Positions 1 to 64,000 of a DNA stretch of 64,000 nucleotides are shown piece after piece. The notes beneath the pieces were generated by a model. The model was given only the letters and a program-made list of their open reading frames with translations, did no database searches and was not told the origin of the DNA. A program made the translations under genes and the position numbers. Every line of letters starts with the position of its first letter. The first letter of the stretch is position 1. This stretch comes from Halobaculum limi. GTDB taxonomy: Archaea > Halobacteriota > Halobacteria > Halobacteriales > Haloferacaceae. The DNA lies in assembly GCF_029490015.1 (NCBI RefSeq), contig NZ_CP120468.1:1488001-1552000 (forward strand), read 5' to 3'.

Positions 1-95
1 TTGACCGTTCGGTCCCGAATAGATTGTCCCTTCCCCAAATATCAGGTCTGGGACAGGTATAACCGTCCTGGACCCCTCTCACTAGAGAGTTACTC

Positions 96-1304
96 ATGGA
101 TATCTCCGAGATACTCTCACCGAATTTCACCGAGTTCGACATCGGCACACCGCTCTCGAAGGTCGCCGGGGCGTTCGAGGATCAGGAACTCGATGCCGTC
201 ATCGTAACGGACGGCGACGAGTATCGCGGTGTCGTCAGCCGCCAACAGCTGGCCTCCTCGTCCAACCAGCCCTCTGCGAAGATCGGCTCACAGGTACAGC
301 ACCTCCCGACGGTCGACCGCACCGAGGACATCCGCGAGGTCGCACGACTCATGATCGGGAGCGGCGCCAAAACGCTCCCCGTACTCCGCGATGACCGTGT
401 CGTCGGTGTGGTGACTGGCGATGCCGTGCTTGAGGCTGTCCGTCCGTTTCTCGACGCAGCGACCGTCGACGACGCGTACACGGCGGAATTGGTCAGTGCG
501 ACCCCTGAAACCACGATCGGGAAAGCCCTCAATCTGCTTCGAGAGGCCGGAATCGCCCATCTCCCGGTCGTCGACGGGGACGACCTCACGGGCATGCTGA
601 GCCTGTACGACGTCATCGAGTTCACGACGCGGGGCGGCAGCAAGAGCCAGGGCGGGTCGTCGAGTGGCTTCGGTGGCCGCGGCGGTGGCGGACAGAATCG
701 TGGCGGGTTCGGGGCGCGCGAGGGCGATTCCGACCGAATGCTCGATCTGCCGATACGGAACCTGATGTCCGATACCGTCGCGACGGTCGAGCGGAGCGCT
801 CCGCTCGACGAGGTCGTCGAGACGATGTTCGAGCGGGAGATTTCCTCGCTCGTCGTCACGGCCGACGGGACCGGTGAGCCAGTCGGGATCATCACGAAGA
901 CGGACGTCATCGAGGCGCTCACCTGGGAGCGTGACGACCGGAACCCCGTGCAGGTGTTCGGCCTCGAGCTGCTGGAGGGGATGGACTACGACGACGTCTC
1001 CACACTGATCGAGGACATGACCTCGAAGTACGGCGAGATGAGTGTGATCAAGGCCAGTATCGAACTGCAGGAGCACAAAGAACAATCGCGGGGGGTTCCA
1101 CTGGTACTGGCGCGGATCCGACTGGTCACAGACCGCGGCTACTTCACGGCCGATGGGGAAGGGTACGGTGGCTCTCACGCCCTTCGACTCGCCGCGAACG
1201 CGGTCGAACGCCAACTCCTCAAGGGGAAGACTTACGGCGACTCGAAGAAGCATCCCGACACTGACGAGCAGGCACAGCTCTATGGCTGGTGGCTCGGCGG
1301 GTAA
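96..1304 (+). CDS. Four-CBS-domain protein with C-terminal ribosome-hibernation (HPF-like) domain
   Basis: A 402-aa cytosolic protein. Three CBS units sit at about residues 5-55, 65-117 and 128-177, then a Gly/Ser-rich linker (178-210) and a fourth CBS unit (215-277). CBS pairs normally bind adenine nucleotides as energy sensors. The last 110 residues (about 283-380) do not look like CBS. They resemble the C-terminal half of HPF/RaiA-type hibernation factors: a beta-strand pair (VLARIRLVTDRG), then a YGG-S-HALRLAANAVERQLLKGK helix like the usual AID-A-DKLERQL-K pattern. Inference: an adenylate-sensing ribosome hibernation or ribosome-binding factor. The ATG at 96 is the only start giving an intact first CBS. 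The CBS call is firm; the HPF-like call is by pattern only. Confidence 0.85.
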   Translation: MDISEILSPNFTEFDIGTPLSKVAGAFEDQELDAVIVTDGDEYRGVVSRQQLASSSNQPSAKIGSQVQHLPTVDRTEDIREVARLMIGSGAKTLPVLRDDRVVGVVTGDAVLEAVRPFLDAATVDDAYTAELVSATPETTIGKALNLLREAGIAHLPVVDGDDLTGMLSLYDVIEFTTRGGSKSQGGSSSGFGGRGGGGQNRGGFGAREGDSDRMLDLPIRNLMSDTVATVERSAPLDEVVETMFEREISSLVVTADGTGEPVGIITKTDVIEALTWERDDRNPVQVFGLELLEGMDYDDVSTLIEDMTSKYGEMSVIKASIELQEHKEQSRGVPLVLARIRLVTDRGYFTADGEGYGGSHALRLAANAVERQLLKGKTYGDSKKHPDTDEQAQLYGWWLGG

Positions 1305-1803
1305 TCGGCTCGATATCGACGGACAGACGAGCACCCGTCTCCCGGTTGCCCACTCGCTCGTCACGGAGCGTCCGGACCTTGTGGTCCGTGCTAGTGACGA
1401 ACGAACGGGTCCAATACGACGATGTGGGGGCCTGCCGTACGGGTGGCTACTGCGGACGCACCGTCGCGGGACGCCGTTATGCATCGACATCACGCAGACG
1501 TGCTCTCGGGACCACCCGAACCGCTGTCCGGCACGTCTTCGGGGCGGTCGGCGAAGTCCGGTACTGAGTCATCGGGATCACCGGACGTCTCTAGATACGT
1601 GGCTGACATACCTACCAGTAGCTGACAGAGCCGTCCTAATGGTAACACACCGAGCGTCTCCTGCAGATGCCCCTTCGCCGGGGTCGCTGGTCGGGAGTCG
1701 TGCTCGTAGATCGACACGGGGGCGGGGGATTCTACGGTGTGTTCGAGGGGGCTCGCTTATCGGCAGCCCTACCGTTATCCGCCTGGGTCCCCTACAGTGG
1801 TGT
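1305..1803. other. Non-coding gap, about 500 bp
   Basis: Open frames here are short, overlap one another on both strands and resemble no known family. No tRNA-like fold or clear repeat was seen. It probably holds the terminator of the CBS gene and the promoter of the DUF5789 gene, though no convincing TATA box could be picked out. Confidence 0.4.
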
Positions 1804-2136
1804 ATGGCAGATGACAGACAGGGGCGAGACGACCAGGCGGATCGCGAGGACGAACGCCAGCGTGAGCGTGAGGTAGAGGAGGCCCGAACCCGCGGCGACG
1901 AGAAGGAGCCGGTGGGCGATGACCCCCGCGGGCGGCTTGGTGATCTCGATGGAGTACTCGGATCTCACGACTACCCAGTTATGACGGACCAGTTGGTCGA
2001 GGCCTATGGCGATTATGCGCTCGAAACACGGGACGGAGAGAGATCTCTCGAGGGCGTACTCTCCGGAACCGAAGACCAGGTATTCGACTCGGCTGATGAC
2101 GTTCGTAGACGGGTACTGGGACTCATAGGTCGTTAA
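1804..2136 (+). CDS. DUF5789-family small acidic protein
   Basis: A 110-aa very acidic protein. It has a charged N-terminus (MADDRQGRDDQADRED) rich in Arg/Asp/Glu, then a compact fold with the pattern YPVMTDQLVEAYGD, VLSGTEDQVFDSADDVRRRVL. This matches the haloarchaeal DUF5789 family (a DUF2795-like fold), whose function is unknown. The frame is open far upstream, but the ATG at 1804 starts exactly where family members start, so the longer reading is rejected. A second, shorter family member lies at 26900-27184. Confidence 0.7.
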   Translation: MADDRQGRDDQADREDERQREREVEEARTRGDEKEPVGDDPRGRLGDLDGVLGSHDYPVMTDQLVEAYGDYALETRDGERSLEGVLSGTEDQVFDSADDVRRRVLGLIGR

Positions 2137-2802
2137 CACACGGCTCAACACACTCGTCTCGCACATCGGATCGCATGTGCTGAACTAAACTTTGTCTGTA
2201 GTTAGCTCTCGACCATCTTTGTATTCAGTAGACACTCACAAGTAGCAACTCCGTCCCGAGATCCTCGTACCCACCCGATGAGAGGGTGAGTATCACCGCC
2301 ATAAGTACTGATCCGAACCCAATATCGAGACAGGCTGAGAATCCAGAACGTACCAATCCGTTCGTCTCGCGGTTGATTTCGTAGAACCCGGTTTCAACCA
2401 ACGAATCGAGGACCTCTGTGACTCGCATCGGATCAACCGTGTCATCACGGCTCGTCTCGTGGCTGGGCTCAACCTCACCGACGAACCGGACGATCAATCG
2501 AGCCAAGCAGCCACTGAGTGAGACAGCTGAGCCAGTCGGTGATGCGATCAAACGCTTGATGGCCCAACGTCGACTTGTCAAACCAGTATTTCAGATCCGT
2601 CGAGCACTCTGCATTCACCGACAACAAAACCCGACGACGACGGGTTGTACCGATCGCAGTTCCATGACAGACTCTCTGTGGAAGTGAGGCCAACCCACTC
2701 AGCGGTCGTCCGACGATTACCTGTCTCTCAATTAATCACAATTACGTATGTTATGAAATATGTAGCTCGTTTTATACGAGTGTCCCGAATTCCCCGCTTG
2801 CG
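2137..2802. other. Gene-poor gap, about 665 bp, with a doubtful minus-strand ORF
   Basis: A minus-strand frame (2225-2581, 118 aa) has one plausible stretch, RVTEVLDSLVETGFYEINRE, that could be part of a winged-helix domain, followed by a hydrophobic segment. The N-terminal third looks non-coding, so it may be a gene remnant. The right end is AT-rich and carries the aldolase promoter. Confidence 0.3.
2769..2777 (+). promoter_or_regulatory. TATA box for the HpcH/HpaI aldolase gene
   Basis: The sequence TTTTATAC lies in AT-rich DNA, centred about 30 nt before the ATG at 2803. This is the spacing of a haloarchaeal leaderless promoter and supports that start. Confidence 0.6.
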
Positions 2803-3609
2803 ATGAGTAACGAAAAGAGCGCTTCACAGCCCATCAACGACCTCGCCGCGACCCTGAAGGACGGAGGTGTCGCTCTCGGCGTCCTCGACAATACGTACAG
2901 CCCCACACTCGTGGAGTTCTATGGTGAACTCGGCGTCGATTTCGTCTGGCTGGATCTCGAACACGGTGGACCGAACCCGTGGGATGCAGGTCAGATGGAA
3001 GACCTGCTCCGTGCAGCCGAACGAACGGGCGTGGAAGTACTTCTCCGACTTCCTGATACGGACCCAACGCTCGTCCGGAAAGCGCTGGACCTCGGTGCGA
3101 GAAACGTGTTCCTCCCCCGTGTGGAAACCGCCGACGAAGTCCGCGATGCGGTTCGGTCCGCACGGTTCCGTTACGACGACGGCCCCGGTGATCGAGGGCT
3201 GGCCTCGCCACGGGCGTCTCGCTGGGGGCTCGCTGACGAGTACATTGCGACCGAAGACAGAGAAACCCTCGTCGGTGTAACCATCGAGACCGAGGCGTCC
3301 ATCGAGAACCTGGACGACATCCTGGCCGTCCCGGACCTGGGATTCGTCTTCATCGGCCCGTTCGACCTCTCGGTGTCGCTCGGCCACCCCGGTGAGATCG
3401 ATCATCCGATGGTGCAGGAAGCCGTCGAGACGGTTCGATCGAAAGCTATCGATGCGGGTGTCCCCGTTGCGTGTCTCGGGTTCGGAATGGAGGATGTCAA
3501 CGAAAAAGCGACGAACGGCTACCAGATGCTGAACCTCGGGAGCACGACCGGGGCACTCAAGCAGGCCGTCACTAGCTGGTTCGATGCCTACGAACAGAAC
3601 GACAGTTGA
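2803..3609 (+). CDS. HpcH/HpaI-family aldolase (class II, metal-dependent)
   Basis: A 268-aa cytosolic TIM-barrel enzyme. The family cleaves or forms 2-keto-3-deoxy acids, releasing pyruvate plus an aldehyde. Family residues are visible: the catalytic His in WLDLEHGG (H54), the pyruvate-binding Arg in LLRLP (R82), and the metal ligands Glu in TIETEAS (E162) and Asp in GPFDLS (D188). The length fits the family (about 250-270 aa). The substrate cannot be told; candidates include 2-keto-3-deoxy-rhamnonate and 4-hydroxy-2-oxo-heptanedioate. The exchanger gene follows 15 bp downstream on the same strand, so the two are probably co-transcribed, although no functional link is obvious. Confidence 0.9.
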   Translation: MSNEKSASQPINDLAATLKDGGVALGVLDNTYSPTLVEFYGELGVDFVWLDLEHGGPNPWDAGQMEDLLRAAERTGVEVLLRLPDTDPTLVRKALDLGARNVFLPRVETADEVRDAVRSARFRYDDGPGDRGLASPRASRWGLADEYIATEDRETLVGVTIETEASIENLDDILAVPDLGFVFIGPFDLSVSLGHPGEIDHPMVQEAVETVRSKAIDAGVPVACLGFGMEDVNEKATNGYQMLNLGSTTGALKQAVTSWFDAYEQNDS

Positions 3610-3624
3610 ATTGAACACACCTCC

Positions 3625-4776
3625 ATGTTCCAAACAGTAGAAGTGTTCTCGATTCCACTGGCGAATCTCGGACTGCTTCTCGGCGCGTTTGCATTACTCC
3701 TCGGTGGCGCGGAGATCTTCACGAATTCGGTCGAGTGGTTCGGATATCACCTCGGCGTGAGTGAGAGCGCGACCGGAAGCATCTTGGCCGCAGTCGGGAC
3801 GGCGTTACCCGAGACGATGATCCCTGTGATTGCCATCGTTTCGGTCCTCCTTGGTCGGGGGGATCAGGCCGCTGCCGACGCGATCGGTGTGGGGGCTATC
3901 CTCGGTGCGCCGTTTATGCTTGCGACTATTGCGATGACTCTGATCGGCGCGAGCGTGCTGTATTTCGGCAGCCGTCGCGACGCTGGCCCAATTTTCGAGG
4001 CCGACGTGCCGTCTCTCCGGCGTGACCTCTCGTTTTTCCTCGTCGGATACACGTTCGCGGTGGTGGCCGCGTTCGTTCCCTCCCGTGGGCTCCGTATCGG
4101 GATTGCCTTCGGACTTGTCGTCTTGTATCTCGTGTACGTCAAGCGAACGCTCGCAGCTGGCCAGCTGATCGTCGGGGAAGAACTCGATCGGCTACACCTC
4201 AGGGGATTGCTAACCGAGGGCCAGCGACCGTTCCCGGCGTTCGGATCGGCCATTGTCTCCATTGACGAACCACCCCTGTGGATGGTGGTCACGCAGACCG
4301 TGTGTGCGCTGCTCGTGATCATCGCTGGTGCCCATCTGTTCGTGACCGAGGTTGAGTTCTTCTCGACGGAGGTGCTGGACGTTCCCGCAGCGCTGATTGC
4401 CCTCCTGTTAGCACCGCTGGCCACTGAACTCCCCGAGAAGTTCAATTCCGTCATCTGGGTTAGTGAGGGGAAGGATACCCTCGCGATCGGAAATATCACG
4501 GGCGCGATGGTATTCCAGGGGACGCTTCCTGCCATGCTCGGTATTCTGTTTACTTCGTGGGATCTTGGAGTAACGTGGGGGACGATTGGATTCCTGAACA
4601 CGCTTTCAGCGGTTCTCGCGCTTATTGGTGGTGCGATGGTCTTGCTTCGGACCCAGTTCTCATCCACCAATCGAATGCGTCCAACCCCGTTCCTCGTTGC
4701 AGGGCTTCTCTACGTGGTGTTCATTATCGTTGTCATCTACCACGTCGTCATCCTCGGCGTCGCCGCCGGTCACTGA
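3625..4776 (+). CDS. Sodium/calcium exchanger family membrane protein
   Basis: A 383-aa integral membrane protein of the Ca2+:cation antiporter superfamily. It has about ten membrane segments and two inverted repeats, each with the ion-binding alpha-repeat signature: GTALPETM at residues 58-65, and LATELPEKFNSV near residue 270. The acidic residue of each PE pair coordinates the ions in this family. It probably exports Ca2+ in exchange for Na+ or H+. A cytosolic linker (about residues 115-210) separates the halves. It is translated 15 bp after the aldolase stop and is convergent with the antiporter gene at 4795. Confidence 0.88.
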   Translation: MFQTVEVFSIPLANLGLLLGAFALLLGGAEIFTNSVEWFGYHLGVSESATGSILAAVGTALPETMIPVIAIVSVLLGRGDQAAADAIGVGAILGAPFMLATIAMTLIGASVLYFGSRRDAGPIFEADVPSLRRDLSFFLVGYTFAVVAAFVPSRGLRIGIAFGLVVLYLVYVKRTLAAGQLIVGEELDRLHLRGLLTEGQRPFPAFGSAIVSIDEPPLWMVVTQTVCALLVIIAGAHLFVTEVEFFSTEVLDVPAALIALLLAPLATELPEKFNSVIWVSEGKDTLAIGNITGAMVFQGTLPAMLGILFTSWDLGVTWGTIGFLNTLSAVLALIGGAMVLLRTQFSSTNRMRPTPFLVAGLLYVVFIIVVIYHVVILGVAAGH

Positions 4777-4794
4777 ACAATCTGATAAGAGAAA

Positions 4795-6075
4795 TCACAC
4801 CGTCCCTGAGGGTACGTCGTCTGGAAGGTGCGCGAGCGCACGCCGTAGCAGTGGCGGCGTCATTACAGATGTGGCGATGGCGACGAGCACGATGACGGCA
4901 TAGATGGTGGGCGTGAGGATTCCGATTGCCAAGCCCAGGGCCGCTACGACCAGTTCCATTGCACCGCGAGCGTTGAGCCCGATGGCAAGGCAGACGGTTT
5001 CCGCTCGGGAGAGATCCGTAACCATCGCTCCGAGTCCCACGCCGAGTGCCTTTCCCAGCACAGCAACGGCGAGTGTAACGCCTGCGACCAGAATCGTATC
5101 CAGGGTGAACAGTCCGCTCAGGTCAACCCGCAACCCAGCCGTCGCAAAGAAGACGGGCGCGAACAGTCCGAGTGTCACCATCTGAAACACTCGTTCGGTC
5201 TCCGCATCGAGTCGATCTCTCACGAGAACGCCTGCGAAGAACGCGCCAAGAACGGCTTCCAATCCAAGTGCAAGCGACCCCCCGGCCATCGCAACCCCGA
5301 CGACGAGTACGATCGAAAATCCGGTCAACACCGGCGATCGAACGTATGCGGTGACATCGAAGAGTGCATCGACGATTCGCGGCCCGAGAACAACGGCACC
5401 TCCGACGAATACACCGAGGACGACGAGTGTTCGACCGACCGCAAACGGCTCTAGCTGTCCCTCACGAGCGATGTCAGAAACTACCGTGAGCGCAACCCAC
5501 CCCGCTGCATCGATAACGACAGCGACGGTGAGGGTGAGTTGGCCCACTGTTCGGTCCATCGCGTCGAGGTCGATCAGCACACGGACGGCGACGGGGACCG
5601 CAGAGATGCTCAGCGCCGTCGCCAAGAACAGTGCGAACGGCAGTCGCTGCCCGGGAGTGACGAGAAACCTCGGGGGGAGCGCCCATCCCAACGCGAACCC
5701 CAGAAGGAACGGCACGACGGAGGCTCCGGTAGCGAGTGCCATCGTCGGTCGGGCATAGCGGCGCACCGTCTGAACTTCAACTTCCGTTCCAGCCAATACG
5801 AGGAGGAGAATGAGCCCAAGCGACGCGATGGCTGCCAGTCGATCGGGCACAGGGACGACGATAGCCGTGACCGCAGGAGCAACGAAACCGAGAACCGAGG
5901 GGCCAAGCACCAACCCGGTGAGGAGTTCACCGACGACCGGTGCAAACCCGAGTCGATCAGCGACGATTCCAAGCGTATGTGCAACGGCCAAAATGAATGT
6001 TAGCCCGGTAAGAAACGGAAGTAGCAAATCCGACTCAACAACCATGCGTGTCTTCACTCCCCGTGGGTCAATCAA
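4795..6075 (-). CDS. Cation:proton antiporter, KefB/CPA2 type
   Basis: A membrane protein of about 416-426 aa with 12-13 predicted helices covering only the Na+/H+ exchanger domain. The start resembles CPA2 proteins (LGIVADRLGFAPVVGELLTGLVLGPSVLG), and the middle has the unwound-helix region with LEAVLGAFFAGVLV. It lacks the C-terminal TrkA-N domain of full KefB/KefC. It likely exchanges K+ or Na+ for H+ at the cell membrane, a plausible role in osmotic balance. Two starts are possible: ATG at 6075, or ATG at 6045, which removes ten polar residues and puts the first helix nearer the N-terminus. I slightly prefer 6045. Confidence 0.87.
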   Translation of the reverse strand: MIDPRGVKTRMVVESDLLLPFLTGLTFILAVAHTLGIVADRLGFAPVVGELLTGLVLGPSVLGFVAPAVTAIVVPVPDRLAAIASLGLILLLVLAGTEVEVQTVRRYARPTMALATGASVVPFLLGFALGWALPPRFLVTPGQRLPFALFLATALSISAVPVAVRVLIDLDAMDRTVGQLTLTVAVVIDAAGWVALTVVSDIAREGQLEPFAVGRTLVVLGVFVGGAVVLGPRIVDALFDVTAYVRSPVLTGFSIVLVVGVAMAGGSLALGLEAVLGAFFAGVLVRDRLDAETERVFQMVTLGLFAPVFFATAGLRVDLSGLFTLDTILVAGVTLAVAVLGKALGVGLGAMVTDLSRAETVCLAIGLNARGAMELVVAALGLAIGILTPTIYAVIVLVAIATSVMTPPLLRRALAHLPDDVPSGTV

Positions 6076-6488
6076 TCACCAGGGACGTCGTTAGGGAATC
6101 ATCGACTGGTCCGTCAGTAAAAACGGGTACTCGTCCGTCTTCTTCGCTGAGTGTGATCGCCGCGACCACTTCCTCGCGGGTCGAGGGTCCCAGTGCGCTT
6201 ATGTGACTTGCACCCATCCACCCCGCATCGGGGAGATTGTCGTTTTGTCGGCAATCGGAGGCACTGTCGCATGCAGAATACGCGTTTGTCGGTGGCAACA
6301 GAGACTCGTTCACACGATCGGCCCTCATACAGGTGCGGTAGTGAGACGGTGTCAGACCCGTCCGTGGTGGTTCCGTCCTCCGTCCCGCCTATCCTCGCTG
6401 AGCTCCGTTCGACCAAGTGGCCAATTGTCAGCGACCCCGTCTGCGGATCTCGTATTCGGCCGATCAAGTATGAGATTAGCTATCTCTA
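6076..6488. other. Gap, about 410 bp, no assured gene
   Basis: A minus-strand frame ending at 6068 has a protein-like tail (GPSTREEVVAAITLSEEDGR, then VPVFTDGPVDDS) overlapping the antiporter N-terminus in another frame. It could be the end of a lost small gene. No start, family or promoter could be assigned. Confidence 0.3.
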
Positions 6489-7040
6489 CTATGTCTCTTC
6501 ACTTATTGCTGCGTCTGCCGAATTCGCTATCACACTCCGGAGGCCCTTCAGGGCATTGTGTTTGCGGGTGTACCCCTCGCCACTGCTCGCAATGATGTTC
6601 CCGTTTCGATGACGGAGTCGCCAGCGCCATTCCTCATCTCGAGCCCGGTAGACTTCGAATCGTGCCAGTGATTGTGCTCCATCAGTGGCTCCCAAAAGCG
6701 TGACATCCTCGTCCTCACTCTCGGGAGTATCGTCGAGGGACGAAACAGGAGACGCTTCACTCGGTACAGTCCACTCCAGCTCGAGTTCCAGACTCATCGC
6801 GTCGTCTTCGGTTTCGAGTTCGATTTCCAGCGTGAGTTCGTCTGGCGTATCGACAGTCACGGCATCCGGGCTATCGCCTAACCGAACGGCTCCTGTGCGA
6901 ATTCCCTCCGCCACACCGCGTAGTATGGATGCAATCTCCTCCCGACCGGTTGACAGTTCCGCTTCGTAGTCGTCTCGGGACACGGTACAGTCCAATACGG
7001 CTGGCGACAGAATAGGAACCCCGAATTTCCAAACGAGCAT
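6489..7040 (-). CDS. Amphi-Trp domain plus YegP/DUF1508-like domain protein
   Basis: A 183-aa acidic protein. Residues about 24-95 match the amphi-Trp domain (EEIASILRGVAEGIRTGAV, then a Glu-rich beta-strand pair ending in LELEW). Residues about 125-178 match the YegP/DUF1508 repeat, with the signature WRWRLRHRNGNIIASSGEGY and RKHNALKGLRSV. Both domains are common in haloarchaea, often as separate proteins; here they are fused with an acidic linker. Function is unknown; related YegP proteins are linked to stress. The first 15 residues look atypical and the true start may be slightly downstream. Confidence 0.75.
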   Translation of the reverse strand: MLVWKFGVPILSPAVLDCTVSRDDYEAELSTGREEIASILRGVAEGIRTGAVRLGDSPDAVTVDTPDELTLEIELETEDDAMSLELELEWTVPSEASPVSSLDDTPESEDEDVTLLGATDGAQSLARFEVYRARDEEWRWRLRHRNGNIIASSGEGYTRKHNALKGLRSVIANSADAAISEET

Positions 7041-7155
7041 GTATTCTGATTAACCGAGTGAATAACGCCCACCCTCTGGTGTTACTCAATTTCTCAAAAC
7101 CAAGATGAGGGTGAATACGTTGCCGGTTGAAATGGTCAGGAGACGTAGATAAGCT

Positions 7156-7374
7156 ATGATAGCCTCATCCGGAGTTTTGGATAGTGCCGTTTCGGTCCAG
7201 GCGGTGCCGTTGCAGTTCGGGGGTAATTTCCTCGAGCTGGCAGTCCTCTTTTTGATACTCGCCGTCGTCGCAGCGGTGCTCGGGGCTCGGGGTGTCGCTG
7301 GGCTCAGTATGGATATCGCAAAGTGGCTCGTCATCATCTTCGTTGTCCTCGCTATCGTCACGTTCGTTCTGTAG
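7156..7374 (+). CDS. DUF1328-family small membrane protein
   Basis: A 72-aa protein with two hydrophobic helices (about residues 25-46 and 52-71) joined by a short loop, [15 protein letters not shown]. The GARGVAG loop and the overall size match DUF1328 (YtjA-like) proteins, whose function is unknown. It stands alone, divergent from the amphi-Trp gene, and is probably an inner-membrane stress protein. Confidence 0.75.
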
Positions 7375-7417
7375 CCTCACCCCGACTGCTCTCCGTGATT
7401 CACGCACCCCTCGACCC

Positions 7418-7483
7418 GGCGACTTGGAAACGGCGAAACAGATGGCGGTCGCGTTCACGACCGAGTTCGTCGCCAGCGTGCAA
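7418..7483 (+). pseudogene. 22-residue remnant of the small-protein family encoded at 13740-14015
   Basis: One reading frame here gives GDLETAKQMAVAFTTEFVAS. The C-terminus of the 91-aa gene at 13740 gives ADLETAKQIAFTFMNDSSAS. The DNA also matches closely (acctggaaacggcgaag against acttggaaacggcgaaa). The rest of the gene is missing, and no family-like N-terminus precedes the match. It is most simply the scar of a deleted paralogue. Confidence 0.6.
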
Positions 7484-7547
7484 TCTCAGCCGGGAGGTCC
7501 ACAGGGTGCCCTGTGAGTTAACCTCTTGCACACCTAAGTTACACGAC

Positions 7548-8909
7548 ATGGACGTAGTCGACCCGTCGACTGGCGAGCGAATCGAAACGTACGCGGACCA
7601 CACCCAGTCGGATGTCGAAGCAGCGCTCGACCGGGCGAATGCAGCGTTCGAAGACTGGCGCCTTCGGCCGGTTCGGGAACGCGAAGAACTGCTTGCGGCT
7701 GCCGGTGAGGTGCTGCGAGAGAACAAGCGCAAGTACGCCGAAACGATGACCCGCGAGATGGGAAAACCGGTCTCGCAAGCCCTCGCAGAGGTCGAAAAGT
7801 GCGCGTGGGGCTGTGATCACTACGCGGAACACGCGAGCGCGTATCTGGAACCCGAGGGACACCCCAGTCCACCGGGGGCGGCGGTCGAGACCGTGTACGA
7901 ACCACTGGGGCCGGTCCTCGCAGTAATGCCGTGGAACTTCCCGTTCTGGCAGGTGTTCAGGTTCGCCGCCCCCTCGCTGACGGCGGGCAACGTCGGGTTG
8001 CTGAAACACGCCTCCAACGTCCCCGGCTGTTCGATGGCAATCGAGGAGGTGTTTCGTGAGGCTGGCTACCCCGAAGGGGTCTTCCAGTCACTGTTGATCC
8101 CGTCGGATCTCGTTGAGGGGGTCCTCGCGGACGACCGCGTTCGGGCCGCGACACTGACCGGCAGTGGACCGGCTGGGAGGGCTGTCGCGTCGACAGCGGG
8201 CGAGTACCTCAAGAAGACTGTGCTGGAACTCGGCGGAAGCGACCCGTTCATCGTCCTCGACGACGCCGATATCTCGGCTGCTGCGGAGATCGGTGCTCGG
8301 GCGCGCAACCAGAACGGTGGGCAGTCATGTATCGCAGCCAAGCGATTCATCGTTCACACGGACGTGTACCAAGCGTTCCTCGACAAGTTCACCGAAGTGG
8401 TGTCGTCACTCACGGTTGGCGATCCGATGGACGAGGAGACCGACGTCGGTCCACAGGCCCGTCAAGATCTCCTAGAAGACCTCCACGGACAGGTCGAGGC
8501 GAGCGTCGAGGTGGGCGCACGGGTCGTCACGGGTGGTGTGTCCCTCGATCGGCAGGGTGCGTACTATCCCCCGACAATTCTCACAGAAGTCCCGGAGGGA
8601 TGCCCTGTCGACGCCGAGGAGACGTTCGGGCCCGTCGCCGCCGTCTATGAGGTCCCGGACGAAAACGCGGCGATCGTGAAAGCGAACGACACCGAGTTCG
8701 GTCTGGGTGCGAGCATCTGGACCGAAGACCGCGAGCGCGGCGAGCGCCTCGCTCGACAGATCGACACCGGTAACGTGTTCGTGAATCAGCTGGTGAAGTC
8801 CGACCCACGAGTCCCGTTCGGCGGAGTCAAGGAGTCTGGCTACGGCCGCGAACTCTCCAATGCGGGCATCATGGAGTTCGTCAATCGCAAGACCGTCTGG
8901 GTGGAATGA
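7548..8909 (+). CDS. NAD(P)-dependent aldehyde dehydrogenase, succinate-semialdehyde type
   Basis: A 453-aa cytosolic enzyme oxidising an aldehyde to its acid. ALDH hallmarks are present: the Asn motif MPWNFPFWQV, the Gly-rich turn TGSGPAGRAV, the general-base Glu in LELGGSDPF, the catalytic Cys in NGGQSCIAAKRF, and a C-terminal PFGGVKESGYGRE. The length and short N-terminus resemble the GabD/Sad subgroup for succinate semialdehyde. The frame is open upstream to 7323, but the family starts at MDVVDPSTGE, hence ATG 7548. Its stop overlaps the start of the acetolactate-synthase-like gene (ATGATGA), so the pair is an operon with translational coupling. Confidence 0.9.
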   Translation: MDVVDPSTGERIETYADHTQSDVEAALDRANAAFEDWRLRPVREREELLAAAGEVLRENKRKYAETMTREMGKPVSQALAEVEKCAWGCDHYAEHASAYLEPEGHPSPPGAAVETVYEPLGPVLAVMPWNFPFWQVFRFAAPSLTAGNVGLLKHASNVPGCSMAIEEVFREAGYPEGVFQSLLIPSDLVEGVLADDRVRAATLTGSGPAGRAVASTAGEYLKKTVLELGGSDPFIVLDDADISAAAEIGARARNQNGGQSCIAAKRFIVHTDVYQAFLDKFTEVVSSLTVGDPMDEETDVGPQARQDLLEDLHGQVEASVEVGARVVTGGVSLDRQGAYYPPTILTEVPEGCPVDAEETFGPVAAVYEVPDENAAIVKANDTEFGLGASIWTEDRERGERLARQIDTGNVFVNQLVKSDPRVPFGGVKESGYGRELSNAGIMEFVNRKTVWVE

Positions 8910-10486
8910 TGAAGGCATCCGATCTCCTCGTCAGATGCCTCGAAACAGAGGGTGTCGAGTACGTGTTCGGGCTCCCGGGGGAAGAACTCGAGGCCCTGCT
9001 GTTCTCACTCCGCGATTCGGACATCCAGTTCATCCCGGTGCGACACGAACAAGGTGCGGCGTTCATGGCCGACGTTCACGGTCGGTTGACGGGCGAAGCC
9101 GGTGTCTGCCTCTCGACGCTGGGACCGGGTGCCACGAACCTTCTCACGGGCGTCGCGGACGCCCATCTCGACAAGTCCCCGCTCGTCGCGATTACGGGAC
9201 AAGGTGGGCTCGAACGCCTCCACCAGGAGAGCCACCAGGCCCTCGACATCGTCCACATGTTCGAGCCGGTCGTGAAGTGGAACACACAGATCACCGAGGC
9301 CGAGATTATCCCGGAGTCGGTACGCAAGGCGTTCAAGCTCGCCGAGTATGAGAAACCCGGTGCGACCCACCTCGAGTTTCCCGAGGACGTGGCAGCCCAA
9401 GCGCTCGATGCAGAGCCGCTCCCAACTCGGCCACGTGTGCGACGGGCTGCCCCCGACGAGCGGTCGCTCGACCGCGCCGTCGAACTCCTCGAGGACGCAG
9501 ACACCCCGCTGGTGTTAGCCGGTAACGGTGCCGTCCGAACGTCGACCGCGAATCGGTTGCGCGAACTGGTCGACCACGCAGGGATGCCCGTCGTCGCGAC
9601 GTACATGGGAAAGGGGGCGGTCTCGGATCGGCTCGAGAATTCGCTGATGACGCTCGGCTCCGGACCGCAGTCCGAGGCGTCGACGGCGATCTCCCGGGCC
9701 GACTGTGTACTCGCAGTCGGCTACGACATCGCTGAACACGACCCTCGCTCGTGGAACACCGACCTCGATAAGGCCATTATCCACGTCGATCACGAACCTG
9801 CAGAAGTATACCGACACTACAATCCGGACGTGGAAATCGTCGCGGACATCTCGACGGTCCTCCGAGAGCTACGGCTGCATCTCGATTCCGCGTCTGGACC
9901 GGAGTGGTGTCAGGACCTGCGCGAGCGGATCGTCGCGGACGTGCAACGAAAACCCGAATCTGACGACCCGTTTTCGGTGAAACGGACGCTCCCGTTCCTC
10001 CGGGAGACGATGGCTGACGAAGACATTCTGCTCTCTGACGTCGGGAGTCACAAGATGGCGATCGCACAGAGTTTCCCCACCTACGAGCCCAACACGTGCA
10101 TCATATCGAACGGATTGGCAAGTATGGGAATCGCTGTCCCCGGCGGAATCGCTGCCGATCTTGCAACCGATGCGAACGTCGTCGTCGCGACCGGCGACGG
10201 TGGGTTTCTGATGAATGCGGCCGAAATCGAGACGGCCACCCGCCTCGACCTCGGGTATACGATCGTCGTGTTCAACGACGACGACTACGGCCTCATCTCG
10301 GAGAACCAGGTCGCACACACCGGTGAACAGTTCGGAACCGAACTGACGAACCCTGACTTCGAGCGATTCGCCGAGAGCTTCGGAATCGAGAGCTACCGGC
10401 CAGAGACGTGGGGAGAGGTCGAGACAGTCTTCAAACGTGTTGTTCCTGCGAACGAGATGTCCCTGGTCGAAATCACGCTTGGGTAG
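8906..10486 (+). CDS. Acetolactate synthase-like thiamine-pyrophosphate enzyme, large subunit
   Basis: A 526-aa enzyme of the TPP-dependent decarboxylase family. The activating Glu lies in VRHEQGAAFMA (E48). The central domain is at about 190-320. The TPP/Mg2+ motif runs GDGGFLMNAAEIETA to VVFNDDDYGLI. The overall pattern is AlsS/IlvB-like: two pyruvates to 2-acetolactate plus CO2. No small regulatory subunit is adjacent, which favours a catabolic AlsS-type or another 2-keto-acid lyase over branched-chain biosynthesis. ATGs at 8906 and 8909 are both possible. Coupling to the aldehyde dehydrogenase suggests a shared keto-acid/semialdehyde route, but the substrate is unknown. Confidence 0.85.
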   Translation: MMKASDLLVRCLETEGVEYVFGLPGEELEALLFSLRDSDIQFIPVRHEQGAAFMADVHGRLTGEAGVCLSTLGPGATNLLTGVADAHLDKSPLVAITGQGGLERLHQESHQALDIVHMFEPVVKWNTQITEAEIIPESVRKAFKLAEYEKPGATHLEFPEDVAAQALDAEPLPTRPRVRRAAPDERSLDRAVELLEDADTPLVLAGNGAVRTSTANRLRELVDHAGMPVVATYMGKGAVSDRLENSLMTLGSGPQSEASTAISRADCVLAVGYDIAEHDPRSWNTDLDKAIIHVDHEPAEVYRHYNPDVEIVADISTVLRELRLHLDSASGPEWCQDLRERIVADVQRKPESDDPFSVKRTLPFLRETMADEDILLSDVGSHKMAIAQSFPTYEPNTCIISNGLASMGIAVPGGIAADLATDANVVVATGDGGFLMNAAEIETATRLDLGYTIVVFNDDDYGLISENQVAHTGEQFGTELTNPDFERFAESFGIESYRPETWGEVETVFKRVVPANEMSLVEITLG

Positions 10487-10691
10487 CAGGGATAACTGTT
10501 CTTCTACATCCCACATTTACGGCTATGACGGGAGCGGGAGGTTATCGACCATCAGACTAGAATGCCCGAGACAAACTGTGCGCAGAATACACCGACGAGC
10601 AGTGGAGTACGACGGATTAACTGGTAGTTTCCCCACGTCACCCATCAGGAGAGGCGGAGCGTATTTGCTGTTGAATAGCCAATATATCGAT

Positions 10692-11171
10692 ATGGCTCTC
10701 GAGGTTTCGATTCCGGATCCGCCATCGCTCCACGGGCCCCAGCCCAGGGGTGAGTACGAAGCAATCGATAATCCAGTCAACGACCCCGAAGACGACTATC
10801 GCCGGGAAGAGATTGAGCTGATCCTGTCGAACGGCGCGTGGAACGATGCCTTCGAGGAGTGGGCGGCCCAGACTGGGCTGACCGTGGACACCTTCGAGGT
10901 TGTCATCGAGTACGAACTTATCGACGACTTCGACTTCTACTGGGACGCCACGACGGACGAGATCGGCTACCAGTCGCCGACGCTCCCGCACGTGGCTCGT
11001 GAGGAACTCGACGCTAGAGCCGTGGAAGATATCGAGTTGGAACTCGACACCCTCGGCCGGGTAGTCTCGGAGATGCTCGAAAACGACTACCTCTTGCGTG
11101 ACGACGAGATGTTCGGCTTCTTCGCTGACGACACATCCGAAAACACGTACGAGTCCCGTAACGAGGAGTGA
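10692..11171 (+). CDS. Acidic haloarchaeal protein of unknown function
   Basis: A 159-aa protein rich in Asp and Glu with no membrane segment. It contains WNDAFEEWAAQTGLTVDTF and a run of aromatic and acidic residues (YELIDDFDFYWDATTDE). I do not recognise the family. The frame is open from 10437, but the upstream part is Arg/Ser-rich and non-native in composition; ATG 10692 gives a typical haloarchaeal protein. Its 3' end overlaps the open frame of a decayed antiporter tail on the other strand. Confidence 0.6.
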   Translation: MALEVSIPDPPSLHGPQPRGEYEAIDNPVNDPEDDYRREEIELILSNGAWNDAFEEWAAQTGLTVDTFEVVIEYELIDDFDFYWDATTDEIGYQSPTLPHVAREELDARAVEDIELELDTLGRVVSEMLENDYLLRDDEMFGFFADDTSENTYESRNEE

Positions 11172-11269
11172 CCGGAGTAGATCACCGACACGACGCCGAC
11201 AGTTGTGAGTCGATTGGTGAGTGACTCAAGGGGTCTATCGAGCGCATTCGGGCAGACGACGAGTGACCG

Positions 11270-11635
11270 TTGTTCTTCTCTAGCCGCTTCATCTGCATCT
11301 CCGTCGGGCTCGTCTACCTCGATCCCCAATTCTCGGACGCGCTCGCGCCAGACCTCGTCGTACCCCTTCCTCCCGTCCATCACAGTGGACTCGCCCGCCT
11401 CGACTCGATCGAGCTTGAGGTTCGTCTCCCCCAGGAGACGCTCACCGATCTCGTCGCTGACAACACCGATTCGAATCGCGTTGAGCACGGCACTTTTCTC
11501 CGACTGCAAGACGCGTCGCTCGTCCATCATGAGTTCCTCGCGCCCCACCTCCGGGTACGCAGTGAGAAGTGCCGGGATGACTGTTCGAAGCTGCCCTTTC
11601 TCACGTTCGTACTCCGTCGTGAACGCCTCGTACAT
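11270..11635 (-). pseudogene. C-terminal fragment of a CPA1-type Na+/H+ antiporter
   Basis: About 120 residues resemble the cytosolic tail of NhaP/CPA1 antiporters (YEREKGQLRTVIPALL, VLQSEKSAVLNAIRIGVVSDEIGERLL, NLKLDRVE). No membrane domain precedes it: an in-frame TGA lies just upstream of the first Met at 11635, and the upstream DNA shows no antiporter helices. The frame continues to 11087, but the last 60 residues are Ser/Arg-rich and not family-like. A solitary tail cannot transport, so this is a gene remnant. Confidence 0.6.
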
Positions 11636-11779
11636 CTCGCTGGGATCTCACAGATGCAGATGATGTTGAGTTACTATTGCTGAATACAGAGGATGAGTTC
11701 AGCAACTGGTGCCCGTCCGACCTGTCCCCTGAGACTAGTGAGTATCCATTTTATACACGTCCTCACCGTAGTCTCGAGT

Positions 11780-12199
11780 GTGATATCACGGCTTCTCGTC
11801 CCGATGGATGACTCGGAGATGGCCCAGCAAGCGCTCGAGTACGCTCTCGAGAACCATCCCGAGGCGGAGATCACGGTCTTGCATGTCGAGGGCGGACCGT
11901 CAGTGATGGGGGGAGCAGCCACAGCACTCGCTCTCGAAGAGGACCCGGAAGAGGCCGCCGAAGAGCACTCGAAGGCGGTATTCGAGGAGGCCCGGGAACT
12001 CGCCACCGAGTACGATGTAGACATTACCACCGAAGTTCAGATGGGTCATCCGGCCCGGGCGATTTTGAACAGAGCCGACGACTTCGATGCAATCGTACTC
12101 GGTAGCCACAGTGGTTCGTTAGTCGATCGGCTGATCGTCGGGAACGTCGCCCAGAAGGTGGTCCGCCAGTCGCCCATCCCGGTAATCGTCGCCCGGTGA
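11780..12199 (+). CDS. Universal stress protein (UspA family)
   Basis: A 139-aa alpha/beta protein. The N-terminal strand RLLVPMDDSEMAQQ, the alternating helices and strands, and the C-terminal nucleotide-loop region (LGSHSGSLVDRLIVGNVAQKV) are typical of UspA. The usual second Gly of the ATP loop is a Ser here, so ATP binding is uncertain. The frame opens at 11693, but the first 29 residues do not fit; the GTG at 11780 gives the family-typical length. It stands alone between decayed sequences. Confidence 0.85.
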   Translation: MISRLLVPMDDSEMAQQALEYALENHPEAEITVLHVEGGPSVMGGAATALALEEDPEEAAEEHSKAVFEEARELATEYDVDITTEVQMGHPARAILNRADDFDAIVLGSHSGSLVDRLIVGNVAQKVVRQSPIPVIVAR

Positions 12200-12648
12200 G
12201 TGGCCAGCGAGTAAGGCCATTAAACAGCCGTGCCCCGGAGTCCCCAGCGAACGAATACACACTTGCCCACCACTATCTGTACCAACTCAATTCAGCTTCC
12301 GGCAAAAACGAATCCGGTGACCGATAGGCACTCTGTATTCAGTAACTGCTTTCTAACAGTATCCAGAGAGAGCGAGCGACGAGATGAGAGACCCGGCCTC
12401 TATACTCATCAAGCGGCTTGTGTCAGTTTCTGAGGAGTTCAACAAAGCCGTATCAGTGGTATCCGAAGCTCGAGGAGAGCGCTCCGTAGTTCACTCCGCT
12501 TGCAGACTATAGATCGCGTACTCCGCATCTGTTCGTGGTCCAAGTGGACCAGTACAGGTGCTGTCGGTCGTGTCACCCACATAATGATAAAGTAGACGAG
12601 TGTGAAAGTATCGCCCCTTGATGCAGCCACAGAGCGAATGTAGAACAT
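12200..12648. other. Gap, about 450 bp
   Basis: No family-like open frame was seen on either strand, only short shadow frames. The right half is AT-richer and probably holds the SPFH-gene promoter. No repeats or RNA fold recognised. Confidence 0.35.
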
Positions 12649-13743
12649 ATGTACGACCCGACCCCGCTACAGGTCTCCACTCTCGGGTTCGCGATAGTCG
12701 GCCTGCTGGTACTGGTGCTGGCAATCGTAACGGTCTCGCAGATGGTGCGGTTCGTCGACGCGTACGATAAACAGGCGCTCACCGTGTTCGGCGAGTATCG
12801 CGGCTTGCTCGAGCCGGGCCTCAACTTCGTTCCCCCGTTCGTCTCGCGCACGCACACGTTCGATATGCGTACTCAGACGATGGACGTGCCCCGACAGGAG
12901 GCGATTACGCGGGACAACTCTCCCGTTACAGCGGACGCCGTCGTCTATCTCCGTGTGATGGATGCGAAGAAGGCGTTCCTGGAGGTCGAAGACTACAAGA
13001 CGGCAGTCTCGAACCTCGCCCAGACCACGCTCCGGGCAGTCATTGGCGACATGGAACTGGACGACACGCTGAACAAGCGCCAGGAGATCAACGCTCGCAT
13101 TCGTAAGGAGCTCGACGAACCGACCGACGAATGGGGAATCCGCGTCGAGTCAGTCGAAGTCCGAGAGGTCAACCCCAGTCAAGAGGTTCAACAGGCGATG
13201 GAACAGCAAACCGGCGCGGAACGGAGACGCCGAGCCACGATCCTCGAAGCGCAGGGCGAACGCCGGAGTGCAGTCGAGAACGCCGAAGGGGACAAGCAGT
13301 CGAACATCATTCGAGCGCAAGGTGAAAAACAGAGCCAGATCCTCGAGGCACAGGGTGATGCGATCTCGACGGTGCTGCGGGCGAAGTCCGCCGAATCGAT
13401 GGGCGAGCGCGCGATCATCGACAAAGGAATGGAAACGCTCGAAGCGATCGGTCGGGGGGAGTCGACGACGTTCATCCTCCCCCAGGAACTCACCTCGCTG
13501 GTGGGTCGCTACGGCAAACACCTCACGGGGAGCGACGTGGCGACCAATGAGCAAAGGCTGGATAGCCAGGGATTCGACGCCGAGACCCGCGAACTCATCG
13601 GACTCGACGACATCAAGGAGATCCTCGGCGAGATCGACAAGGCCGCCGAGATGGACGTCGAAGAGCTGGAACAGCAGGCCAAGGCGGTCAAGGACGGGGC
13701 CCCCACCTCCAAGGGTGCAGATCACGCCGGTGACGGAGCATGA
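12649..13743 (+). CDS. SPFH/band-7 membrane-anchored protein (stomatin/prohibitin-like)
   Basis: A 364-aa protein with one N-terminal membrane helix (about residues 10-32), an SPFH domain (about 35-210: ALTVFGEYRGLLEPGLNFVPPF and IRVESVEVREVNPSQEVQQAM), a coiled-coil stretch with repeated AQGEKQSQ/ILEAQGD units (about 210-255), and an acidic disordered tail. Such proteins form membrane-bound ring scaffolds that organise lipids or proteases. No NfeD-type partner is nearby. The next gene overlaps by four bases (ATGA), so the 91-aa protein is likely its translational partner. Confidence 0.88.
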   Translation: MYDPTPLQVSTLGFAIVGLLVLVLAIVTVSQMVRFVDAYDKQALTVFGEYRGLLEPGLNFVPPFVSRTHTFDMRTQTMDVPRQEAITRDNSPVTADAVVYLRVMDAKKAFLEVEDYKTAVSNLAQTTLRAVIGDMELDDTLNKRQEINARIRKELDEPTDEWGIRVESVEVREVNPSQEVQQAMEQQTGAERRRRATILEAQGERRSAVENAEGDKQSNIIRAQGEKQSQILEAQGDAISTVLRAKSAESMGERAIIDKGMETLEAIGRGESTTFILPQELTSLVGRYGKHLTGSDVATNEQRLDSQGFDAETRELIGLDDIKEILGEIDKAAEMDVEELEQQAKAVKDGAPTSKGADHAGDGA

Positions 13744-14015
13744 GTTCTGAAGAGAACCTTCCGGCAGACTGGGTGCTAGAATCCAAGCAGACAATCTACG
13801 ACGTACTCATGGGCCGCAATTATACCACGGTTCTCTATCGCCAGGAACACACCAGAAGCGCGGTATACATCAACGAGGTTATCGACGGAAGGAACGTTTG
13901 GGAATACAACGTCCATCACTCGGGGCGGGACGGTGACCTCGGAACCGCCGCAGACCTGGAAACGGCGAAGCAAATCGCGTTCACGTTCATGAACGACTCC
14001 AGCGCCAGCGTGTGA
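13740..14015 (+). CDS. Small hypothetical protein coupled to the SPFH gene
   Basis: A 91-aa soluble protein whose start overlaps the SPFH stop (ATGA). It has a probable beta-rich core (TTVLYRQEHTRSAVYINE, then NVWEYNVHH) and ends in the helix DLETAKQIAFTFMND. I do not recognise the family. A 22-residue copy of its C-terminus survives at 7418-7483, so a paralogue once existed nearby. The coupling suggests it works with the SPFH scaffold. Confidence 0.65.
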   Translation: MSSEENLPADWVLESKQTIYDVLMGRNYTTVLYRQEHTRSAVYINEVIDGRNVWEYNVHHSGRDGDLGTAADLETAKQIAFTFMNDSSASV

Positions 14016-14260
14016 TATCCGACGCACCGTCGGCGATCGCTTGCAGATAGACGACGGCGAGAGAGCGAGCGTCCTGACGATTGTCGGTCGAGAGGTTGTG
14101 TCGCCGGTCTGATCGGTGATCAGGGATGTGAGAATGCACTCCGGAATCCGTTCATGAGGAGTTACGAACCGGGTCGAATACATCGGCGTCCATCGACCAT
14201 TCAGGAGGGACACGGAATTACGTCTCTGGCCCGAACTATTGGAACAAGGACCGCTTGAAT

Positions 14261-15514
14261 ATGGTATCTACACTCGTTGTCGTGGGGTTGCTCGTGGCTG
14301 CCTTCGTCGGATTCAACATTGGTGGGTCGTCGACCGGTGTCGCGTTCGGACCGGCCGTCGGGAGTCGCCTCGTCAGAAAGGCCACTGCCGCAACCCTGTT
14401 CACGCTCTTCGCGTTTCTGGGTGCGTGGACGGTCGGTCGGAACGTCATCGCCACCATGAGCGACGGCATCGTTCCAGCGGTGCAGTTCTCGCCACTAGCG
14501 ACTGTCGGTGTGCTGTTCTTCACCGGGCTGGCACTCTTGCTCTCGAATCTGTACGGGGTTCCCGCCTCGACGTCGATGACTGCCGTGGGTGCGATCGTCG
14601 GGCTCGGTCTGGCAACGGACTCGCTCAACGAGGCGTTGATGTTCACGATCGTCTCCGCGTGGATCGTTGCGCCACTCCTCGGATTCGCGACTGGTGCCAT
14701 CGTCGGCCGATATCTGTACCCCCAGTTAGAGGCCCAGATGTCGTTCACGCGCTTCGAGCGGCACCTCGTCCAGCTCGATCGCTCGGGGAGGGTTCCGCGC
14801 CTCCACCTCAATACGAACGCAGCCCCCCGGGACCTCGTCGGCTCGTTTCTGGTCATTGCAATCGCGTGTTACATGGGGTTCAGTGCAGGGGCCTCGAACG
14901 CCGCAAATGCCGTCGCACCGCTCGTCGGCAACGGGTCGATCACCATCGAGCAAGGCATCGTGCTCGCCGTCGCTGCCATCGGCCTCGGTGGGTTCACCAT
15001 CGCCCGGCGGACGCTGGCGACGGTTAGTGACGGAATCACCGACCTACCAATTCTGGCCGCACTCGTCGTCTCGAGCATCGGGGCGACCATCATCACCGTC
15101 CTCTCGTATCTCGGTATTCCGGCGAGTCTCGCGGTGAGCACGACCTGCTGTATCATCGGACTCGGTTGGGGACGAGCGAGTCGCGCCGCCACGCTCGCGG
15201 AGATCGCCACCCGACGTACCGAGCGTGAGTTGGCTGCGAGGCTCACAACGGGTGCGCTCGCGGCGTCTACGGGGTCGGATGACGAACCGACCAGCCCGAC
15301 CATCGGCGAACTGGCGAGCAGTACGGCTGGCGAGCGGACGGGGCGACGGGACAGAGACAGACCGGTTCCCCCGATCGGGGAGGAACACATCGACGAACTC
15401 AGCGCAGAGAGCTTATTCGACCCGGCCGCCACACGCCGAATCGTCATCCTCTGGATCCTCGCACCCTCGCTCTCGGTCGTCGGCTCCTATCTCCTCTTCA
15501 GTTTGCTCCTGTAG
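14261..15514 (+). CDS. Inorganic phosphate transporter, PiT family
   Basis: A membrane protein of about 417 aa with two homologous halves. Each half carries the PiT signature: GFNIGGSSTGVAFGPAVG near residue 18, and GFSAGASNAANAVAPLVG near residue 207. A hydrophilic loop follows (about residues 315-385) before a final helix. It imports phosphate with H+ or Na+. ATG 14261 is chosen over the in-frame TTG at 14255. A UspA-like fragment begins right after it; in haloarchaea transporter and UspA genes are often adjacent. Confidence 0.85.
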   Translation: MVSTLVVVGLLVAAFVGFNIGGSSTGVAFGPAVGSRLVRKATAATLFTLFAFLGAWTVGRNVIATMSDGIVPAVQFSPLATVGVLFFTGLALLLSNLYGVPASTSMTAVGAIVGLGLATDSLNEALMFTIVSAWIVAPLLGFATGAIVGRYLYPQLEAQMSFTRFERHLVQLDRSGRVPRLHLNTNAAPRDLVGSFLVIAIACYMGFSAGASNAANAVAPLVGNGSITIEQGIVLAVAAIGLGGFTIARRTLATVSDGITDLPILAALVVSSIGATIITVLSYLGIPASLAVSTTCCIIGLGWGRASRAATLAEIATRRTERELAARLTTGALAASTGSDDEPTSPTIGELASSTAGERTGRRDRDRPVPPIGEEHIDELSAESLFDPAATRRIVILWILAPSLSVVGSYLLFSLLL

Positions 15515-15594
15515 TGTGCCCCGGAGCGGCCGGAGGCCCCGATGTCGGTTTCGTAAGGTACTGTCCGACCCGACGTCAACCACCGCTCCGATAT

Positions 15595-15984
15595 CGGTTC
15601 TCGGCTGCATCTTGTCTGTACGTATCGGATCGGAGCGCGATGTTCGTCGCGGCGATGATCGGGACACGCGACATTGAGGTGACGCTCTATCACGTCACGG
15701 ACTCGGAGGATGCGACTGCAGTCGGGCACTCGATGTTGGAGGAAGCGGCCGAGCACCTCCGTGAAGGAGGCCTCGACGCTGCTGCGATCACGGAAGCCGT
15801 GGTCGTCTCCGAGACGCCGATCCAATCCATCGCGACAGCCGCGACCGATCACGATGCCGTGGTCATGGGGGAACGCGCTCCATCGCTTCGCACCTTCCTC
15901 TTCGGGGAGGCCGCCGAACAGGTTGCGGTTCACTCTCTCGGTCCGGTTGTCGTTGTCCGTCGCGAACGGAACCACACCGCCTAG
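15595..15984 (+). pseudogene. UspA-like protein without its N-terminal strand
   Basis: The frame encodes a good UspA second half: VTLYHVTDSEDATAVG, AITEAVVVSETPIQSIATAA, DHDAVVMGE and ending LGPVVVVRR. The first beta-strand and its nucleotide-binding Asp are absent: the region before VSDRSAMFVAAM is out of pattern and overlaps the end of the phosphate transporter. Only the ATG at 15640 could start it, giving about 114 aa. It is probably a 5'-truncated gene, though a short product could still be made. Confidence 0.55.
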
Positions 15985-16059
15985 ACGAGGAAGGCGATAC
16001 ACAGAGCCGAGCGACCCGTTCGGGGCAACTCCCGGACCGCTCGATCGGCCGTGGGTTTT

Positions 16060-17399
16060 CTACTTGTCGTCCGTCCCTCCTCCGGTCTCTGCTTTGCGGA
16101 TCACGAGCCGTTCGACTCGGGCGTCATCGACAGCCTCGACCTGAAGGACGTGTCTGTTCTCTTCGATCTGGTCGCCCACTTCGGGAACTCTCCCGAGACG
16201 GCTGAAGACCAATCCACCGATCGTCTCGACGTCGGCACTCTCGAATCGCGTGTCGAGGCGCTCGTTCACTTCCCGAACGGAGACGCCCCCGTCGACGGTG
16301 TACGCGCCATCGGCTCGCTTCTCGATGGACGGCTCCCGAGCACCGATATCGAATTCGTCCTGGATATCGCCCACGATCTCTTCGAGGATATCTTCGATGG
16401 TCACGATGCCCTCGAAGACGCCCCACTCGTCGACGACGAAGGCCATCTGGCCTTCCTCGCGCAGCTGAAAGTCGGCGAGGATCGCGTCGATTGGGCGCGT
16501 TTCGGGAACGGTGAGGACGGCTCGTGCGATCTCACGCGCCGTGACCGTGCTGTCTTGCTCCGTCTCGGATTCGCTTGCTCGCAGGATGTCCTTGGCGTGG
16601 ACGAATCCGAGCGGTTGATCCCCGTCCGCATCGAGGACGAGATAGCGCGTGTACGCCCCGTTGGCGACAACCGACCGGAGCTCCGAGAGTGGCATCGAGG
16701 CAGTCACGGTTTAGACGTCTGGACGTGGAACCATGACCTCGCGGGCGACCGTATCCCCGAGTTCGAAGACGCTCTCGATCATCTCGACTTCGTCGAGGTC
16801 GATATGTCCCGTCTCCTCCGAACGGGTGAGGATCATCCGAATCTCAGATTCGGTGTGGGTTTCCTCGCTTTCGGACGCCGGGGAGACACCAACGAGGCGG
16901 GTGAAGTAGTTGGCCGTCCCGTTGAAGACGATGATGCCGGGCACGAACACGTAGTAAAAGAATTTCATGAGTGGGGCAAGGAGGAGCGCGACACGTGGAG
17001 CTTCCTGGATAGCGAACGTCTTCGGTGCGAGTTCGCCGAACACCACGTGGAGGAACGTGATGAACCCGAATCCCAGGGCGAACGCGACGAGGTGAACCGC
17101 TCCCGCAGGAAGAAACTGGCCGAGAACGGGGTCGATGAGCGCCGCGACAGCCGGTTCACCAATCCAGCCGAGACCAAGCGAGGAGAGCGTGATGCCGAGC
17201 TGACTGACAGCCAGATAGTCGTCTAGATTCTGGATGACCTCCTGGACGAGTGCTGCCCCCGGTTTGCCCGTTCGACGAGTGCGTTCACCTGCGTGGGACG
17301 GACTTTGACGAACGCGAACTCCGCCGCGACGAAGATCCCGTTCATGATGACGAGGAAGAACGCGAGAAGCAGTCCGCCGAGAGAAATCAGATCGACCAT
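16060..17399 (-). pseudogene. CNNM/CorC-type transporter (DUF21-CBS-CorC) broken by a frameshift and a stop
   Basis: The parts are all present in order: an N-terminal membrane DUF21 domain from ATG 17399 (VDLISLGGLLLAFFLVIMNG), more DUF21 with VVFGELAPKTFAIQ, the CBS pair, and the C-terminal CorC/HlyC domain ending at 16060. Near 17265 one base is missing in a G run: the frame changes from ALVERANRG to GAALVQEVIQNLDDYLAVSQLG. At 16711-16713 an in-frame TAA sits between VMVPRPDV and TVTASMPL, inside the first CBS. Intact family members export Mg2+ or Co2+. With two lesions it is most likely dead, unless one is a sequencing error. Confidence 0.8.
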
Positions 17400-17714
17400 A
17401 CTCAATTGTTGACGCCAGAACACTTGTAGGGGATGGATGCCGTACTGGTCTTCTGCGGTCAGCGTTTCCACGAATCGCGGGTATCCGCGATGCCGAAAGC
17501 GTCGGTACTATCCCTCCCTACTCGCTCTCTACTGTCCGCTCGGGGGAGGTAGCGGTATGCGGCGCTGTCGAAGTGCTGAAGGCTTCAACAGAGCCAGTCT
17601 GGCGGTATTGTGTCCGTTCACGTTGTGCCCGTACTTGGAGCCGGTGGCGACCACTGACAGATGGCCCAATGCTGTACACACAAGTCAAGGATGAGGGGAA
17701 TCTCTATACTGAAT

Positions 17715-18755
17715 ATGACTGGACAGAGAGACCCTCGACATTGGTTATCGAACCATGTTGGACTGTCGATCTTGGCGGTCGTGAGTGGGGTTCTCGGCCT
17801 CCTTTTCGTTTTCACACAGCTTCAGTATATCCTGCTCGCGATCATCCTCGCATACGTCCTCGCACCCGCACAACGGACGCTCGAGCGTCACACGAGCGCA
17901 GCTACAGCCGCCCTCACCCTCATCTCGCTTTCGGTAGTTGTCCTCTTCATCCCGGTCGCCTATATCCTCACAGTCGCAATTCAGCAGGGACTGGGGCTGC
18001 TAACCGCCCTCCAGGAAGGTGAAGTCAGTCTCGACATCGTTCAGGCTCGACTCGAAACCATCGGCTACGTGATCGATTTCGACCTGTTGTACGCGACCTA
18101 TCAAGAGCCGATCGCGAGCGGGTTGCAGCGTCTCGCAACCGGCGCGGTAATCGTCATCGGCGGTCTCCCTGGAGTGCTCATCGGACTCACCGTGACGGTC
18201 TTCGTACTCTTTGCGTTGTTGCGAGACGGTGAACAGTTCCTCACGTGGTTGCAGTCGATCGTCCCGCTCTCTGATCCTGTGGAACGAGAACTTCTTCGGG
18301 AACTTGACGCCCTTATGTGGGCGTCAGTTATCGGGAACGTCGCCGTCGCGGCGGTCCAGGCGGTACTCCTCGGCATCGGATTGGCGCTCGTTGGCATGCC
18401 CGGGGTTGTGTTCTTGACCGTGGCGACATTCGTGCTCACGTTGCTCCCACTCGTTGGGGCATTCGGTGTCTGGCTTCCGGTTTCGGGGTACCTGTTCGCG
18501 ATCGGTCGCCCCATTACCGCGGTACTGTTTTTCGTCTACGGGTCGGTGGTCAGCGCCTCGGACCTCTATCTTCGACCGGCGATCATCAACCGGAGCGGGG
18601 CGATCAACGTCGCGACCATCGTCGTGGGTATCTTCGGGGGAATCGTTCTGTTCGGGGCCATCGGCCTGTTCGTCGGCCCTGTCGTACTCGGCGGCTCAAA
18701 GATCGTCCTTGACCTGTTTGCCCAGGAGCGAGCGGACCCGACCGTCGAACGATAG
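17715..18755 (+). CDS. AI-2E/PerM-family membrane permease
   Basis: A 346-aa membrane protein with about eight helices. An early helix pair (LSILAVVSGVLGLLFVF, YILLAIILAYVLAPAQRTLER) is followed by an amphipathic stretch at about 100-160. Later come the family patterns LPLVGAFGVWLPVSGYLF and a C-terminal GGIVLFGAIGLFVGPVVLGG. The family includes autoinducer-2 exporters and Na+/H+-type permeases; the substrate here is unknown. The frame is open from 17661, but ATG 17715 puts the first helix in the normal position. Confidence 0.82.
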   Translation: MTGQRDPRHWLSNHVGLSILAVVSGVLGLLFVFTQLQYILLAIILAYVLAPAQRTLERHTSAATAALTLISLSVVVLFIPVAYILTVAIQQGLGLLTALQEGEVSLDIVQARLETIGYVIDFDLLYATYQEPIASGLQRLATGAVIVIGGLPGVLIGLTVTVFVLFALLRDGEQFLTWLQSIVPLSDPVERELLRELDALMWASVIGNVAVAAVQAVLLGIGLALVGMPGVVFLTVATFVLTLLPLVGAFGVWLPVSGYLFAIGRPITAVLFFVYGSVVSASDLYLRPAIINRSGAINVATIVVGIFGGIVLFGAIGLFVGPVVLGGSKIVLDLFAQERADPTVER

Positions 18756-19029
18756 GGGAACGGGTCCGCCATCGGTCCTCACATGACCGTGGCCGCGGTA
18801 CCATCTCACCCGCCGACGTCGATCGGTTGCCACACCGCGACGGCGTCGGATTCGCCGATACGACTGTATTGAGATTCTCGGTTCCGAGTGGTGCTACCTC
18901 CCCAGCTCTTGTCCCTTGTACAGCCAGACGAGCATGGGTCGAGTTCGTCCAGTCAGGACGGATCTCAACCGAGGGGGGTATGCTCACGGTGTCGACTAAG
19001 AGTGTCGAGGGCTCCGTCGGATTACACCG

Positions 19030-19173
19030 CTAATCGTGCGGGACAGTACTGTTTACGAGCGGTCCGCCGCAGCGTGGACAGGTGTTCGTGTCGGTGGGAT
19101 CTTCGATGCCGTCTCCACAATCACGGCATACGTACAGTGTTGCCTCTGAACCGGAGTTGGGTATGGTTGTCAT
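19030..19173 (-). CDS. Rubrerythrin-like zinc-ribbon microprotein
   Basis: A 47-aa protein with the pattern YVCRDCGDG, then TNTCPRCGGPL: two CxxC pairs that make a rubredoxin/zinc-ribbon knuckle. Haloarchaea encode many such tiny proteins; they may bind zinc or iron, and the role is unknown. The ATG at 19173 is chosen because the longer frame adds unrelated residues. A second zinc microprotein starts about 65 bp upstream on the same strand. Confidence 0.65.
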   Translation of the reverse strand: MTTIPNSGSEATLYVCRDCGDGIEDPTDTNTCPRCGGPLVNSTVPHD

Positions 19174-19237
19174 TATCTGTTGGTGGTTGCCGTACCGCAC
19201 GTCAGCCATCGATCGCGAGCGGACGCAGTCGTCGGCG

Positions 19238-19384
19238 TCACGAAGTATCCCGTGACGCAGCTCCTTCGACCAGTGCGGTGGCTGACAGACAGCTGCGGCA
19301 GCCGTAGCTGTCGTCCTCGTTGTCCCCGAGGACACGGGCAAATCGTGACGTTACAAACGCACCGCACTTGTTGCATTCTGGCAT
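19238..19384 (-). CDS. DUF7563-like zinc-finger microprotein
   Basis: A 48-aa protein too short for routine gene calling. It begins MPECNKCGAFVTSRFARVLG and continues with a second CxxC (GCRSC) after an acidic turn. The N-terminal pattern of a CxxC, then GAFVT-RFARV, then a second CxxC is characteristic of a haloarchaeal small zinc-finger family (DUF7563). The stop is a TGA at 19238-19240. It probably binds one zinc ion; the function is unknown. Confidence 0.65.
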   Translation of the reverse strand: MPECNKCGAFVTSRFARVLGDNEDDSYGCRSCLSATALVEGAASRDTS

Positions 19385-19395
19385 CGTTCAGTCGC

Positions 19396-19779
19396 TTAGG
19401 AGACCCTGGCAGGCGACGTCTCTGTCGTCGAGCGGTATCGGTGCCGCCCACGTTCTTCGCGGTCCTGATGTCGTTCGTTCGCCTGCGCACCGTCCTCGGA
19501 CGTGATGGGGTTTCGACCGCGACGGCGGGCACGACGAGCCGCCGATTCGGCGATTTCGGCTGTTTCATCGGCTGCTGCCTCTCAAAGCGCCACTGCAGCC
19601 TCAGCATCTGGTTCGACATCTTCAGCAGCGGTTTCCGAACGGACGGCGTTCTCCTTCCCGGAGTCGACCGCCTCTCGTGCTCGGCGCCGCCTTTCTCGAC
19701 GTGATCGGAACGGATGTCGTACCATGTGTGATCTATCCGCCGGTGAGCGGACACCGGGACTAACGTGCTTCGACTGCAT
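19396..19779 (-). pseudogene. Hydrophilic reading frame with one internal TGA
   Basis: From the Met at 19779 the frame gives a charged, Ala/Arg/Glu-rich protein. A TGA at 19582-19584 interrupts it, but the same frame stays open and similar in composition for about 60 more codons (ADETAEIAESAARRARRRG and onward) to a TAA at 19396. This could be one decayed gene of about 125 codons, or low-complexity chance. No family recognised. Confidence 0.3.
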
Positions 19780-19962
19780 CTAGTGACGATATTTTCCCAA
19801 GCAGACGAGTTCTGAGTAACCGGGTGACGTAGTGAGAGCGTACAGCAACCGATTGACCAGTGACGCAGAGCGTGCAGGCTTGCGCGTCACTCACATAATC
19901 AAAATTGTTTCCAGCTGTGAAAACCTCTACAGTTGATACACCACAGTAGAAGGTAACGCAGT

Positions 19963-20298
19963 ATGACGACCGACAGTCTCGACGCGTGTCTCCACCTTGT
20001 CGCCGACCGGAACCGACGTCGGGTCATCCATCACTTGCGCCACGAGGCTACCGGGACCCTGACGGTTGACGAACTCGTCGATCAGTTCCACAGTAGTGGT
20101 TCTGACTCCAAAGACGGGCCACCGCAGGACCGAGAGGAACTCGCCATCCAACTACACCACGTCCACCTGCCGAAGTTGGCAGAGCACGGCGTCGTCGAAT
20201 TCGAACACAGAAGCGGGGCTATCCGGTACCATACTGACGAACAGGTCGAGGCGGTGCTCGACTCGCTCCTGGAAAGCGTGTCGGTGACGACCCCCTGA
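19963..20298 (+). CDS. Winged-helix regulator, DUF7344 type
   Basis: A 111-aa ArsR-like DNA-binding protein. It starts SLDACLHLVADRNRRRVIHHL, the usual first helices of haloarchaeal DUF7344 domains. Then come TLTVDELVDQF and a recognition helix region ELAIQLHHVHLPKLAEHGVVEFEHR, ending in a wing. These are stand-alone transcription regulators. It is convergent with the HalOD1 gene and lies next to the TrmB pair, so it may belong to the same regulatory cluster. Confidence 0.8.
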   Translation: MTTDSLDACLHLVADRNRRRVIHHLRHEATGTLTVDELVDQFHSSGSDSKDGPPQDREELAIQLHHVHLPKLAEHGVVEFEHRSGAIRYHTDEQVEAVLDSLLESVSVTTP

Positions 20299-20316
20299 CG
20301 CCAGCGTGGCTTGCGG

Positions 20317-20640
20317 TCACTCCGATTCGTGTCGCGACTCGTCCGGCCGGACGACGACCTCCCCATCGCTCTGGACAGTGACCGTACGGCCAGCGAACTC
20401 GAAGGACACGGTCGTGATGCCTCGAGTGACCCTCGCGGGGGTCAGGAGCGTATTTAGCGCATCTGTGTCGACCGCCCCCTGTAACGGGTCGAGTGCCGTG
20501 GGCTCACGATCTGCCGCGATTGCGACGGCCTCGATGACCGCGATGCTCGGGGTCACCGACGACCAGTCGAACTTGGTTCGAATGACACCGTCCGCGTCGG
20601 CGCCCCGGTAGTCATCGTCTCCTCGATTGGATGTCGTCAT
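20317..20640 (-). CDS. Stand-alone HalOD1 output-domain protein
   Basis: A 107-aa protein matching the halobacterial output domain HalOD1: FDWSSVTPSIAVIEAVAIAA, then DPLQGAVDTDALNTLL, then the beta hairpin VSFEFAGRTVTVQSDGEVVV. HalOD1 is usually fused to receiver domains; here nothing is fused. The ATG at 20640 is preferred over 20652. It follows the minus-strand TrmB gene by about 100 bp and is probably co-transcribed with it. Confidence 0.8.
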   Translation of the reverse strand: MTTSNRGDDDYRGADADGVIRTKFDWSSVTPSIAVIEAVAIAADREPTALDPLQGAVDTDALNTLLTPARVTRGITTVSFEFAGRTVTVQSDGEVVVRPDESRHESE

Positions 20641-20740
20641 GAGTGAGCCCACCAGTCCGTCGATGCGGGTGCCCGACTCCGTTGATTCTCGAGGCAGAGA
20701 TTGATACTGCGGTTCGTTGCGCTGCGGTTCGTGGATTCCA

Positions 20741-21538
20741 TCATGTTTGATTCTCCGCGTCGAGTTGCCAGGTGAAGATCGCCTTCAGAACCACGACCAG
20801 ACTGTTCGCGTCGCCCTCGCCCCAGATGGCGGTCTCCGACCGTGGATCGGTCGGACTCGCGTCGGTACCGTTGACGAGCGCACTCACGAGTGTCTTCCGA
20901 CCGTCGACCATCATGAGTCGGCCTGCCGACGTATCCGACCAGACCCACAGCGACTCGAACATCGTCGCGCCGGGGATATCGTCCTGAATGCGTTCCTGGA
21001 CATCCGTCGACACTCCGGCGAGCTTGATCGACACGCCCCGCTTTGCGGCCTCGGCCAACCCCTCGATCAGGTCCTCGGTGAGGAGGTCCTCGACGGTCAT
21101 GTAGACGATCTCCTCTTCCGCACTCGCGAAGAACTCCAGGACGCGTTCCGTTACTGGCGTCTGCCCGTTTACCGTCCAGACGCCGCGCTGCTCGGATCGT
21201 TGTTCGAGTGATTCGAGTTCCGTCAGCGCCGTCCGAAGGAGTTCCGTGCGGTGCTGTAGTTCGTGTTCGAACGTCCGACTCGCGGTCTCGGCGGAGATCG
21301 CCCAGAACTGCTTGGGCGAGGATTGGAGGACATCGACGAGTCCCCGGTCGTGTAACTCGTCGATCGCGTCGTATACTCGGGTGCGTGGCACCTCCGATAC
21401 TTGGCTGACGTCTCTGGCTGTCCCCGTGCCGAGGCTAGCAAGCGCGACGAATGTCCGCGCGGCGTAGGCACTCAAGCCGAACCGTTCGAGCTGCTGGATC
21501 GCGACGGACTGTGGGTCCTCGTCTGGATTGTTGCTCAT
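20741..21538 (-). CDS. TrmB-family transcription regulator
   Basis: A 265-aa cytosolic regulator. The winged helix at residues about 10-80 has FGLSAYAARTFVALASLGTG, ARDVSQVSEVPRTRVYDAI and DELHDRGLVDVLQSSP, which is diagnostic for TrmB. The C-terminal 150 residues (EEEIVYMTVEDLLTEDLIEG, KRGVSIKLAGVS) resemble the phospholipase-D-like ligand domain of short TrmB proteins, not the maltose-binding-type domain. The ATG at 21538 is chosen because the longer frame is unrelated. It is divergently transcribed from a second TrmB gene at 21929. Confidence 0.88.
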   Translation of the reverse strand: MSNNPDEDPQSVAIQQLERFGLSAYAARTFVALASLGTGTARDVSQVSEVPRTRVYDAIDELHDRGLVDVLQSSPKQFWAISAETASRTFEHELQHRTELLRTALTELESLEQRSEQRGVWTVNGQTPVTERVLEFFASAEEEIVYMTVEDLLTEDLIEGLAEAAKRGVSIKLAGVSTDVQERIQDDIPGATMFESLWVWSDTSAGRLMMVDGRKTLVSALVNGTDASPTDPRSETAIWGEGDANSLVVVLKAIFTWQLDAENQT

Positions 21539-21928
21539 CGATCTTGCGAATGTGGGTCGCTGTGAGCCCAGCCACGGGGAGTGACTGGGTCGGCACGCTG
21601 CAGTGTGGTGGTTGGCGGACAGAACCGAACCCCGCACTAGTAGTGGGGTGGGTCTCGTTCAATAAATACTTATTGTGATTATACGGGTGAATCTCAATAG
21701 CTCCGTTTGTGGGCGTTATTGCCGAGCGAAATTCGAATTGACGTGTAGTCACTGAGAGACTCACAACACAGTTTGAAACCTGGGCTCTGTCGGGGCCTCG
21801 CACCATATTACCGCCCATCGGACGCATCGTCCGAGCTTGCCGTCATAACTCGAGTAACAATACCTATCCGTGCACGAAGCAATTCATTGAGTAACTCACT
21901 GGATGACATCCCGTGAGGTTGGGACTAC
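21539..21928. promoter_or_regulatory. Divergent control region between two TrmB genes
   Basis: 390 bp with no family-like open frame. It is AT-rich at 21655-21690 (ataaatacttattgtgattata), which could supply promoters for either direction. TrmB proteins often regulate their own or neighbouring genes, so operators are expected here, but no clear palindrome could be assigned. Confidence 0.4.
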
Positions 21929-22732
21929 ATGACTACGACTGATAGTTTGGAGGACGCCGTCGAAGTCCTCCAGCAACTCGGCTTGAAAGAATACGAGGCG
22001 CGATGCTTCGTCGGCCTGTCCCGCCTCCACACGGGCACAGCAAAGCGATTGAGCGAGATGACGGAGGTTCCCCGAACGCGGGTGTACGATGCGATTCGTG
22101 TGCTGGAGGCGCAAGGCCTGGTCGAGATCCAGCATTCCAGTCCGCAGCAGTTCCGGGCGGTTCCGCTCGAGGAGGCGACCGAGACCCTCCGGGACCAGTA
22201 CGAAGCCCGCGTCGAGCGACTCCACGATGCGCTGGACACGGTCGAAATCGTCGACGAAGACGATGAGACCCCCGTCCAGCAGGTGTGGGCGATGTCCGGG
22301 CGCGACGGGATCGAAAATCGGACGAACCAACTCATCGAGAAAGCGTCCGAAGAGATCGTGCTGGTACTGGGTGACGAGTCTCTGCTGACCGACGAGCTCG
22401 TTGCCAGGCTCAACGACGTCGGTCGCGGGGTCGATCTCCTCATCGGCGCACTGACGGAGTCGCTTCAAGACCAGATCCAGACGGCCGTGCCGGACGCAAC
22501 GACGTTCATCTCTGGCTTAGAGTGGCTCCACGGCGAGGATGTTACTGAAGACGAAACGGCAATCGGCCGGCTCCTTCTGGCCGACCGTTCGACGATTCTC
22601 GTGAGTTCGATCATGCCCGAGAGCAAGGAGGAACGAGCAGTCTTCGGCGAAGGGTTCGGGAACGGTCTCGTCGTCATCGCCAGACGGCTCATGGCTCAGG
22701 GGTTGTTGACCGCTCGTGACCCCAAGCAATGA
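21929..22732 (+). CDS. TrmB-family transcription regulator (second copy)
   Basis: A 267-aa protein built like the TrmB at 20741-21538. It has the winged helix LGLKEYEARCFVGLSRLHTG, AKRLSEMTEVPRTRVYDAIRVL, then VEIQHSSPQQFRAVP, and a C-terminal region with EEIVLVLGDESLLTDELV and a G-E-G-FGNGLVVIARR end. The two share the EVPRTRVYDAI recognition-helix pattern almost exactly, so they may bind similar DNA sites. A HalOD1 gene lies just downstream on the opposite strand. Confidence 0.88.
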   Translation: MTTTDSLEDAVEVLQQLGLKEYEARCFVGLSRLHTGTAKRLSEMTEVPRTRVYDAIRVLEAQGLVEIQHSSPQQFRAVPLEEATETLRDQYEARVERLHDALDTVEIVDEDDETPVQQVWAMSGRDGIENRTNQLIEKASEEIVLVLGDESLLTDELVARLNDVGRGVDLLIGALTESLQDQIQTAVPDATTFISGLEWLHGEDVTEDETAIGRLLLADRSTILVSSIMPESKEERAVFGEGFGNGLVVIARRLMAQGLLTARDPKQ

Positions 22733-22762
22733 TCTCCAGGGACGCGGCCATCGGCTGAGCCG

Positions 22763-23110
22763 TCACCAGATGCAACTAGCAGAGGGTTCTTGAGTACGTT
22801 CGTCGCAGAGACGGTCTTCGAGCAACTGGAGAGTGAGATACTCGCCATTGTCGACCGTGATGTAACACTCGTTGTAGACGAACGAGAGCCGCCCACCCGT
22901 CCGAGGTGTTCCGTCGTATCGCGGGTCGAACAACGTATCTAACGCAGCGGGATCAACGACATCTGCCAGCGGTCGGAGGGTGCGTGGTTCACGGCCTTCG
23001 ACTGCGCTCACCGCGCGTAAGACGGCCGTGCTGACCGATTCATCCGCCCCGATTTCGTACTCCACAGGTCTGATTCGTGCTACACGACGAAAAACTCCGA
23101 AGTATTTCAC
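22763..23110 (-). CDS. Stand-alone HalOD1-like protein
   Basis: About 115 aa from a GTG at 23110 (or 100 aa from GTG 23065). The core reads VEYEIGADESVSTAVLRAVSAV, then LRPLADVVDPAALDTLF, then a strand pair LSFVYNECYITVDNGEYLTL: the HalOD1 pattern. No ATG gives a sensible N-terminus. It is convergent with the second TrmB gene, making a TrmB/HalOD1 pairing like the one on the left side. Confidence 0.65.
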   Translation of the reverse strand: MKYFGVFRRVARIRPVEYEIGADESVSTAVLRAVSAVEGREPRTLRPLADVVDPAALDTLFDPRYDGTPRTGGRLSFVYNECYITVDNGEYLTLQLLEDRLCDERTQEPSASCIW

Positions 23111-23118
23111 CCGAATTA

Positions 23119-23573
23119 TCAAAACAGGTTTCGCATTGACGGGCTGAATCCGCGTGTTGGCACACACTCGGGTCGATGACGGACTCCCAGATCTCTTCGG
23201 GCGATGTGTCGATGACGATCTCCACTTTGTCGGTGACGTAGATGTATTGTCTCCTCGTAGTACCGCGCGAAGACGTTGTACAGCCATGCGAAGGGGTACA
23301 CGAGGACGAAGCTGATCACCGCTGGTTCGACCATGCCGGCCACGGTCCCGACGACGGTCGGCTCAAAGACCAGGTGCCACTGTTGCATCATCGTCACCGC
23401 GCGCCCTCGTAGACACCGTTCGCGCCGAACACGCCCAGGAGAAGCATGACGACAGCTGAGACAACTGCGGCAGCGCCCGCGAGTGCCAGCGTGCCGAGAT
23501 GCTCTCCGACGAGGAGTTCGAGGAACGGCGTGTGAATCTCACCCGCGAGGAACCGCAGTAGGTCACGATCACG
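23119..23573 (-). pseudogene. Truncated, frameshifted membrane-protein gene fused to foreign sequence
   Basis: Going down the minus strand, a frame open only from 23573 (a TGA precedes it) gives LLRFLAGEIHTPFLELLVGE and a membrane helix (VVSAVVMLLLGVFG), then stops at 23394-23396. One base out of frame, the next stretch gives WHLVFEPTVVGTVAGMVEPA and a second helix to AWLYNVFARYYEE. The two pieces read as one small two-helix protein with a one-base loss. After about 23240 another frame gives VTDKVEIVIDTSPEEIWESV, like the start of an SRPBCC protein. Overall a mosaic of gene fragments; function lost. Confidence 0.55.
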
Positions 23574-24062
23574 TCACTGAACGTACGGCGACGCGAGTTC
23601 CTCACTGCGCTCGGAGCCACCCGCACGGGTCTCTCGGGCTGCGTCGGAAATCTCCCGGGAGACAGCAGCGGCGTCGATCGAACGATCTACGTTGGGGCGT
23701 ACCACTGGGGCTTCATCATCGTCGACGACTCCGGTGAGGAACAGGACCGCATCAGGCTGCAACGGAACGATGTTCTCCGTGTGGTCGCATTCAACACGCT
23801 CGCGAGTCAAGCCGTCCAGTCCCTTCCAGCATCGGTCCAAGACGCCCTACCCGACCACGAGGCCCTCGAAGAACGAAACGCGGAACGCATCCCGGCCCCG
23901 GCCGACGGCGACTTCCACGAACTGCTGGACGAAGCGAACGAGCAGTACCCAGATCATAGCCTCGCGACCATACCCTCTGGACAAGTCCACATGGGCGGTG
24001 GCATGATGATGCACCCCGTCGAACTCCCCAAAATTCCACCAGTCCCGTCGTTCGACGGGTGA
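23562..24062 (+). pseudogene. Cupredoxin-like Tat lipoprotein lacking a start codon
   Basis: The frame opens after a TAG at 23559 and runs to 24062. It begins with a twin-arginine lipoprotein signal (LNVRRREFLTALGATRTGLSGC), then a mature domain with IYVGAYHWGFIIVDDSGEEQ, DVLRVVAFNTL and a Met/His-rich HMGGGMMMHP. This resembles cupredoxin or cytochrome-oxidase-subunit-II-like domains, but no CuA Cys pair is visible. No ATG, GTG or TTG occurs before the GTG at 23781, which would delete signal and first strand. The 5' end was probably lost at the junction with the head-to-head fragment at 23573. Confidence 0.55.
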
Positions 24063-24336
24063 GCGCAACGCAACGGGGCGATTACACGCTGAGTTGTCTG
24101 ACCTACTGTGGCTATGGGCACCGGTATATGGAGATCGACGGTGGAATCATCGTTACGTGACGTCTTTTCTTGCCTCTGTCTCGTGAGTCCTATCCCAGTT
24201 TAGCTGTGCGCGACCACCAGCGGGAAACACGCTCCTTCCGAATCGTTCGCCGATCGAACGAACTCACTCTCCGCAGCTACGGAGATACGTGAACAACCTG
24301 CCCACGGCTGCCGGATGTGGCCTGTGTGAGAAGCGA

Positions 24337-24411
24337 TGGGCGCTGCAGGATTTGAACCCGCGACAACTTGGTCCGAAGCCAAGCACTCTGTCCAGACTGA
24401 GCTAAGCGCCC
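24337..24411 (-). tRNA. tRNA-Arg (anticodon TCG)
   Basis: A 75-nt cloverleaf read on the minus strand: acceptor GGGCGCT pairs with AGCGCCC plus discriminator A; the D arm is GCTC/GAGT; the anticodon stem CTTGG/CCAAG encloses loop CTTCGGA, giving anticodon TCG (Arg, CGA codons); the T arm GCGGG-TTCAAAT-CCTGC follows. No CCA is encoded. The 3' end points to the decayed region on the left, the usual orientation for an integration site. A possible promoter element (ACTTATG) lies about 30 nt upstream. Confidence 0.95.
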
Positions 24412-24737
24412 TCACGACTCCGTACCGGACTGACCCGCATAAGTCCCGCGCTTCCCGGCGGCGATTCGGACACGAAGATATAAATAGGCGAATTGATTTC
24501 GCTCCAACGGCGACGACGGCCGCAACGGTCGGGGTGGAGGCGGGCAGTCGGTCGGGCGTTGGTTCCATGTTGGGTTGGGTTCCGGTGCCGGGCTGGCCCG
24601 GCGGTCGCAGTATCGCCGGTGTCCAAGTGGCACTGGAACGTCCGGGCGAGAGTTCGCCCGGACAATCTCACGTCGACGAGCGTAGCGGCCGCGCCGTCCC
24701 GCGTCACTTATCCCCCATCGCCCGATGACTGCTACCG
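24412..24737. other. Gap between tRNA-Arg and the prenyltransferase
   Basis: 326 bp with no credible gene. It contains an AT island (agatataaatagg, near 24476-24488) that could be a TATA element, more likely for the tRNA side given the distance. The rest is GC-rich and repeat-free by eye. Confidence 0.35.
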
Positions 24738-25580
24738 ATGGCGACAGGCACGCTCGACGGCTACCTCGAACTCGCCCGCGTCGGCAACGCGGTCGCGGCG
24801 GGTGCGCTCACGTTCGTCGGGGCGTTCGTCGCCGGCGGCCTGGACGCACCGGCTGCCGTCGCGCTGGCGGTGACGGCCACCGTCGCGGCAACCGGCGCTG
24901 GGAACGCGGTCAACGACTACTTCGACCGCGACATCGACGCCGTGAACCGGCCGGATCGGCCGATCCCGAGTGGTCGCGTCTCCCCACGGCAGGCGGCGCT
25001 GTTCGCGGCTGGCCTCTTTGCCGTCGCGACGGGGGCGGCGCTGTCGCTCCCGCCGCTCGCGCTCGGAATCGCGGTGGCGAATCTCCTCGCGCTGCTCGCG
25101 TACACGCAACTGTTCAAGGGGCTGCCCGCGGTCGGCAACCTCGTCGTCGCGTATCTCACTGGGTCGACGTTCCTGTTCGGTGCGGCCGCGGTCGGCCCAA
25201 TCGCGCCGCCGACGTGGACGCTGTTCGGCCTCGCGGCGACGGCGACGTTCGCCCGCGAGGTCGTGAAAGACGTCGAAGACGTCGCCGGCGACCGTGAGGA
25301 GGGCCTGCGGACGCTCCCCATCGTCGTCGGCGAACGCCCGGCGTTGGCGCTGGCGACGGGGGCGATGGCGGCAGCGACGCTTGGGAGCGTCGCCCCGTAT
25401 CTGGGCGGGACGTTCGGCCTCGCGTACCTGGCGGTCGTGGTCCCGGCGGACGCGACGATGCTGGGTGCGACTGCGTGGGGCTTTCGCGACCCGTCGACGG
25501 CACAACGGTGGATCAAACGTGGGACGTTTCTCGCGGCGGCGGCGTTCGTCGCGGGGCGACTCGGGACGGTGTTGACGTGA
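24738..25580 (+). CDS. UbiA-family prenyltransferase, probable digeranylgeranylglyceryl phosphate synthase
   Basis: A 280-aa membrane protein with eight or nine helices. It has both aspartate-rich motifs of the UbiA superfamily, NDYFDRDIDAVNRPDRP near residue 56 and KDVEDVAGDREEG near residue 178. In archaea this subgroup adds the second geranylgeranyl chain to GGGP to make DGGGP, the core of ether lipids. The short length and RPDRPIPSG sequence fit DGGGP synthase better than the quinone enzyme (MenA is at 33168). It stands alone just beyond the tRNA, at the start of core-like sequence. Confidence 0.85.
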   Translation: MATGTLDGYLELARVGNAVAAGALTFVGAFVAGGLDAPAAVALAVTATVAATGAGNAVNDYFDRDIDAVNRPDRPIPSGRVSPRQAALFAAGLFAVATGAALSLPPLALGIAVANLLALLAYTQLFKGLPAVGNLVVAYLTGSTFLFGAAAVGPIAPPTWTLFGLAATATFAREVVKDVEDVAGDREEGLRTLPIVVGERPALALATGAMAAATLGSVAPYLGGTFGLAYLAVVVPADATMLGATAWGFRDPSTAQRWIKRGTFLAAAAFVAGRLGTVLT

Positions 25581-25742
25581 CCGTGAGCCGTCCGGCATCC
25601 TTCTTCACAATCATAAAGAATAATACCGGCTCACAGCAAGACACGAGTAGTTGGATGACTCCCGGTGTAGCGGAGCGAACGACGATCCCGCGAGAGCGTG
25701 GCGTCCGTCCCGCGAGCACCGGAATTTCCGCGGAGGCGCTGT

Positions 25743-26351
25743 ATGTATAACGTCGAGCCACTCGGGTCGGAGATCGAACCCGGTTCGAACATCCTCATCT
25801 CCGGCCCGCCGCTGAGCGGGAAGCGCGACCTCGCACTCGACGTCCTCGCAGAAGGGACTCGAAACGGCGAGGGCGCGATTATGGTGACGACGAAAGACTC
25901 TGCCGACCGCCTCCTCTCACAGTACGAAAAGCGCGAAGCGTACGAGAGTCGCCCCGTCGCCGTCGTCGACACGGTCAGCCGACAGCAGGGCGTCAACGAC
26001 GTCTCCGACAGCGAACGGGTCAAGTACACCTCCTCTCCGGTCGATATGACGGGTATCGGGATCAAACTCTCGGAGTTCCTCGAGGCGTTTTACAAGGACC
26101 GCGGCATCCGTCAGAACCGCGTGATGGTCCACTCGCTGTCCACGCTCCTGATGTACTCGGATCTGCAGACCGTCTTCCGATTCCTCCACGTGTTCACCGG
26201 ACGGATTCAGAGCGTCGACGGCCTCGGCCTCTACTGTATCGACTCGACGGCCCACGACGACCAGACGATGAACACGCTCAAGCAGTTGTTCGATGGCATC
26301 GTCGAGACTACCGAAGACGGCGAACCAACCGTCCGATTGGCGAACGCCTGA
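25743..26351 (+). CDS. RecA/KaiC-like ATPase-fold protein (RAD55/DUF7504 type)
   Basis: A 202-aa single-domain protein. It starts like KaiC/RAD55 proteins: a P-loop region ILISGPPLSGKRDLALDVL at about residues 18-36, then GAIMVTTKDSADRLL and, later, a Walker-B-like LGLYCIDST. The P-loop has Arg where Ser or Thr should contact Mg2+ (GKR, not GKS/T), so nucleotide use is uncertain. Such proteins are common, mostly uncharacterised haloarchaeal signalling or regulatory factors. ATG 25743 is preferred over the upstream frame. Confidence 0.75.
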   Translation: MYNVEPLGSEIEPGSNILISGPPLSGKRDLALDVLAEGTRNGEGAIMVTTKDSADRLLSQYEKREAYESRPVAVVDTVSRQQGVNDVSDSERVKYTSSPVDMTGIGIKLSEFLEAFYKDRGIRQNRVMVHSLSTLLMYSDLQTVFRFLHVFTGRIQSVDGLGLYCIDSTAHDDQTMNTLKQLFDGIVETTEDGEPTVRLANA

Positions 26352-26376
26352 GCGTCCCACGCCCCCGCCCGCCGTA

Positions 26377-26385
26377 CCTTTTTGC
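26377..26385 (+). promoter_or_regulatory. Promoter box (CCTTTTTGC) for the CoA-binding gene
   Basis: T-rich box centred about 28 nt before the ATG at 26409. The same CCTTTTTGCGCGT string precedes menB at the same spacing (29745), which supports a real promoter element over chance. Confidence 0.5.
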
Positions 26386-26408
26386 GCGTCCCGCGCGAGC
26401 CGTCACGT

Positions 26409-26831
26409 ATGCCTGTCAGCGACGACGACGGCCTGCGCGAACTGCTGTCGATGGACCCAATCGCGGTCGTCGGCTGTTCGAGTACGCCCGGAAAACCGGC
26501 CCACGACGTCCCCGCGTACCTCCAGGAGCACGGCTACGATATCATCCCGGTGAACCCCTACGCCGACGAGATACTCGGCCGCGAGGCGTACGACTCACTG
26601 GCGGACGTGAACGAAGACGTCGAACTCGTCGACGTGTTCCGCCCGAGCGACGAGGTCGCCGGCATCGTCGACGAGGTGCTGGCACGCCACGACGACCGCG
26701 GCGACGTGCGAGGCGTGTGGCTCCAACTCGGCATCAGCGACGACGACGCCATCGCCCGCGCGGAGGAGGCCGGTCTCACGGCGACTCAGGACCGCTGTAT
26801 GAAAGTCGAACACGGTCGGCTGCTGGAGTGA
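26409..26831 (+). CDS. CoA-binding domain protein (YccU type)
   Basis: A 140-aa Rossmann-fold protein: IAVVGCSSTPGKPAHDVPAYL, then YDIIPVNPYADEILG, VELVDVFRPSDEV, GVWLQLG, and a C-terminal CMKVEH. This matches the small CoA-binding family related to the succinyl-CoA synthetase CoA domain. The cellular role is unknown. A leaderless-type promoter box supports the start. Confidence 0.88.
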   Translation: MPVSDDDGLRELLSMDPIAVVGCSSTPGKPAHDVPAYLQEHGYDIIPVNPYADEILGREAYDSLADVNEDVELVDVFRPSDEVAGIVDEVLARHDDRGDVRGVWLQLGISDDDAIARAEEAGLTATQDRCMKVEHGRLLE

Positions 26832-26899
26832 GCGCCGCCGGCCGGCGCTCGACTGCACCGCTCCCGGCGTGACTGCGAGTGTGGGTTCGTGCGACGGTC

Positions 26900-27184
26900 T
26901 CAAAACGACTGCTGGTTCTCTCTGCGTCCCGTCTGCTCGCCGCGGTCGTCGTAGTGTTTCCGTCCGACGAACCCCTCGTCGACGGCACCGACGACGGTTA
27001 GGTAGAGGTCGGTGGACGACGCGAACTCCGTGGCGTCGGAGCGGTCGAGGACAGCCGCGACTGTCTCCGACTCTCCGTTTGGCGAATCGAGGGTCACGTC
27101 TCCGACGCGGTCGACAACGGTGTCTCTGTCGGTCGGAAACGTCAGTCTGTTCGCGAACGCCTCGCGCGTCTCCGAGAGTCGCAT
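26900..27184 (-). CDS. DUF5789-family protein
   Basis: A 94-aa acidic protein: MRLSETREAFANRLTFPTDR, a DTVVDRVGDVTLDSPNG strand-turn-strand, then VAAVLDRSDATEFASSTDLYL and VVGAVDEGFVGRKHYDDRG. This is a standard DUF5789 layout and resembles the family member at 1804-2136. Function unknown. It is convergent with the CoA-binding gene and divergent from menD. Confidence 0.78.
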   Translation of the reverse strand: MRLSETREAFANRLTFPTDRDTVVDRVGDVTLDSPNGESETVAAVLDRSDATEFASSTDLYLTVVGAVDEGFVGRKHYDDRGEQTGRRENQQSF

Positions 27185-27284
27185 ACCTCACCACACACGA
27201 CCGCGCGGCAAGTGTCTGTGTTCGGGATGTCGTTCGACTGACTACACGTCGCCTGCTGGGGATATTCCGTCGCGACCCACCGCC

Positions 27285-27291
27285 GTTTAAC
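27285..27291 (+). promoter_or_regulatory. menD: TATA-like box for menD
   Basis: GTTTAAC about 27 nt before the menD ATG, the spacing of a leaderless haloarchaeal promoter. Confidence 0.45.
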
Positions 27292-27314
27292 CCCTCTCCG
27301 GTCGAAGCGGAGCT

Positions 27315-29087
27315 ATGACCGCCCACGCGCCGAACCGGAACACGCTGTGGGGTCGCGCCATCGCCGACGAACTCGCCGCGGCGGGCGTCGACGCCGTCTG
27401 CATCACCCCCGGATCCCGGTCGACGCCGCTGACCGTCGCGTTCGACGAACACCCCGACATCCACGTCTTCTCGCATCTCGACGAGCGCTCGTCTGCCTTC
27501 TTCGCACTCGGTCGGGCACGTCGCACCGGGAAGATAACGCCGCTGGTGTGTACCTCCGGCACCGCCGCCGCGAACTTCCACCCCGCCGTGATGGAGGCGT
27601 TCCAGTCGCGCGTCCCGATGGTGTTACTCACCGCAGACCGCCCGCCGGAACTGCGCGACTCCGGCGCGAACCAGACCGTCGACCAGGAGAAACTGTACGG
27701 CGACGCCGTCCGCTGGTACAAGGACCTCCCCGAACCCGAACCGACCGAGCGGAAACTCCGCTCGCTCAGGACCGACCTCGCTCGCGCGGTGTCGACAGCG
27801 GAGGGGACGCCCGCCGGCCCGGTCCACCTCAACGTCCCGTTCCGCAAGCCGCTGGAACCCGTGCCCGTCGAGGGCGACGTGCCGGACGACCTCTCGTCGC
27901 TCGCGGCGGAGGGTCGCGACGGCGCGTTCGTCTCGACGACCGCCGGCCACCCGATGCCCGACGACCGCGACCTCCAGCGACTCGCGCGCGCGCTCTCGGT
28001 CGACCGCGGACTCATCGTCGCCGGGCCCGCCGACCCGCCGGGACCGGACCCGCAGGCGGTGACGGCGCTGGCACACGCGACGGAGTTCCCCGTGCTCGCG
28101 GACCCGCTCTCTGGACTCCGTTTCGGGTCGGCCACCCGCGTCGCGCCCGTCATCGGCGGCTACGACGGGTTCCTCGCGGGCGACGCGACGGCCGACTGGC
28201 CCGACCCCGAGGTCGTCTTGCGCTTCGGTGCGTCGCCGACCTCGAAGCTACTTCGCACGTACCTCGCGGACACCGAGGCGCGACAGTTGCTCGTCGACCC
28301 CGCGGGCGAGTGGCGAGAGGCGGAGTTCTCCGCGACGGACCTCGTGGTCGCCGACCCCTCGCGACTGTGCGGGACGCTGTCCCGCCAGGTGAGCGGCGGC
28401 GGGTCGAGTGAGTGGTGCGAGCGCTGGGAGACCGCGGAAGCCGCCCACTGGGATGCCGTCGCCGACGAGGACCGCTTCTTCGAGGGACGCGTCCTTGGGG
28501 ACGTGGCAGAACTCGCCCCAGAGCCGTCGACGGTGTTCGTCTCCAACTCGATGCCCGTTCGCGACGCCGACCGCTTCGCCGCGCCCGCCGCCAAGGGACT
28601 GACGATGCTCGGCAACCGCGGCGCGTCGGGTATCGACGGCATTGTCTCGACGGCACTGGGTGCGGGGTCGGCGACGACGGACGACCTGACGCTCGTGACC
28701 GGCGACCTGGCGTACTACCACGACATGAACGGCCTCCTCGCGCTTGGGCGGTGTGACGTGGACGCGACGGTCGTCGTCGTCAACAACGACGGCGGCGGCA
28801 TCTTCCACATGCTCCCCATCGAGGCGTTCGACCCGCCGTTCACGGGGCAGTTCAAGACGCCGCACGACTTGAACTTCGAGGCGACCGAGGATCTGTACGA
28901 TCTGGCGTTCGCCCGCGTCGACGGCGACGACCGCGAGCAGTTCCGTGACCTGTACCGCGAGAGCGTCACGAACGAGGGAACGCAGGTCATCGAGGTGACC
29001 AGCGACGCGGAGGCGAGCCACCGCGTCCGAGAGGACCTGACCAGCGAGATAGCCGACCGCGTCGCCGACCGGGTCTCGGATCTGTAG
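27315..29087 (+). CDS. menD: 2-succinyl-5-enolpyruvyl-6-hydroxy-3-cyclohexene-1-carboxylate synthase (MenD)
   Basis: A 590-aa thiamine-pyrophosphate enzyme that joins 2-oxoglutarate-derived succinic semialdehyde to isochorismate in menaquinone synthesis. Family features: the N-terminal TPGSRSTPLTVAF, the TPP-activating Glu in HLDERSSAFFALG (E57), SGTAAANFHPAVMEA, and the C-terminal TPP/Mg2+ motif GDLAYYHDMNGLL followed by VVVNNDGGGIFHMLP. Length is normal for MenD. It heads the men set on this strand, with menB two genes downstream. Confidence 0.95.
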   Translation: MTAHAPNRNTLWGRAIADELAAAGVDAVCITPGSRSTPLTVAFDEHPDIHVFSHLDERSSAFFALGRARRTGKITPLVCTSGTAAANFHPAVMEAFQSRVPMVLLTADRPPELRDSGANQTVDQEKLYGDAVRWYKDLPEPEPTERKLRSLRTDLARAVSTAEGTPAGPVHLNVPFRKPLEPVPVEGDVPDDLSSLAAEGRDGAFVSTTAGHPMPDDRDLQRLARALSVDRGLIVAGPADPPGPDPQAVTALAHATEFPVLADPLSGLRFGSATRVAPVIGGYDGFLAGDATADWPDPEVVLRFGASPTSKLLRTYLADTEARQLLVDPAGEWREAEFSATDLVVADPSRLCGTLSRQVSGGGSSEWCERWETAEAAHWDAVADEDRFFEGRVLGDVAELAPEPSTVFVSNSMPVRDADRFAAPAAKGLTMLGNRGASGIDGIVSTALGAGSATTDDLTLVTGDLAYYHDMNGLLALGRCDVDATVVVVNNDGGGIFHMLPIEAFDPPFTGQFKTPHDLNFEATEDLYDLAFARVDGDDREQFRDLYRESVTNEGTQVIEVTSDAEASHRVREDLTSEIADRVADRVSDL

Positions 29088-29145
29088 CGGAGGCAACTCC
29101 TCGGCGTCGCGACCGGCCCGGAGTTGTCGATGCACGCGCGACTCG

Positions 29146-29154
29146 GTTTTATGC
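29146..29154 (+). promoter_or_regulatory. TATA-like box for the membrane-protein gene at 29177
   Basis: GGTTTTATG centred about 27 nt before the ATG at 29177, suggesting a separate leaderless transcript inside the men cluster. Confidence 0.5.
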
Positions 29155-29176
29155 GTACGGGCGACCAATTCCGCCT

Positions 29177-29719
29177 ATGATCGACCGGACGGACCCCGAG
29201 ACGGACGCGGCTGTCGTTCGGTCGCGTCAGCGACGGGACAACGACGCCCTCGGCCGGTTCATCGAGGACGTGTTCGACTCGTTCGTCGAACACGGCGTCC
29301 TCGCGTTTCCGTCCTTGCTCCTCTCGGTGATGTTCGTCCCGCGCGACGCGACGCTCCCACTCGTCGGCGGCTACACGGCGTTCGTCTTGGGCCTCGCGAC
29401 GGTTAGAGACGACCGACTCCACGCACGTTACGACGCGTTTCCCGCGTGGCCGCGCGGCCTCGCGAACCGACCCCTCCTGCGGGCCGTCTACTACAACGTG
29501 GTCGTCCTCGTCGTTGCCGCCTACGCGCTGGCCGCAGCGGTGCTGCCAACCGACGTCGCGGGCACGCTCTCGGTCGTGAGCATCGCGTTCGGCGCTGTCG
29601 CTGGCGTCGCGTTTCCCGCCGTCTTCCGACTCGTCCCTCGGGTGGGGTCTGACCCACCGGCGCGTCGCCGTCGGGACGTGTTCGCCCTCCGTGCGGACCG
29701 ACGGCGTCGGAATCGGTGA
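29177..29719 (+). CDS. Membrane protein of unknown function in the men cluster
   Basis: A 180-aa protein with a soluble N-terminus and four predicted helices (about residues 45-65, 70-85, 108-130 and 135-155), ending in a strongly basic Arg-rich tail. I recognise no family. Its place between menD and menB suggests a link with quinone metabolism or simple co-location. It has its own promoter-like box. Confidence 0.65.
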   Translation: MIDRTDPETDAAVVRSRQRRDNDALGRFIEDVFDSFVEHGVLAFPSLLLSVMFVPRDATLPLVGGYTAFVLGLATVRDDRLHARYDAFPAWPRGLANRPLLRAVYYNVVVLVVAAYALAAAVLPTDVAGTLSVVSIAFGAVAGVAFPAVFRLVPRVGSDPPARRRRDVFALRADRRRRNR

Positions 29720-29744
29720 GCGGGCGACCCCGCCGACACGTACA

Positions 29745-29753
29745 CCTTTTTGC
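29745..29753 (+). promoter_or_regulatory. menB: Promoter box (CCTTTTTGC) for menB
   Basis: Centred about 27 nt before the ATG at 29777 and identical to the box at 26377. It supports the 29777 start over the upstream in-frame codon at 29750. Confidence 0.5.
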
Positions 29754-29776
29754 GCGTTCCCGCCGGCGTTCGGGGT

Positions 29777-30721
29777 ATGAGCGACACCGACGACACCGGC
29801 GACGCAGTCTCCGACATCTTCGACCCGGACCTGTGGGAATCAGTCGACGGCAGCGACGAGTTCGACGACATCACCTACCACCGTGCGGTCGACTCCCCGA
29901 CCGTCCGCATCGCGTTCGACCGCCCAGAGAAGCGCAACGCCTTCCGGCCGGGGACGGTCGACGAACTGTACGCCGCCCTCGACCACGCACGCAAGCGCGC
30001 CGACATCGGCTGTGTCCTCCTCACGGGGAACGGTCCCTCGCCGAAAGACGGCGGGTGGGCGTTCTGCTCGGGTGGCGACCAGTCCGTCCGCGGCGAGTCG
30101 GGCTACGAGTACCGCGACGACGACGAAGCGGACGAGTCCGACGACGAACTCGTGCGCGAGGCGAAAGCCGGTCGCCTCCACATCCTCGAAGTCCAGCGCC
30201 TCATCCGCTTTATGCCAAAGCCCGTCGTCGCCGTCGTGCCCGGATGGGCGGTCGGCGGCGGTCACTCCCTGCACGTCGTCTGTGACCTCACGCTCGCCAG
30301 CGACGAACACGCGAAGTTCCTCCAGACGGATCCCGACGTGGCGAGTTTCGACGGCGGCTTCGGCTCCGCGTACCTCGCGAAACAGGTCGGCCAGAAGAAG
30401 GCGCGAGAGGTGTTCTTCCGCGGAAAGACGTACTCCGCGGAGGAGGCGGTCGATATGGGAATGGCGAACGAAGCCATCCCGCACGAGGAACTGGAGGACG
30501 TGGCGCTGGAGTGGGCCGACGAGATGACGAGCAAGTCACCGACGGCGATGCGGATGCTCAAATTTGCGTTCAATATGACCGACGACGGGATGGTCGGCCA
30601 GCAGGTGTTCGCGGGCGAGGCGACCAGACTCGCGTATATGACTCCCGAAGCGCAGGAGGGACGGGACGCGTTCTTGGAGGGGCGCGAACAGGACTTCAGT
30701 CAGTTCCCCTGGCACTACTAA
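29777..30721 (+). CDS. menB: 1,4-dihydroxy-2-naphthoyl-CoA synthase (MenB)
   Basis: A 314-aa crotonase-fold enzyme that closes the second ring of the naphthoquinone from o-succinylbenzoyl-CoA. The signature regions are clear: YHRAVDSPTVRIAFDRPEKR, FCSGGDQSVRG, VPGWAVGGGHSLHVVCDLT, DPDVASFDGGFGSAYLAK, and the C-terminal LEGREQDFSQFPWHY. The N-terminal 35 acidic residues are a halophile extension. It is the last intact gene before the accessory DNA that separates it from menA. Confidence 0.95.
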   Translation: MSDTDDTGDAVSDIFDPDLWESVDGSDEFDDITYHRAVDSPTVRIAFDRPEKRNAFRPGTVDELYAALDHARKRADIGCVLLTGNGPSPKDGGWAFCSGGDQSVRGESGYEYRDDDEADESDDELVREAKAGRLHILEVQRLIRFMPKPVVAVVPGWAVGGGHSLHVVCDLTLASDEHAKFLQTDPDVASFDGGFGSAYLAKQVGQKKAREVFFRGKTYSAEEAVDMGMANEAIPHEELEDVALEWADEMTSKSPTAMRMLKFAFNMTDDGMVGQQVFAGEATRLAYMTPEAQEGRDAFLEGREQDFSQFPWHY

Positions 30722-31174
30722 TGTAAACTCAAATCTCGGGCTTGGCGTCAAAAACCGGAGTTAAACTGTCCGTAAATTGGATAAGCCACGATCCAAACCC
30801 GGATAGCACACCTTGAGTTCTTGTCCTTGAGAGGGCGTGTTGAATCGCTCTATCAAGATTCCGGACACATTCTACCCTACAGTCTTGAACTCCTGGCTCT
30901 GTTGAATACTCAAAGTCTGGTGAGAAAATCCGATGACGTGACCGGCATCGCCAGTTCCCACGCCTTCGAACAGCACGTTGAGGCAGAATACTAACCGCCA
31001 GTTCTCCGAGGTTGTTCTTCGGGGCGCCTCACCGTTCCCAGTGAAGATCGCTGAGTAGCCTGCTGTTGTTGGTGTATTCTGGGCATTGGAAGTCGTCAGT
31101 GGTGCGATCAAACACGTCGATACGTGTCTTCGAACTTGGCCGCTACTCCACGCTACTCCACATCCGAGCGGTTC
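30722..31174. other. Gene-free, AT-richer stretch with possible insertion-sequence debris
   Basis: About 450 bp of composition unlike the flanking men genes. Minus-strand frames give protein-like but broken pieces (RIDVFDRTTDDFQCPEYTNN, then a stop, then more). A ggctctgttgaa string at 30895-30906 recurs with one change at 32550, and gtcagtggtgcg occurs near both. This fits fragments of an old insertion sequence, but no transposase family could be named. Confidence 0.35.
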
Positions 31175-32212
31175 TCACCGGTCGAATGGGATCGCCTGAG
31201 GGTCAAACCCGTATGCGTCATCTGCCTGTGGATATCCCGTCACAGTTGATGGGAGCGGGACCTGCCTCGTCTCCGTTCGCAGCGATCCAGAAACGGAGTC
31301 GGCCGACACCGTCGTGTTCCCCTCACCGCTCACCGTACAGTTCGTGAGGGTGACCTGATTATTGTCTCCGCCATCTCTGATCACCTGACTCTCGGTGTCG
31401 TTGTGGAAGTGACACTCACGGAACTCGACGGAGACGTCATCGCCTTTGATCTCGACCAGTCCGTCCGAACCTGGTGCACCTGCTCCAAAGACGAACCAGC
31501 AGTTTTCAACGACGAACTGCCCGGTTCGGCGAATCCGTAATCCAACTGGGTTCTGGCCGGAATCGGCGTCGGTGCGAACATCACTCGTCACAGCGATGAG
31601 CGAATTGCGGATGTAACTGACTGCTTCAGGGTCGGACCCCTCATCGAGCCCAACGCGGAGATTTGCCACGTTACTGTTGATGAACGAACTATCTTCGACG
31701 GTGACCGGCGTTTTGTCTATGTAGGCACCATTGTTGGCCATTCCTGCGATGCAAGCATTCTGAATCGACGTCCGGGCACCGCTCTCGGGATGATAGATCG
31801 CTCGGTCTTGATCTTTCCCACCTCCTTCGGGCCAGCAGAACCCGCGAATCACACCACCAGGGTACAGATCTAAGCCCGCTTTCGATTCGGGGTTGTTCCC
31901 TCTGATCACGATGTTCTCCAGCGTCCCACGGACTACCCCCTCCATCGTCCCGGATTGTAACTCCAAAACGACGTCTCCAGAGGAACCAGCTCCCACGAGG
32001 GCAGTGCGTACATCTAATCCAGTCCCGTTCCACTCGTAGGTACCTGGTGGGATGCGGATCCGATCGCTCGTCCCAGGACCTTGCATGATGAACGAATCAA
32101 TTCTGTCTCCCGATTCGATCTTCCGTCTTCCCCCGCAGCCAGCAAGTCCAAGCACTCCTGCAACACCGAGCGTCCGGAGAAATGAACGACGATTTAATTC
32201 GGTCCCATTCAT
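31175..32212 (-). CDS. Tat-exported lipoprotein with right-handed beta-helix repeats
   Basis: A 345-aa protein starting MNGTELNRRSFLRTLGVAG and ending its signal at a lipobox LAGC (Cys near residue 25): a twin-arginine, lipid-anchored surface protein. The mature part is a ladder of short beta strands with Asn/Gly turns (ENIVIRGNN, IQNACIAGMANNG, VEDSSFINSNVANLRVG, VENCWFVFGAG, LTNCTVSG), as in pectate-lyase-like or polysaccharide-binding beta-helices. The catalytic type is unclear. The start at 32212 puts the RR motif in the right place. Lower GC than its neighbours suggests transfer. Confidence 0.75.
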   Translation of the reverse strand: MNGTELNRRSFLRTLGVAGVLGLAGCGGRRKIESGDRIDSFIMQGPGTSDRIRIPPGTYEWNGTGLDVRTALVGAGSSGDVVLELQSGTMEGVVRGTLENIVIRGNNPESKAGLDLYPGGVIRGFCWPEGGGKDQDRAIYHPESGARTSIQNACIAGMANNGAYIDKTPVTVEDSSFINSNVANLRVGLDEGSDPEAVSYIRNSLIAVTSDVRTDADSGQNPVGLRIRRTGQFVVENCWFVFGAGAPGSDGLVEIKGDDVSVEFRECHFHNDTESQVIRDGGDNNQVTLTNCTVSGEGNTTVSADSVSGSLRTETRQVPLPSTVTGYPQADDAYGFDPQAIPFDR

Positions 32213-32377
32213 CACTCGTACATTCCGGATTCTAGTCAATAACTGCGATGACAATTTTCAGTTTGTGGAGTGGGCAGCGGAGAACAGTACTACAACCGAT
32301 TTCAGCGAATTGAGTTGCACCTAGCTCGGAGACGTCGACTGCTGTGCATCGCCACTGAGTTCAGCGTCATTGGATGG

Positions 32378-32554
32378 ATCGAACAGATGGAAATCCCTGA
32401 TGAACACGAGGGTGGGGTTCTTGCCGCAGAGACTGTTCACGCGGTAAATCACACGTTAGCCGCCGTTGACGAGCCTCTGTTGCCAGACGATGAAGTTGAG
32501 TCGTCTCTTACTCAAATTCAGCTAACGTGGACCGAGCTCCCAAACGGGCGGCTG
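32378..32554 (+). pseudogene. Fragment of a second PgsB-like ligase gene
   Basis: About 59 residues align with residues 204-261 of the intact ligase at 38266-39516: IEQMEIPDEHEGG matches IEQVVIPQRHRDL, ETVHAVNHTL matches ETVHAIDHVL, and WTELPNGRL matches WTHLPEGRV. The rest of the gene, including the P-loop, is gone. It ends exactly where ggctgtgttgaa begins at 32550, suggesting that an inserted element cut it. A plain case of a broken paralogue. Confidence 0.7.
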
Positions 32555-32561
32555 TGTTGAA
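32550..32561 (+). repeat. 12-bp string shared with 30895-30906; possible insertion-sequence end
   Basis: ggctgtgttgaa here and ggctctgttgaa at 30895, same orientation. Such strings resemble terminal repeats of some haloarchaeal insertion sequences. It abuts the cut end of the PgsB fragment. No complete element is present. Confidence 0.35.
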
Positions 32562-32700
32562 ATCATAGTAATCCGAAGTATATGCCGCCGAAACAGCCGT
32601 TAGATAGCTGGTGCGTATGCGGCACTCCAAGTGCACCGCCCATATGAGATCCATATCGTCTGTCAGTGGTGCGTAATATTTTGTTGGAGGAGCATCCACT

Positions 32701-32709
32701 GTTATATAT
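32701..32709 (+). promoter_or_regulatory. TATA box that decides the start of the DUF2892-like gene
   Basis: GTTATATAT directly before the first possible ATG (32710). A TATA box must lie about 25 nt upstream of the transcript start, so translation more likely begins at ATG 32728, with little or no leader. Confidence 0.55.
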
Positions 32710-32727
32710 ATGAACCTCAGTCAGAAT

Positions 32728-32928
32728 ATGTCGACGGCTGACCGGGTCGTTCGAGGTGTCGCAGGCATTTGGTTGCTCGCGATGAGTGTTGGCGCGTTAC
32801 TTGACCGAAGAAAAGTCCTCGCCGCGATCACGGGTATCTCGGGATTTGGATTGCTGTCGAACTCGTTGACTGGCCACTGTGGTGGGAACGCAGTGCTCGG
32901 AATCGATACCTCCGCAGGTGAAAACTGA
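32728..32928 (+). CDS. DUF2892 (YgaP-like) small membrane protein
   Basis: A 66-aa protein with two helices: STADRVVRGVAGIWLLAMSV and a second, VLAAITGISGFGLLSNSLTGHC, with a Cys near the end of the hairpin. The D-R-V-VR-VAG start and GHC motif are typical of DUF2892, the membrane part of YgaP-type rhodaneses. No rhodanese domain is attached here. The TATA position supports this start over 32710. Confidence 0.75.
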   Translation: MSTADRVVRGVAGIWLLAMSVGALLDRRKVLAAITGISGFGLLSNSLTGHCGGNAVLGIDTSAGEN

Positions 32929-33167
32929 CACATTCGGGCCCTGTATCTAACGACGAAGGTGTCTTACTGGACATCCTCTGAGGATTTCAACAGATCTTAG
33001 ATATTCATTGTTGGAATAACTACTCTCAGGATCTGGCTCCTCAATCTCGAAATTCGCTGCGCCCTCTCCTGAGACATCTATATCAATATTTGACATACTC
33101 GAGATAATAAATACAACTCCGAATTAGAAGCCAACCCTTCTTGCCCCGTCCGCCCGAGGACTCGACA

Positions 33168-34115
33168 ATGAGTACGGAGACGAGTCAGGCGGACATCTCC
33201 AGACGGGAGGCGTGGGTCATCGCTGCCCGCCCGCAGACGCTTCCGGCGGCGCTCGCGCCGGTGCTCGTCGGGACCGGACTGGCGTTTCGCGACGATGTGT
33301 TCGCCCTCCTTCCGGCGCTGGTCGCCCTCATCGGCGCGGCGCTGATCCAGATCGGGACGAACTTCGCGAACGACTACTACGACGCCGAGAAGGGCGCAGA
33401 TACCGCAGATCGGGAGGGGTTCACCCGCGTCACCGCGGGCGGCCTCATCGACCCTGCGGAGGTGAAGCGAGCGATGTGGCTCACCTTCCTCGCGGCCATC
33501 GTCGTCGGTGCGTACTTAGTCGCCGTCGCCGGCCTCCCCATTATGATCGTCGGCCTCGTCTCGGTGACGATGGGCGTCGCCTACACCGGTGGGCCGTACC
33601 CGCTCGCGTACCACGGCCTCGGCGACGTGTTCGTGTTCCTCTTTTTCGGCGTCGTCGCTGTCACGGGCACCTACTACGTGCAGGCGGCGGCCGTCCTCGG
33701 CGTCGATTTTCTCACCCTCGTCCCGCGTGCGGAACTCGTCCCCCTCGCGGCCCTCGTCGCCTCCCTTCCCGTCGCCGCCATCTCGACGAACATCCTCGTC
33801 GTCAACAATCTCCGCGACCGCGAGGAGGACGTGGAGACGGGCAAGAACACGCTCACCGTCCGCTTCGGCTACGGCTTCTCGCGGGCGCAGTTCGTCTTCC
33901 TAGTGGGGATGGCGTACACGGTTCCGGTCGTCTTCTGGACCGCGACCGGCGATCTGACTTCGTTGCTCCCGCTGGCGACGCTCCCGCTGGCTGTGCCGCT
34001 GACGAAGACTGTCCTCACAGAGACCGCAGGTGAGGCGCTCAATCCCGCGTTGGAACGCACTGGGAAACTGCTCGCGGCGTTCGCGGCGTTGTTCGCGCTG
34101 GGACTGGCGCTGTAA
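33168..34115 (+). CDS. menA: 1,4-dihydroxy-2-naphthoate polyprenyltransferase (MenA)
   Basis: A 315-aa UbiA-superfamily membrane enzyme that attaches the isoprenoid tail to dihydroxynaphthoate. It opens with WVIAARPQTLPAALAPVLVG, a MenA hallmark, and has the two Asp-rich motifs NDYYDAEKGAD and NNLRDREEDVETGK. The RPQTLPA start separates it from the lipid prenyltransferase at 24738. The start ATG 33168 is preferred over the upstream TTG. The menC gene begins two bases after its stop. Confidence 0.93.
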   Translation: MSTETSQADISRREAWVIAARPQTLPAALAPVLVGTGLAFRDDVFALLPALVALIGAALIQIGTNFANDYYDAEKGADTADREGFTRVTAGGLIDPAEVKRAMWLTFLAAIVVGAYLVAVAGLPIMIVGLVSVTMGVAYTGGPYPLAYHGLGDVFVFLFFGVVAVTGTYYVQAAAVLGVDFLTLVPRAELVPLAALVASLPVAAISTNILVVNNLRDREEDVETGKNTLTVRFGYGFSRAQFVFLVGMAYTVPVVFWTATGDLTSLLPLATLPLAVPLTKTVLTETAGEALNPALERTGKLLAAFAALFALGLAL

Positions 34116-34117
34116 CT

Positions 34118-35155
34118 GTGAGCGTCGTCGCACTCCGCGAGTTCGCGGTCGACCTCGCCGCGCCGCTGTCGACGGCTGCCGGCGACATCGAGGCCCGTGA
34201 GGGCTTACTCGTCCGCGTCGACGTGGGTGGGACGCCAGGTGTCGGCGAGGCGACGCCGTTGCCGGGGTGGACTGAGTCGCTCGAAGACTGCTACGCGTCG
34301 CTCGAACGCGCCCGCGACGGCGGCACTCTCCCGGGCCCGAACGCGCCCGCCGCTCGCCACGCCGTGACGCTCGCGTACCGCGACGCGGTCGCTCGGCGGT
34401 TAGACCGGTCGGTCGCCGCGACGCTCGCCCGCGACGACTCGCCCGCGGCGTCAGTTCCAGTGAACGCGACCGTCGGGGACGCGTCCGTCGAGGAGACTGT
34501 CGATGCGGCGCGCGCGGCGGTCGAAGACGGCTACCGGACGCTGAAACTGAAGGTCGGCATCGGGAGCGTCGAGCGAGATGTCGCTCGTGTCGAGGCAGTC
34601 GCGGACGCGGTGGCCGACACCGACACGCCGGTGACGTTGCGGGCCGACGCCAACGGTGCGTGGGACGTCGAGGAGGCACGGGAGGCGCTTGCGGCGCTCG
34701 ATGGTCTCGTGGAGTACGTCGAACAACCACTGTCCGCGAGCGACATCGCGGGACACGCGGCGCTTCGCGGCGTCGGCGCACCGGTCGCCCTCGACGAGTC
34801 GCTCATCGAGTACGGTGTCGGTGCGGTGCTCGACGCCGGCGCCTGCGACGCGGTGGTTCTCAAGCCGATGGCGCTCGGCGGACCGTCACGGGCGCTCGCG
34901 GCGGGGCGCGCGGCGGCCCACGCGGGCGTCACGCCAGTCGTCACCACGACTATCGACGCGGCGGTGGCACGCACCGCCGCGGTCCACGTCGGTGCGGCGA
35001 TGCCCGGTGGTAGTGGCCGTGCCCACGGCCTCGGGACCGGCGACTTGCTCGCGGGTGACGTTGTCGACGACGACCCAGTCCCCGTCGAGGACGGTCGGAT
35101 CGCAGTTCCCACGGAGCCAGGGCTCGCCGGCGGCGCGTTCGTAGACCTGGTGTAG
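34118..35155 (+). CDS. menC: o-succinylbenzoate synthase (MenC)
   Basis: A 345-aa enolase-superfamily enzyme dehydrating SHCHC to o-succinylbenzoate. Visible active-site elements: the Lys of TLKLKVGIG, the metal ligands Asp in RADANGAWD, Glu in YVEQPLS and Asp in ALDESLIEYG, and the second Lys in VVLKPMALGG. It starts with GTG, two bases after the menA stop, so the two genes are tightly coupled. Ala/Asp-rich composition is typical of the core genome here. Confidence 0.92.
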   Translation: MSVVALREFAVDLAAPLSTAAGDIEAREGLLVRVDVGGTPGVGEATPLPGWTESLEDCYASLERARDGGTLPGPNAPAARHAVTLAYRDAVARRLDRSVAATLARDDSPAASVPVNATVGDASVEETVDAARAAVEDGYRTLKLKVGIGSVERDVARVEAVADAVADTDTPVTLRADANGAWDVEEAREALAALDGLVEYVEQPLSASDIAGHAALRGVGAPVALDESLIEYGVGAVLDAGACDAVVLKPMALGGPSRALAAGRAAAHAGVTPVVTTTIDAAVARTAAVHVGAAMPGGSGRAHGLGTGDLLAGDVVDDDPVPVEDGRIAVPTEPGLAGGAFVDLV

Positions 35156-35173
35156 AATCGGCGCTGCTGCGGA

Positions 35174-35683
35174 TTACTCCTCGACGACCTCGACGACGCC
35201 GACCATCCCGAGGTTCCTGTGCGGCGTGCAGTAGTACTTCGTCACCCCGACCTCGGTGAACTCGTGAGAGAACGTCTCTCCCTCTGCGGCGTAGTAGGGA
35301 CTCTCGAAGGCGCCGTCCTCGTCGACGACGTTGTGGCGGCTTCCCAGTCCGCTCCACTCCCAGACGACGGTCGTGTCCGGCGAGACGCGGACTGCGGCGG
35401 GGTCGAACCCGAACCCGTCGCCCGCGCCGACCGTCACAGACACTTCGTCGCTTCCGGTTCGGTCGGTGACGCTCCCATCGTAGCCGCTCGCACCGTCGAG
35501 GTAGCCGTCGTAGCGGGGCGTTCCGGTCGCGTCGTCACCGGTGTCGCCGTTCTCGCCGCTGGCACTTCCACCCGAACAGCCAGCGAGACCGACGAGTGTA
35601 CCGGTCGCGACGAGCGAGAGTGCTCGTCTTCGGGTCAGTCTGCGTCGCCGCGGGCCGCGTTCGCCCGTGGTCGCATCGTCCAT
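35174..35683 (-). CDS. Halocyanin-type blue copper lipoprotein
   Basis: A 169-aa exported protein. A Tat signal (RRRLTRRRALSLVATGTLVG) ends at lipobox LAGC; a Gly/Asp/Ser-rich linker follows, then a plastocyanin-like domain. The type-1 copper ligands are present: His in SRHNVVD and the C-terminal YYCTPHRNLGM (Cys, His, Met). Halocyanins carry electrons at the outside of the membrane. The gene lies convergent with menC; quinone synthesis and a membrane electron carrier side by side makes functional sense. Confidence 0.92.
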   Translation of the reverse strand: MDDATTGERGPRRRRLTRRRALSLVATGTLVGLAGCSGGSASGENGDTGDDATGTPRYDGYLDGASGYDGSVTDRTGSDEVSVTVGAGDGFGFDPAAVRVSPDTTVVWEWSGLGSRHNVVDEDGAFESPYYAAEGETFSHEFTEVGVTKYYCTPHRNLGMVGVVEVVEE

Positions 35684-35770
35684 ACCGACCGTCGGGGCCG
35701 AACGACAATGACGACACCGGCTTTCGATCGACGAAATCGCAGGACGAAGCATCGTGAACGACCGGGAAAG

Positions 35771-35779
35771 ACTTTAGCC
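35771..35779 (+). promoter_or_regulatory. TATA-like box for the acyl-CoA ligase gene
   Basis: ACTTTAGCC centred about 30 nt before the ATG at 35805, between divergently transcribed genes. Confidence 0.4.
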
Positions 35780-35804
35780 GCGACACTTCCACTCACACAG
35801 TTGC

Positions 35805-37361
35805 ATGACAAACCTCGTCACGCACGTCGGTTCGACCGTCGAGGACCACCCCGACGGCACCGCCGTCTCGTTCAAGGGCACCGACATCACCTACCGCGAG
35901 TTGTGGGGGCAGACGGGCGCGTTCGCCAACGGCCTCCGCGAGGCGGGCGTCGACACCGACGGGCGTGTCGGTATCTATCTCCCGAACCTCCCGCAGTTCG
36001 TCGTCGGCTTCCACGGGACGCTCCGCGCGGGCGGCGTCGTCGTCCCGATGAATCCGCAGTACAAAGCCCGAGAGATCGAACATATGCTCTCGGACTCCGG
36101 CGCGGAAGTGGTCGTCACCCTCCCCGACCTCGCGGGTCACGTCGCGGAGGTACGCGACGACACCGACGTACACACCGTCGTCACCATCGGTGAGGCCGTC
36201 GAAGGGACCGTCTCCTTCGAGGACTTTTGCGGCGCTCCCGAGTTCGAGACGGTCGACCGCGCAGACGACGACATCGCGTGTCAGCCGTACACCTCCGGGA
36301 CGACGGGCACGCCGAAAGGCGTCCTCCTCACCCACCACAACCTCGCGTCGAACGCGGAGATGGCGGCGTCGCTCCCGCCGGGCGGCGTCCGCACCGACGA
36401 CAGGCAACTGGGCGTATTGCCGCTGTTCCACATCTACGGGATGACCGTCGTGATGAACTCGACGCTGTTCAACGGCGGCGCGTACTATCCGCTGCCCGCG
36501 TGGGACGCACAGGAGGCGTTCGACCTCATCGAGTCGGCCGAACTGACGATGATGCACGGCGTCCCCGCGATGTACAACGACGTCATCAACCAACCCGACG
36601 CGGCCGAACGTGACCTCTCCTCGCTGCGACTGTGCGGCGTCGGTGGCTCCGGCATCCCCGTCGAAGTCCTCCGGCGTTTCGAGGAACTGTTCGACGTCAA
36701 GATATACGAGGGGTACGGCCTCACCGAGACGAGTCCGGTCACGCACTTCAACACGCCCAGCAAGGGCCGTCGCGTCGGCTCTATCGGCAAGACGCTCCCC
36801 GGCGTCGACGCGATGGTCGTCGACCACGACTTCGAGCAAGTCGCACCGGTCGACGAGGGCCCCGTCAACGAGGAGGACGTCGACCTCAACGACATCACCG
36901 GCGAGGTGGTCGTCTCCGGCCCGAACGTGATGCAGGGGTACCACAACCGCCCCGAGGCGAACGAGGAGGTGTTCACCGAGTGGGACGGCAAGCGCTGGTT
37001 CCACACCGGCGACATCGGCTACCACGACGCGGACGGCTACTTCTACATCGTCGACCGCGAGAAGCACATGATCAACACTGCGGGCTACAACGTCTACCCG
37101 CGCGAGGTCGAGGAGTTGTTGTTCGAACACGAGGCGGTCGCGGACGCCGCCGTCGTCGGCATCCCGGACGACCGCCGAGGCGAGACGGTGAAGGCGTTCA
37201 TCGTCCCCAAACCGGGCGCCGACGTGACGCCCGACGAGATCAAACAGTTCTGTCTCGACAACCTCGCGGAGTACAAGCACCCGCGCCAAGTGGAGTTCGT
37301 CGAGGAACTCCCGCGGACGACGACCGGGAAGGTGCAGAAGTTCGAACTGCGCGGGGAGTGA
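35805..37361 (+). CDS. AMP-forming acyl-CoA ligase (possible MenE)
   Basis: A 518-aa enzyme of the ANL superfamily, which activates an acid with ATP to acyl-AMP and then acyl-CoA. Motifs: the P-loop YTSGTTGTPKG, YGLTETSPV, the hinge region WFHTGDIGYHDADGYF and IVDREKHMINTAGYNVYP, and the catalytic Lys near the end in TTGKVQKFEL. By sequence it resembles long-chain acyl-CoA ligases. The men pathway needs an o-succinylbenzoyl-CoA ligase, and this is the only candidate beside menD/B/A/C, so a MenE role is reasonable but unproven. Confidence 0.88.
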   Translation: MTNLVTHVGSTVEDHPDGTAVSFKGTDITYRELWGQTGAFANGLREAGVDTDGRVGIYLPNLPQFVVGFHGTLRAGGVVVPMNPQYKAREIEHMLSDSGAEVVVTLPDLAGHVAEVRDDTDVHTVVTIGEAVEGTVSFEDFCGAPEFETVDRADDDIACQPYTSGTTGTPKGVLLTHHNLASNAEMAASLPPGGVRTDDRQLGVLPLFHIYGMTVVMNSTLFNGGAYYPLPAWDAQEAFDLIESAELTMMHGVPAMYNDVINQPDAAERDLSSLRLCGVGGSGIPVEVLRRFEELFDVKIYEGYGLTETSPVTHFNTPSKGRRVGSIGKTLPGVDAMVVDHDFEQVAPVDEGPVNEEDVDLNDITGEVVVSGPNVMQGYHNRPEANEEVFTEWDGKRWFHTGDIGYHDADGYFYIVDREKHMINTAGYNVYPREVEELLFEHEAVADAAVVGIPDDRRGETVKAFIVPKPGADVTPDEIKQFCLDNLAEYKHPRQVEFVEELPRTTTGKVQKFELRGE

Positions 37362-37420
37362 CCGGCGAGTAATCGCGGAACCGGGGAAACGACCAAACCC
37401 CGGGGCTACGTCGCCCCGGT

Positions 37421-38230
37421 ATGGCAGACGTCACGGAGTTCTCTGACGGCACAGTCCGACTCGAACGCGACGACGGTGTCGCGCGCATCGTCTTGAACGA
37501 ACCCGACCGCCGCAACGCCCTCTCGGTGGCGATGACCGACGGCATCGAGGCGGCTATCGACGACCTCGAAGGCGGAGACACCCGCTGTGTCGTCGTCGAG
37601 GGGGAGGGCCCGGCGTTCTGTGCGGGCGGCGACATCGACACGATGCTCGAGCGCCAGGAGAGCGACGCGCCCACCGACGACGCGGTGCGCCACATCATCA
37701 CCGAAATCGGTCGCTGCGTCAAGCGCGTGTACGAGTGCGAGTATCCGACCGTCGCGAAGGTCGACGGCCCGGCGTTCGGCGCGGGCGCGAACCTCGCTAT
37801 CGCCTGCGACGTGACCGCCCTCCACGAGGACGCCCAGATCGGGTTCGGTTTCCGCGAGGTCGGCCTCGCCGTCGACTCCGGCACCTCCTACCTGCTCCCG
37901 CGCCTCGTCGGCGAGAACGTCGCGAAGGAACTCGTGTACACCGGCGAACTCCTGAGCGCCGAGCGTGCCGAGGAGTTGGGCGTCGTCAACCACGCCGTCC
38001 CCGACGACCAGTTCGAGGCGAAGTTCTCGATGCTCGTCGACCGCATCGCGAGTGGTCCGACGGTCGCGCTTCGCACCTCCAAGCGCCTTCTTCGCTCGGA
38101 CTTCGCCACGCTCGGTGAGGCCATCGAACACGAGGCCGGCGCACAGGCGGCGGTGCTGGAGTCGGAGGACCACGCAGAGGGCGTCGACGCGTTCACGGGC
38201 AAGCGAAGTCCGGAGTTCGAGGGCCGGTAA
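37421..38230 (+). CDS. Enoyl-CoA hydratase/isomerase family protein
   Basis: A 269-aa crotonase-fold enzyme: VARIVLNEPDRRNALS, FCAGGDIDTML (oxyanion loop), GPAFGAGANLAIACD, and IGFGFREVGLAVDSGTSYLL. It probably hydrates or isomerises an enoyl-CoA in fatty-acid or aromatic degradation. It differs from MenB (29777) in the central loops. It follows the ligase by 60 bp on the same strand, so the pair may be a short acyl-CoA operon, which argues for a fatty-acid role for the ligase too. Confidence 0.9.
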   Translation: MADVTEFSDGTVRLERDDGVARIVLNEPDRRNALSVAMTDGIEAAIDDLEGGDTRCVVVEGEGPAFCAGGDIDTMLERQESDAPTDDAVRHIITEIGRCVKRVYECEYPTVAKVDGPAFGAGANLAIACDVTALHEDAQIGFGFREVGLAVDSGTSYLLPRLVGENVAKELVYTGELLSAERAEELGVVNHAVPDDQFEAKFSMLVDRIASGPTVALRTSKRLLRSDFATLGEAIEHEAGAQAAVLESEDHAEGVDAFTGKRSPEFEGR

Positions 38231-38265
38231 GCCGACCCGCCAGCGGTCTCGCGCTCGCGTGTTAT

Positions 38266-39516
38266 TCAGTAGTCGGGGAGCGGCGGCACGACCGGTTCGC
38301 CCTCGGCCTTGCGTTCGCGTCGCTCGACTTCATCGACCAACTCGCGCATGAACGGGTCGACGGTGTTCGCCATGAACATCACCGGGTCGTCCTCTGCCAA
38401 CAGCGAGTCCAAGACGTCGCTCGCGGGCGTCTCGTCCGTGTCGTGTTGCACCGCCGGAACGGTCACGTTGCGAGCGAAGACGCCGGTGTACGCGCCGCCA
38501 ACGTGGACGCGGTCGATCAGGTCGCGGTCGGCGAGGATGTTCACGTAGTCGACGAACGAGGCGGTTCGCCCGCGACGGTCGCGCCGGAGGAAGACGAACG
38601 GGACGACTCGATCCGGTTCGCGGTCGGGTGCCTCCTCACCGATGTACGCCACGTCGTCGTCGCCGTCACCATCGGCGAGCGACCGCCGGAACAGTTCCGT
38701 GCTCTCGATTTCGTTGACCTTCGCGGCGTTGAACACCCGGCCCTCCGGCAGGTGCGTCCACTCCGGTTGGATGGCGGCGAGCATCTCGTCGGTGCGGTCG
38801 GGGTCGAGCGGATCCTCGTCGATGTGGCGGAGGACGTGATCGATGGCGTGGACCGTCTCCGCGCCGATCAGGTCGCGGTGGCGTTGGGGGATCACCACCT
38901 GCTCGATGGTCGCGCCGCGTTTCTCGATCTCTTCGCGGAGGTACCTGTGGATGACGTCGTGTTGCTCACCGCTGATGACGTGACAGCCTTCGGGGACCGC
39001 GCGAGCGAACGACCGGGCGATGGTCTGGCGGTCCTTCCCGAGCGTGTCGTTGTGGTCCTGCCGGACGTTACAGAACACGAGGACGTCGGGCTTGAGGAAC
39101 CGTTCGTTGACCATCCGCATCGTGTACTCGGTGATCGCTTGGTTCTCCATCACGACCGCGTCCTTCGGTTCGGTCAGCGTCAACTCGGGGACGAACTCGC
39201 GGATCAGGTCGATGTTCTCGTACAGGGTGACGCGAGGTCCCGACCGATGAATCGGAATCTCGCGGCCGTTGTGGTACGACGTCGGTCGGTCGCCTGTGAT
39301 CTTCGTGTACGAGTCGTAGCCGCGTTCGGTGAGGATCCGGCCGAGTTGCTTCGCCGTCGACGACTTCCCGCGGATGCCCGATACGCCGATCCGCACGTCC
39401 ACGTCGTCGAGCAACGCTTCGTGGTTGGGGCCGCGCGAGAGGTACGCCCGAAAGCGGTCGAGTACCGACGGCGTCGGGAGCGACTGCCCGCCGTAGGTGA
39501 GCGGTCGGTCGATCAC
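38266..39516 (-). CDS. Mur-ligase-like protein, PgsB/CapB type
   Basis: A 416-aa ATP-dependent amide ligase of the kind that builds poly-gamma-glutamate. The ATP loop is GVSGIRGKSSTAKQLGR (G47-S53). Other family patterns follow: KITGDRPTSYHNG, the Glu/Asn in VVMENQAITEY, FCNVRQDHNDTLGK, and the C-terminal region FVDYVNILADRDL. The start overlaps the end of the PgsC-like gene by four bases (ATGA), so the two are translated together. A 59-residue piece of a paralogue lies at 32378. The product could be a poly-glutamate capsule or a glutamate tag on another molecule. Confidence 0.85.
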   Translation of the reverse strand: MIDRPLTYGGQSLPTPSVLDRFRAYLSRGPNHEALLDDVDVRIGVSGIRGKSSTAKQLGRILTERGYDSYTKITGDRPTSYHNGREIPIHRSGPRVTLYENIDLIREFVPELTLTEPKDAVVMENQAITEYTMRMVNERFLKPDVLVFCNVRQDHNDTLGKDRQTIARSFARAVPEGCHVISGEQHDVIHRYLREEIEKRGATIEQVVIPQRHRDLIGAETVHAIDHVLRHIDEDPLDPDRTDEMLAAIQPEWTHLPEGRVFNAAKVNEIESTELFRRSLADGDGDDDVAYIGEEAPDREPDRVVPFVFLRRDRRGRTASFVDYVNILADRDLIDRVHVGGAYTGVFARNVTVPAVQHDTDETPASDVLDSLLAEDDPVMFMANTVDPFMRELVDEVERRERKAEGEPVVPPLPDY

Positions 39517-40739
39517 GACCCGTCACCTCCCGAGAGGACCGACGCGGAGTACACCTCGTCGTCGCTGGGTTTCTCGACGGCGAGGAACGCCGTCACCGCG
39601 AGCGACGCGACCACGACGACGGCCGCGGCAACGACGTGCAGGCGGCCGAACTCCTGTAAGACGCCCCGGCTGAACGGCTCGGTCACCGCCCGCGTGAGTG
39701 CGAGGAGTCCGACGAACGTCCCGACGCCGAGGACGAGTTGTTCGCGTCGCTCCGCCGGTGGCGTCGTGTGAACGCTGTAGGCGTCGACACCCGCGATGAC
39801 GCCGACGAACACCGCCGACAGTCCCCTGCGGATCGGGACCTGTTCGCCGAGCACCAGTCCGGTCGCCTCCGGCAACGCCAGCGTGAACCCGAGTGCAACG
39901 AGGACGCCGACGGCACACGCGATGCTGATCAGCACGCGGCCGTAGATGAGCGTCCGGGAGTGGATGGCCCGGACGACGACCATCGAGACGACCGTCGCGA
40001 GGAGGAACAACACGAGCAACCACTTGGTGGAGAGTGCGAACAGCGCCAGCAACGCCAGCGAGATGATCCCCAGCCTGATGCCGAAGTGCCGCCGCACCAC
40101 CTCTGACGCGACCGCGCCGACGGTCAACACGGCGATGACGGTCGCCCGCCCGTCGATGTTCGGCGCGAGATACCCCTCGACGACCGCACCGCGAGCGACC
40201 GCGATGTCGGCCGTCTTCGCGAACAAGATGAGCGGCGCGCTGGCACCGACCCGCGCGGCCGTCCACGGAGAGACGAGGAGCGCACCGAGGGCGACCAGCG
40301 CGACGAACAGCCCCGTCATATATAGCAGATCCTGTTTACGGTACTCGGGCTTCGTCTGGTGAATGTTGTATGCGGTGAGGCCCGGCAGCAGCGACCCGAG
40401 GAAGACGACCGGACGCGCAGAGACAGCCTGTTCCGGGACGACCGCGATCAGCGCGGCGTACGCCAGGAACGGTGCGAGTGACCCTCCGACGAGGGCGGCG
40501 ACGAACTCGTCACGACCGTACAACAGCGTCCGCTCGCGGACGAACGCGAGGAACAAGTAGCCGAAGGCGGTACTGAGGACGAACACCGGGAGCGCGATGA
40601 AGTACTTCAGCGTGTAGACCGCCAGCGTCGGAACGACGATGGTGCCCCCGATCCGGAGGCCCTTCGTCTGGGTGATGTACGCGACTGCAAGAAATCCGAG
40701 CGCAGCGACGAGCGTTGCGACGAGCACTGGCGAAGGCAC
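39513..40739 (-). CDS. Membrane protein with two PgsC/CapC domains
   Basis: About 408 aa with some ten or more helices. Two similar halves each resemble PgsC (about 150 aa), the membrane partner of PgsB. The first (about residues 10-165) has VRERTLLYGRDEF, then FLGSLLPGLTAYNIHQTKPEYRKQ. The second (about 225-375) has IHSRTLIYGRVLI, then FVGVIAGVDAYSVHTTPPAERREQ. The repeat is plain by eye. GTG 40739 is chosen; GTG 40727 would fit a possible TATA element at 40752-40763 better. The longer open frame to 41330 has no family support. It forms an operon with the ligase. Confidence 0.8.
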   Translation of the reverse strand: MPSPVLVATLVAALGFLAVAYITQTKGLRIGGTIVVPTLAVYTLKYFIALPVFVLSTAFGYLFLAFVRERTLLYGRDEFVAALVGGSLAPFLAYAALIAVVPEQAVSARPVVFLGSLLPGLTAYNIHQTKPEYRKQDLLYMTGLFVALVALGALLVSPWTAARVGASAPLILFAKTADIAVARGAVVEGYLAPNIDGRATVIAVLTVGAVASEVVRRHFGIRLGIISLALLALFALSTKWLLVLFLLATVVSMVVVRAIHSRTLIYGRVLISIACAVGVLVALGFTLALPEATGLVLGEQVPIRRGLSAVFVGVIAGVDAYSVHTTPPAERREQLVLGVGTFVGLLALTRAVTEPFSRGVLQEFGRLHVVAAAVVVVASLAVTAFLAVEKPSDDEVYSASVLSGGDGS

Positions 40740-40850
40740 CGGCCGGTCGTGCTTAAGAGTAACTAGACCGGAAGGTCCTGGAGTGGTCGCGTCGACACCG
40801 CTCGTCGAACAAGCGAAACGTAGAAGGGAGAACCCGAGAACCGTAGGCGT

Positions 40851-41186
40851 ATGACCGATTACACGGTGGAGTTCGTCGGCACCGGCGAGGAGATCACGGT
40901 GTCGGACAAGCAGACCATCCTCAACGCCTGCATCGAGGAGGGAATCGCCCAGGAGTACTCCTGCCGCGTCGGGATGTGTCTGGCCTGTACCGCAGAGATC
41001 GTCGAGGGTGAGGTGGCTCAACAGGCCGCTGTCGCCCGTGCGCTTACCGAAGAAGAAGCCGAAGACTACGCGTTGACCTGTATGGCACGTGCGCAGTCGG
41101 ATCTGAAACTCGACCGCGGGAAGTACCCGCCGAGCATCGAAGACGAGGCGGCGACGAGCGTCGAGGCGGCCGCAGACGACGACTGA
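40851..41186 (+). CDS. 2Fe-2S ferredoxin, plant type
   Basis: A 111-aa acidic protein of the beta-grasp ferredoxin fold. The cluster Cys residues follow the plant-type pattern: YSCRVGMCLACTAEIVEG gives C-x4-C-x2-C, and the fourth is in ALTCMARAQSD. The C-terminus is an acidic Ala/Asp tail. It is a soluble electron carrier for oxidoreductases; haloarchaeal ferredoxins serve the 2-oxoacid:ferredoxin oxidoreductases, though this small variant may have another partner. Confidence 0.9.
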   Translation: MTDYTVEFVGTGEEITVSDKQTILNACIEEGIAQEYSCRVGMCLACTAEIVEGEVAQQAAVARALTEEEAEDYALTCMARAQSDLKLDRGKYPPSIEDEAATSVEAAADDD

Positions 41187-41202
41187 GGCCGCCCCAACCG
41201 AA

Positions 41203-41212
41203 CTAATTATTG
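41203..41212 (+). promoter_or_regulatory. TATA-like box for the histidine kinase with a GTG start
   Basis: CTAATTATTG centred about 28 nt before the GTG at 41235. It supports GTG as the start of a leaderless message. Confidence 0.5.
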
Positions 41213-41234
41213 CGGGTCTGGTGAACACCACTCC

Positions 41235-42314
41235 GTGTCCGAACCGCGAACGCTCCACCCCGCACCAGCGGCGATGGCCGTGGCCGTCGTCGGACTCGCG
41301 GTCGCCCACGTCGTCGTCGACGACGACCAACTCGCGGTCGAACTCGTCGAGGCAAGCATCCTGCTGGTGTTCGCCCTCGTGTTGGTGTTCGTCGCTGTTC
41401 GCGTCGCGCGTGAGGGGTTCGACCGCGAGTCGGTCGGGCGAGTCGTGACCGCGGGACTCGTATCGGGGGCCGTCGTCGGAGCGCTCGCCGCCGTGTATCT
41501 ATGGGCGCGGTCGGCGGCGGGCGAACCGGTGGTCGAGGGGTGGTTCACCATCTCCATCGGGTGGACGCTCGGAACGTGCGCCGGAGCGCTCGTCGGCTAC
41601 GTCCTCGAAGGGATCCGTGAGGAGAGACACTATCAGGAGCAGTTGAACGGGCGGCTGACCGTGTTACAGCGCGTTCTCCGGCACAACATCCGCAACGAGG
41701 TCTCGATCATCTCTGGGGTCGCACAACTGGCCCGCGAGTCGACCGAAGAGGAGGAGGTCGCCCGTCGCCTGCTGACGCTCGAAGACCACGCGAACCGCGT
41801 GGCCGGACTCTCGGAGAACGCGCAGACGTTGGCGAACGTCTGGAGTGATCAGGACGTGACGGAGATGGATCTCGTTCCGGTGGTCCGTGCGAAGGTCGCT
41901 CGACTCCGCGAACAAGAGCCCTCGATCGATATCGCGGTGCACCTTCCGACGGCCGCAGGGGCGTCCGTCCACCCGATGGTCGAGTATGCGATCTGGGAGG
42001 CCCTCGACAACACCGCCGCCCACAACGACCCCGAGGCGCTGTCGGTAGAGGTGACCGTCTCCACGCAGGACCAGTGGACCATCGTGGAGGTCGTCGACGA
42101 CGGATCTGCTGTCCCGAAAGACGAGATTACCGCCCTCGAAGAGTCACACGAACTTCCGCTGCGGCACGGGAGCGGTCTCGGCCTGTGGATCGTCAACGCG
42201 ATTGTCGACCAGTCCGGCGGCCGTCTCGACATCGAGAACCGCGACCCTGCAGGGGTCTGCGTACGGATGGCGTTCCCGACGTGTGCGGTGGACAGACTGG
42301 AGACGCCGCGGTGA
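41235..42314 (+). CDS. Membrane-bound sensor histidine kinase
   Basis: A 359-aa kinase. Four N-terminal helices (about residues 12-28, 37-58, 70-92 and 103-125) form a membrane sensor with little outside domain. The phospho-acceptor motif VLRHNIRNE lies near residue 150, typical of haloarchaeal kinases. The ATPase domain has the N box EALDNTAAHND and the G box GSGLGLWIVNAIVDQSGG. No response regulator gene is adjacent, as is common in haloarchaea. The signal is unknown. Confidence 0.88.
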   Translation: MSEPRTLHPAPAAMAVAVVGLAVAHVVVDDDQLAVELVEASILLVFALVLVFVAVRVAREGFDRESVGRVVTAGLVSGAVVGALAAVYLWARSAAGEPVVEGWFTISIGWTLGTCAGALVGYVLEGIREERHYQEQLNGRLTVLQRVLRHNIRNEVSIISGVAQLARESTEEEEVARRLLTLEDHANRVAGLSENAQTLANVWSDQDVTEMDLVPVVRAKVARLREQEPSIDIAVHLPTAAGASVHPMVEYAIWEALDNTAAHNDPEALSVEVTVSTQDQWTIVEVVDDGSAVPKDEITALEESHELPLRHGSGLGLWIVNAIVDQSGGRLDIENRDPAGVCVRMAFPTCAVDRLETPR

Positions 42315-42320
42315 TGGTCG

Positions 42321-43124
42321 TCACCGAGTTCGCTCCATCCAGTCGACCGCGAAGTCCACGAGCGGTCGCATTCGACAGACGACCGTCTCTGCGTTCGCGA
42401 CGCTCCCCCGCGTGACTCGGTCTGGATACTGATCCTCGAACGCCGCTTCGATGTCGCGGAAGTCGTCGCGATGCTCCGGCTCCTCGAACTCGACCCAGCG
42501 GCGTTCGCCGTCCTCGACGACTGGGCCGCCGTTCGTCTCGGGGGTCCCGTCGAAGTCGGCGCGGTACTCCGCGAGGTGGAGGCAGGTGTTCGCGTCGACG
42601 CCAATCCGCACGACGAGCGCGTCGCGTTCGTACAGACGCGCCAGCGGCGACTGCTCTCCCATCGGTGAGTCGTACGCGTGGCCGGCGGTCACAGCTTCTG
42701 CGTCCACCCCCCACGCCGCGAACGAGGTCGTCGGGTGCCGACTCCGAACGGTTCCGGGGTAGTCGCGGAGGCAGTCGGGGATCGCACCCATCCCTCGCGT
42801 CGGCGTCGACTCGGGGCGGTACGGCGCGGCCTCGCGTTTGACGACGTCGACCCACTCGTCGGGAATCGGCGGGTTCTCCCAGTGGGTCGGGTCCGACAAC
42901 TGCGTCGAGTGAGTCGGGACGGCGACGGTCCCCGTCTCGGTGACGGCGTCGAGCACCCCGTCGACGACGGTCGGTGCGCCGCCGGCGACCCACCCGAGCG
43001 CCGACAGCGACGAGTGGACCAGCGCCGTCTCGCCCGCGTCGACGCCGAGGGCACGGAGGTCGTCGCGGACGCGGTCGGTCGTCACCGGCGCGTCCGTCCG
43101 GTCGACGGCGTCTCCTTCGCTCAT
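42321..43124 (-). CDS. AAC(3)-family N-acetyltransferase-like protein
   Basis: A 267-aa protein of the aminoglycoside 3-N-acetyltransferase/YokD fold: LVHSSLSALGWVAGGAPTVV, GTVAVPTHSTQLSDP, RSRHPTTSFAAWG, and SPLARLYERDALVVRIGVD. The His in PTHS and the RS-HP pattern are family features. Archaeal members probably acetylate a cellular amine or peptide, not an antibiotic. The ATG at 43124 is used; the longer frame is unrelated shadow. Confidence 0.85.
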   Translation of the reverse strand: MSEGDAVDRTDAPVTTDRVRDDLRALGVDAGETALVHSSLSALGWVAGGAPTVVDGVLDAVTETGTVAVPTHSTQLSDPTHWENPPIPDEWVDVVKREAAPYRPESTPTRGMGAIPDCLRDYPGTVRSRHPTTSFAAWGVDAEAVTAGHAYDSPMGEQSPLARLYERDALVVRIGVDANTCLHLAEYRADFDGTPETNGGPVVEDGERRWVEFEEPEHRDDFRDIEAAFEDQYPDRVTRGSVANAETVVCRMRPLVDFAVDWMERTR

Positions 43125-43182
43125 AGGCGTATTCTCGAAGCGAGCGACAAAATCGTACCGACCGGTCCGGCCACGTCGTCGC

Positions 43183-44361
43183 CTACTCCACCGCGCAGTT
43201 GTTCGGACCGAGTTCCGCCTCGAACGCCTCCTCGTCGGTGAGCGACTCCTGTCCGAGGTTGACGGCGACGATCCGTTCGTAGTTGGCCGGGCGCGGCGGC
43301 AACGACGCCGAGACGCGGTCGACGAACGACTCTCGGTCCAGCGAGAGCACGTCCAGATCCCACAGCGCACGCAGTGGCGCAGCGTAGGTGTCTCCGCGGG
43401 CGTCGGCCAGGTCCGCGAAGTGCCCAGGTGCGACAAGCGTGTCGTCTGGAAGCGGGAGGAGTCGCTCGTGGAGCGTGTCGTACGCCCGCCCTGCGAGCGA
43501 ACGAGCGCCGTCGTCTCCTTCCTCCAGATCCGGCCGCCCGACGCTCCCGAGGAACAGGGCGTCGCCGGTGAACACCACGTCGGGACCGCGTTCGCGACGG
43601 AGACGGTAACAACACAGTTCGCTGGTGTGCCCAGGCGCGTGGATCGCCTCGACGGTCACGTCGCCGATCTGGAGTGTCTCGCCGTCCGCCAAGAGCGTCG
43701 GGTCGAACGCCAGTCCGCGGTCGGTCGCGCCCGACGGAACCACCGCGGCAGCGTCGGTTGCGTCCCGAAGCGAGCGGATCCCGCTGACGTGGTCGGCGTG
43801 GACGTGCGTGTCGAGCGCGTACCGAAGCGTCGCACCGGCCTCCTCTGTAGCCGCGGCGTACCGCCCGGTGAACGCACGAAGCGGGTCGATCACGCACGCC
43901 TCGCGGTCGTCGCCCTCGCCGGCGACGATCAGGTACGCGAGACACCCCGACGACGGGCGCTGGAACTGCGTGACCGTCACGTCGTCGGCGTCGACGAGCG
44001 GTTCTGCGAGGTACACCACGGCCCACTCGTCCATCCCGCCGGCGAGGTTGACGGCGTCGACGCCGGCCTCTCGGAGGGCGTCGGCGGTGTCTGCGCTGGC
44101 TTCGCCTCGGCCACAGACCGCGACGATCGGTTCGGCGAGGTCTGCGGGGAGCGGGTCGGTCGCGTCACCCCGCGCACCAGCGGCGATGAACTGGACGTGC
44201 GGGACGTGACGAGCGTCGACGCCGCCGCCGTCGACGTGCCACGCGTCGAACTCCGGGCGGTCGCGGACGTCGAGGACGGACACCTGTCCACCCGCGCGGA
44301 GGTGGCGCGCTAGCGTCTCGGGGGCCAGTTCCGCGTCCGGGTCGAGGTCGAGGTCAGTCAC
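43183..44361 (-). CDS. Rhodanese-metallo-beta-lactamase fusion (persulfide dioxygenase-like)
   Basis: A 392-aa two-domain enzyme. An N-terminal rhodanese (about residues 12-120) has its active Cys in IVAVCGRGEAS (C83). The C-terminal metallo-beta-lactamase domain (about 128-390) has the metal motif THVHADH (186-191), then HAPGHTSE, FTGDALFLG and APGHF. ETHE1-type enzymes with this iron site oxidise glutathione persulfide or similar persulfides; rhodanese moves the sulfane sulfur. The order rhodanese-then-MBL is the reverse of some bacterial fusions. Likely sulfide/persulfide detoxification. Confidence 0.85.
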   Translation of the reverse strand: MTDLDLDPDAELAPETLARHLRAGGQVSVLDVRDRPEFDAWHVDGGGVDARHVPHVQFIAAGARGDATDPLPADLAEPIVAVCGRGEASADTADALREAGVDAVNLAGGMDEWAVVYLAEPLVDADDVTVTQFQRPSSGCLAYLIVAGEGDDREACVIDPLRAFTGRYAAATEEAGATLRYALDTHVHADHVSGIRSLRDATDAAAVVPSGATDRGLAFDPTLLADGETLQIGDVTVEAIHAPGHTSELCCYRLRRERGPDVVFTGDALFLGSVGRPDLEEGDDGARSLAGRAYDTLHERLLPLPDDTLVAPGHFADLADARGDTYAAPLRALWDLDVLSLDRESFVDRVSASLPPRPANYERIVAVNLGQESLTDEEAFEAELGPNNCAVE

Positions 44362-44370
44362 GGTCTGTCC

Positions 44371-44685
44371 TCACTCCTGCGGGTGGAACACGTGGCGAAC
44401 CACCTCGCTGTCGTCGTCCCACTCGAACTCGTCGTGGACGGCCTCCAGCCGTCGCTTGTACGCGTCGAGGTCCTCCGACCCCTCCGCGCGGGCGTCTTCG
44501 TCGGTGAGGTCACCGAGCGTTCGGTGTTCGATCGCGGTCACCTCGAACGTCTCACCGTCGATGTCGAAGGTGTCGCCCTCCTCGGCGTAGGCGTGCCCGC
44601 GGTGGAGTTGTGTCACCTCGCCGTCGGCGGCCAGTTGCTGGACGTGCTCGTTGGGCAGAATCTCGGACGCATCGATGTGGGTCAT
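44371..44685 (-). CDS. ASCH-domain protein
   Basis: A 104-aa acidic protein. The order HRGHAYAEEGDTFDIDGETF, VTAIEHRTLGDLTDEDARAE, LEAVHDEFEWDDDSEVVRHVF fits the ASCH (PUA-like) domain, which binds RNA or modified nucleotides. The start at ATG 44685 is preferred over the much longer frame. It precedes the sulfur enzyme on the same strand by about 10 bp and is probably co-transcribed. Function unknown. Confidence 0.78.
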   Translation of the reverse strand: MTHIDASEILPNEHVQQLAADGEVTQLHRGHAYAEEGDTFDIDGETFEVTAIEHRTLGDLTDEDARAEGSEDLDAYKRRLEAVHDEFEWDDDSEVVRHVFHPQE

Positions 44686-44715
44686 CGGTCGCGATAGGTG
44701 TCGCTCGGGGGAAAC

Positions 44716-44721
44716 GTTAAC
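44716..44721 (+). promoter_or_regulatory. Promoter-like box for the rubrerythrin-like gene
   Basis: GTTAAC within aaacgttaacg, about 27 nt before the ATG at 44745, in the divergent gap with the ASCH gene. Confidence 0.35.
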
Positions 44722-44744
44722 GCCGTCGTCGGCGACTCCCGAGT

Positions 44745-45392
44745 ATGGACAGCGCGGCGTTTCGCGAGGCGGTCGCGGCATCGAAGGCGACCGAACTCGA
44801 CCGACTCGGATCGAACAAACTGCTGGTCGCGTTGACCGACGCGACGCTGGAACCGGCGGCGGTGTTGCGCGCGGCCGCCGACTCCGAACACGCGGCGGCG
44901 ACCACCTTCGAAGCGTGGGCGGACGACGCCGACGAAGAGACCGGACGAGCGTTGTTCGCGTGGCTCGCAGACCGGGAACGCGACCACCGCGAACGCGTCC
45001 TCGACTCGTTGGCCGACCTCGACGCCGCCGACGCCTACGACCCCGCAGACGGCGGGACGATGCACAAGTACCTCCGCGCACGCGAGGACGTCGTCGAACG
45101 GGTCGCCGCGGGAACCGTCGGCCGCGGCCTCGTCAGCGACCGCACGCACCTCCAGATCGTCTCGTTCTTCGACAACGAACGGGACCAGACCCGTGCGGAC
45201 CTCTTTCGCGACTTCCGCACGGAAACCGAGGAGGAACTGGAGCGAGGCCTCACGGCGTTAGACGACGCCTGTGAGTCGGACGACGACTGGGAGCGCGCGC
45301 GGATGGTCGCGGAGTACGTGATCCAGATCGCCTACGACGACTACGCCGACGCCCTCCAGGGGATGGGCATCGACGTGAAGCCGGTGTGTTGA
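44745..45392 (+). CDS. Rubrerythrin-family/ferritin-like helical protein
   Basis: A 215-aa, almost wholly helical protein with Glu/His pairs in the positions expected of a di-iron four-helix bundle: ADSEHAAATTFEAWA, DREREHR-like DRERDHRERVLDSL, FFDNERDQTRADLF. It lacks a rubredoxin domain. Such proteins reduce peroxide or store iron in other organisms. It ends with a lone C-terminal Cys. Its position next to the persulfide enzyme hints at redox defence. Confidence 0.7.
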   Translation: MDSAAFREAVAASKATELDRLGSNKLLVALTDATLEPAAVLRAAADSEHAAATTFEAWADDADEETGRALFAWLADRERDHRERVLDSLADLDAADAYDPADGGTMHKYLRAREDVVERVAAGTVGRGLVSDRTHLQIVSFFDNERDQTRADLFRDFRTETEEELERGLTALDDACESDDDWERARMVAEYVIQIAYDDYADALQGMGIDVKPVC

Positions 45393-45473
45393 GCACGACG
45401 CGGCCGAACCCGTAGTGGTACACCGCGAACCGTGACACGAAGCTGTAGCCAGCCGATCAGAACCGGATTCGTG

Positions 45474-45692
45474 ATGGCCGACAGATGTGTGATGGGGGTG
45501 AGACAGATGAACCCGACGCTCAGGCTCAGAAAGGCGCTGACCCGACTCCGACCGTTCGACCCGTACTACTACCAGTGCAGCGACTGCAAGCGGGTGTATC
45601 CGGCGGAGCGGTCGACGTGCTCCGTCTGTGATGGGGCGGTCGAACGGGTGTGCGGAGCCACGTCTGTTCGGGTGATCGACTCGTCGCCGTGA
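45474..45692 (+). CDS. Small zinc-ribbon protein
   Basis: A protein of 61-72 aa: basic N-terminus (TLRLRKALTRLRPFD), then YYYQCSDCKRVYPAERSTCSVCDGAVERVCG, a four-Cys zinc ribbon of two CxxC knuckles. Starts at 45474 and 45507 are both possible. Function unknown; haloarchaea carry many such small zinc proteins. Confidence 0.6.
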   Translation: MADRCVMGVRQMNPTLRLRKALTRLRPFDPYYYQCSDCKRVYPAERSTCSVCDGAVERVCGATSVRVIDSSP

Positions 45693-45849
45693 GCCCGGTT
45701 CGCAGTCGCGAGTCGGTGATCGGACTCAGCGCCGTTACGAATCTCGAAATCGCCGATCACCGAGAGTGCACTGTCGTGCAGAATCGCACGACAGCGACGG
45801 GATCGTCGACCCGAGCGATTGAAGGGACGGGACGACGGCGTATTCGGTA

Positions 45850-46788
45850 ATGCGTCACGACCACCTCCTCTCGGCGGGCCAACTCACTCGGGAGGACATC
45901 GAGGCCGTGCTGGACCGGGCGGCCGACCTCGCGGACGACCCGGGTGCCGTCGGCGACCGCTACGCCGACACGCTGCTCGCGCTGTGTTTCTTCGAACCGA
46001 GCACGCGCACCAAGATGTCGTTCGACACCGCGATGAAACGGCTTGGCGGCGACACCGTCGACATGGGGACCGTCGAGTCGTCGTCGGTAAAGAAGGGCGA
46101 GTCGCTGGCCGACACCGTCCGCGTCATCGAGGGCTACGCCGACGGTATCGTCCTCCGACACCCGAGCGAGGGCGCGGCGAAACTCGCCTCGCAGTTCGTC
46201 GACGTCCCCGTCGTCAACGCCGGCGACGGTGCCGGCCAACACCCCAGTCAGACGTTGCTCGACCTGTACACGATGCGCGAGCGAGCGGGCTTAGATGACC
46301 TGACGGTCGGGATTATGGGCGACCTGAAGTACGGTCGAACGGTCCACTCGCTGGCGGAGGCGCTCACCAACTTCGACGCGCGGATGCACTTCGTCAGCCC
46401 CGAGTCGCTTCGCCTCCCTCGCGGTGTCCAGTTCGACCTCCACGACGCCGGGGCGCGCCTCCGAGAGCACACGAGTCTCGACGAGGTGCTCCCCGAACTG
46501 GACGTCCTGTACGTCACGCGGATCCAGCGCGAGCGCTTCCCCGACGAGAACGAGTACCAGAAGGTGGCCGGCGAGTACCAGATCGACGCCGAGACGCTCG
46601 AACGCGCCAGCGACGACCTCACCGTGATGCACCCGCTCCCGCGCGTGGACGAGATTGCACCCGACGTGGACACGACCGAGTACGCCGCCTACTTCGAACA
46701 GGCGCACAACGGCGTCCCTGTGCGAATGGCCCTGCTCGATACGCTGCTGGGTGACGACGCCGCGACCGACGGAGGTGAGCCACGATGA
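45850..46788 (+). CDS. pyrB: Aspartate carbamoyltransferase, catalytic subunit
   Basis: A 312-aa enzyme making carbamoyl aspartate in pyrimidine synthesis. The carbamoyl-phosphate motif [16 protein letters not shown] (S-T-R-T), the 80s loop [13 protein letters not shown], the [12 protein letters not shown] site and the aspartate loop HPLPRVDEI are all present. Length is standard. Its stop overlaps the pyrI start (ATGA), so the two subunits are made together. Confidence 0.97.
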
Positions 46789-47252
46789 GCGGCCCGGAAC
46801 ACGAACTCCGCGTCTCGAAGATCCGAAACGGGACGGTCATCGATCACATCACCGGCGGGCAGGCGCTGAACGTCCTCGCCATCCTCGGCATCGACGGCGA
46901 CGAGGGCGTCGGCGTCTCCATCGGGATGAACGTCCCCTCGGACAAACTCGGGACGAAAGACGTCGTGAAGGTGGAAGACCGCGAACTGAGCCAGGGTGAG
47001 GTGGACGTACTCTCGTTGCTCGCCCCGGAGGCGACGGTCAACATCGTCCGCGAGTACGAGGTGGTCGAGAAGAAGCGCGTCGAACGCCCCGAACGCGTCA
47101 TCGGCCTGCTCACCTGCCCGAACCACAACTGCATCACGAACGCCGACGAACCCGTCGAATCCGCGTTCCGCGTCGTCGACGACGGCGTCCGCTGTGAGTT
47201 CTGCGGTGATATCGTTCGCGAGGACATCGGCGACCACCTCGCCGTTCACTGA
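46785..47252 (+). CDS. pyrI: Aspartate carbamoyltransferase, regulatory subunit
   Basis: A 155-aa subunit that binds nucleotide effectors and zinc. The N-terminal domain begins [20 protein letters not shown], with [15 protein letters not shown] next. The C-terminal zinc site has Cys pairs in [11 protein letters not shown] and [10 protein letters not shown] (C-x4-C and C-x2-C). It overlaps pyrB by four bases. Confidence 0.97.
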
Positions 47253-47305
47253 CCGCGCTGATTCGGTCGCCGCTCGCCGTCGCTCCCTCGGCTCGTTCCA
47301 CCGCG

Positions 47306-47311
47306 TTTTTT
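47306..47311 (+). terminator. pyrI: T-run terminator after pyrBI
   Basis: Six T residues about 55 bp past the pyrI stop. Short T-runs end transcripts in haloarchaea. No strong hairpin is needed or seen. Confidence 0.4.
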
Positions 47312-47395
47312 GCGTTCGTGCTGATGTGTCTGTGGTGTGATCGCTTCCCTCCACCCACAGTTCGAGCCATCGCCTGCCTCGGCGAGTGATCTTCG

Positions 47396-47893
47396 ATGAG
47401 CGACGACGGACTGCAGATCGACGGTCCCGACTCCCTACGTGGGGCGCTCCTCTTCCTCGTCGTCGGTGTCGCCGTCGCTGGCTACGGGGTCGTCGACTAC
47501 ACCGGACAGAGTGACGCCGTCGCAGACGCCGTCGAGGTCGACGCGACCGTGACCGCGGTGGGCGTCGAGGAAGCGTCTACTCCTGGCGAGGGAACCGTCG
47601 ACTACACGCCGCGAGTTCGGTTTGAGTACGACTTCCGGGGGACGGCGTACACCGGAACCCGACTGTATCCGGCGACTATCGCTCCCGAGTACGACACTCG
47701 ATCCGCGGCCGAGGACGCCATCTCAGACATCGACGAGGGAGACACCGTCACCGCGTTCGTCGACCCGAGCGACCCCGACGGCGCGTTCCTCCGGCGCGAC
47801 ACGTCGAACGCGCCGCTACTCGCTGTCGCTATCGGCGGCGTGTTGGCGTTGTTCGGCGGGTACACCACGACGAAGCGACTGCGAGCGCGGTGA
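47396..47893 (+). CDS. DUF3592-like membrane protein
   Basis: A 165-aa protein with two helices (about residues 14-32 and 140-157) and a beta-rich domain between them: VEVDATVTAVGVEE, VDYTPRVRFEYDFRGTAYTG, DTVTAFVDPSDPDGAFL. This is the DUF3592 layout. The loop is outside or inside the membrane depending on topology, which is not evident. Function unknown. Confidence 0.7.
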   Translation: MSDDGLQIDGPDSLRGALLFLVVGVAVAGYGVVDYTGQSDAVADAVEVDATVTAVGVEEASTPGEGTVDYTPRVRFEYDFRGTAYTGTRLYPATIAPEYDTRSAAEDAISDIDEGDTVTAFVDPSDPDGAFLRRDTSNAPLLAVAIGGVLALFGGYTTTKRLRAR

Positions 47894-47941
47894 GCGGCAC
47901 GACTCCGCAACCCACTAACCGTCCGCGGCTAATGCCTGCGT

Positions 47942-48529
47942 ATGACACGGTTCGACATCGTCGCCGACGGCGGCCGAGACGAGGACGCGCCGCGAACGTC
48001 TGACCCGCTGGCACCCGACAGCGAGCCAGAAGACCTCCTCGGAACGATGCTTCGCGCGGGGATCTTGACCGAGGGCGAAGACGGTGACCTCTATCTCACC
48101 AAGGAGTTCGAGTCGGCGTGGACCGGCCAGATGTCGACGCTGCGCTCGCTCGACCAGCAGAAACTCATCGAGGCGACCGCACAGGCCGTCCCCTTTGAGG
48201 CAGAGGGCGAACGCGCCTACGACGGCATCCGCATCGAGGGCCAGGAGGGCGTCGCGTGGCTCCGCCCGACGAACGCTATCGCGGACGTGGCCGCCGTCCT
48301 CGCGATGGAGGCGTTCGACGTACCCGACTACGTCCGCGCACCCGCGGCGACGCCGCTGCGACTGTTCACACCCGAGTGTCCCTCTTGCGGCGGCGACGTG
48401 GTCTCTACGATCAGTCGAGACGGCTCGCCGGTCCCGCCCGAGAGCGGCCGCGAGGCGAACCGGAAGGTGCTCGCGTGTACTGACTGCGGTGCGGAGGTCC
48501 ACGAACTGAGTGCACAGGTCGAGGACTGA
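47942..48529 (+). CDS. Hypothetical protein with C-terminal zinc ribbon (paralogue A)
   Basis: A 195-aa soluble acidic protein. The core (about 30-135) runs GTMLRAGILTEGEDGDLYLT, FESAWTGQMSTLRSL, GVAWLRPTNAIADVAAVLAM. The end carries two Cys pairs, PECPSCGGDVV and ACTDCGAEVH, a zinc ribbon. It is a clear paralogue of the next gene. I recognise no named family; the tandem arrangement suggests a recent duplication within haloarchaea. Confidence 0.65.
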   Translation: MTRFDIVADGGRDEDAPRTSDPLAPDSEPEDLLGTMLRAGILTEGEDGDLYLTKEFESAWTGQMSTLRSLDQQKLIEATAQAVPFEAEGERAYDGIRIEGQEGVAWLRPTNAIADVAAVLAMEAFDVPDYVRAPAATPLRLFTPECPSCGGDVVSTISRDGSPVPPESGREANRKVLACTDCGAEVHELSAQVED

Positions 48530-48626
48530 GACGGCAACAGTACCGTGAATCACCACGTCGGCCGCTCGCGACCACCCAGCCGACTGCTTCGGTAACGCCT
48601 ATTCCGATCCGACACCCAGCACGGGT

Positions 48627-49469
48627 ATGCGCACGCTTGATGCGATCCATCGGCCGGAGTACACTGGCGACGACCGATGCTGGCCGTGTACTATCGTCAA
48701 CGCCGGTATCGTCCTCATCGCGTCCGCGGTCGCAGTCCCCGTTTCCGGGCCGCTCGCGTTCCTCGTCCTCGTAGGAGGGATGGCGCTCATCTACCTGCGC
48801 GGGTACGTCGTCCCTGGCACGCCGTCGTTCGCGCCGCGTCTCGTCACTAAGGCTGGCCTTGCTCCCTACTTCAAACACGTCGGCGACGACGGACCGCCGG
48901 AGCGCCGTTCCGACGAACTCGCGGAGAACACCGACCCCGAGCGAATGCTGGGAGCGATGTTCGAGGCCGGCGTGTTGAGTGAGGGCGACGACGGCGACCT
49001 CTATCTCACCGACGAATTCGAGACGGCCTGGTGCGAGGAGATGGCGACGCTGCGCGAGGTGGACGAGGATGCACTGGCAGCGGCGACCGCCGCGGTCGTG
49101 CCGTTCGACGGTGACGCTGAGATTCGATACGACGGCGTTTCGGTCAAGGGTGAGGAAGGCGTCGTCTGGCTCCGACCGATCCACGCTATCGCCGATGTGG
49201 CCGCCGTCCGTGCAATGCGTGAGGTAGGCGTCCCCGAATCGGTTCGCGCGCCGGGTGCGTCGCCGCTTCGACTGTTTGCCCCCGAGTGTCCGGTCTGCGG
49301 CGGCGACGTGGTCCAGACGACCGTCGCGGACGGCTGTTGTGGTGGGACGATGAGCATCCACGACACGCCGAATCGGGAGGTACTCGCGTGTGCTGACTGT
49401 GACAGTGAACTCCACAACTTCGGCCCGGTCGGCGTCGACGACCAGTCGACTGCGGGCGGAAACGATTAG
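48627..49469 (+). CDS. Hypothetical membrane-anchored paralogue B
   Basis: A 280-aa protein. The N-terminus has a Cys pair (DDRCWPCTIV) and two helices (about residues 25-60) not present in paralogue A. Then comes the shared core: GAMFEAGVLSEGDDGDLYLT, FETAWCEEMATLREV, GVVWLRPIHAIADVAAVRAM, and a zinc ribbon PECPVCGGDVV ... ACADCDSEL. Same unknown function, now placed at the membrane. The gap to paralogue A is about 100 bp. Confidence 0.65.
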   Translation: MRTLDAIHRPEYTGDDRCWPCTIVNAGIVLIASAVAVPVSGPLAFLVLVGGMALIYLRGYVVPGTPSFAPRLVTKAGLAPYFKHVGDDGPPERRSDELAENTDPERMLGAMFEAGVLSEGDDGDLYLTDEFETAWCEEMATLREVDEDALAAATAAVVPFDGDAEIRYDGVSVKGEEGVVWLRPIHAIADVAAVRAMREVGVPESVRAPGASPLRLFAPECPVCGGDVVQTTVADGCCGGTMSIHDTPNREVLACADCDSELHNFGPVGVDDQSTAGGND

Positions 49470-49493
49470 TACCCACCGACGGAAGGGTGTGGT

Positions 49494-49607
49494 ATGTCAG
49501 GGAAATCGAAACTCGTCGTCCTGTTCGGTGTCGTAGTCCTCCTGTACGTGCTGTTCAGCTCCGATACGGAACCGGTCGAAGTCGAAGTCGAATCAGAGTC
49601 CGAGTAA
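49494..49607 (+). CDS. 37-aa membrane microprotein
   Basis: ATG at 49494 opens a frame for MSGKSKLVVLFGVVVLLYVL, one helix, then an acidic tail of repeated VEVEVESESE-type residues to a TAA at 49605. The shape (short basic start, one helix, acidic tail) recurs in haloarchaea. Too short for usual gene callers; no homologue can be named. Confidence 0.45.
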   Translation: MSGKSKLVVLFGVVVLLYVLFSSDTEPVEVEVESESE

Positions 49608-49686
49608 CGCCGTCGAGTGGTCGCGACGCTGCGGCCGCACACCATTTTTCCGAAACACGTACCCTCGCGACAGTCCAACGACCGAT

Positions 49687-50535
49687 ATGACCGAATACGG
49701 CGTCGTCACCCGCAACGCCGAGGAGGTGGAGTGGCCCGACTTCGACCTAGGCTTCTACGAGGTAAAAGACGTCACTGGGCGCTCGGCAGAACCGCTGGAG
49801 ACGGCCGTCAATATGGTGTCGTGTTTCGGCGACAACGCGGCCGCCGAGGCGACGCCCGAGTTGGTCCCCGTCGACGAGGAGGGGAACCCAGCCACGCGCG
49901 ACCGGACGTACTTTGACTGGGCGTACATCTGCCCCACCCACGAGCGCTATCGCGAGGGACTACTCGAAATCGTCGAAGACTGCGCAGCCGTCAACGACGA
50001 CGTTCGCCTCGATGACGTGGGCTTCCCTCGACAGGGCTACTGTCATTGTGACCGCTGTGAACAGCAGTTCGCCGACTCTGAGTACGACGACTGGGAGGCG
50101 TGGCGCACGAGCGTCATCACCGAGTTTGTCGCCGAAGCGACCAAGCGCATTCCCGGGCGTGCCTACCTCACGCTGTACCCCGACCCGTACCCCGGCCACC
50201 TGTACGAACGCGCGGGCCTCGACCTCGACGCACTCGCGGAGTACGTCGACGAGTTCGTCGTCCCCCTCTACGACACCCACTACGGGACGACCTACTGGCT
50301 GGAGACCATCGCGAAGGGGTTCGAGAGTCGACTCGCCGACCTTGACGTGACGTTCTCGGTCGAACTGTACGCCGTCAACGTCGACATCGACGACTTGAAC
50401 CACGCCGCCGAGGTCGCGGGGGCGTACGGCGAGGACGTCTTCTTCGGCTACGACGCGAGTCAAGCGGCCGCGGCGCTCCGGCGGATGCGGGCGGACGCCC
50501 GTGAGGGCAAAGAGTACGGCGCGAGCGAGGAATAA
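49687..50535 (+). CDS. Glycoside-hydrolase-like TIM-barrel protein
   Basis: A 282-aa soluble acidic protein. The motif RLDDVGFPRQGYCHCDRCEQQF resembles the C-C-C-F signature of GHL/GH-like barrels that contain a CxCxxC knuckle. Further strands (VIT-EFVAEATKRIPG-RAYLTLYPDPYP, YVDEFVVPLYDTHYG, FFGYDASQAAAALRRM) fit an eight-stranded barrel. No signal peptide is present, so it acts inside the cell. Substrate unknown; catalytic acids cannot be assigned. Confidence 0.6.
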   Translation: MTEYGVVTRNAEEVEWPDFDLGFYEVKDVTGRSAEPLETAVNMVSCFGDNAAAEATPELVPVDEEGNPATRDRTYFDWAYICPTHERYREGLLEIVEDCAAVNDDVRLDDVGFPRQGYCHCDRCEQQFADSEYDDWEAWRTSVITEFVAEATKRIPGRAYLTLYPDPYPGHLYERAGLDLDALAEYVDEFVVPLYDTHYGTTYWLETIAKGFESRLADLDVTFSVELYAVNVDIDDLNHAAEVAGAYGEDVFFGYDASQAAAALRRMRADAREGKEYGASEE

Positions 50536-50619
50536 TCGCTCAGCTAACCCAGGTAGCCCTCACGCACCGCTGCGGTAGTCCGCGCACACTTATCTCCGCA
50601 TCTGACGGAGCAGTCGGTG

Positions 50620-50844
50620 ATGTCCCTCCCAACGGGTTCGCCACCGACGAACAACGGCCGCAATCGAACCGCCGCCCGGCGGATCGGTCTAGTCGGGGTC
50701 GCGCTTCCGACCGCTGCGGTCCTCGTGAGCGGCGACGCGGTCGCGGTATTTCTCGCGGGCCTTCTCGCGGTCGCGTGTCTCGCCTCGGCTATCACTGTCG
50801 CTGGGGACGACGACCTTGACGTCGCCGCTCGCAGAGACGAGTGA
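50620..50844 (+). CDS. Small two-helix membrane protein
   Basis: 74 aa with two joined helices (about residues 22-40 and 42-60) and a charged tail. The in-frame GTG at 50617 is an alternative start. I recognise no family. Confidence 0.5.
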   Translation: MSLPTGSPPTNNGRNRTAARRIGLVGVALPTAAVLVSGDAVAVFLAGLLAVACLASAITVAGDDDLDVAARRDE

Positions 50845-50855
50845 CCACCGCGTCG

Positions 50856-50981
50856 CTAAGAGAGCGGCCCGTACGCGAACGCCCAGACGACGACGATACC
50901 GAGAAGCGTGATGAAGCCGGCGACGCCGGCGAGCACGAGCAACATCCCGCCGGTCGCCTGTTTCTGCTCTGTGTCGGCCAT
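50856..50981 (-). CDS. 41-aa single-helix membrane protein
   Basis: MADTEQKQATGGMLLVLAGV followed by a second half of the same helix and a short end (AFAYGPLS). Start ATG at 50981. The longer frame to 51110 is not protein-like. Tiny, possibly a subunit or regulator of a membrane complex; nothing nearby suggests which. Confidence 0.5.
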   Translation of the reverse strand: MADTEQKQATGGMLLVLAGVAGFITLLGIVVVWAFAYGPLS

Positions 50982-51075
50982 ACGTCCGTCAGGTGCCGCG
51001 GCCACATAGGTTCCGCGGCGAGACAGATCCGACAGCGACGCTGCGTGCGCGTTCCAGGGCAGATCGCAAGATGGC

Positions 51076-53259
51076 TCAGTCGTGGTTATCGCCACTGCCG
51101 GGTTCGTCAAGGCCGCCAGGGAGCGTTACGTGGACGACTGTCCCGCCACCGTCGCGCGTCTCGAAGTCGACCGACCCGCCTGACCGTGTCACGACCCAAC
51201 TCGCGATCCACATCCCGAGGCCGTCGGAGTGAGTCAGCGAGTCCGGCACCCGGTCGGAGGTGACGAGTTGGCGCAGCGATTCGGGGACGCCTGGTCCCCG
51301 GTCCGCGATCGAGATCCGAACTGCGTCTCCCGTCCGCTCTCGGCGCACCGCCGCGGTGATACGAACCGACGGGGGGGATTCGTCGGTGTGCTCCAGCGCG
51401 TTCTCCACGAACTCACCGAGTGCGTCGCCGACCTGTGGTGTCGCACTCACGGTCAACGCCGCCGGACACTCGACGGTCAGTCGTGCGTCCGGGTACGCCG
51501 GTTCCAGATCCTCGACGATGGTGTCGATCACCGACCGCAGATGCTGTGTAGTCCGCTCCGTGGGTGCGTTCAGGCGTTCGACGATAGCGCGCTCCTTCTG
51601 TGCGAGATCGAGTAAGTCTGCCCCAGTGTCTCGAATCGTCCGGGCGGAGTCCGCGAGATCGCCGTCGAGTGCCTCGGCGAGTCGTTCCGCGTGACCGAGG
51701 ACGATGTTCATATCGTTGCGGAGGTTGTGGCGCAACACCCGGTCGAGGACCGCGACCTGTTGGGAGCGTTCGATCTGGTCTGTGATGTCGGTCTGTACGG
51801 CGACGAACCCGGTCACCTCACCGTCGTCGCCGATCAACGGCGAAATCGTCTGGTGAGCGCGGTAGAAGTGCCCCTCGCGGTCCCGGTCGACGATCCGTTC
51901 CTCGAAGGTGTTGCCGGCGGTGATCTCACTCCAGAGGCGGTCGAAGTACTTGTCGTCCATCTGCCCGGAGTTGAGGATGTTCGGGGTCTGACCCACCGCT
52001 TCCTCTGAGCGGTAGCCCGTGGTCTCCTCGAACGCTTTGTTGACGTACGTGATCGTCCCGTCGACGTCAGTGATGTAGATGGCGTGGCCGGAACACTCGA
52101 CCGCCTGCTTGAACTCCTGTAACTGCGTCTCGAGTGTCTTCGCCTCGGTGACGTCGATCTGGAACCCGACGTAGTGTGTCACTGCGCCGTCGTCGTCGGT
52201 GACGGGTGAGATCGTCAGGCGGTTCCAGAACATCGTCCCGTCGGCTCGGTAGTTGCGCAGTTCGACCGTCGCCGGTTCGCCGGCGTCGATAGCCGCACGC
52301 AGTGTTGCGACGGGCTCTTCACGCGTCTCCTCCCCCTGGAGGAACCGACAGTTCCGACCGAGTACCTCTGACTCGTCGTAGCCGGTGAGTTCCTCGAACG
52401 CCTGGTTGACGTACATCAGGGGTTCGTCGTCGCGGCGGACGTCCGCCAATGTCACACCGACCGGGGAGGCATCGATAGCTCGTTTGAGCAGCGAGATCTG
52501 TCGCTCTTGTGCACGCTCGTCGGAGATGTCTCGAATCGCACCCCGGACGGCGACGACCTCGCCATCGGCATCTATGACCGGCTCTCCTACGGTGCGGACC
52601 CACCGTTGTCGGCCATCGGTCGTCGTGAGACGGGCCTGCGTGTCGTACGGTTCCTGCTCGTCGACTGCTCGGTCGATGAGACTGCTGAGCAGTTCTCGGT
52701 CGTCTGGATGGTAGAACGAAAGTGCTTCTTCAACTGTCGGTTCGTACCCAGTGTCAACACCGTGGATATCTTTCGTGCCTGCAGTCCACGTGAGTGTCTC
52801 TCGCCTGCGGTCGTACTCCCACCCACCAGTGTTCGCGAGGCGTTCAGTCTGTTCGAGGAGTGCGCTGCGAGCGGTGATCGACTCGGGGGTGGTGTGTTCC
52901 TCTAGTTTGCCGTTCCGCGTTTTTGCCTCCTCGTCGACCGACAGCAGGATCGATACACCGTCATTCGCTGGTCGAACCCATCCCCAACCGACGGCCCCCG
53001 TCGCTGAGGCCTCCCAGCGTATCGTCGTCGGGCGACCGCTCTCTTGGACCCTCTGGAGTTCAGAACGGACCACTTCGGGGGTCCGAAATATCTGCGGAAG
53101 GATATCCGAGCCGACGGCCTCGGGAGTGATGCCGAGCAGGTTGGATCCTCCCTCATCGAACCCGAGACAGCACAATGACTGATCGAAGCGGAGTGTCGCA
53201 TAAACGCCGGTAGAAGAAGCCGATTGACTGTCGTCGGCGTCCGTCTCGCTATCGGTCAT
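51076..53259 (-). CDS. LOV/PAS-domain sensor histidine kinase
   Basis: A 727-aa soluble kinase. An N-terminal region (about 15-110) is followed by a PAS domain (about 135-250), a LOV domain (about 255-375), another PAS (about 380-495), an H-box VLRHNLRND (His near 511), and an ATPase domain with FVENALEHTDE and a final GLGMWIASWVVTRSGG. The LOV domain has the flavin-adduct motif GRNCRFLQG (Cys 304), the flavin-binding NYRADG and WNRLTISP (Asn 336 and 346), and the Gln of FQIDVTE (Q367). Prediction: it senses blue light through FMN. No membrane helix or nearby regulator is seen. Confidence 0.92.
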   Translation of the reverse strand: MTDSETDADDSQSASSTGVYATLRFDQSLCCLGFDEGGSNLLGITPEAVGSDILPQIFRTPEVVRSELQRVQESGRPTTIRWEASATGAVGWGWVRPANDGVSILLSVDEEAKTRNGKLEEHTTPESITARSALLEQTERLANTGGWEYDRRRETLTWTAGTKDIHGVDTGYEPTVEEALSFYHPDDRELLSSLIDRAVDEQEPYDTQARLTTTDGRQRWVRTVGEPVIDADGEVVAVRGAIRDISDERAQERQISLLKRAIDASPVGVTLADVRRDDEPLMYVNQAFEELTGYDESEVLGRNCRFLQGEETREEPVATLRAAIDAGEPATVELRNYRADGTMFWNRLTISPVTDDDGAVTHYVGFQIDVTEAKTLETQLQEFKQAVECSGHAIYITDVDGTITYVNKAFEETTGYRSEEAVGQTPNILNSGQMDDKYFDRLWSEITAGNTFEERIVDRDREGHFYRAHQTISPLIGDDGEVTGFVAVQTDITDQIERSQQVAVLDRVLRHNLRNDMNIVLGHAERLAEALDGDLADSARTIRDTGADLLDLAQKERAIVERLNAPTERTTQHLRSVIDTIVEDLEPAYPDARLTVECPAALTVSATPQVGDALGEFVENALEHTDESPPSVRITAAVRRERTGDAVRISIADRGPGVPESLRQLVTSDRVPDSLTHSDGLGMWIASWVVTRSGGSVDFETRDGGGTVVHVTLPGGLDEPGSGDNHD

Positions 53260-53392
53260 CGCGTCGCCCCGAAGGGTACGCGTGAGTACAGAACGCCACC
53301 AGTCTGTGGTTCATATCCCCGAATCGATTGGGACGTGCATAAACTCCCCGTCGCCGTAGCAGATACGACGACGCCTGAGCCCCTGCCCAGAG

Positions 53393-53785
53393 TTATTCTT
53401 TCGAGCCGTACGTTTTCAGGTAGTCGTCGACATCGATCACGACCAGCTCTTCTTCGTCGTCCCACTGCGGGGCGTACTGGGTCGTGATCTCTGGGACGAG
53501 ATCGTATTTCCGCAAGAACGCTTGGGCAGCGATCGTCCCACTCGCATCGGACTTCGTCACCGTGTACGCCGCGTCATCGGCTTCGGCGTCTTCCACCGGT
53601 TCGATTCCGATCCGATTGGACTCCTCGTCGTAGTACATCACCGCGCCATCTTTCCCCTCAAAGAACTCGTCTAGCGCCGCTCGGTTCACGCCGATCGTCC
53701 CGGATTTCCGAATCGACATCATTAGTTCAGTACTCTTTGGTCGACCACGACCACGTTTTGTTTCTGTGAATTTCTGAAACGTCAT
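53393..53785 (-). CDS. AT-hook-containing hypothetical protein
   Basis: A 130-aa protein. The start (MTFQKFTETKRGRGRPKSTE) holds a core AT-hook, RGRGRPK, which binds the minor groove of AT-rich DNA. A small beta domain follows (IRKSGTIGVNRAALDEFFEG, GAVMYYDEESNRIGIEP), loosely like an AbrB-type swapped hairpin, then an acidic C-terminus. A TATATA element lies about 35 nt upstream at 53820-53828. The family is unrecognised; a DNA-binding role is inferred. Confidence 0.6.
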   Translation of the reverse strand: MTFQKFTETKRGRGRPKSTELMMSIRKSGTIGVNRAALDEFFEGKDGAVMYYDEESNRIGIEPVEDAEADDAAYTVTKSDASGTIAAQAFLRKYDLVPEITTQYAPQWDDEEELVVIDVDDYLKTYGSKE

Positions 53786-54010
53786 CTCCACTATCGCTAT
53801 TCAGCGCGTTCAAACCTTGTTATATATCCACTACCACGCTTTTGAGCGGTTCTAAGCCTCCATTTGAATAGAGTATCGTCAGAGTTCACCCAGTTACCTA
53901 GGTGAATTCTTTTCGACGCAGAGGCACAATTTCTGAGGGAAAGTGATTGTTATCTATCTGGATGTACTCTGACCCGTACAATCAATACAGACTCTTGCGA
54001 ACGCTTCCCC

Positions 54011-54865
54011 GTGATCGACGAGACGATCCGGCGCATTGAGGAGTTACAGACTCAGAGTGCGTCCGTCGTCGCCGTGGACGCCGCAGAGGCGCTGCGGGAA
54101 CTGACCGACCGACAATTCCGCAGCGTCGAGGAGTTCGAGCGTTCGCTCGAACGTAACAGTCGGTCGCTACGCCAAGCGAACACGTCGCACGCCCCGCTAT
54201 ATACTACCCAACGACGGATCCTCGAGCGCGTCGACGACGCAGACACCGACACTGTAGACGCGGCGAAGGCGGCGCTCGAAACTGCTATTGAGGAGGTGAT
54301 CGACCGCGTCGAGACGACTAAGGCAGACGCGAGTAAGCGAGCTGCTGATCTGATCGACGATGGCGACGTACTGTTGACCCACGAGAACTCCTCGACGGTG
54401 ATGGCCGCGTTTGATCGTGCGCTCGCCGACGGCAAGTCGTTCGATCTGTACGTCACCGAGTCGCGCCCGCGATACCTCGGGCGGCGGACCGCTCGCCAAC
54501 TCGCCGGCAACGACCGCGTCGACGTGACGATTATCGTCGACGGCGCTGCAGGACACGTTCTCTCAGAGTGTGACCGCGTGTTCGTCGGGATGAACTGCCT
54601 CATTGATGATACGGTGTACAACCGGATCGGTACCTACCAGATCGCGACGGCCGCCGCCGATCAGGACGTCCCCTTCACCGTCGTCGCCGCCTCCTCAAAA
54701 TTTATCGGCGACTCTGGCTTCACCTTCGAGAACGCCGACCGTCCGGCATTCGAGGTGGTCCAAGAACCACCCGACGGGTTCGACGCGAGCAACCCCGGCT
54801 ACGACACTACGCCGACGCGACTCGTCGACGCCGTCGTGACCGAAGACGGTGTAATGCAGTTTTGA
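54011..54865 (+). CDS. eIF2B-alpha/ribose-1,5-bisphosphate isomerase-like protein without the catalytic pair
   Basis: A 284-aa protein with the eIF2B/MtnA/R15P-isomerase fold: a helical N-terminus, then the Rossmann part with TESRPRYLGRRTARQL (sugar-phosphate site, kept) and TVYNRIGTYQIA. In enzymes of this family the motif THC(H/N)S supplies the catalytic Cys and VGAD the catalytic Asp. Here these read THENS (Glu125) and VGMN (Asn195). So the two key residues are changed and isomerase activity is doubtful. A binding or regulatory role, as in eIF2B subunits, is more likely. Start is GTG at 54011. Confidence 0.82.
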   Translation: MIDETIRRIEELQTQSASVVAVDAAEALRELTDRQFRSVEEFERSLERNSRSLRQANTSHAPLYTTQRRILERVDDADTDTVDAAKAALETAIEEVIDRVETTKADASKRAADLIDDGDVLLTHENSSTVMAAFDRALADGKSFDLYVTESRPRYLGRRTARQLAGNDRVDVTIIVDGAAGHVLSECDRVFVGMNCLIDDTVYNRIGTYQIATAAADQDVPFTVVAASSKFIGDSGFTFENADRPAFEVVQEPPDGFDASNPGYDTTPTRLVDAVVTEDGVMQF

Positions 54866-54953
54866 GCGGGGCGATTTCCAACGATTGAGGGCCCGCCCCA
54901 CGGTGGCGGTCGAAGCCGCTGGTGCTTTTGCTTGGTGTCCCGACGATGTATGT

Positions 54954-56201
54954 ATGACCCTCTACGATCGCCTGTACGAACTGTACGGCGAGTTCGACAC
55001 CGAGTCGTTGCGCGCGTATCGGGAGTTCGTCGACCTGTTCCCACCGCTGGACTCGCGGGTGGCACTGGATCGGTGGGACGAAGCCAACGACGACCTCTCG
55101 GAGCGCCGTGACCGCATCGAACGCGCGTTCGGCCCTGTCGCTGGCGAGACGCTCGCGGAAGTCGCCGCGATGGCGGATCGGGAGTCGGCGTTCACCGCAC
55201 TCGACCTCCACGGCAAGTACGGCCGTGCGCCGAACGCACTCGTCTTAGACGTGGACGAGACGCTTCGTTCCGCCGGTGACACGGACAACGAGATTCCACG
55301 CGAGACGCTCCACCTCCTCACAGAGTTTGCGGAGTTGGGCGTCCCACTGGTCATCTGCACCGGCCAGACCTTAGAGAACGTCAAGGGCTTCCTCATCCAG
55401 GGGCTCGGCAACGAACTCGTCCACTCGGGCGACGTCTCGGTCGTCTACGAGGCCGGCGCAGGCGTGTTCACGCCTGGCAGCGGGGCCGACACCAAGCGCC
55501 TCCTGTATGACGAGCTTGAGGACGACGTACGCGGCACTGTCGACTACGTTCGCGACGGCATCCTCCACGAAGCGCCCGAACGCGTCCGCCGTGGCTGTCA
55601 CCTCCAAGGCAACGAGTTCAACGTCACCCTGAAACCGAACTACGAGACGGGGAGCGACGACGCCGAGGCCGTCATTGACGAGGCGATGGTCCACCTCCTC
55701 GGTCTCGTCGGCGAGGCGGTTGAGGAGCGAACCGATATCGAGGACGGCCCAGCAGCTGCACGAGCGTACTACGGTGACGCTGACCCCGAAATCGAGGGGG
55801 CGATCTCCCGGGCTGGCGGGGACGTGCCCGAGACGGTTCCGGAGGCAGCAGTGCCGTTGTTCGAGCGGCTTGAGGTAGCGCTGTATCGCGCCGACGCTGC
55901 AGAACTCGCGGCCGCCGACCTCCACAAGGCAGCCGGCGTTGAGGCATCGCTTGAGGTGTTGGGCATCGACGACCCGTTCGTCTGCGTGATGGGCGACTCG
56001 AAGTCTGACCTGCGGGTGATGGAGTGGGCCGAACAGCACGAGGCCGGCGTTTCGGCCGCGCCCGAACACTCGTCGGCGAACGTGCTGGATCACGTTCGCG
56101 CGACTGATGACCTCGTGTTTGCGCCCGGCGGCGCGGCCGACGTACTCCGGACGATGTACGCTTGGCGGTGTCTCGCCGACCTCGACGATCTTGACGACTG
56201 A
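54954..56201 (+). CDS. HAD-superfamily phosphatase
   Basis: A 415-aa protein. A helical N-terminal domain (about 1-90) precedes the HAD core: motif I LVLDVDETLRS (Asp 99, Asp 101), motif II VICTGQT, and motif IV GDSKSDLRVM, with a large cap domain between. This is the Cof/trehalose- or sugar-phosphatase-like branch. It starts 89 bp after the eIF2B-like gene on the same strand; the pair may act on phosphorylated sugars. Ribulose- or ribose-bisphosphate chemistry is a guess from the neighbour only. ATG 54954 is preferred to 54885. Confidence 0.82.
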   Translation: MTLYDRLYELYGEFDTESLRAYREFVDLFPPLDSRVALDRWDEANDDLSERRDRIERAFGPVAGETLAEVAAMADRESAFTALDLHGKYGRAPNALVLDVDETLRSAGDTDNEIPRETLHLLTEFAELGVPLVICTGQTLENVKGFLIQGLGNELVHSGDVSVVYEAGAGVFTPGSGADTKRLLYDELEDDVRGTVDYVRDGILHEAPERVRRGCHLQGNEFNVTLKPNYETGSDDAEAVIDEAMVHLLGLVGEAVEERTDIEDGPAAARAYYGDADPEIEGAISRAGGDVPETVPEAAVPLFERLEVALYRADAAELAAADLHKAAGVEASLEVLGIDDPFVCVMGDSKSDLRVMEWAEQHEAGVSAAPEHSSANVLDHVRATDDLVFAPGGAADVLRTMYAWRCLADLDDLDD

Positions 56202-56235
56202 GAAGCGTCGGTAAGGGTACGAATTTTCCCCTATT

Positions 56236-57312
56236 TCAGCGTTGTCGCGCGCGGACGAACAGTAACGCCGCAAGCGCTGCGAGTACTCCGAGTCCGAGTG
56301 GGTGGACGAGCGCTCCAGTCGTCTCGGTCGACTCACCCGACCCAGTTGGTGTCGGTGTGACTGAGGTGGTCTGGGTTGGCGTCGCCGTAGACGTCGCGGT
56401 TGCCGTTGGCGTCGCGGTTGGTGTCGCCGTCGGCGTCACTGTTGGTGTTGCGGTTGCGGTTGGCGTTGGGGTGGCTGTCGCGGTTGCCGTCTGGGATGAC
56501 CCACCGTCTGAGCCGGCGTTCCCATCGTCGGTACTGTCATTCGGCGTGGACGTGGCTGTCTCGGTCTGTGCGGTCGTCACGGTGATTGAGTCGGAATTGC
56601 TGATACCGTAGTACTCCCGAGCACTCCCGTCGAAGCCCATTTCGCCGCGAACACCGCTGACGACGGTGTACTCACCCGTGTCGAATTCGCTTGCGTCGAA
56701 CTCGGCGACATACGTCGAGTCGTTAACCTTCGTGGCATCACGGACAACGCGGTCTTCGCTATCGCCGACAGTCACGGTGATACCGGTGGGCGCAGGAGGC
56801 GAGTCACGCTCTTCAACCGTGACTTCGACGCTGAATGTTTCATCGTTCTCGACACTTGCTGGCGCGTTTTGCGTCACCGTGTACCCGCTGACAACGAACG
56901 GTTCGGCAGCGTACACCTGTGTCTCATCTCCGGACTCGTTCGTTACAGCGATAACGTACGTCCCAACGTCGTAGTATTGCAGTGGAATTTCGAATGAATC
57001 GCTGCCGCGCCCGGCAGTCGTTTCGACGACTGTCTCGTCGCTGTTCACGATGCGGACGGTGTAGTATTCGCCAGTCGGCGCGTCAACAGAGAATGAGAGG
57101 TCATCCGAAGGGACGCCACGGCCAATCTGTGATACCTCGACCGTCTCCCCCTCCGCAGAGTATGTCGTTGTTGGGATATCGACACTCCCGTCGATACTGA
57201 GCCCATACTGGTCATTCGTCGCTGCGAACGCAGCCGACGCGCCCGCAAGAACGACTGTCACGAGCGTCACAACCACCGCGACCCGCCGGAGCATCGACTC
57301 CGAGTCGCTCAT
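56236..57312 (-). CDS. Secreted surface protein with Thr/Pro-rich stalk and C-terminal anchor
   Basis: A 358-aa protein. An N-terminal signal peptide (VVVTLVTVVLAGASAAFA) is followed by beta-sandwich-like modules (YYTVRIVNSDETVVETT, FSVEVTVEERDSPPAP), a long stalk of T-A-T-P-type repeats (about residues 245-325), and a C-terminal helix GLGVLAALAALLFVRARQR. This is the shape of haloarchaeal cell-surface glycoproteins, with the stalk likely O-glycosylated. The C-terminal sorting motif PGF is not present, so the anchor may be a plain helix. Function unknown. Confidence 0.78.
   Translation of the reverse strand: MSDSESMLRRVAVVVTLVTVVLAGASAAFAATNDQYGLSIDGSVDIPTTTYSAEGETVEVSQIGRGVPSDDLSFSVDAPTGEYYTVRIVNSDETVVETTAGRGSDSFEIPLQYYDVGTYVIAVTNESGDETQVYAAEPFVVSGYTVTQNAPASVENDETFSVEVTVEERDSPPAPTGITVTVGDSEDRVVRDATKVNDSTYVAEFDASEFDTGEYTVVSGVRGEMGFDGSAREYYGISNSDSITVTTAQTETATSTPNDSTDDGNAGSDGGSSQTATATATPTPTATATPTVTPTATPTATPTATATSTATPTQTTSVTPTPTGSGESTETTGALVHPLGLGVLAALAALLFVRARQR
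56375..56500 (-). repeat. Imperfect tandem repeats coding a Thr/Ala/Pro stalk
   Basis: Short repeats of the gttggcgtcgcg kind, all in the coding frame of the surface protein at 56236. They are not CRISPR or regulatory repeats; the unit is variable and lies wholly inside the gene. Confidence 0.6.
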
Positions 57313-57477
57313 TCAGTGCCTCCGTCGTGGAAGATGGTAGCCGACGCGTCTGTCACTACCTGCGTGCTATTGAGCAGGCATCAATAACCTGTTCGGTCAC
57401 TGCCGATGAAGGGGCCACCTTACCGGTAGTGTTGGAGAGCGGTAGGGTTACGGTGGTCGCCTCTCCACCAACGAGCA

Positions 57478-58137
57478 ATGACTGAGGCGGTGCTCCGCGG
57501 ATCGGACATAACGGTCGACCGTGGGGGTGAACGAATCCTCGATGGGGTTTCGATCAGCGTTCCCGAAGACGGGCGGGTCCTGATCCAAGGACCAAGTGGC
57601 GCAGGGAAGACGACGTTGTTCAACGTGCTCGGCCTTCTTGCTCCGCCCACAGATGGCACCCTGTATGTCGACGGCAAGTCGACGGCAGACCTCAAGGAGC
57701 GACACCGCGCACGCATCCGTCGCGACACGGTTGGATTCGTATTTCAGGATTTCCAGTTGATCCCCGACCTCTCGGCGTGGGAGAACGCTGCACTCCCACA
57801 AGACCATCGAGGCGAGCGTGATGAAGCGTGGCTGCGTGAGTTATTTGAGTCGCTCGGTATTGCTGATCTCGCCGACCAGTACCCCGCAACACTCTCCGGT
57901 GGAGAGAAACAGCGTGTCGCCATCGCGCGTGCGCTCGCTAATGACCCTGCAGTGATTCTCGCAGACGAACCAACCGGACAACTTGACCCAGACACTGCCG
58001 ACCAGGTGTTGGACCTGTTGTTCGACGTGCAGGCGAACGCCGGGACAGCACTGGTTGTGATTAGCCACGACCAACGGCTGATGGACCGCTTCGATGACAA
58101 CCTCCTATTGGCCGACGGGTCGCTCTCGGCTGTGTGA
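57478..58137 (+). CDS. ABC transporter ATP-binding protein (LolD/MacB type)
   Basis: A 219-aa ATPase with Walker A GPSGAGKTTLF (about 38-48), Q-loop FVFQDFQLIP, signature LSGGEKQRVAIARALAN, Walker B VILADEPTGQLD and switch VISHDQ. Size and sequence match the ATPases that power FtsX/MacB-type permeases, such as the one encoded 63 bp downstream. Together they should move or process lipids, proteins or other surface substrates. Confidence 0.95.
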   Translation: MTEAVLRGSDITVDRGGERILDGVSISVPEDGRVLIQGPSGAGKTTLFNVLGLLAPPTDGTLYVDGKSTADLKERHRARIRRDTVGFVFQDFQLIPDLSAWENAALPQDHRGERDEAWLRELFESLGIADLADQYPATLSGGEKQRVAIARALANDPAVILADEPTGQLDPDTADQVLDLLFDVQANAGTALVVISHDQRLMDRFDDNLLLADGSLSAV

Positions 58138-58200
58138 CAACGGTGTCAGCGCGTACCCGCTGCCCCGACCTGTCCGACTGTCGAACCACAGGGTGGACGA

Positions 58201-61200
58201 ATGCGTGACACCGGACTTCTCCGTCGGTGGTCAACCCGCGACTGGCTCAGTGTCGCCGTCGTCGCCGCGACGACCGCGTTCCTCATCGGAACGGCGCTAT
58301 TGTTACTCTCTGCAGGCGCGTATACCGCGACGCTTGAGGGTGATCTGTCATCGACAGCCACGGCAACGTATACTGAAGCTCCGAGCAACACCGAGATTCC
58401 GGCTGACGGAATCATTGTTTCGCTTGCACCAGTCACGGTCGAGGGGCAGAACACGCGACTGGTGGCAGTTCCTCCAGACGCACCTGCAGTGGTGGATGGT
58501 GCATCCGTCGCGTGGAAGCAAGCACGACTTCCACACGCAACTAGCGAGACTGTACGAGGACCGGTTCGCGTACAGCGGACTGTCAGACTCGATGGCACTG
58601 ATGCGACGCTTGACCGCCAGGTCAGACCGTACGCCAATGCGTCGGTCTTTCCGGATCGGTGGTACGCCGCTGACACGGAGACAGCTCGTGAACTGGGCGT
58701 AGACGGCGCGTTCGTCATTGACTCCGGTGGAGGCACCAGCCAAGGCTATCGAGAAGGAGTTCCGCTCGTCGCTGCGATCCCATATCTCCTCTTAGGCATT
58801 CGTGATATTCTCGGCGTCCTGACCGTCGGTGGACTCGGAGGTGCAGTTGTCGTCGCTGTCGTTGTCTACAATATCACACGGATGACGATCCGTGACCGTC
58901 GTCTGACGATTCGCGTGATGCGAGCAACCGGTGCCGACCCCATTCGAGTTGGCGCAGCGGTTGTTGGACGATCGGGACTCATCGCCGGAACCGGCGTCCT
59001 CGCAGGGACAGCTATCGGAGTTGTTACACCGACGGTCTTGGTCGCAGGTGCGAGGATTCTCGGAATTCCCGTGTCGCTCCCGACCGCGATCACTGTCGAA
59101 CAACTGCGCGTCGTCGCGGCAGCTGATGCGGGACTCGTCATCGCAGGCCTTCTTGCAGGCGTCGTTGCAGCCGTCCCTGTCGTTCGAACGCCGCCTGCAC
59201 AGCTCGTCGATCACGAGGGTCGGCCCCGTCAGAAGCAGGCAACGCGTGACCAGGGGTCTGACCTTGGCCCGATTCAGGCGCTCGCCCAACGAGTGGCGCC
59301 GACGCTGATACCGTGGCGAACTGCGATACCGACCGCAGCAACGCTTTCTGTGTTCGTGCTCATCGTGTTGCTCGTTGGCGGGCTCGTTGGTGCGGTGGCA
59401 CCACTTTCTGCGACGTCAACAGGGACGATTACCGAGGCTGGGGCAGCTCACCCCCTGAATAGTCGAATTGACGCTGACTACGCGCGGGCGCTTCGATCAC
59501 AAGGCGTTGCGGCCAGTCCAGAAATACTCGCTGCGCAGGTCTATGACGGTCAGCCATACCTTCTCAGAGGCGCTGACTATGCGTCATTCGCGGCTGTCTC
59601 TGATGCGACGTTGCTGCGTGGTCGACCGCCCGCGGGGCCTGGAGAGGCGGTTATTGGAGCAGACCTTGCACAGACACTTGGCGTGGCTCGCGGTGACTCC
59701 GTGACGCTTGGTGGAAGCGTCTCCCCACTCCTTGACAGAGTCACGATTGTTGGCGTGTACACTGCGCCCGGAATCGTCGACGATCAGTTGGTTGTGCCTC
59801 GAGAGACCATCGCCCCAGCTGCAACTGGTGGTGAAGATAATGTCCACATCATTCGGACAGATGCGTCCGCAGGTGAGGTCGGCAACGGTGTGAACACAAG
59901 CGGTGTGATCGTAACCCAGCTGTCTGCACCCGAGAGTGTTCAGACGAACGAATCCGCACGGATCGTCGTCAGTGTCGCCAATGTCGGTGATGAACGAGCG
60001 ACTCGCGATGTGTCGATTCAAATTGGGAATCGAACTGTCGAGCGGTCCGTAACGATGGCTGCTGACGAGCGAACGAAACTCACAGTCACTGAACGCCGAG
60101 AGACTGGCGGGTCGTATGTCGTCGCTGCTGGCCCATTCGAGCGAACAGTACAGGTGACCAGTCCGACCACGCTGACATTGCCACCTGAGTTCCCACGGGA
60201 GGCCCCCCCTGGTGCGACCTTGCTTGTCCCGGCGACTACAGCCAATGGAACAACCGTCTCGACTGCAACCGTGCGATTCGATAGCGCCCCCGTCCCAACT
60301 TCTTCGGAGGGCGTCGCGACGGTTCCACTCCCTGACGAACCTGGCACGTACCCACTCGTTGTGTCTGCGCCTGGCTACACCGACGCGCGAACTACTATCG
60401 AGGTCACACCGAATGCGTCAATTGAAGTTGGCGCTCGAATCCGGGTTGAGCCGTCTGTGGGGACCCCTGAGACCCGGCCGAACGTCACTGTGCTCGTTGC
60501 GAACCCGTGGGGACAGACCCTGCAGCGAAATCTGACACTGCTCACACCGACCGGGACGAACGAACGCGCTGTGACGCTTCGTCCTGGCAACGTCTCGCAA
60601 ATCGCCCTGAACGAGAGCGAAAGCGGTGTGGATGGGTCGATTGAGCCGGGAACGTACCAGTTCCGCCTGTTAGCAGACGGATCGCTCGTCGCCTCGGCGC
60701 GGTACAAAGTGCAAGGACAGGCGACCGGGTCGGCGCTCCCCTCGGATGGATCGTACTCGTCAGGCACTGGGATTGGGACTGCGATCACTCGGGTGTTTGG
60801 CAATGTACAGGTGTTGTTCGCAGGAATGGTGCTCCTTGCAGCCGTGAGTACGATTAGTGGGACGGTCGCCACATTCGCACGAGCCGTTCACGCGCGCAGG
60901 CGAACAGTAGCTATCTACCGGGCGACAGGAGCGGGCCCGCGTCGCGTCCTTTCGGTCCTGATTCGAGACGCGGCCGTTATTGCAATCCCAGCAGCGCTCG
61001 CTGCAATCGTGACTGCGTGGGTGTTTGCTACTATCGCTGCCCAACTTGACCTCCTCGTCGCGTTCGGGGTTCGGATCGAACCGACACTCTCCCCCGCAGT
61101 GCTTGCGGTTGCACTCGCAGGCTCAGTTGCACTTGCTGTGACTGGCGTCTGTGTTGCGTCTGTCCCAGCGCTCAGGGCACCGCCTGCCCAACTGTTTGGC

Positions 61201-61209
61201 GGAGAGTGA
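58201..61209 (+). CDS. FtsX/MacB-type ABC permease with large extracellular CARDB-like region
   Basis: A 1002-aa membrane protein. It has a first helix (about 18-40), a first FtsX block (about 185-320, with TRMTIRDRRLTIRVMRATGA), a further helix near 378-398, then about 450 outside residues, and a final FtsX block (about 860-1000, FARAVHARRRTVAIYRATGA). The outside region includes MacB-type sequence and beta-sandwich modules like CARDB (ARIVVSVANVGDERATRDVS). It has Asn glycosylation sequons (NVT, NLT, NVS). It pairs with the ATPase upstream. Probable export or surface remodelling. Confidence 0.85.
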   Translation: MRDTGLLRRWSTRDWLSVAVVAATTAFLIGTALLLLSAGAYTATLEGDLSSTATATYTEAPSNTEIPADGIIVSLAPVTVEGQNTRLVAVPPDAPAVVDGASVAWKQARLPHATSETVRGPVRVQRTVRLDGTDATLDRQVRPYANASVFPDRWYAADTETARELGVDGAFVIDSGGGTSQGYREGVPLVAAIPYLLLGIRDILGVLTVGGLGGAVVVAVVVYNITRMTIRDRRLTIRVMRATGADPIRVGAAVVGRSGLIAGTGVLAGTAIGVVTPTVLVAGARILGIPVSLPTAITVEQLRVVAAADAGLVIAGLLAGVVAAVPVVRTPPAQLVDHEGRPRQKQATRDQGSDLGPIQALAQRVAPTLIPWRTAIPTAATLSVFVLIVLLVGGLVGAVAPLSATSTGTITEAGAAHPLNSRIDADYARALRSQGVAASPEILAAQVYDGQPYLLRGADYASFAAVSDATLLRGRPPAGPGEAVIGADLAQTLGVARGDSVTLGGSVSPLLDRVTIVGVYTAPGIVDDQLVVPRETIAPAATGGEDNVHIIRTDASAGEVGNGVNTSGVIVTQLSAPESVQTNESARIVVSVANVGDERATRDVSIQIGNRTVERSVTMAADERTKLTVTERRETGGSYVVAAGPFERTVQVTSPTTLTLPPEFPREAPPGATLLVPATTANGTTVSTATVRFDSAPVPTSSEGVATVPLPDEPGTYPLVVSAPGYTDARTTIEVTPNASIEVGARIRVEPSVGTPETRPNVTVLVANPWGQTLQRNLTLLTPTGTNERAVTLRPGNVSQIALNESESGVDGSIEPGTYQFRLLADGSLVASARYKVQGQATGSALPSDGSYSSGTGIGTAITRVFGNVQVLFAGMVLLAAVSTISGTVATFARAVHARRRTVAIYRATGAGPRRVLSVLIRDAAVIAIPAALAAIVTAWVFATIAAQLDLLVAFGVRIEPTLSPAVLAVALAGSVALAVTGVCVASVPALRAPPAQLFGGE

Positions 61210-61448
61210 CACCTGATCTCGGTGATACTAACGCTGTACTGCGTGGCAGTGTCAATTCGTAATTAGATTAACACGGTTACACAACAGAGTGTCAGATTCT
61301 CTATGGCGATTAACGTGCCCTCAAGTCAACGCCTCTTAATTTCTATCACAGTGATATTACTGCTAATATCGCGGTAGCACGGCTGAAAGCAACTAATTTT
61401 GCGAGACAGACGGCAGTTAGATTCCACAGTAGGACGGACCTTCCAAAG

Positions 61449-61457
61449 TTTTAATGG
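61449..61457 (+). promoter_or_regulatory. TATA box for the large surface protein
   Basis: GTTTTAATG centred about 29 nt before the ATG at 61482, in an AT-rich gap of about 270 bp. It indicates a separate, leaderless transcript from the ABC genes. Confidence 0.55.
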
Positions 61458-61481
61458 GTGTAGGTGCGCGTTAACCGACAA

Positions 61482-64000
61482 ATGGACCTGTTGGATATCG
61501 CGAATCGAGTAGGAATCGGTATAATGATAATTACATTAATTCTCTCACCGATGGTTGGGTCAGTGTCTGGTGCGCTGGCCGGGCCATCGGTGAGTGATTC
61601 GACTGCAGCTGTTTCGGGGGAAACTGTCTCGGCTGACATTACCTCCTCATCAAGTGAAGTCGAAAACGCGACTGAAAATGTCTCAGTCTGGATCCGGTCC
61701 CCGCTCGCACTCGACATTGACGAGCGCGAGTACGCTGACGGTGAAGACGTTGAAACGTACCTCGAGCTTCCAGATATCAGGCTCAGCGATGGGAGTGGTT
61801 CGGGGGCTGGAACGTATCAGAAAAAGCGGTTGGCCTTCTTCGAGAAAGGCCGGACGATTCAAGCGACATTCAACCCCAGCGTTGGCACCGGTAGCGGCGC
61901 CAGTGTCGACGGCCAAGACGTCCAGTATGTCGCTATCAAGGCTGGTGACAACGTCGAGAACGTCGAGAACGTCAGCTCAGTAGACGAAGTCGATACCATC
62001 GACGAGATCGCAGACCTGCTCGCGAATGGGTCGCTCAACGGTCGAGTCATCGATGAATCACCGGAATACAAAGCTGGAACCGATAGTGAGGACGTAGAAT
62101 TCAAGCCAACGCAGTCGGGTGAATACGTTCTTGTTGCGGTCGCGAAAGAAGACAACAACGACCCCGGTGTGACCGGGCCAGGAGAGAACGACCCCGCGGG
62201 CACGTTGAGTGTCAAGGGGAACGTGACCATCGTCGGTGCGGACTTCCTGACTGTCAAAGAAGGCGACCCACAGGTTAGCGTCTCTGCGGACGCAGGCGGC
62301 ACGGGTGCGAACGTCACGTTCGACGCGAATACGTCGAGTACCTTTGGCGATGATGACGTCGTTCACACGGTTCTGCTCATTGACGAACAGAAGTTCGAAA
62401 GCCAGAGTATCGAACTCGTCATCGACCAAGAGAACGGTAGTGTCGAGGTCGAGACTTCCATCGAGAACGCACAGGGCGTCGTCAACTCACGTCCGGGTTC
62501 CTCTGATGTTGAAGTGCCTGACCTTGCTGGCATCTCCATCGAAGGAACGGAAATCAACACAACCGAAGAACTCCTCGGCGCACTCCGCAATGAGAGTGAC
62601 CGGGTGACGTTCACCTTCACCGACAACACGACGATCAACGCCTCTGCGACCGCAGTCGTCGGGAGCGCGAATGAGTCGCTTGAGGTTGGAACGCTGCAGG
62701 AATGGCCCAGCCAGAACTACACGTACCTCTACGTCGGTTCCTCAACTGAGTCGGGCAAGACGGTCGCCAAGCGTGGTGAAGTCAGTCTCAAAGACGGCGT
62801 CCAGCTTGATCTGAGTTCCAGTGACGAGGCGATTCAGGCTGGAAAAGAGGTCACGTTTACCCTACGCCGTGAAGACTCCGGCGAGCGGACGAAGGGTACG
62901 CTGACGATTGAAGGGCCAAGTGGTACGACGACCGTCGAGACCGACGAAGACGGTGAGGCAGTCGTGACGCTCGGCGAGGTCGGTGACTACACCATCACTG
63001 CCGAGAAGACCAGCACGGCAGACATCGACTTCCTCAAAGACTCGGTCGACGTCAAGGTCGTTGAGAATAACGAAGCGTACGTTGAGTCGTTCTCGCTGTC
63101 GGCCTCTGAGGTCGAACCTGGTGAGGATGTGACTGTGACATTCACCGCGAAGAACCCGACTGATGAGGAAGACGATGAAACAGTTCAGCTGTTCGTCGAT
63201 GGCTCGGAAGTCGACACGAAGAAAGTCACCGTCGATGCGAACTCTGAGGTGACTGAGACGTTCACCATCTCGTTCGACGACGAAGGTGAGTACGACATCT
63301 CCGTCGACCAGCTCCCCGAGAAGACGCTCACCGTCGCCAAGGATGATGACGATGGAGACGCACCGAAAGCGGATATCTCCGTCACCGGCGGAAGCCTCTC
63401 GGATAGTTCGGTGCGGACGGGAGAGAACATCAACATCAAGGTCAACGTGGAGAACACCGGCGATGCGTCCGGGTCCTTCAAGGTGAAAGTCACCGCCAAC
63501 GGCCAACAGATCAATAGTCGAGAAGTTACCGTTGGTGCTGACTCGAGCAAGACTGTCACGTTCTCGCGAAGCTTCAGTAGCGTCGGGTCACGCACGATCC
63601 GCGCGAACGGTGTTCGGATCGGACAGGTCACCGTTAACGCCGGCGGTGGAGGCGGAGGCGGTGGAGGAGGCGGTGGCGCTCCGCCAAGCGGAGGCAGCGG
63701 TGGACCGCCAGTTGACGTCATCGAGACGCCGTCTGGTGTCACCGTCAATGTCGGTGAAGGCCGGATCGGCCAGCGAGTCAGCGTTAACGTCGGGAACGGC
63801 GTCTCCCAGAGCGGAACTGGGCTGACCGGGCTTGACATCGACCTCGGTGACAGTACCAGCGGCTTCCGTGTCGAAGTGACGCCGCCGCAGGCCAACCCGC
63901 CTGCAGGCCGGCCAGCAGTTGATGAAGCCCGTGACGGCGCTCGTGGGCTGTTCTACTTCGAGGCGAACCCGCTCGGCAGTGACGTTCCGCAGTTCAACGG
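61482..64000 (+). CDS. Large cell-surface glycoprotein, PGF-pre-PGF type (3' end beyond window)
   Basis: An 839-codon partial frame with no stop before the window end. A signal peptide (about residues 1-35: GIMIITLILSPMVGSVSGALA) leads into an acidic, Ser/Thr-rich, all-beta protein with many Asn sequons (NVS, NGS, NTS, NYT). CARDB-like modules are at about residues 540-700 (VENTGDASGSFKVKVTANGQ is clear). A Gly-rich hinge (about residues 722-735) is followed by GPPVDVIETPSGVTVNVGEG, typical of the PGF-pre-PGF domain that precedes the archaeosortase signal. So the missing end should carry a PGF-CTERM. It is likely an S-layer-associated or adhesion protein. Confidence 0.85.
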   Translation, partial: MDLLDIANRVGIGIMIITLILSPMVGSVSGALAGPSVSDSTAAVSGETVSADITSSSSEVENATENVSVWIRSPLALDIDEREYADGEDVETYLELPDIRLSDGSGSGAGTYQKKRLAFFEKGRTIQATFNPSVGTGSGASVDGQDVQYVAIKAGDNVENVENVSSVDEVDTIDEIADLLANGSLNGRVIDESPEYKAGTDSEDVEFKPTQSGEYVLVAVAKEDNNDPGVTGPGENDPAGTLSVKGNVTIVGADFLTVKEGDPQVSVSADAGGTGANVTFDANTSSTFGDDDVVHTVLLIDEQKFESQSIELVIDQENGSVEVETSIENAQGVVNSRPGSSDVEVPDLAGISIEGTEINTTEELLGALRNESDRVTFTFTDNTTINASATAVVGSANESLEVGTLQEWPSQNYTYLYVGSSTESGKTVAKRGEVSLKDGVQLDLSSSDEAIQAGKEVTFTLRREDSGERTKGTLTIEGPSGTTTVETDEDGEAVVTLGEVGDYTITAEKTSTADIDFLKDSVDVKVVENNEAYVESFSLSASEVEPGEDVTVTFTAKNPTDEEDDETVQLFVDGSEVDTKKVTVDANSEVTETFTISFDDEGEYDISVDQLPEKTLTVAKDDDDGDAPKADISVTGGSLSDSSVRTGENINIKVNVENTGDASGSFKVKVTANGQQINSREVTVGADSSKTVTFSRSFSSVGSRTIRANGVRIGQVTVNAGGGGGGGGGGGGAPPSGGSGGPPVDVIETPSGVTVNVGEGRIGQRVSVNVGNGVSQSGTGLTGLDIDLGDSTSGFRVEVTPPQANPPAGRPAVDEARDGARGLFYFEANPLGSDVPQFN

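Follow-up and report, generated by a model that had tools for sequence, protein, structure and literature searches.

The window analyzed here, a 64,000-nucleotide stretch of the Halobaculum limi genome, encodes a 284-amino-acid protein of the IF-2B superfamily (P0001) in which both catalytic residues of the ribose-1,5-bisphosphate (R15P) isomerases are replaced. We suggest, with a probability of roughly 0.5, that this protein is a duplicated, non-isomerase and hexose-phosphate-binding regulator of glucan/gluconeogenic metabolism, a reading whose support comes entirely from comparative genomics. The features of the window on which the argument is built are as follows.

54011..54865, + strand: P0001, eIF2B/R15P-isomerase-like paralog, 284 amino acids; GTG start at 54011, stop codon ending at 54865
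54383..54385, + strand: codon of Glu125 (in THENSS), aligned with the catalytic Cys133/135
54458..54469, + strand: ESRP motif, residues 150-153; its E, R and P are invariant in the P0001 clade
54593..54595, + strand: codon of Asn195 (in VGMNCL), aligned with the catalytic Asp202/204
54698..54700, + strand: codon of Lys230, invariant in 35/35 clade members and aligned with the phosphate-binding Lys240 of R15P isomerase and Lys234 of human eIF2Balpha
54954..56201, + strand: P0002, HAD-IIB (Cof-type) phosphatase, 415 amino acids; motifs DVDET, TGQT and GDSKSD, N-terminal extension of ~95 amino acids

P0001 matches the Pfam IF-2B profile (PF01008) with 180.3 bits against a cut-off of 22.4 (E 5.9e-53), archaeal R15P isomerases align to it from end to end, and the top Foldseek matches of its AlphaFold model (pLDDT 75.7, with residues 234-281 poorly modeled) are R15P isomerases, P. 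horikoshii 1vb5 and human eIF2Balpha. As its profile score exceeds the curated cut-off and its fold is the same, P0001 belongs to the IF-2B superfamily, and the descent from the isomerase superfamily that a preliminary description of this DNA had proposed is supported. The protein falls short of the R15P isomerase equivalog model (TIGR00511; 150.8 bits, cut-off 314.1) and of the MtnA models TIGR00512 (96.9 bits, cut-off 279) and TIGR00524 (140.7 bits, cut-off 185.85), the catalytic Cys and Asp of MtnA being replaced as well. P0001 shares the fold, the overall alignment and ~26-34% identity with R15P isomerases, but differs from them at the two catalytic positions and in the residues that bind the 1-phosphate.

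When the catalytic sites are placed by HMMER alignment to the R15P isomerases of T. kodakarensis and P. horikoshii, Glu125 occupies the Cys site and Asn195 the Asp site, and the ESRP motif is intact, all as the preliminary description had it. The two replacements are moreover the mark of a subfamily: P0001-type proteins form a clade of 35 members (support 100/99 in an 81-row tree), of which 32 possess Glu125 and all 35 possess Asn195. The three remaining members (L089, L033 and L145) combine Asn195 with Ser (two proteins) or Gly (one protein) in place of Glu125. Since this conservation is clade-wide and the dN/dS of P0001 is ~0.2 (versus two congeneric orthologs), the unusual residues are not a sequencing fluke; the dN/dS value also shows that P0001 is under purifying selection, and no frameshifts were found among the orthologs listed. 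Invariant across the clade are Ser127, Ser128, Thr129, Glu150, Arg152, Gly193, Asn204 and Lys230, the phosphate-binding equivalents of the latter having been taken from PMC8187479 and PMC5789824. The 1-phosphate site of R15P isomerase (Arg22-Gly23, Arg65, Gln166 and Lys215 in the numbering of PMC5789824) has become Gln15-Ser16, Asn57, Leu156 and Arg205 in P0001, a loss that had escaped the preliminary description.

The genome contains four IF-2B-family genes. Besides P0001, they encode a canonical R15P isomerase (THCHS...GADSI), whose gene is followed by that of an R1P-kinase-like PfkB-type kinase, an HVO_2706-type protein (THDYSS, GMDCI) and a NUDIX-IF2B fusion resembling HVO_1934. In the Haloferax annotation, HVO_2706 is aIF2Bdelta and HVO_1934 an aIF2B subunit; the paralogs were named after these two proteins from their domain make-up and their likeness to the annotated descriptions. 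Homologs of P0001 are present in 58 of 60 relatives, mostly as one HVO_2706-type copy, and a minority of these genomes, patchily distributed, have a P0001-type copy in addition. The common ancestry of the two types is evident from the haloarchaeal family node (100/100), and in the tree the P0001 clade derives by duplication from the HVO_2706-type protein that is near-universal in haloarchaea. Because the clade nests with the core copies of Haloarcula (88/94 in the 81-row tree), the duplication looks to have occurred in or near the Haloarcula lineage, and the duplicate presumably spread later by transfer.

The core HVO_2706-type proteins share ~45-60% identity with P0001 and the same pocket residues S127, E150, R152, N204, R205 and K230. 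Their catalytic Cys is absent throughout, a point also missed in the preliminary description, and the RGA, Arg65 and Gln166 residues of the 1-phosphate site are lacking from clade and core family alike. As these losses are common to both groups, the R15P-isomerase site appears to have been lost first, with the Glu/Asn pair as a later mark of the duplicate. Unlike the patchily distributed P0001 clade with its Glu and Asn, the near-universal core family mostly has Asp at both positions (36/38 at the Cys site and 32/38 at the Asp site).

The gene neighborhoods of the two groups differ as well. The flanks of P0001-clade loci were compared with those of core HVO_2706-type loci, which were somewhat shorter; GH15 was named from its sequence, and the other flanking families through Pfam or NCBIfam matches. 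The clade flanks contain genes for a 4-alpha-glucanotransferase (GH77, MalQ), a GT4 glycogen-synthase-like glycosyltransferase, a sugar nucleotidyltransferase, a DUF7510 protein, a member of the phosphoglucomutase/phosphomannomutase family, GH15, FBPase and FBP aldolase. The GH77 gene is convergent to the clade paralog at a distance of 7-20 bp in several lineages, a phosphohexomutase gene is divergent from it at ~90-120 bp (three loci), and an FBPase gene is co-directional with it at 140-204 bp (three loci). Of 26 distinct clade loci, 14 have glucan/gluconeogenesis neighbors, as against none of the 17 HVO_2706-type loci (Fisher p=1.5e-4), or, when counted by lineage, in 7/14 versus 0/10 (p=0.02), a test biased upward because the query families were picked after the clade loci had been viewed. 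L118, whose neighbors are a class I aldolase and a sugar kinase, would have been the fifteenth such locus but was omitted, since both queries came from it alone; the phosphohexomutase of L004 belongs to a different subfamily and was excluded. An inherited or co-transferred block may stand behind some of the clade arrangements, which would reduce the number of independent events. The small DUF7510 protein (PF24350) recurs in the glycogen-type cluster at L002, L003, L006-L010, L131 and L137.

Among 65 selected genomes, 30 carry the paralog, and 28 of these have the GT4 gene, as do 12 of the 35 that lack the paralog. Two observations count against a regulator of glucan metabolism: eight of these 12 genomes are congeners of H. 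limi that possess glucan genes but no paralog, and in H. limi itself the MalQ/GT4 cluster (G000:C1, ~1.373-1.376 Mb) is located ~168 kb from P0001.

We infer the ligand class, the absence of catalysis, the regulatory mode and the target pathway of P0001 as follows. After the duplication of an HVO_2706-type protein, P0001 would have lost isomerase chemistry and would act as a sugar-phosphate-binding regulator, its pocket holding the sugar ring and a 5/6-phosphate via Ser127, Gly193, Asn204 and Lys230, much as human eIF2Balpha holds its ligand. The expected ligand is a monophosphate such as fructose-6-phosphate or glucose-6-phosphate, because the parts of the pocket for the ring and the 5/6-phosphate are kept and those for the 1-phosphate are gone. 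The domain of P0001 that contains the pocket (residues 113-232) scores higher against human eIF2Balpha (76.9 bits) than against R15P isomerase (67.9 bits). Sugar-6-phosphate binding without catalysis is a feature of human eIF2Balpha: devoid of both isomerase catalytic residues (it has Ala129 and Glu198), this protein accommodates fructose-6-phosphate (Kd ~9 µM) in what was the active site, contacting the ring via G196, A129, Y130, E198 and N208 and the phosphate via R132 and K234, whereas glucose-1-phosphate is not bound (PMC8187479). G196, N208 and K234 correspond to G193, N204 and K230 of P0001, whereas E198, R132 and Y130 are replaced by Asn195, Ser128 and Asn126; as eIF2Balpha needs Glu198 and uses Arg132, the first two of these differences would speak against a regulator that binds its ligand in the same manner. 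The D204N and C135S mutants of the P. horikoshii R15P isomerase are inactive and still bind the substrate (PMC5789824). Given these mutants and the binding of fructose-6-phosphate by eIF2Balpha, a binding-competent pocket without isomerase activity is plausible in P0001.

Ligand binding may then alter how P0001 oligomerizes or how it contacts a partner, and this change would tune the flow from gluconeogenesis to a glycogen-type glucan, the pathway with which its relatives are encoded. Hexose metabolism is pointed to by the position of clade loci in glucan/gluconeogenesis clusters, together with that of HAD genes in glucose-oxidation clusters; in this genus, the P0001 gene would have moved beside a HAD phosphatase gene whose relatives are part of the glucose-oxidation neighborhood. 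Archaeal 'eIF2B' proteins have long been without a clear role, some of them being isomerases and others lacking a deletion phenotype. With its own conserved replacement residues and its repeated association with gluconeogenic and glucan genes, the P0001 subfamily offers a role that can be tested, the sensing of hexose phosphates, and places a ligand pocket still used by human eIF2B in a context other than translation; should this role prove true, it would provide a lead on the control of storage glucan in haloarchaea.

That the old catalytic site has a conserved acidic residue could also mean that some chemistry is retained. The main rival to a regulator is an enzymatic role: P0001 would isomerize or epimerize a sugar monophosphate, with Glu125 replacing Cys as the acid/base and Asn195 positioning the sugar, and we regard this as possible, if rather unlikely. 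The retention of Glu125 in most of the clade, a remaining pocket that is near invariant, and neighbors that are sugar-phosphate enzymes are all in line with such an activity, and there is a precedent in RpiB, another isomerase family, where Glu75 of the Mycobacterium enzyme is the base at the position at which E. coli has Cys (PMC4783025). However, the inactivity of the two R15P isomerase mutants, the Ser or Gly that replaces Glu in three clade members, and the missing 1-phosphate site all weigh against catalysis, and the clade clusters do not evidently lack an isomerase step.

A role for P0001 in translation initiation, as a regulatory subunit of aIF2B that possibly senses sugar phosphates, is improbable. 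Its catalytic domain is closest to eIF2Balpha, and in Haloferax the initiation factors have an interaction hub in HVO_0966, which belongs to this family (PMC8576121). Yet when HVO_2706 was deleted, alone or with HVO_1934, the authors saw no effect on growth that they could ascribe to translation (PMC3828320), and a patchy distribution and sugar-gene neighborhoods are ill-suited to a core role in translation. Neither this deletion study nor that of the Haloarcula TrmB regulon holds direct evidence on the P0001 clade. More doubtful still is a use of eIF2B logic outside translation, in which an eIF2Balpha-like sugar-phosphate binder would physically regulate the adjacent sugar nucleotidyltransferase, which has the eIF2Bgamma/epsilon fold, or another enzyme of glycogen-type synthesis. 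In a PDB search, the nucleotidyltransferase of the clusters matches glucose-1-phosphate nucleotidyltransferases and not eIF2Bgamma/epsilon (E<=0.001), so that the parallel extends to the fold family only. If true, this arrangement would hint at the origin of the assembly of isomerase-like and nucleotidyltransferase-like subunits in eIF2B. An eIF2B decamer is not known from archaea.

That a HAD phosphatase gene follows P0001, as the preliminary description noted, is correct. The gap to the P0001 stop codon amounts to 88 bp, and the likely start is the ATG at 54954 rather than the TTG at 54885, since the relatives of P0002 begin with M(T/D)LYDRLY. The PF08282 match (38.1 bits, cut-off 20.9) and the HAD catalytic motifs place P0002 in the HAD-IIB family; its TIGR01484 score (35.9 bits) lies under the cut-off of 41.8, a PDB sequence search gave no match, and the AlphaFold model, made from a two-sequence input, is too poor to use (pLDDT 48). 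P0002-type HAD genes occur in 41 of the 60 relatives, whether or not the paralog is present. In 15 of 20 other genomes they lie within ~6 kb of glucose-oxidation (Entner-Doudoroff) genes; these flanking genes encode gluconate dehydratase-like, glucose dehydrogenase-like, KDG aldolase-like or KDG kinase-like proteins, names that are family-level and under the equivalog cut-offs, or GfcR, which scores above its NCBIfam cut-off. P0002-type proteins may be glucose-phosphate phosphatases that supply free glucose to the dehydrogenase.

The preliminary description had connected P0001 and the HAD phosphatase, as sensor or helper, with the ribose-bisphosphate pathway, for which one may cite the R15P isomerase homology and a co-directional order with the phosphatase gene that is kept in three congeners. 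We find this scarcely credible. The key genes of the non-carboxylating pathway described in PMC9700705 are present in the genome apart from the genes of the window; a member of the RuBP 5-phosphatase family (NF053830) is encoded beside FucA at ~2.857 Mb of G000:C1, matching with 290 bits over a stretch that lacks ~24 N-terminal positions (the cut-off of 330 is for the whole protein), and Rubisco was not found in the genome. P0002 was rejected as a RuBP phosphatase, as NF053830 gives no match to it at E<=1; the haloarchaeal enzyme (VNG_1202C) shares with P0002 the HAD superfamily and the broad reaction type, but P0002 is of the Cof/HAD-IIB type with an N-terminal extension, and its relatives adjoin Entner-Doudoroff genes. 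The 1-phosphate-binding residues of P0001 are gone, and paralog and HAD gene are direct neighbors only in three species of this genus (G000, G008 and G010), the sole co-location outside it being that in G363, where a hexose cluster contains both genes at a distance of ~3 kb. A conserved operon was hence rejected outside the genus. What stands of the preliminary reading is the superfamily descent, the loss of normal isomerase residues and a partly kept sugar-phosphate pocket: the feature is real and was correctly described, but it was assigned to the wrong pathway. That P0001 is a decaying, functionless relic, as replaced catalytic residues and patchy distribution might suggest, can practically be dismissed in view of its low dN/dS, the clade-wide conservation of replacement residues and pocket, and the intact reading frames of the orthologs listed.

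In congeners without the paralog (L128-L130), a conserved 282-amino-acid gene is located directly upstream of the HAD gene, and the paralog therefore appears to have been inserted between the two. The protein concerned is encoded in the window at 49687-50535 (+ strand), has no Pfam or NCBIfam match, and has the HAD gene as its neighbor in several congeners. At L162 (G363:C11, ~8059-15400), genes for HAD-IIB, phosphohexomutase, FBPase, the paralog, FBP aldolase and nucleotidyltransferase are found in one stretch. In six genomes (L178, L179, L180, L184, L185 and L186), the HAD gene is divergent from the genes for the glucose dehydrogenase-like protein and GfcR, the latter being in Haloferax an activator of genes for the breakdown of glucose and fructose (PMC11519228); this arrangement suggests that glucose use is served by a common regulatory region.
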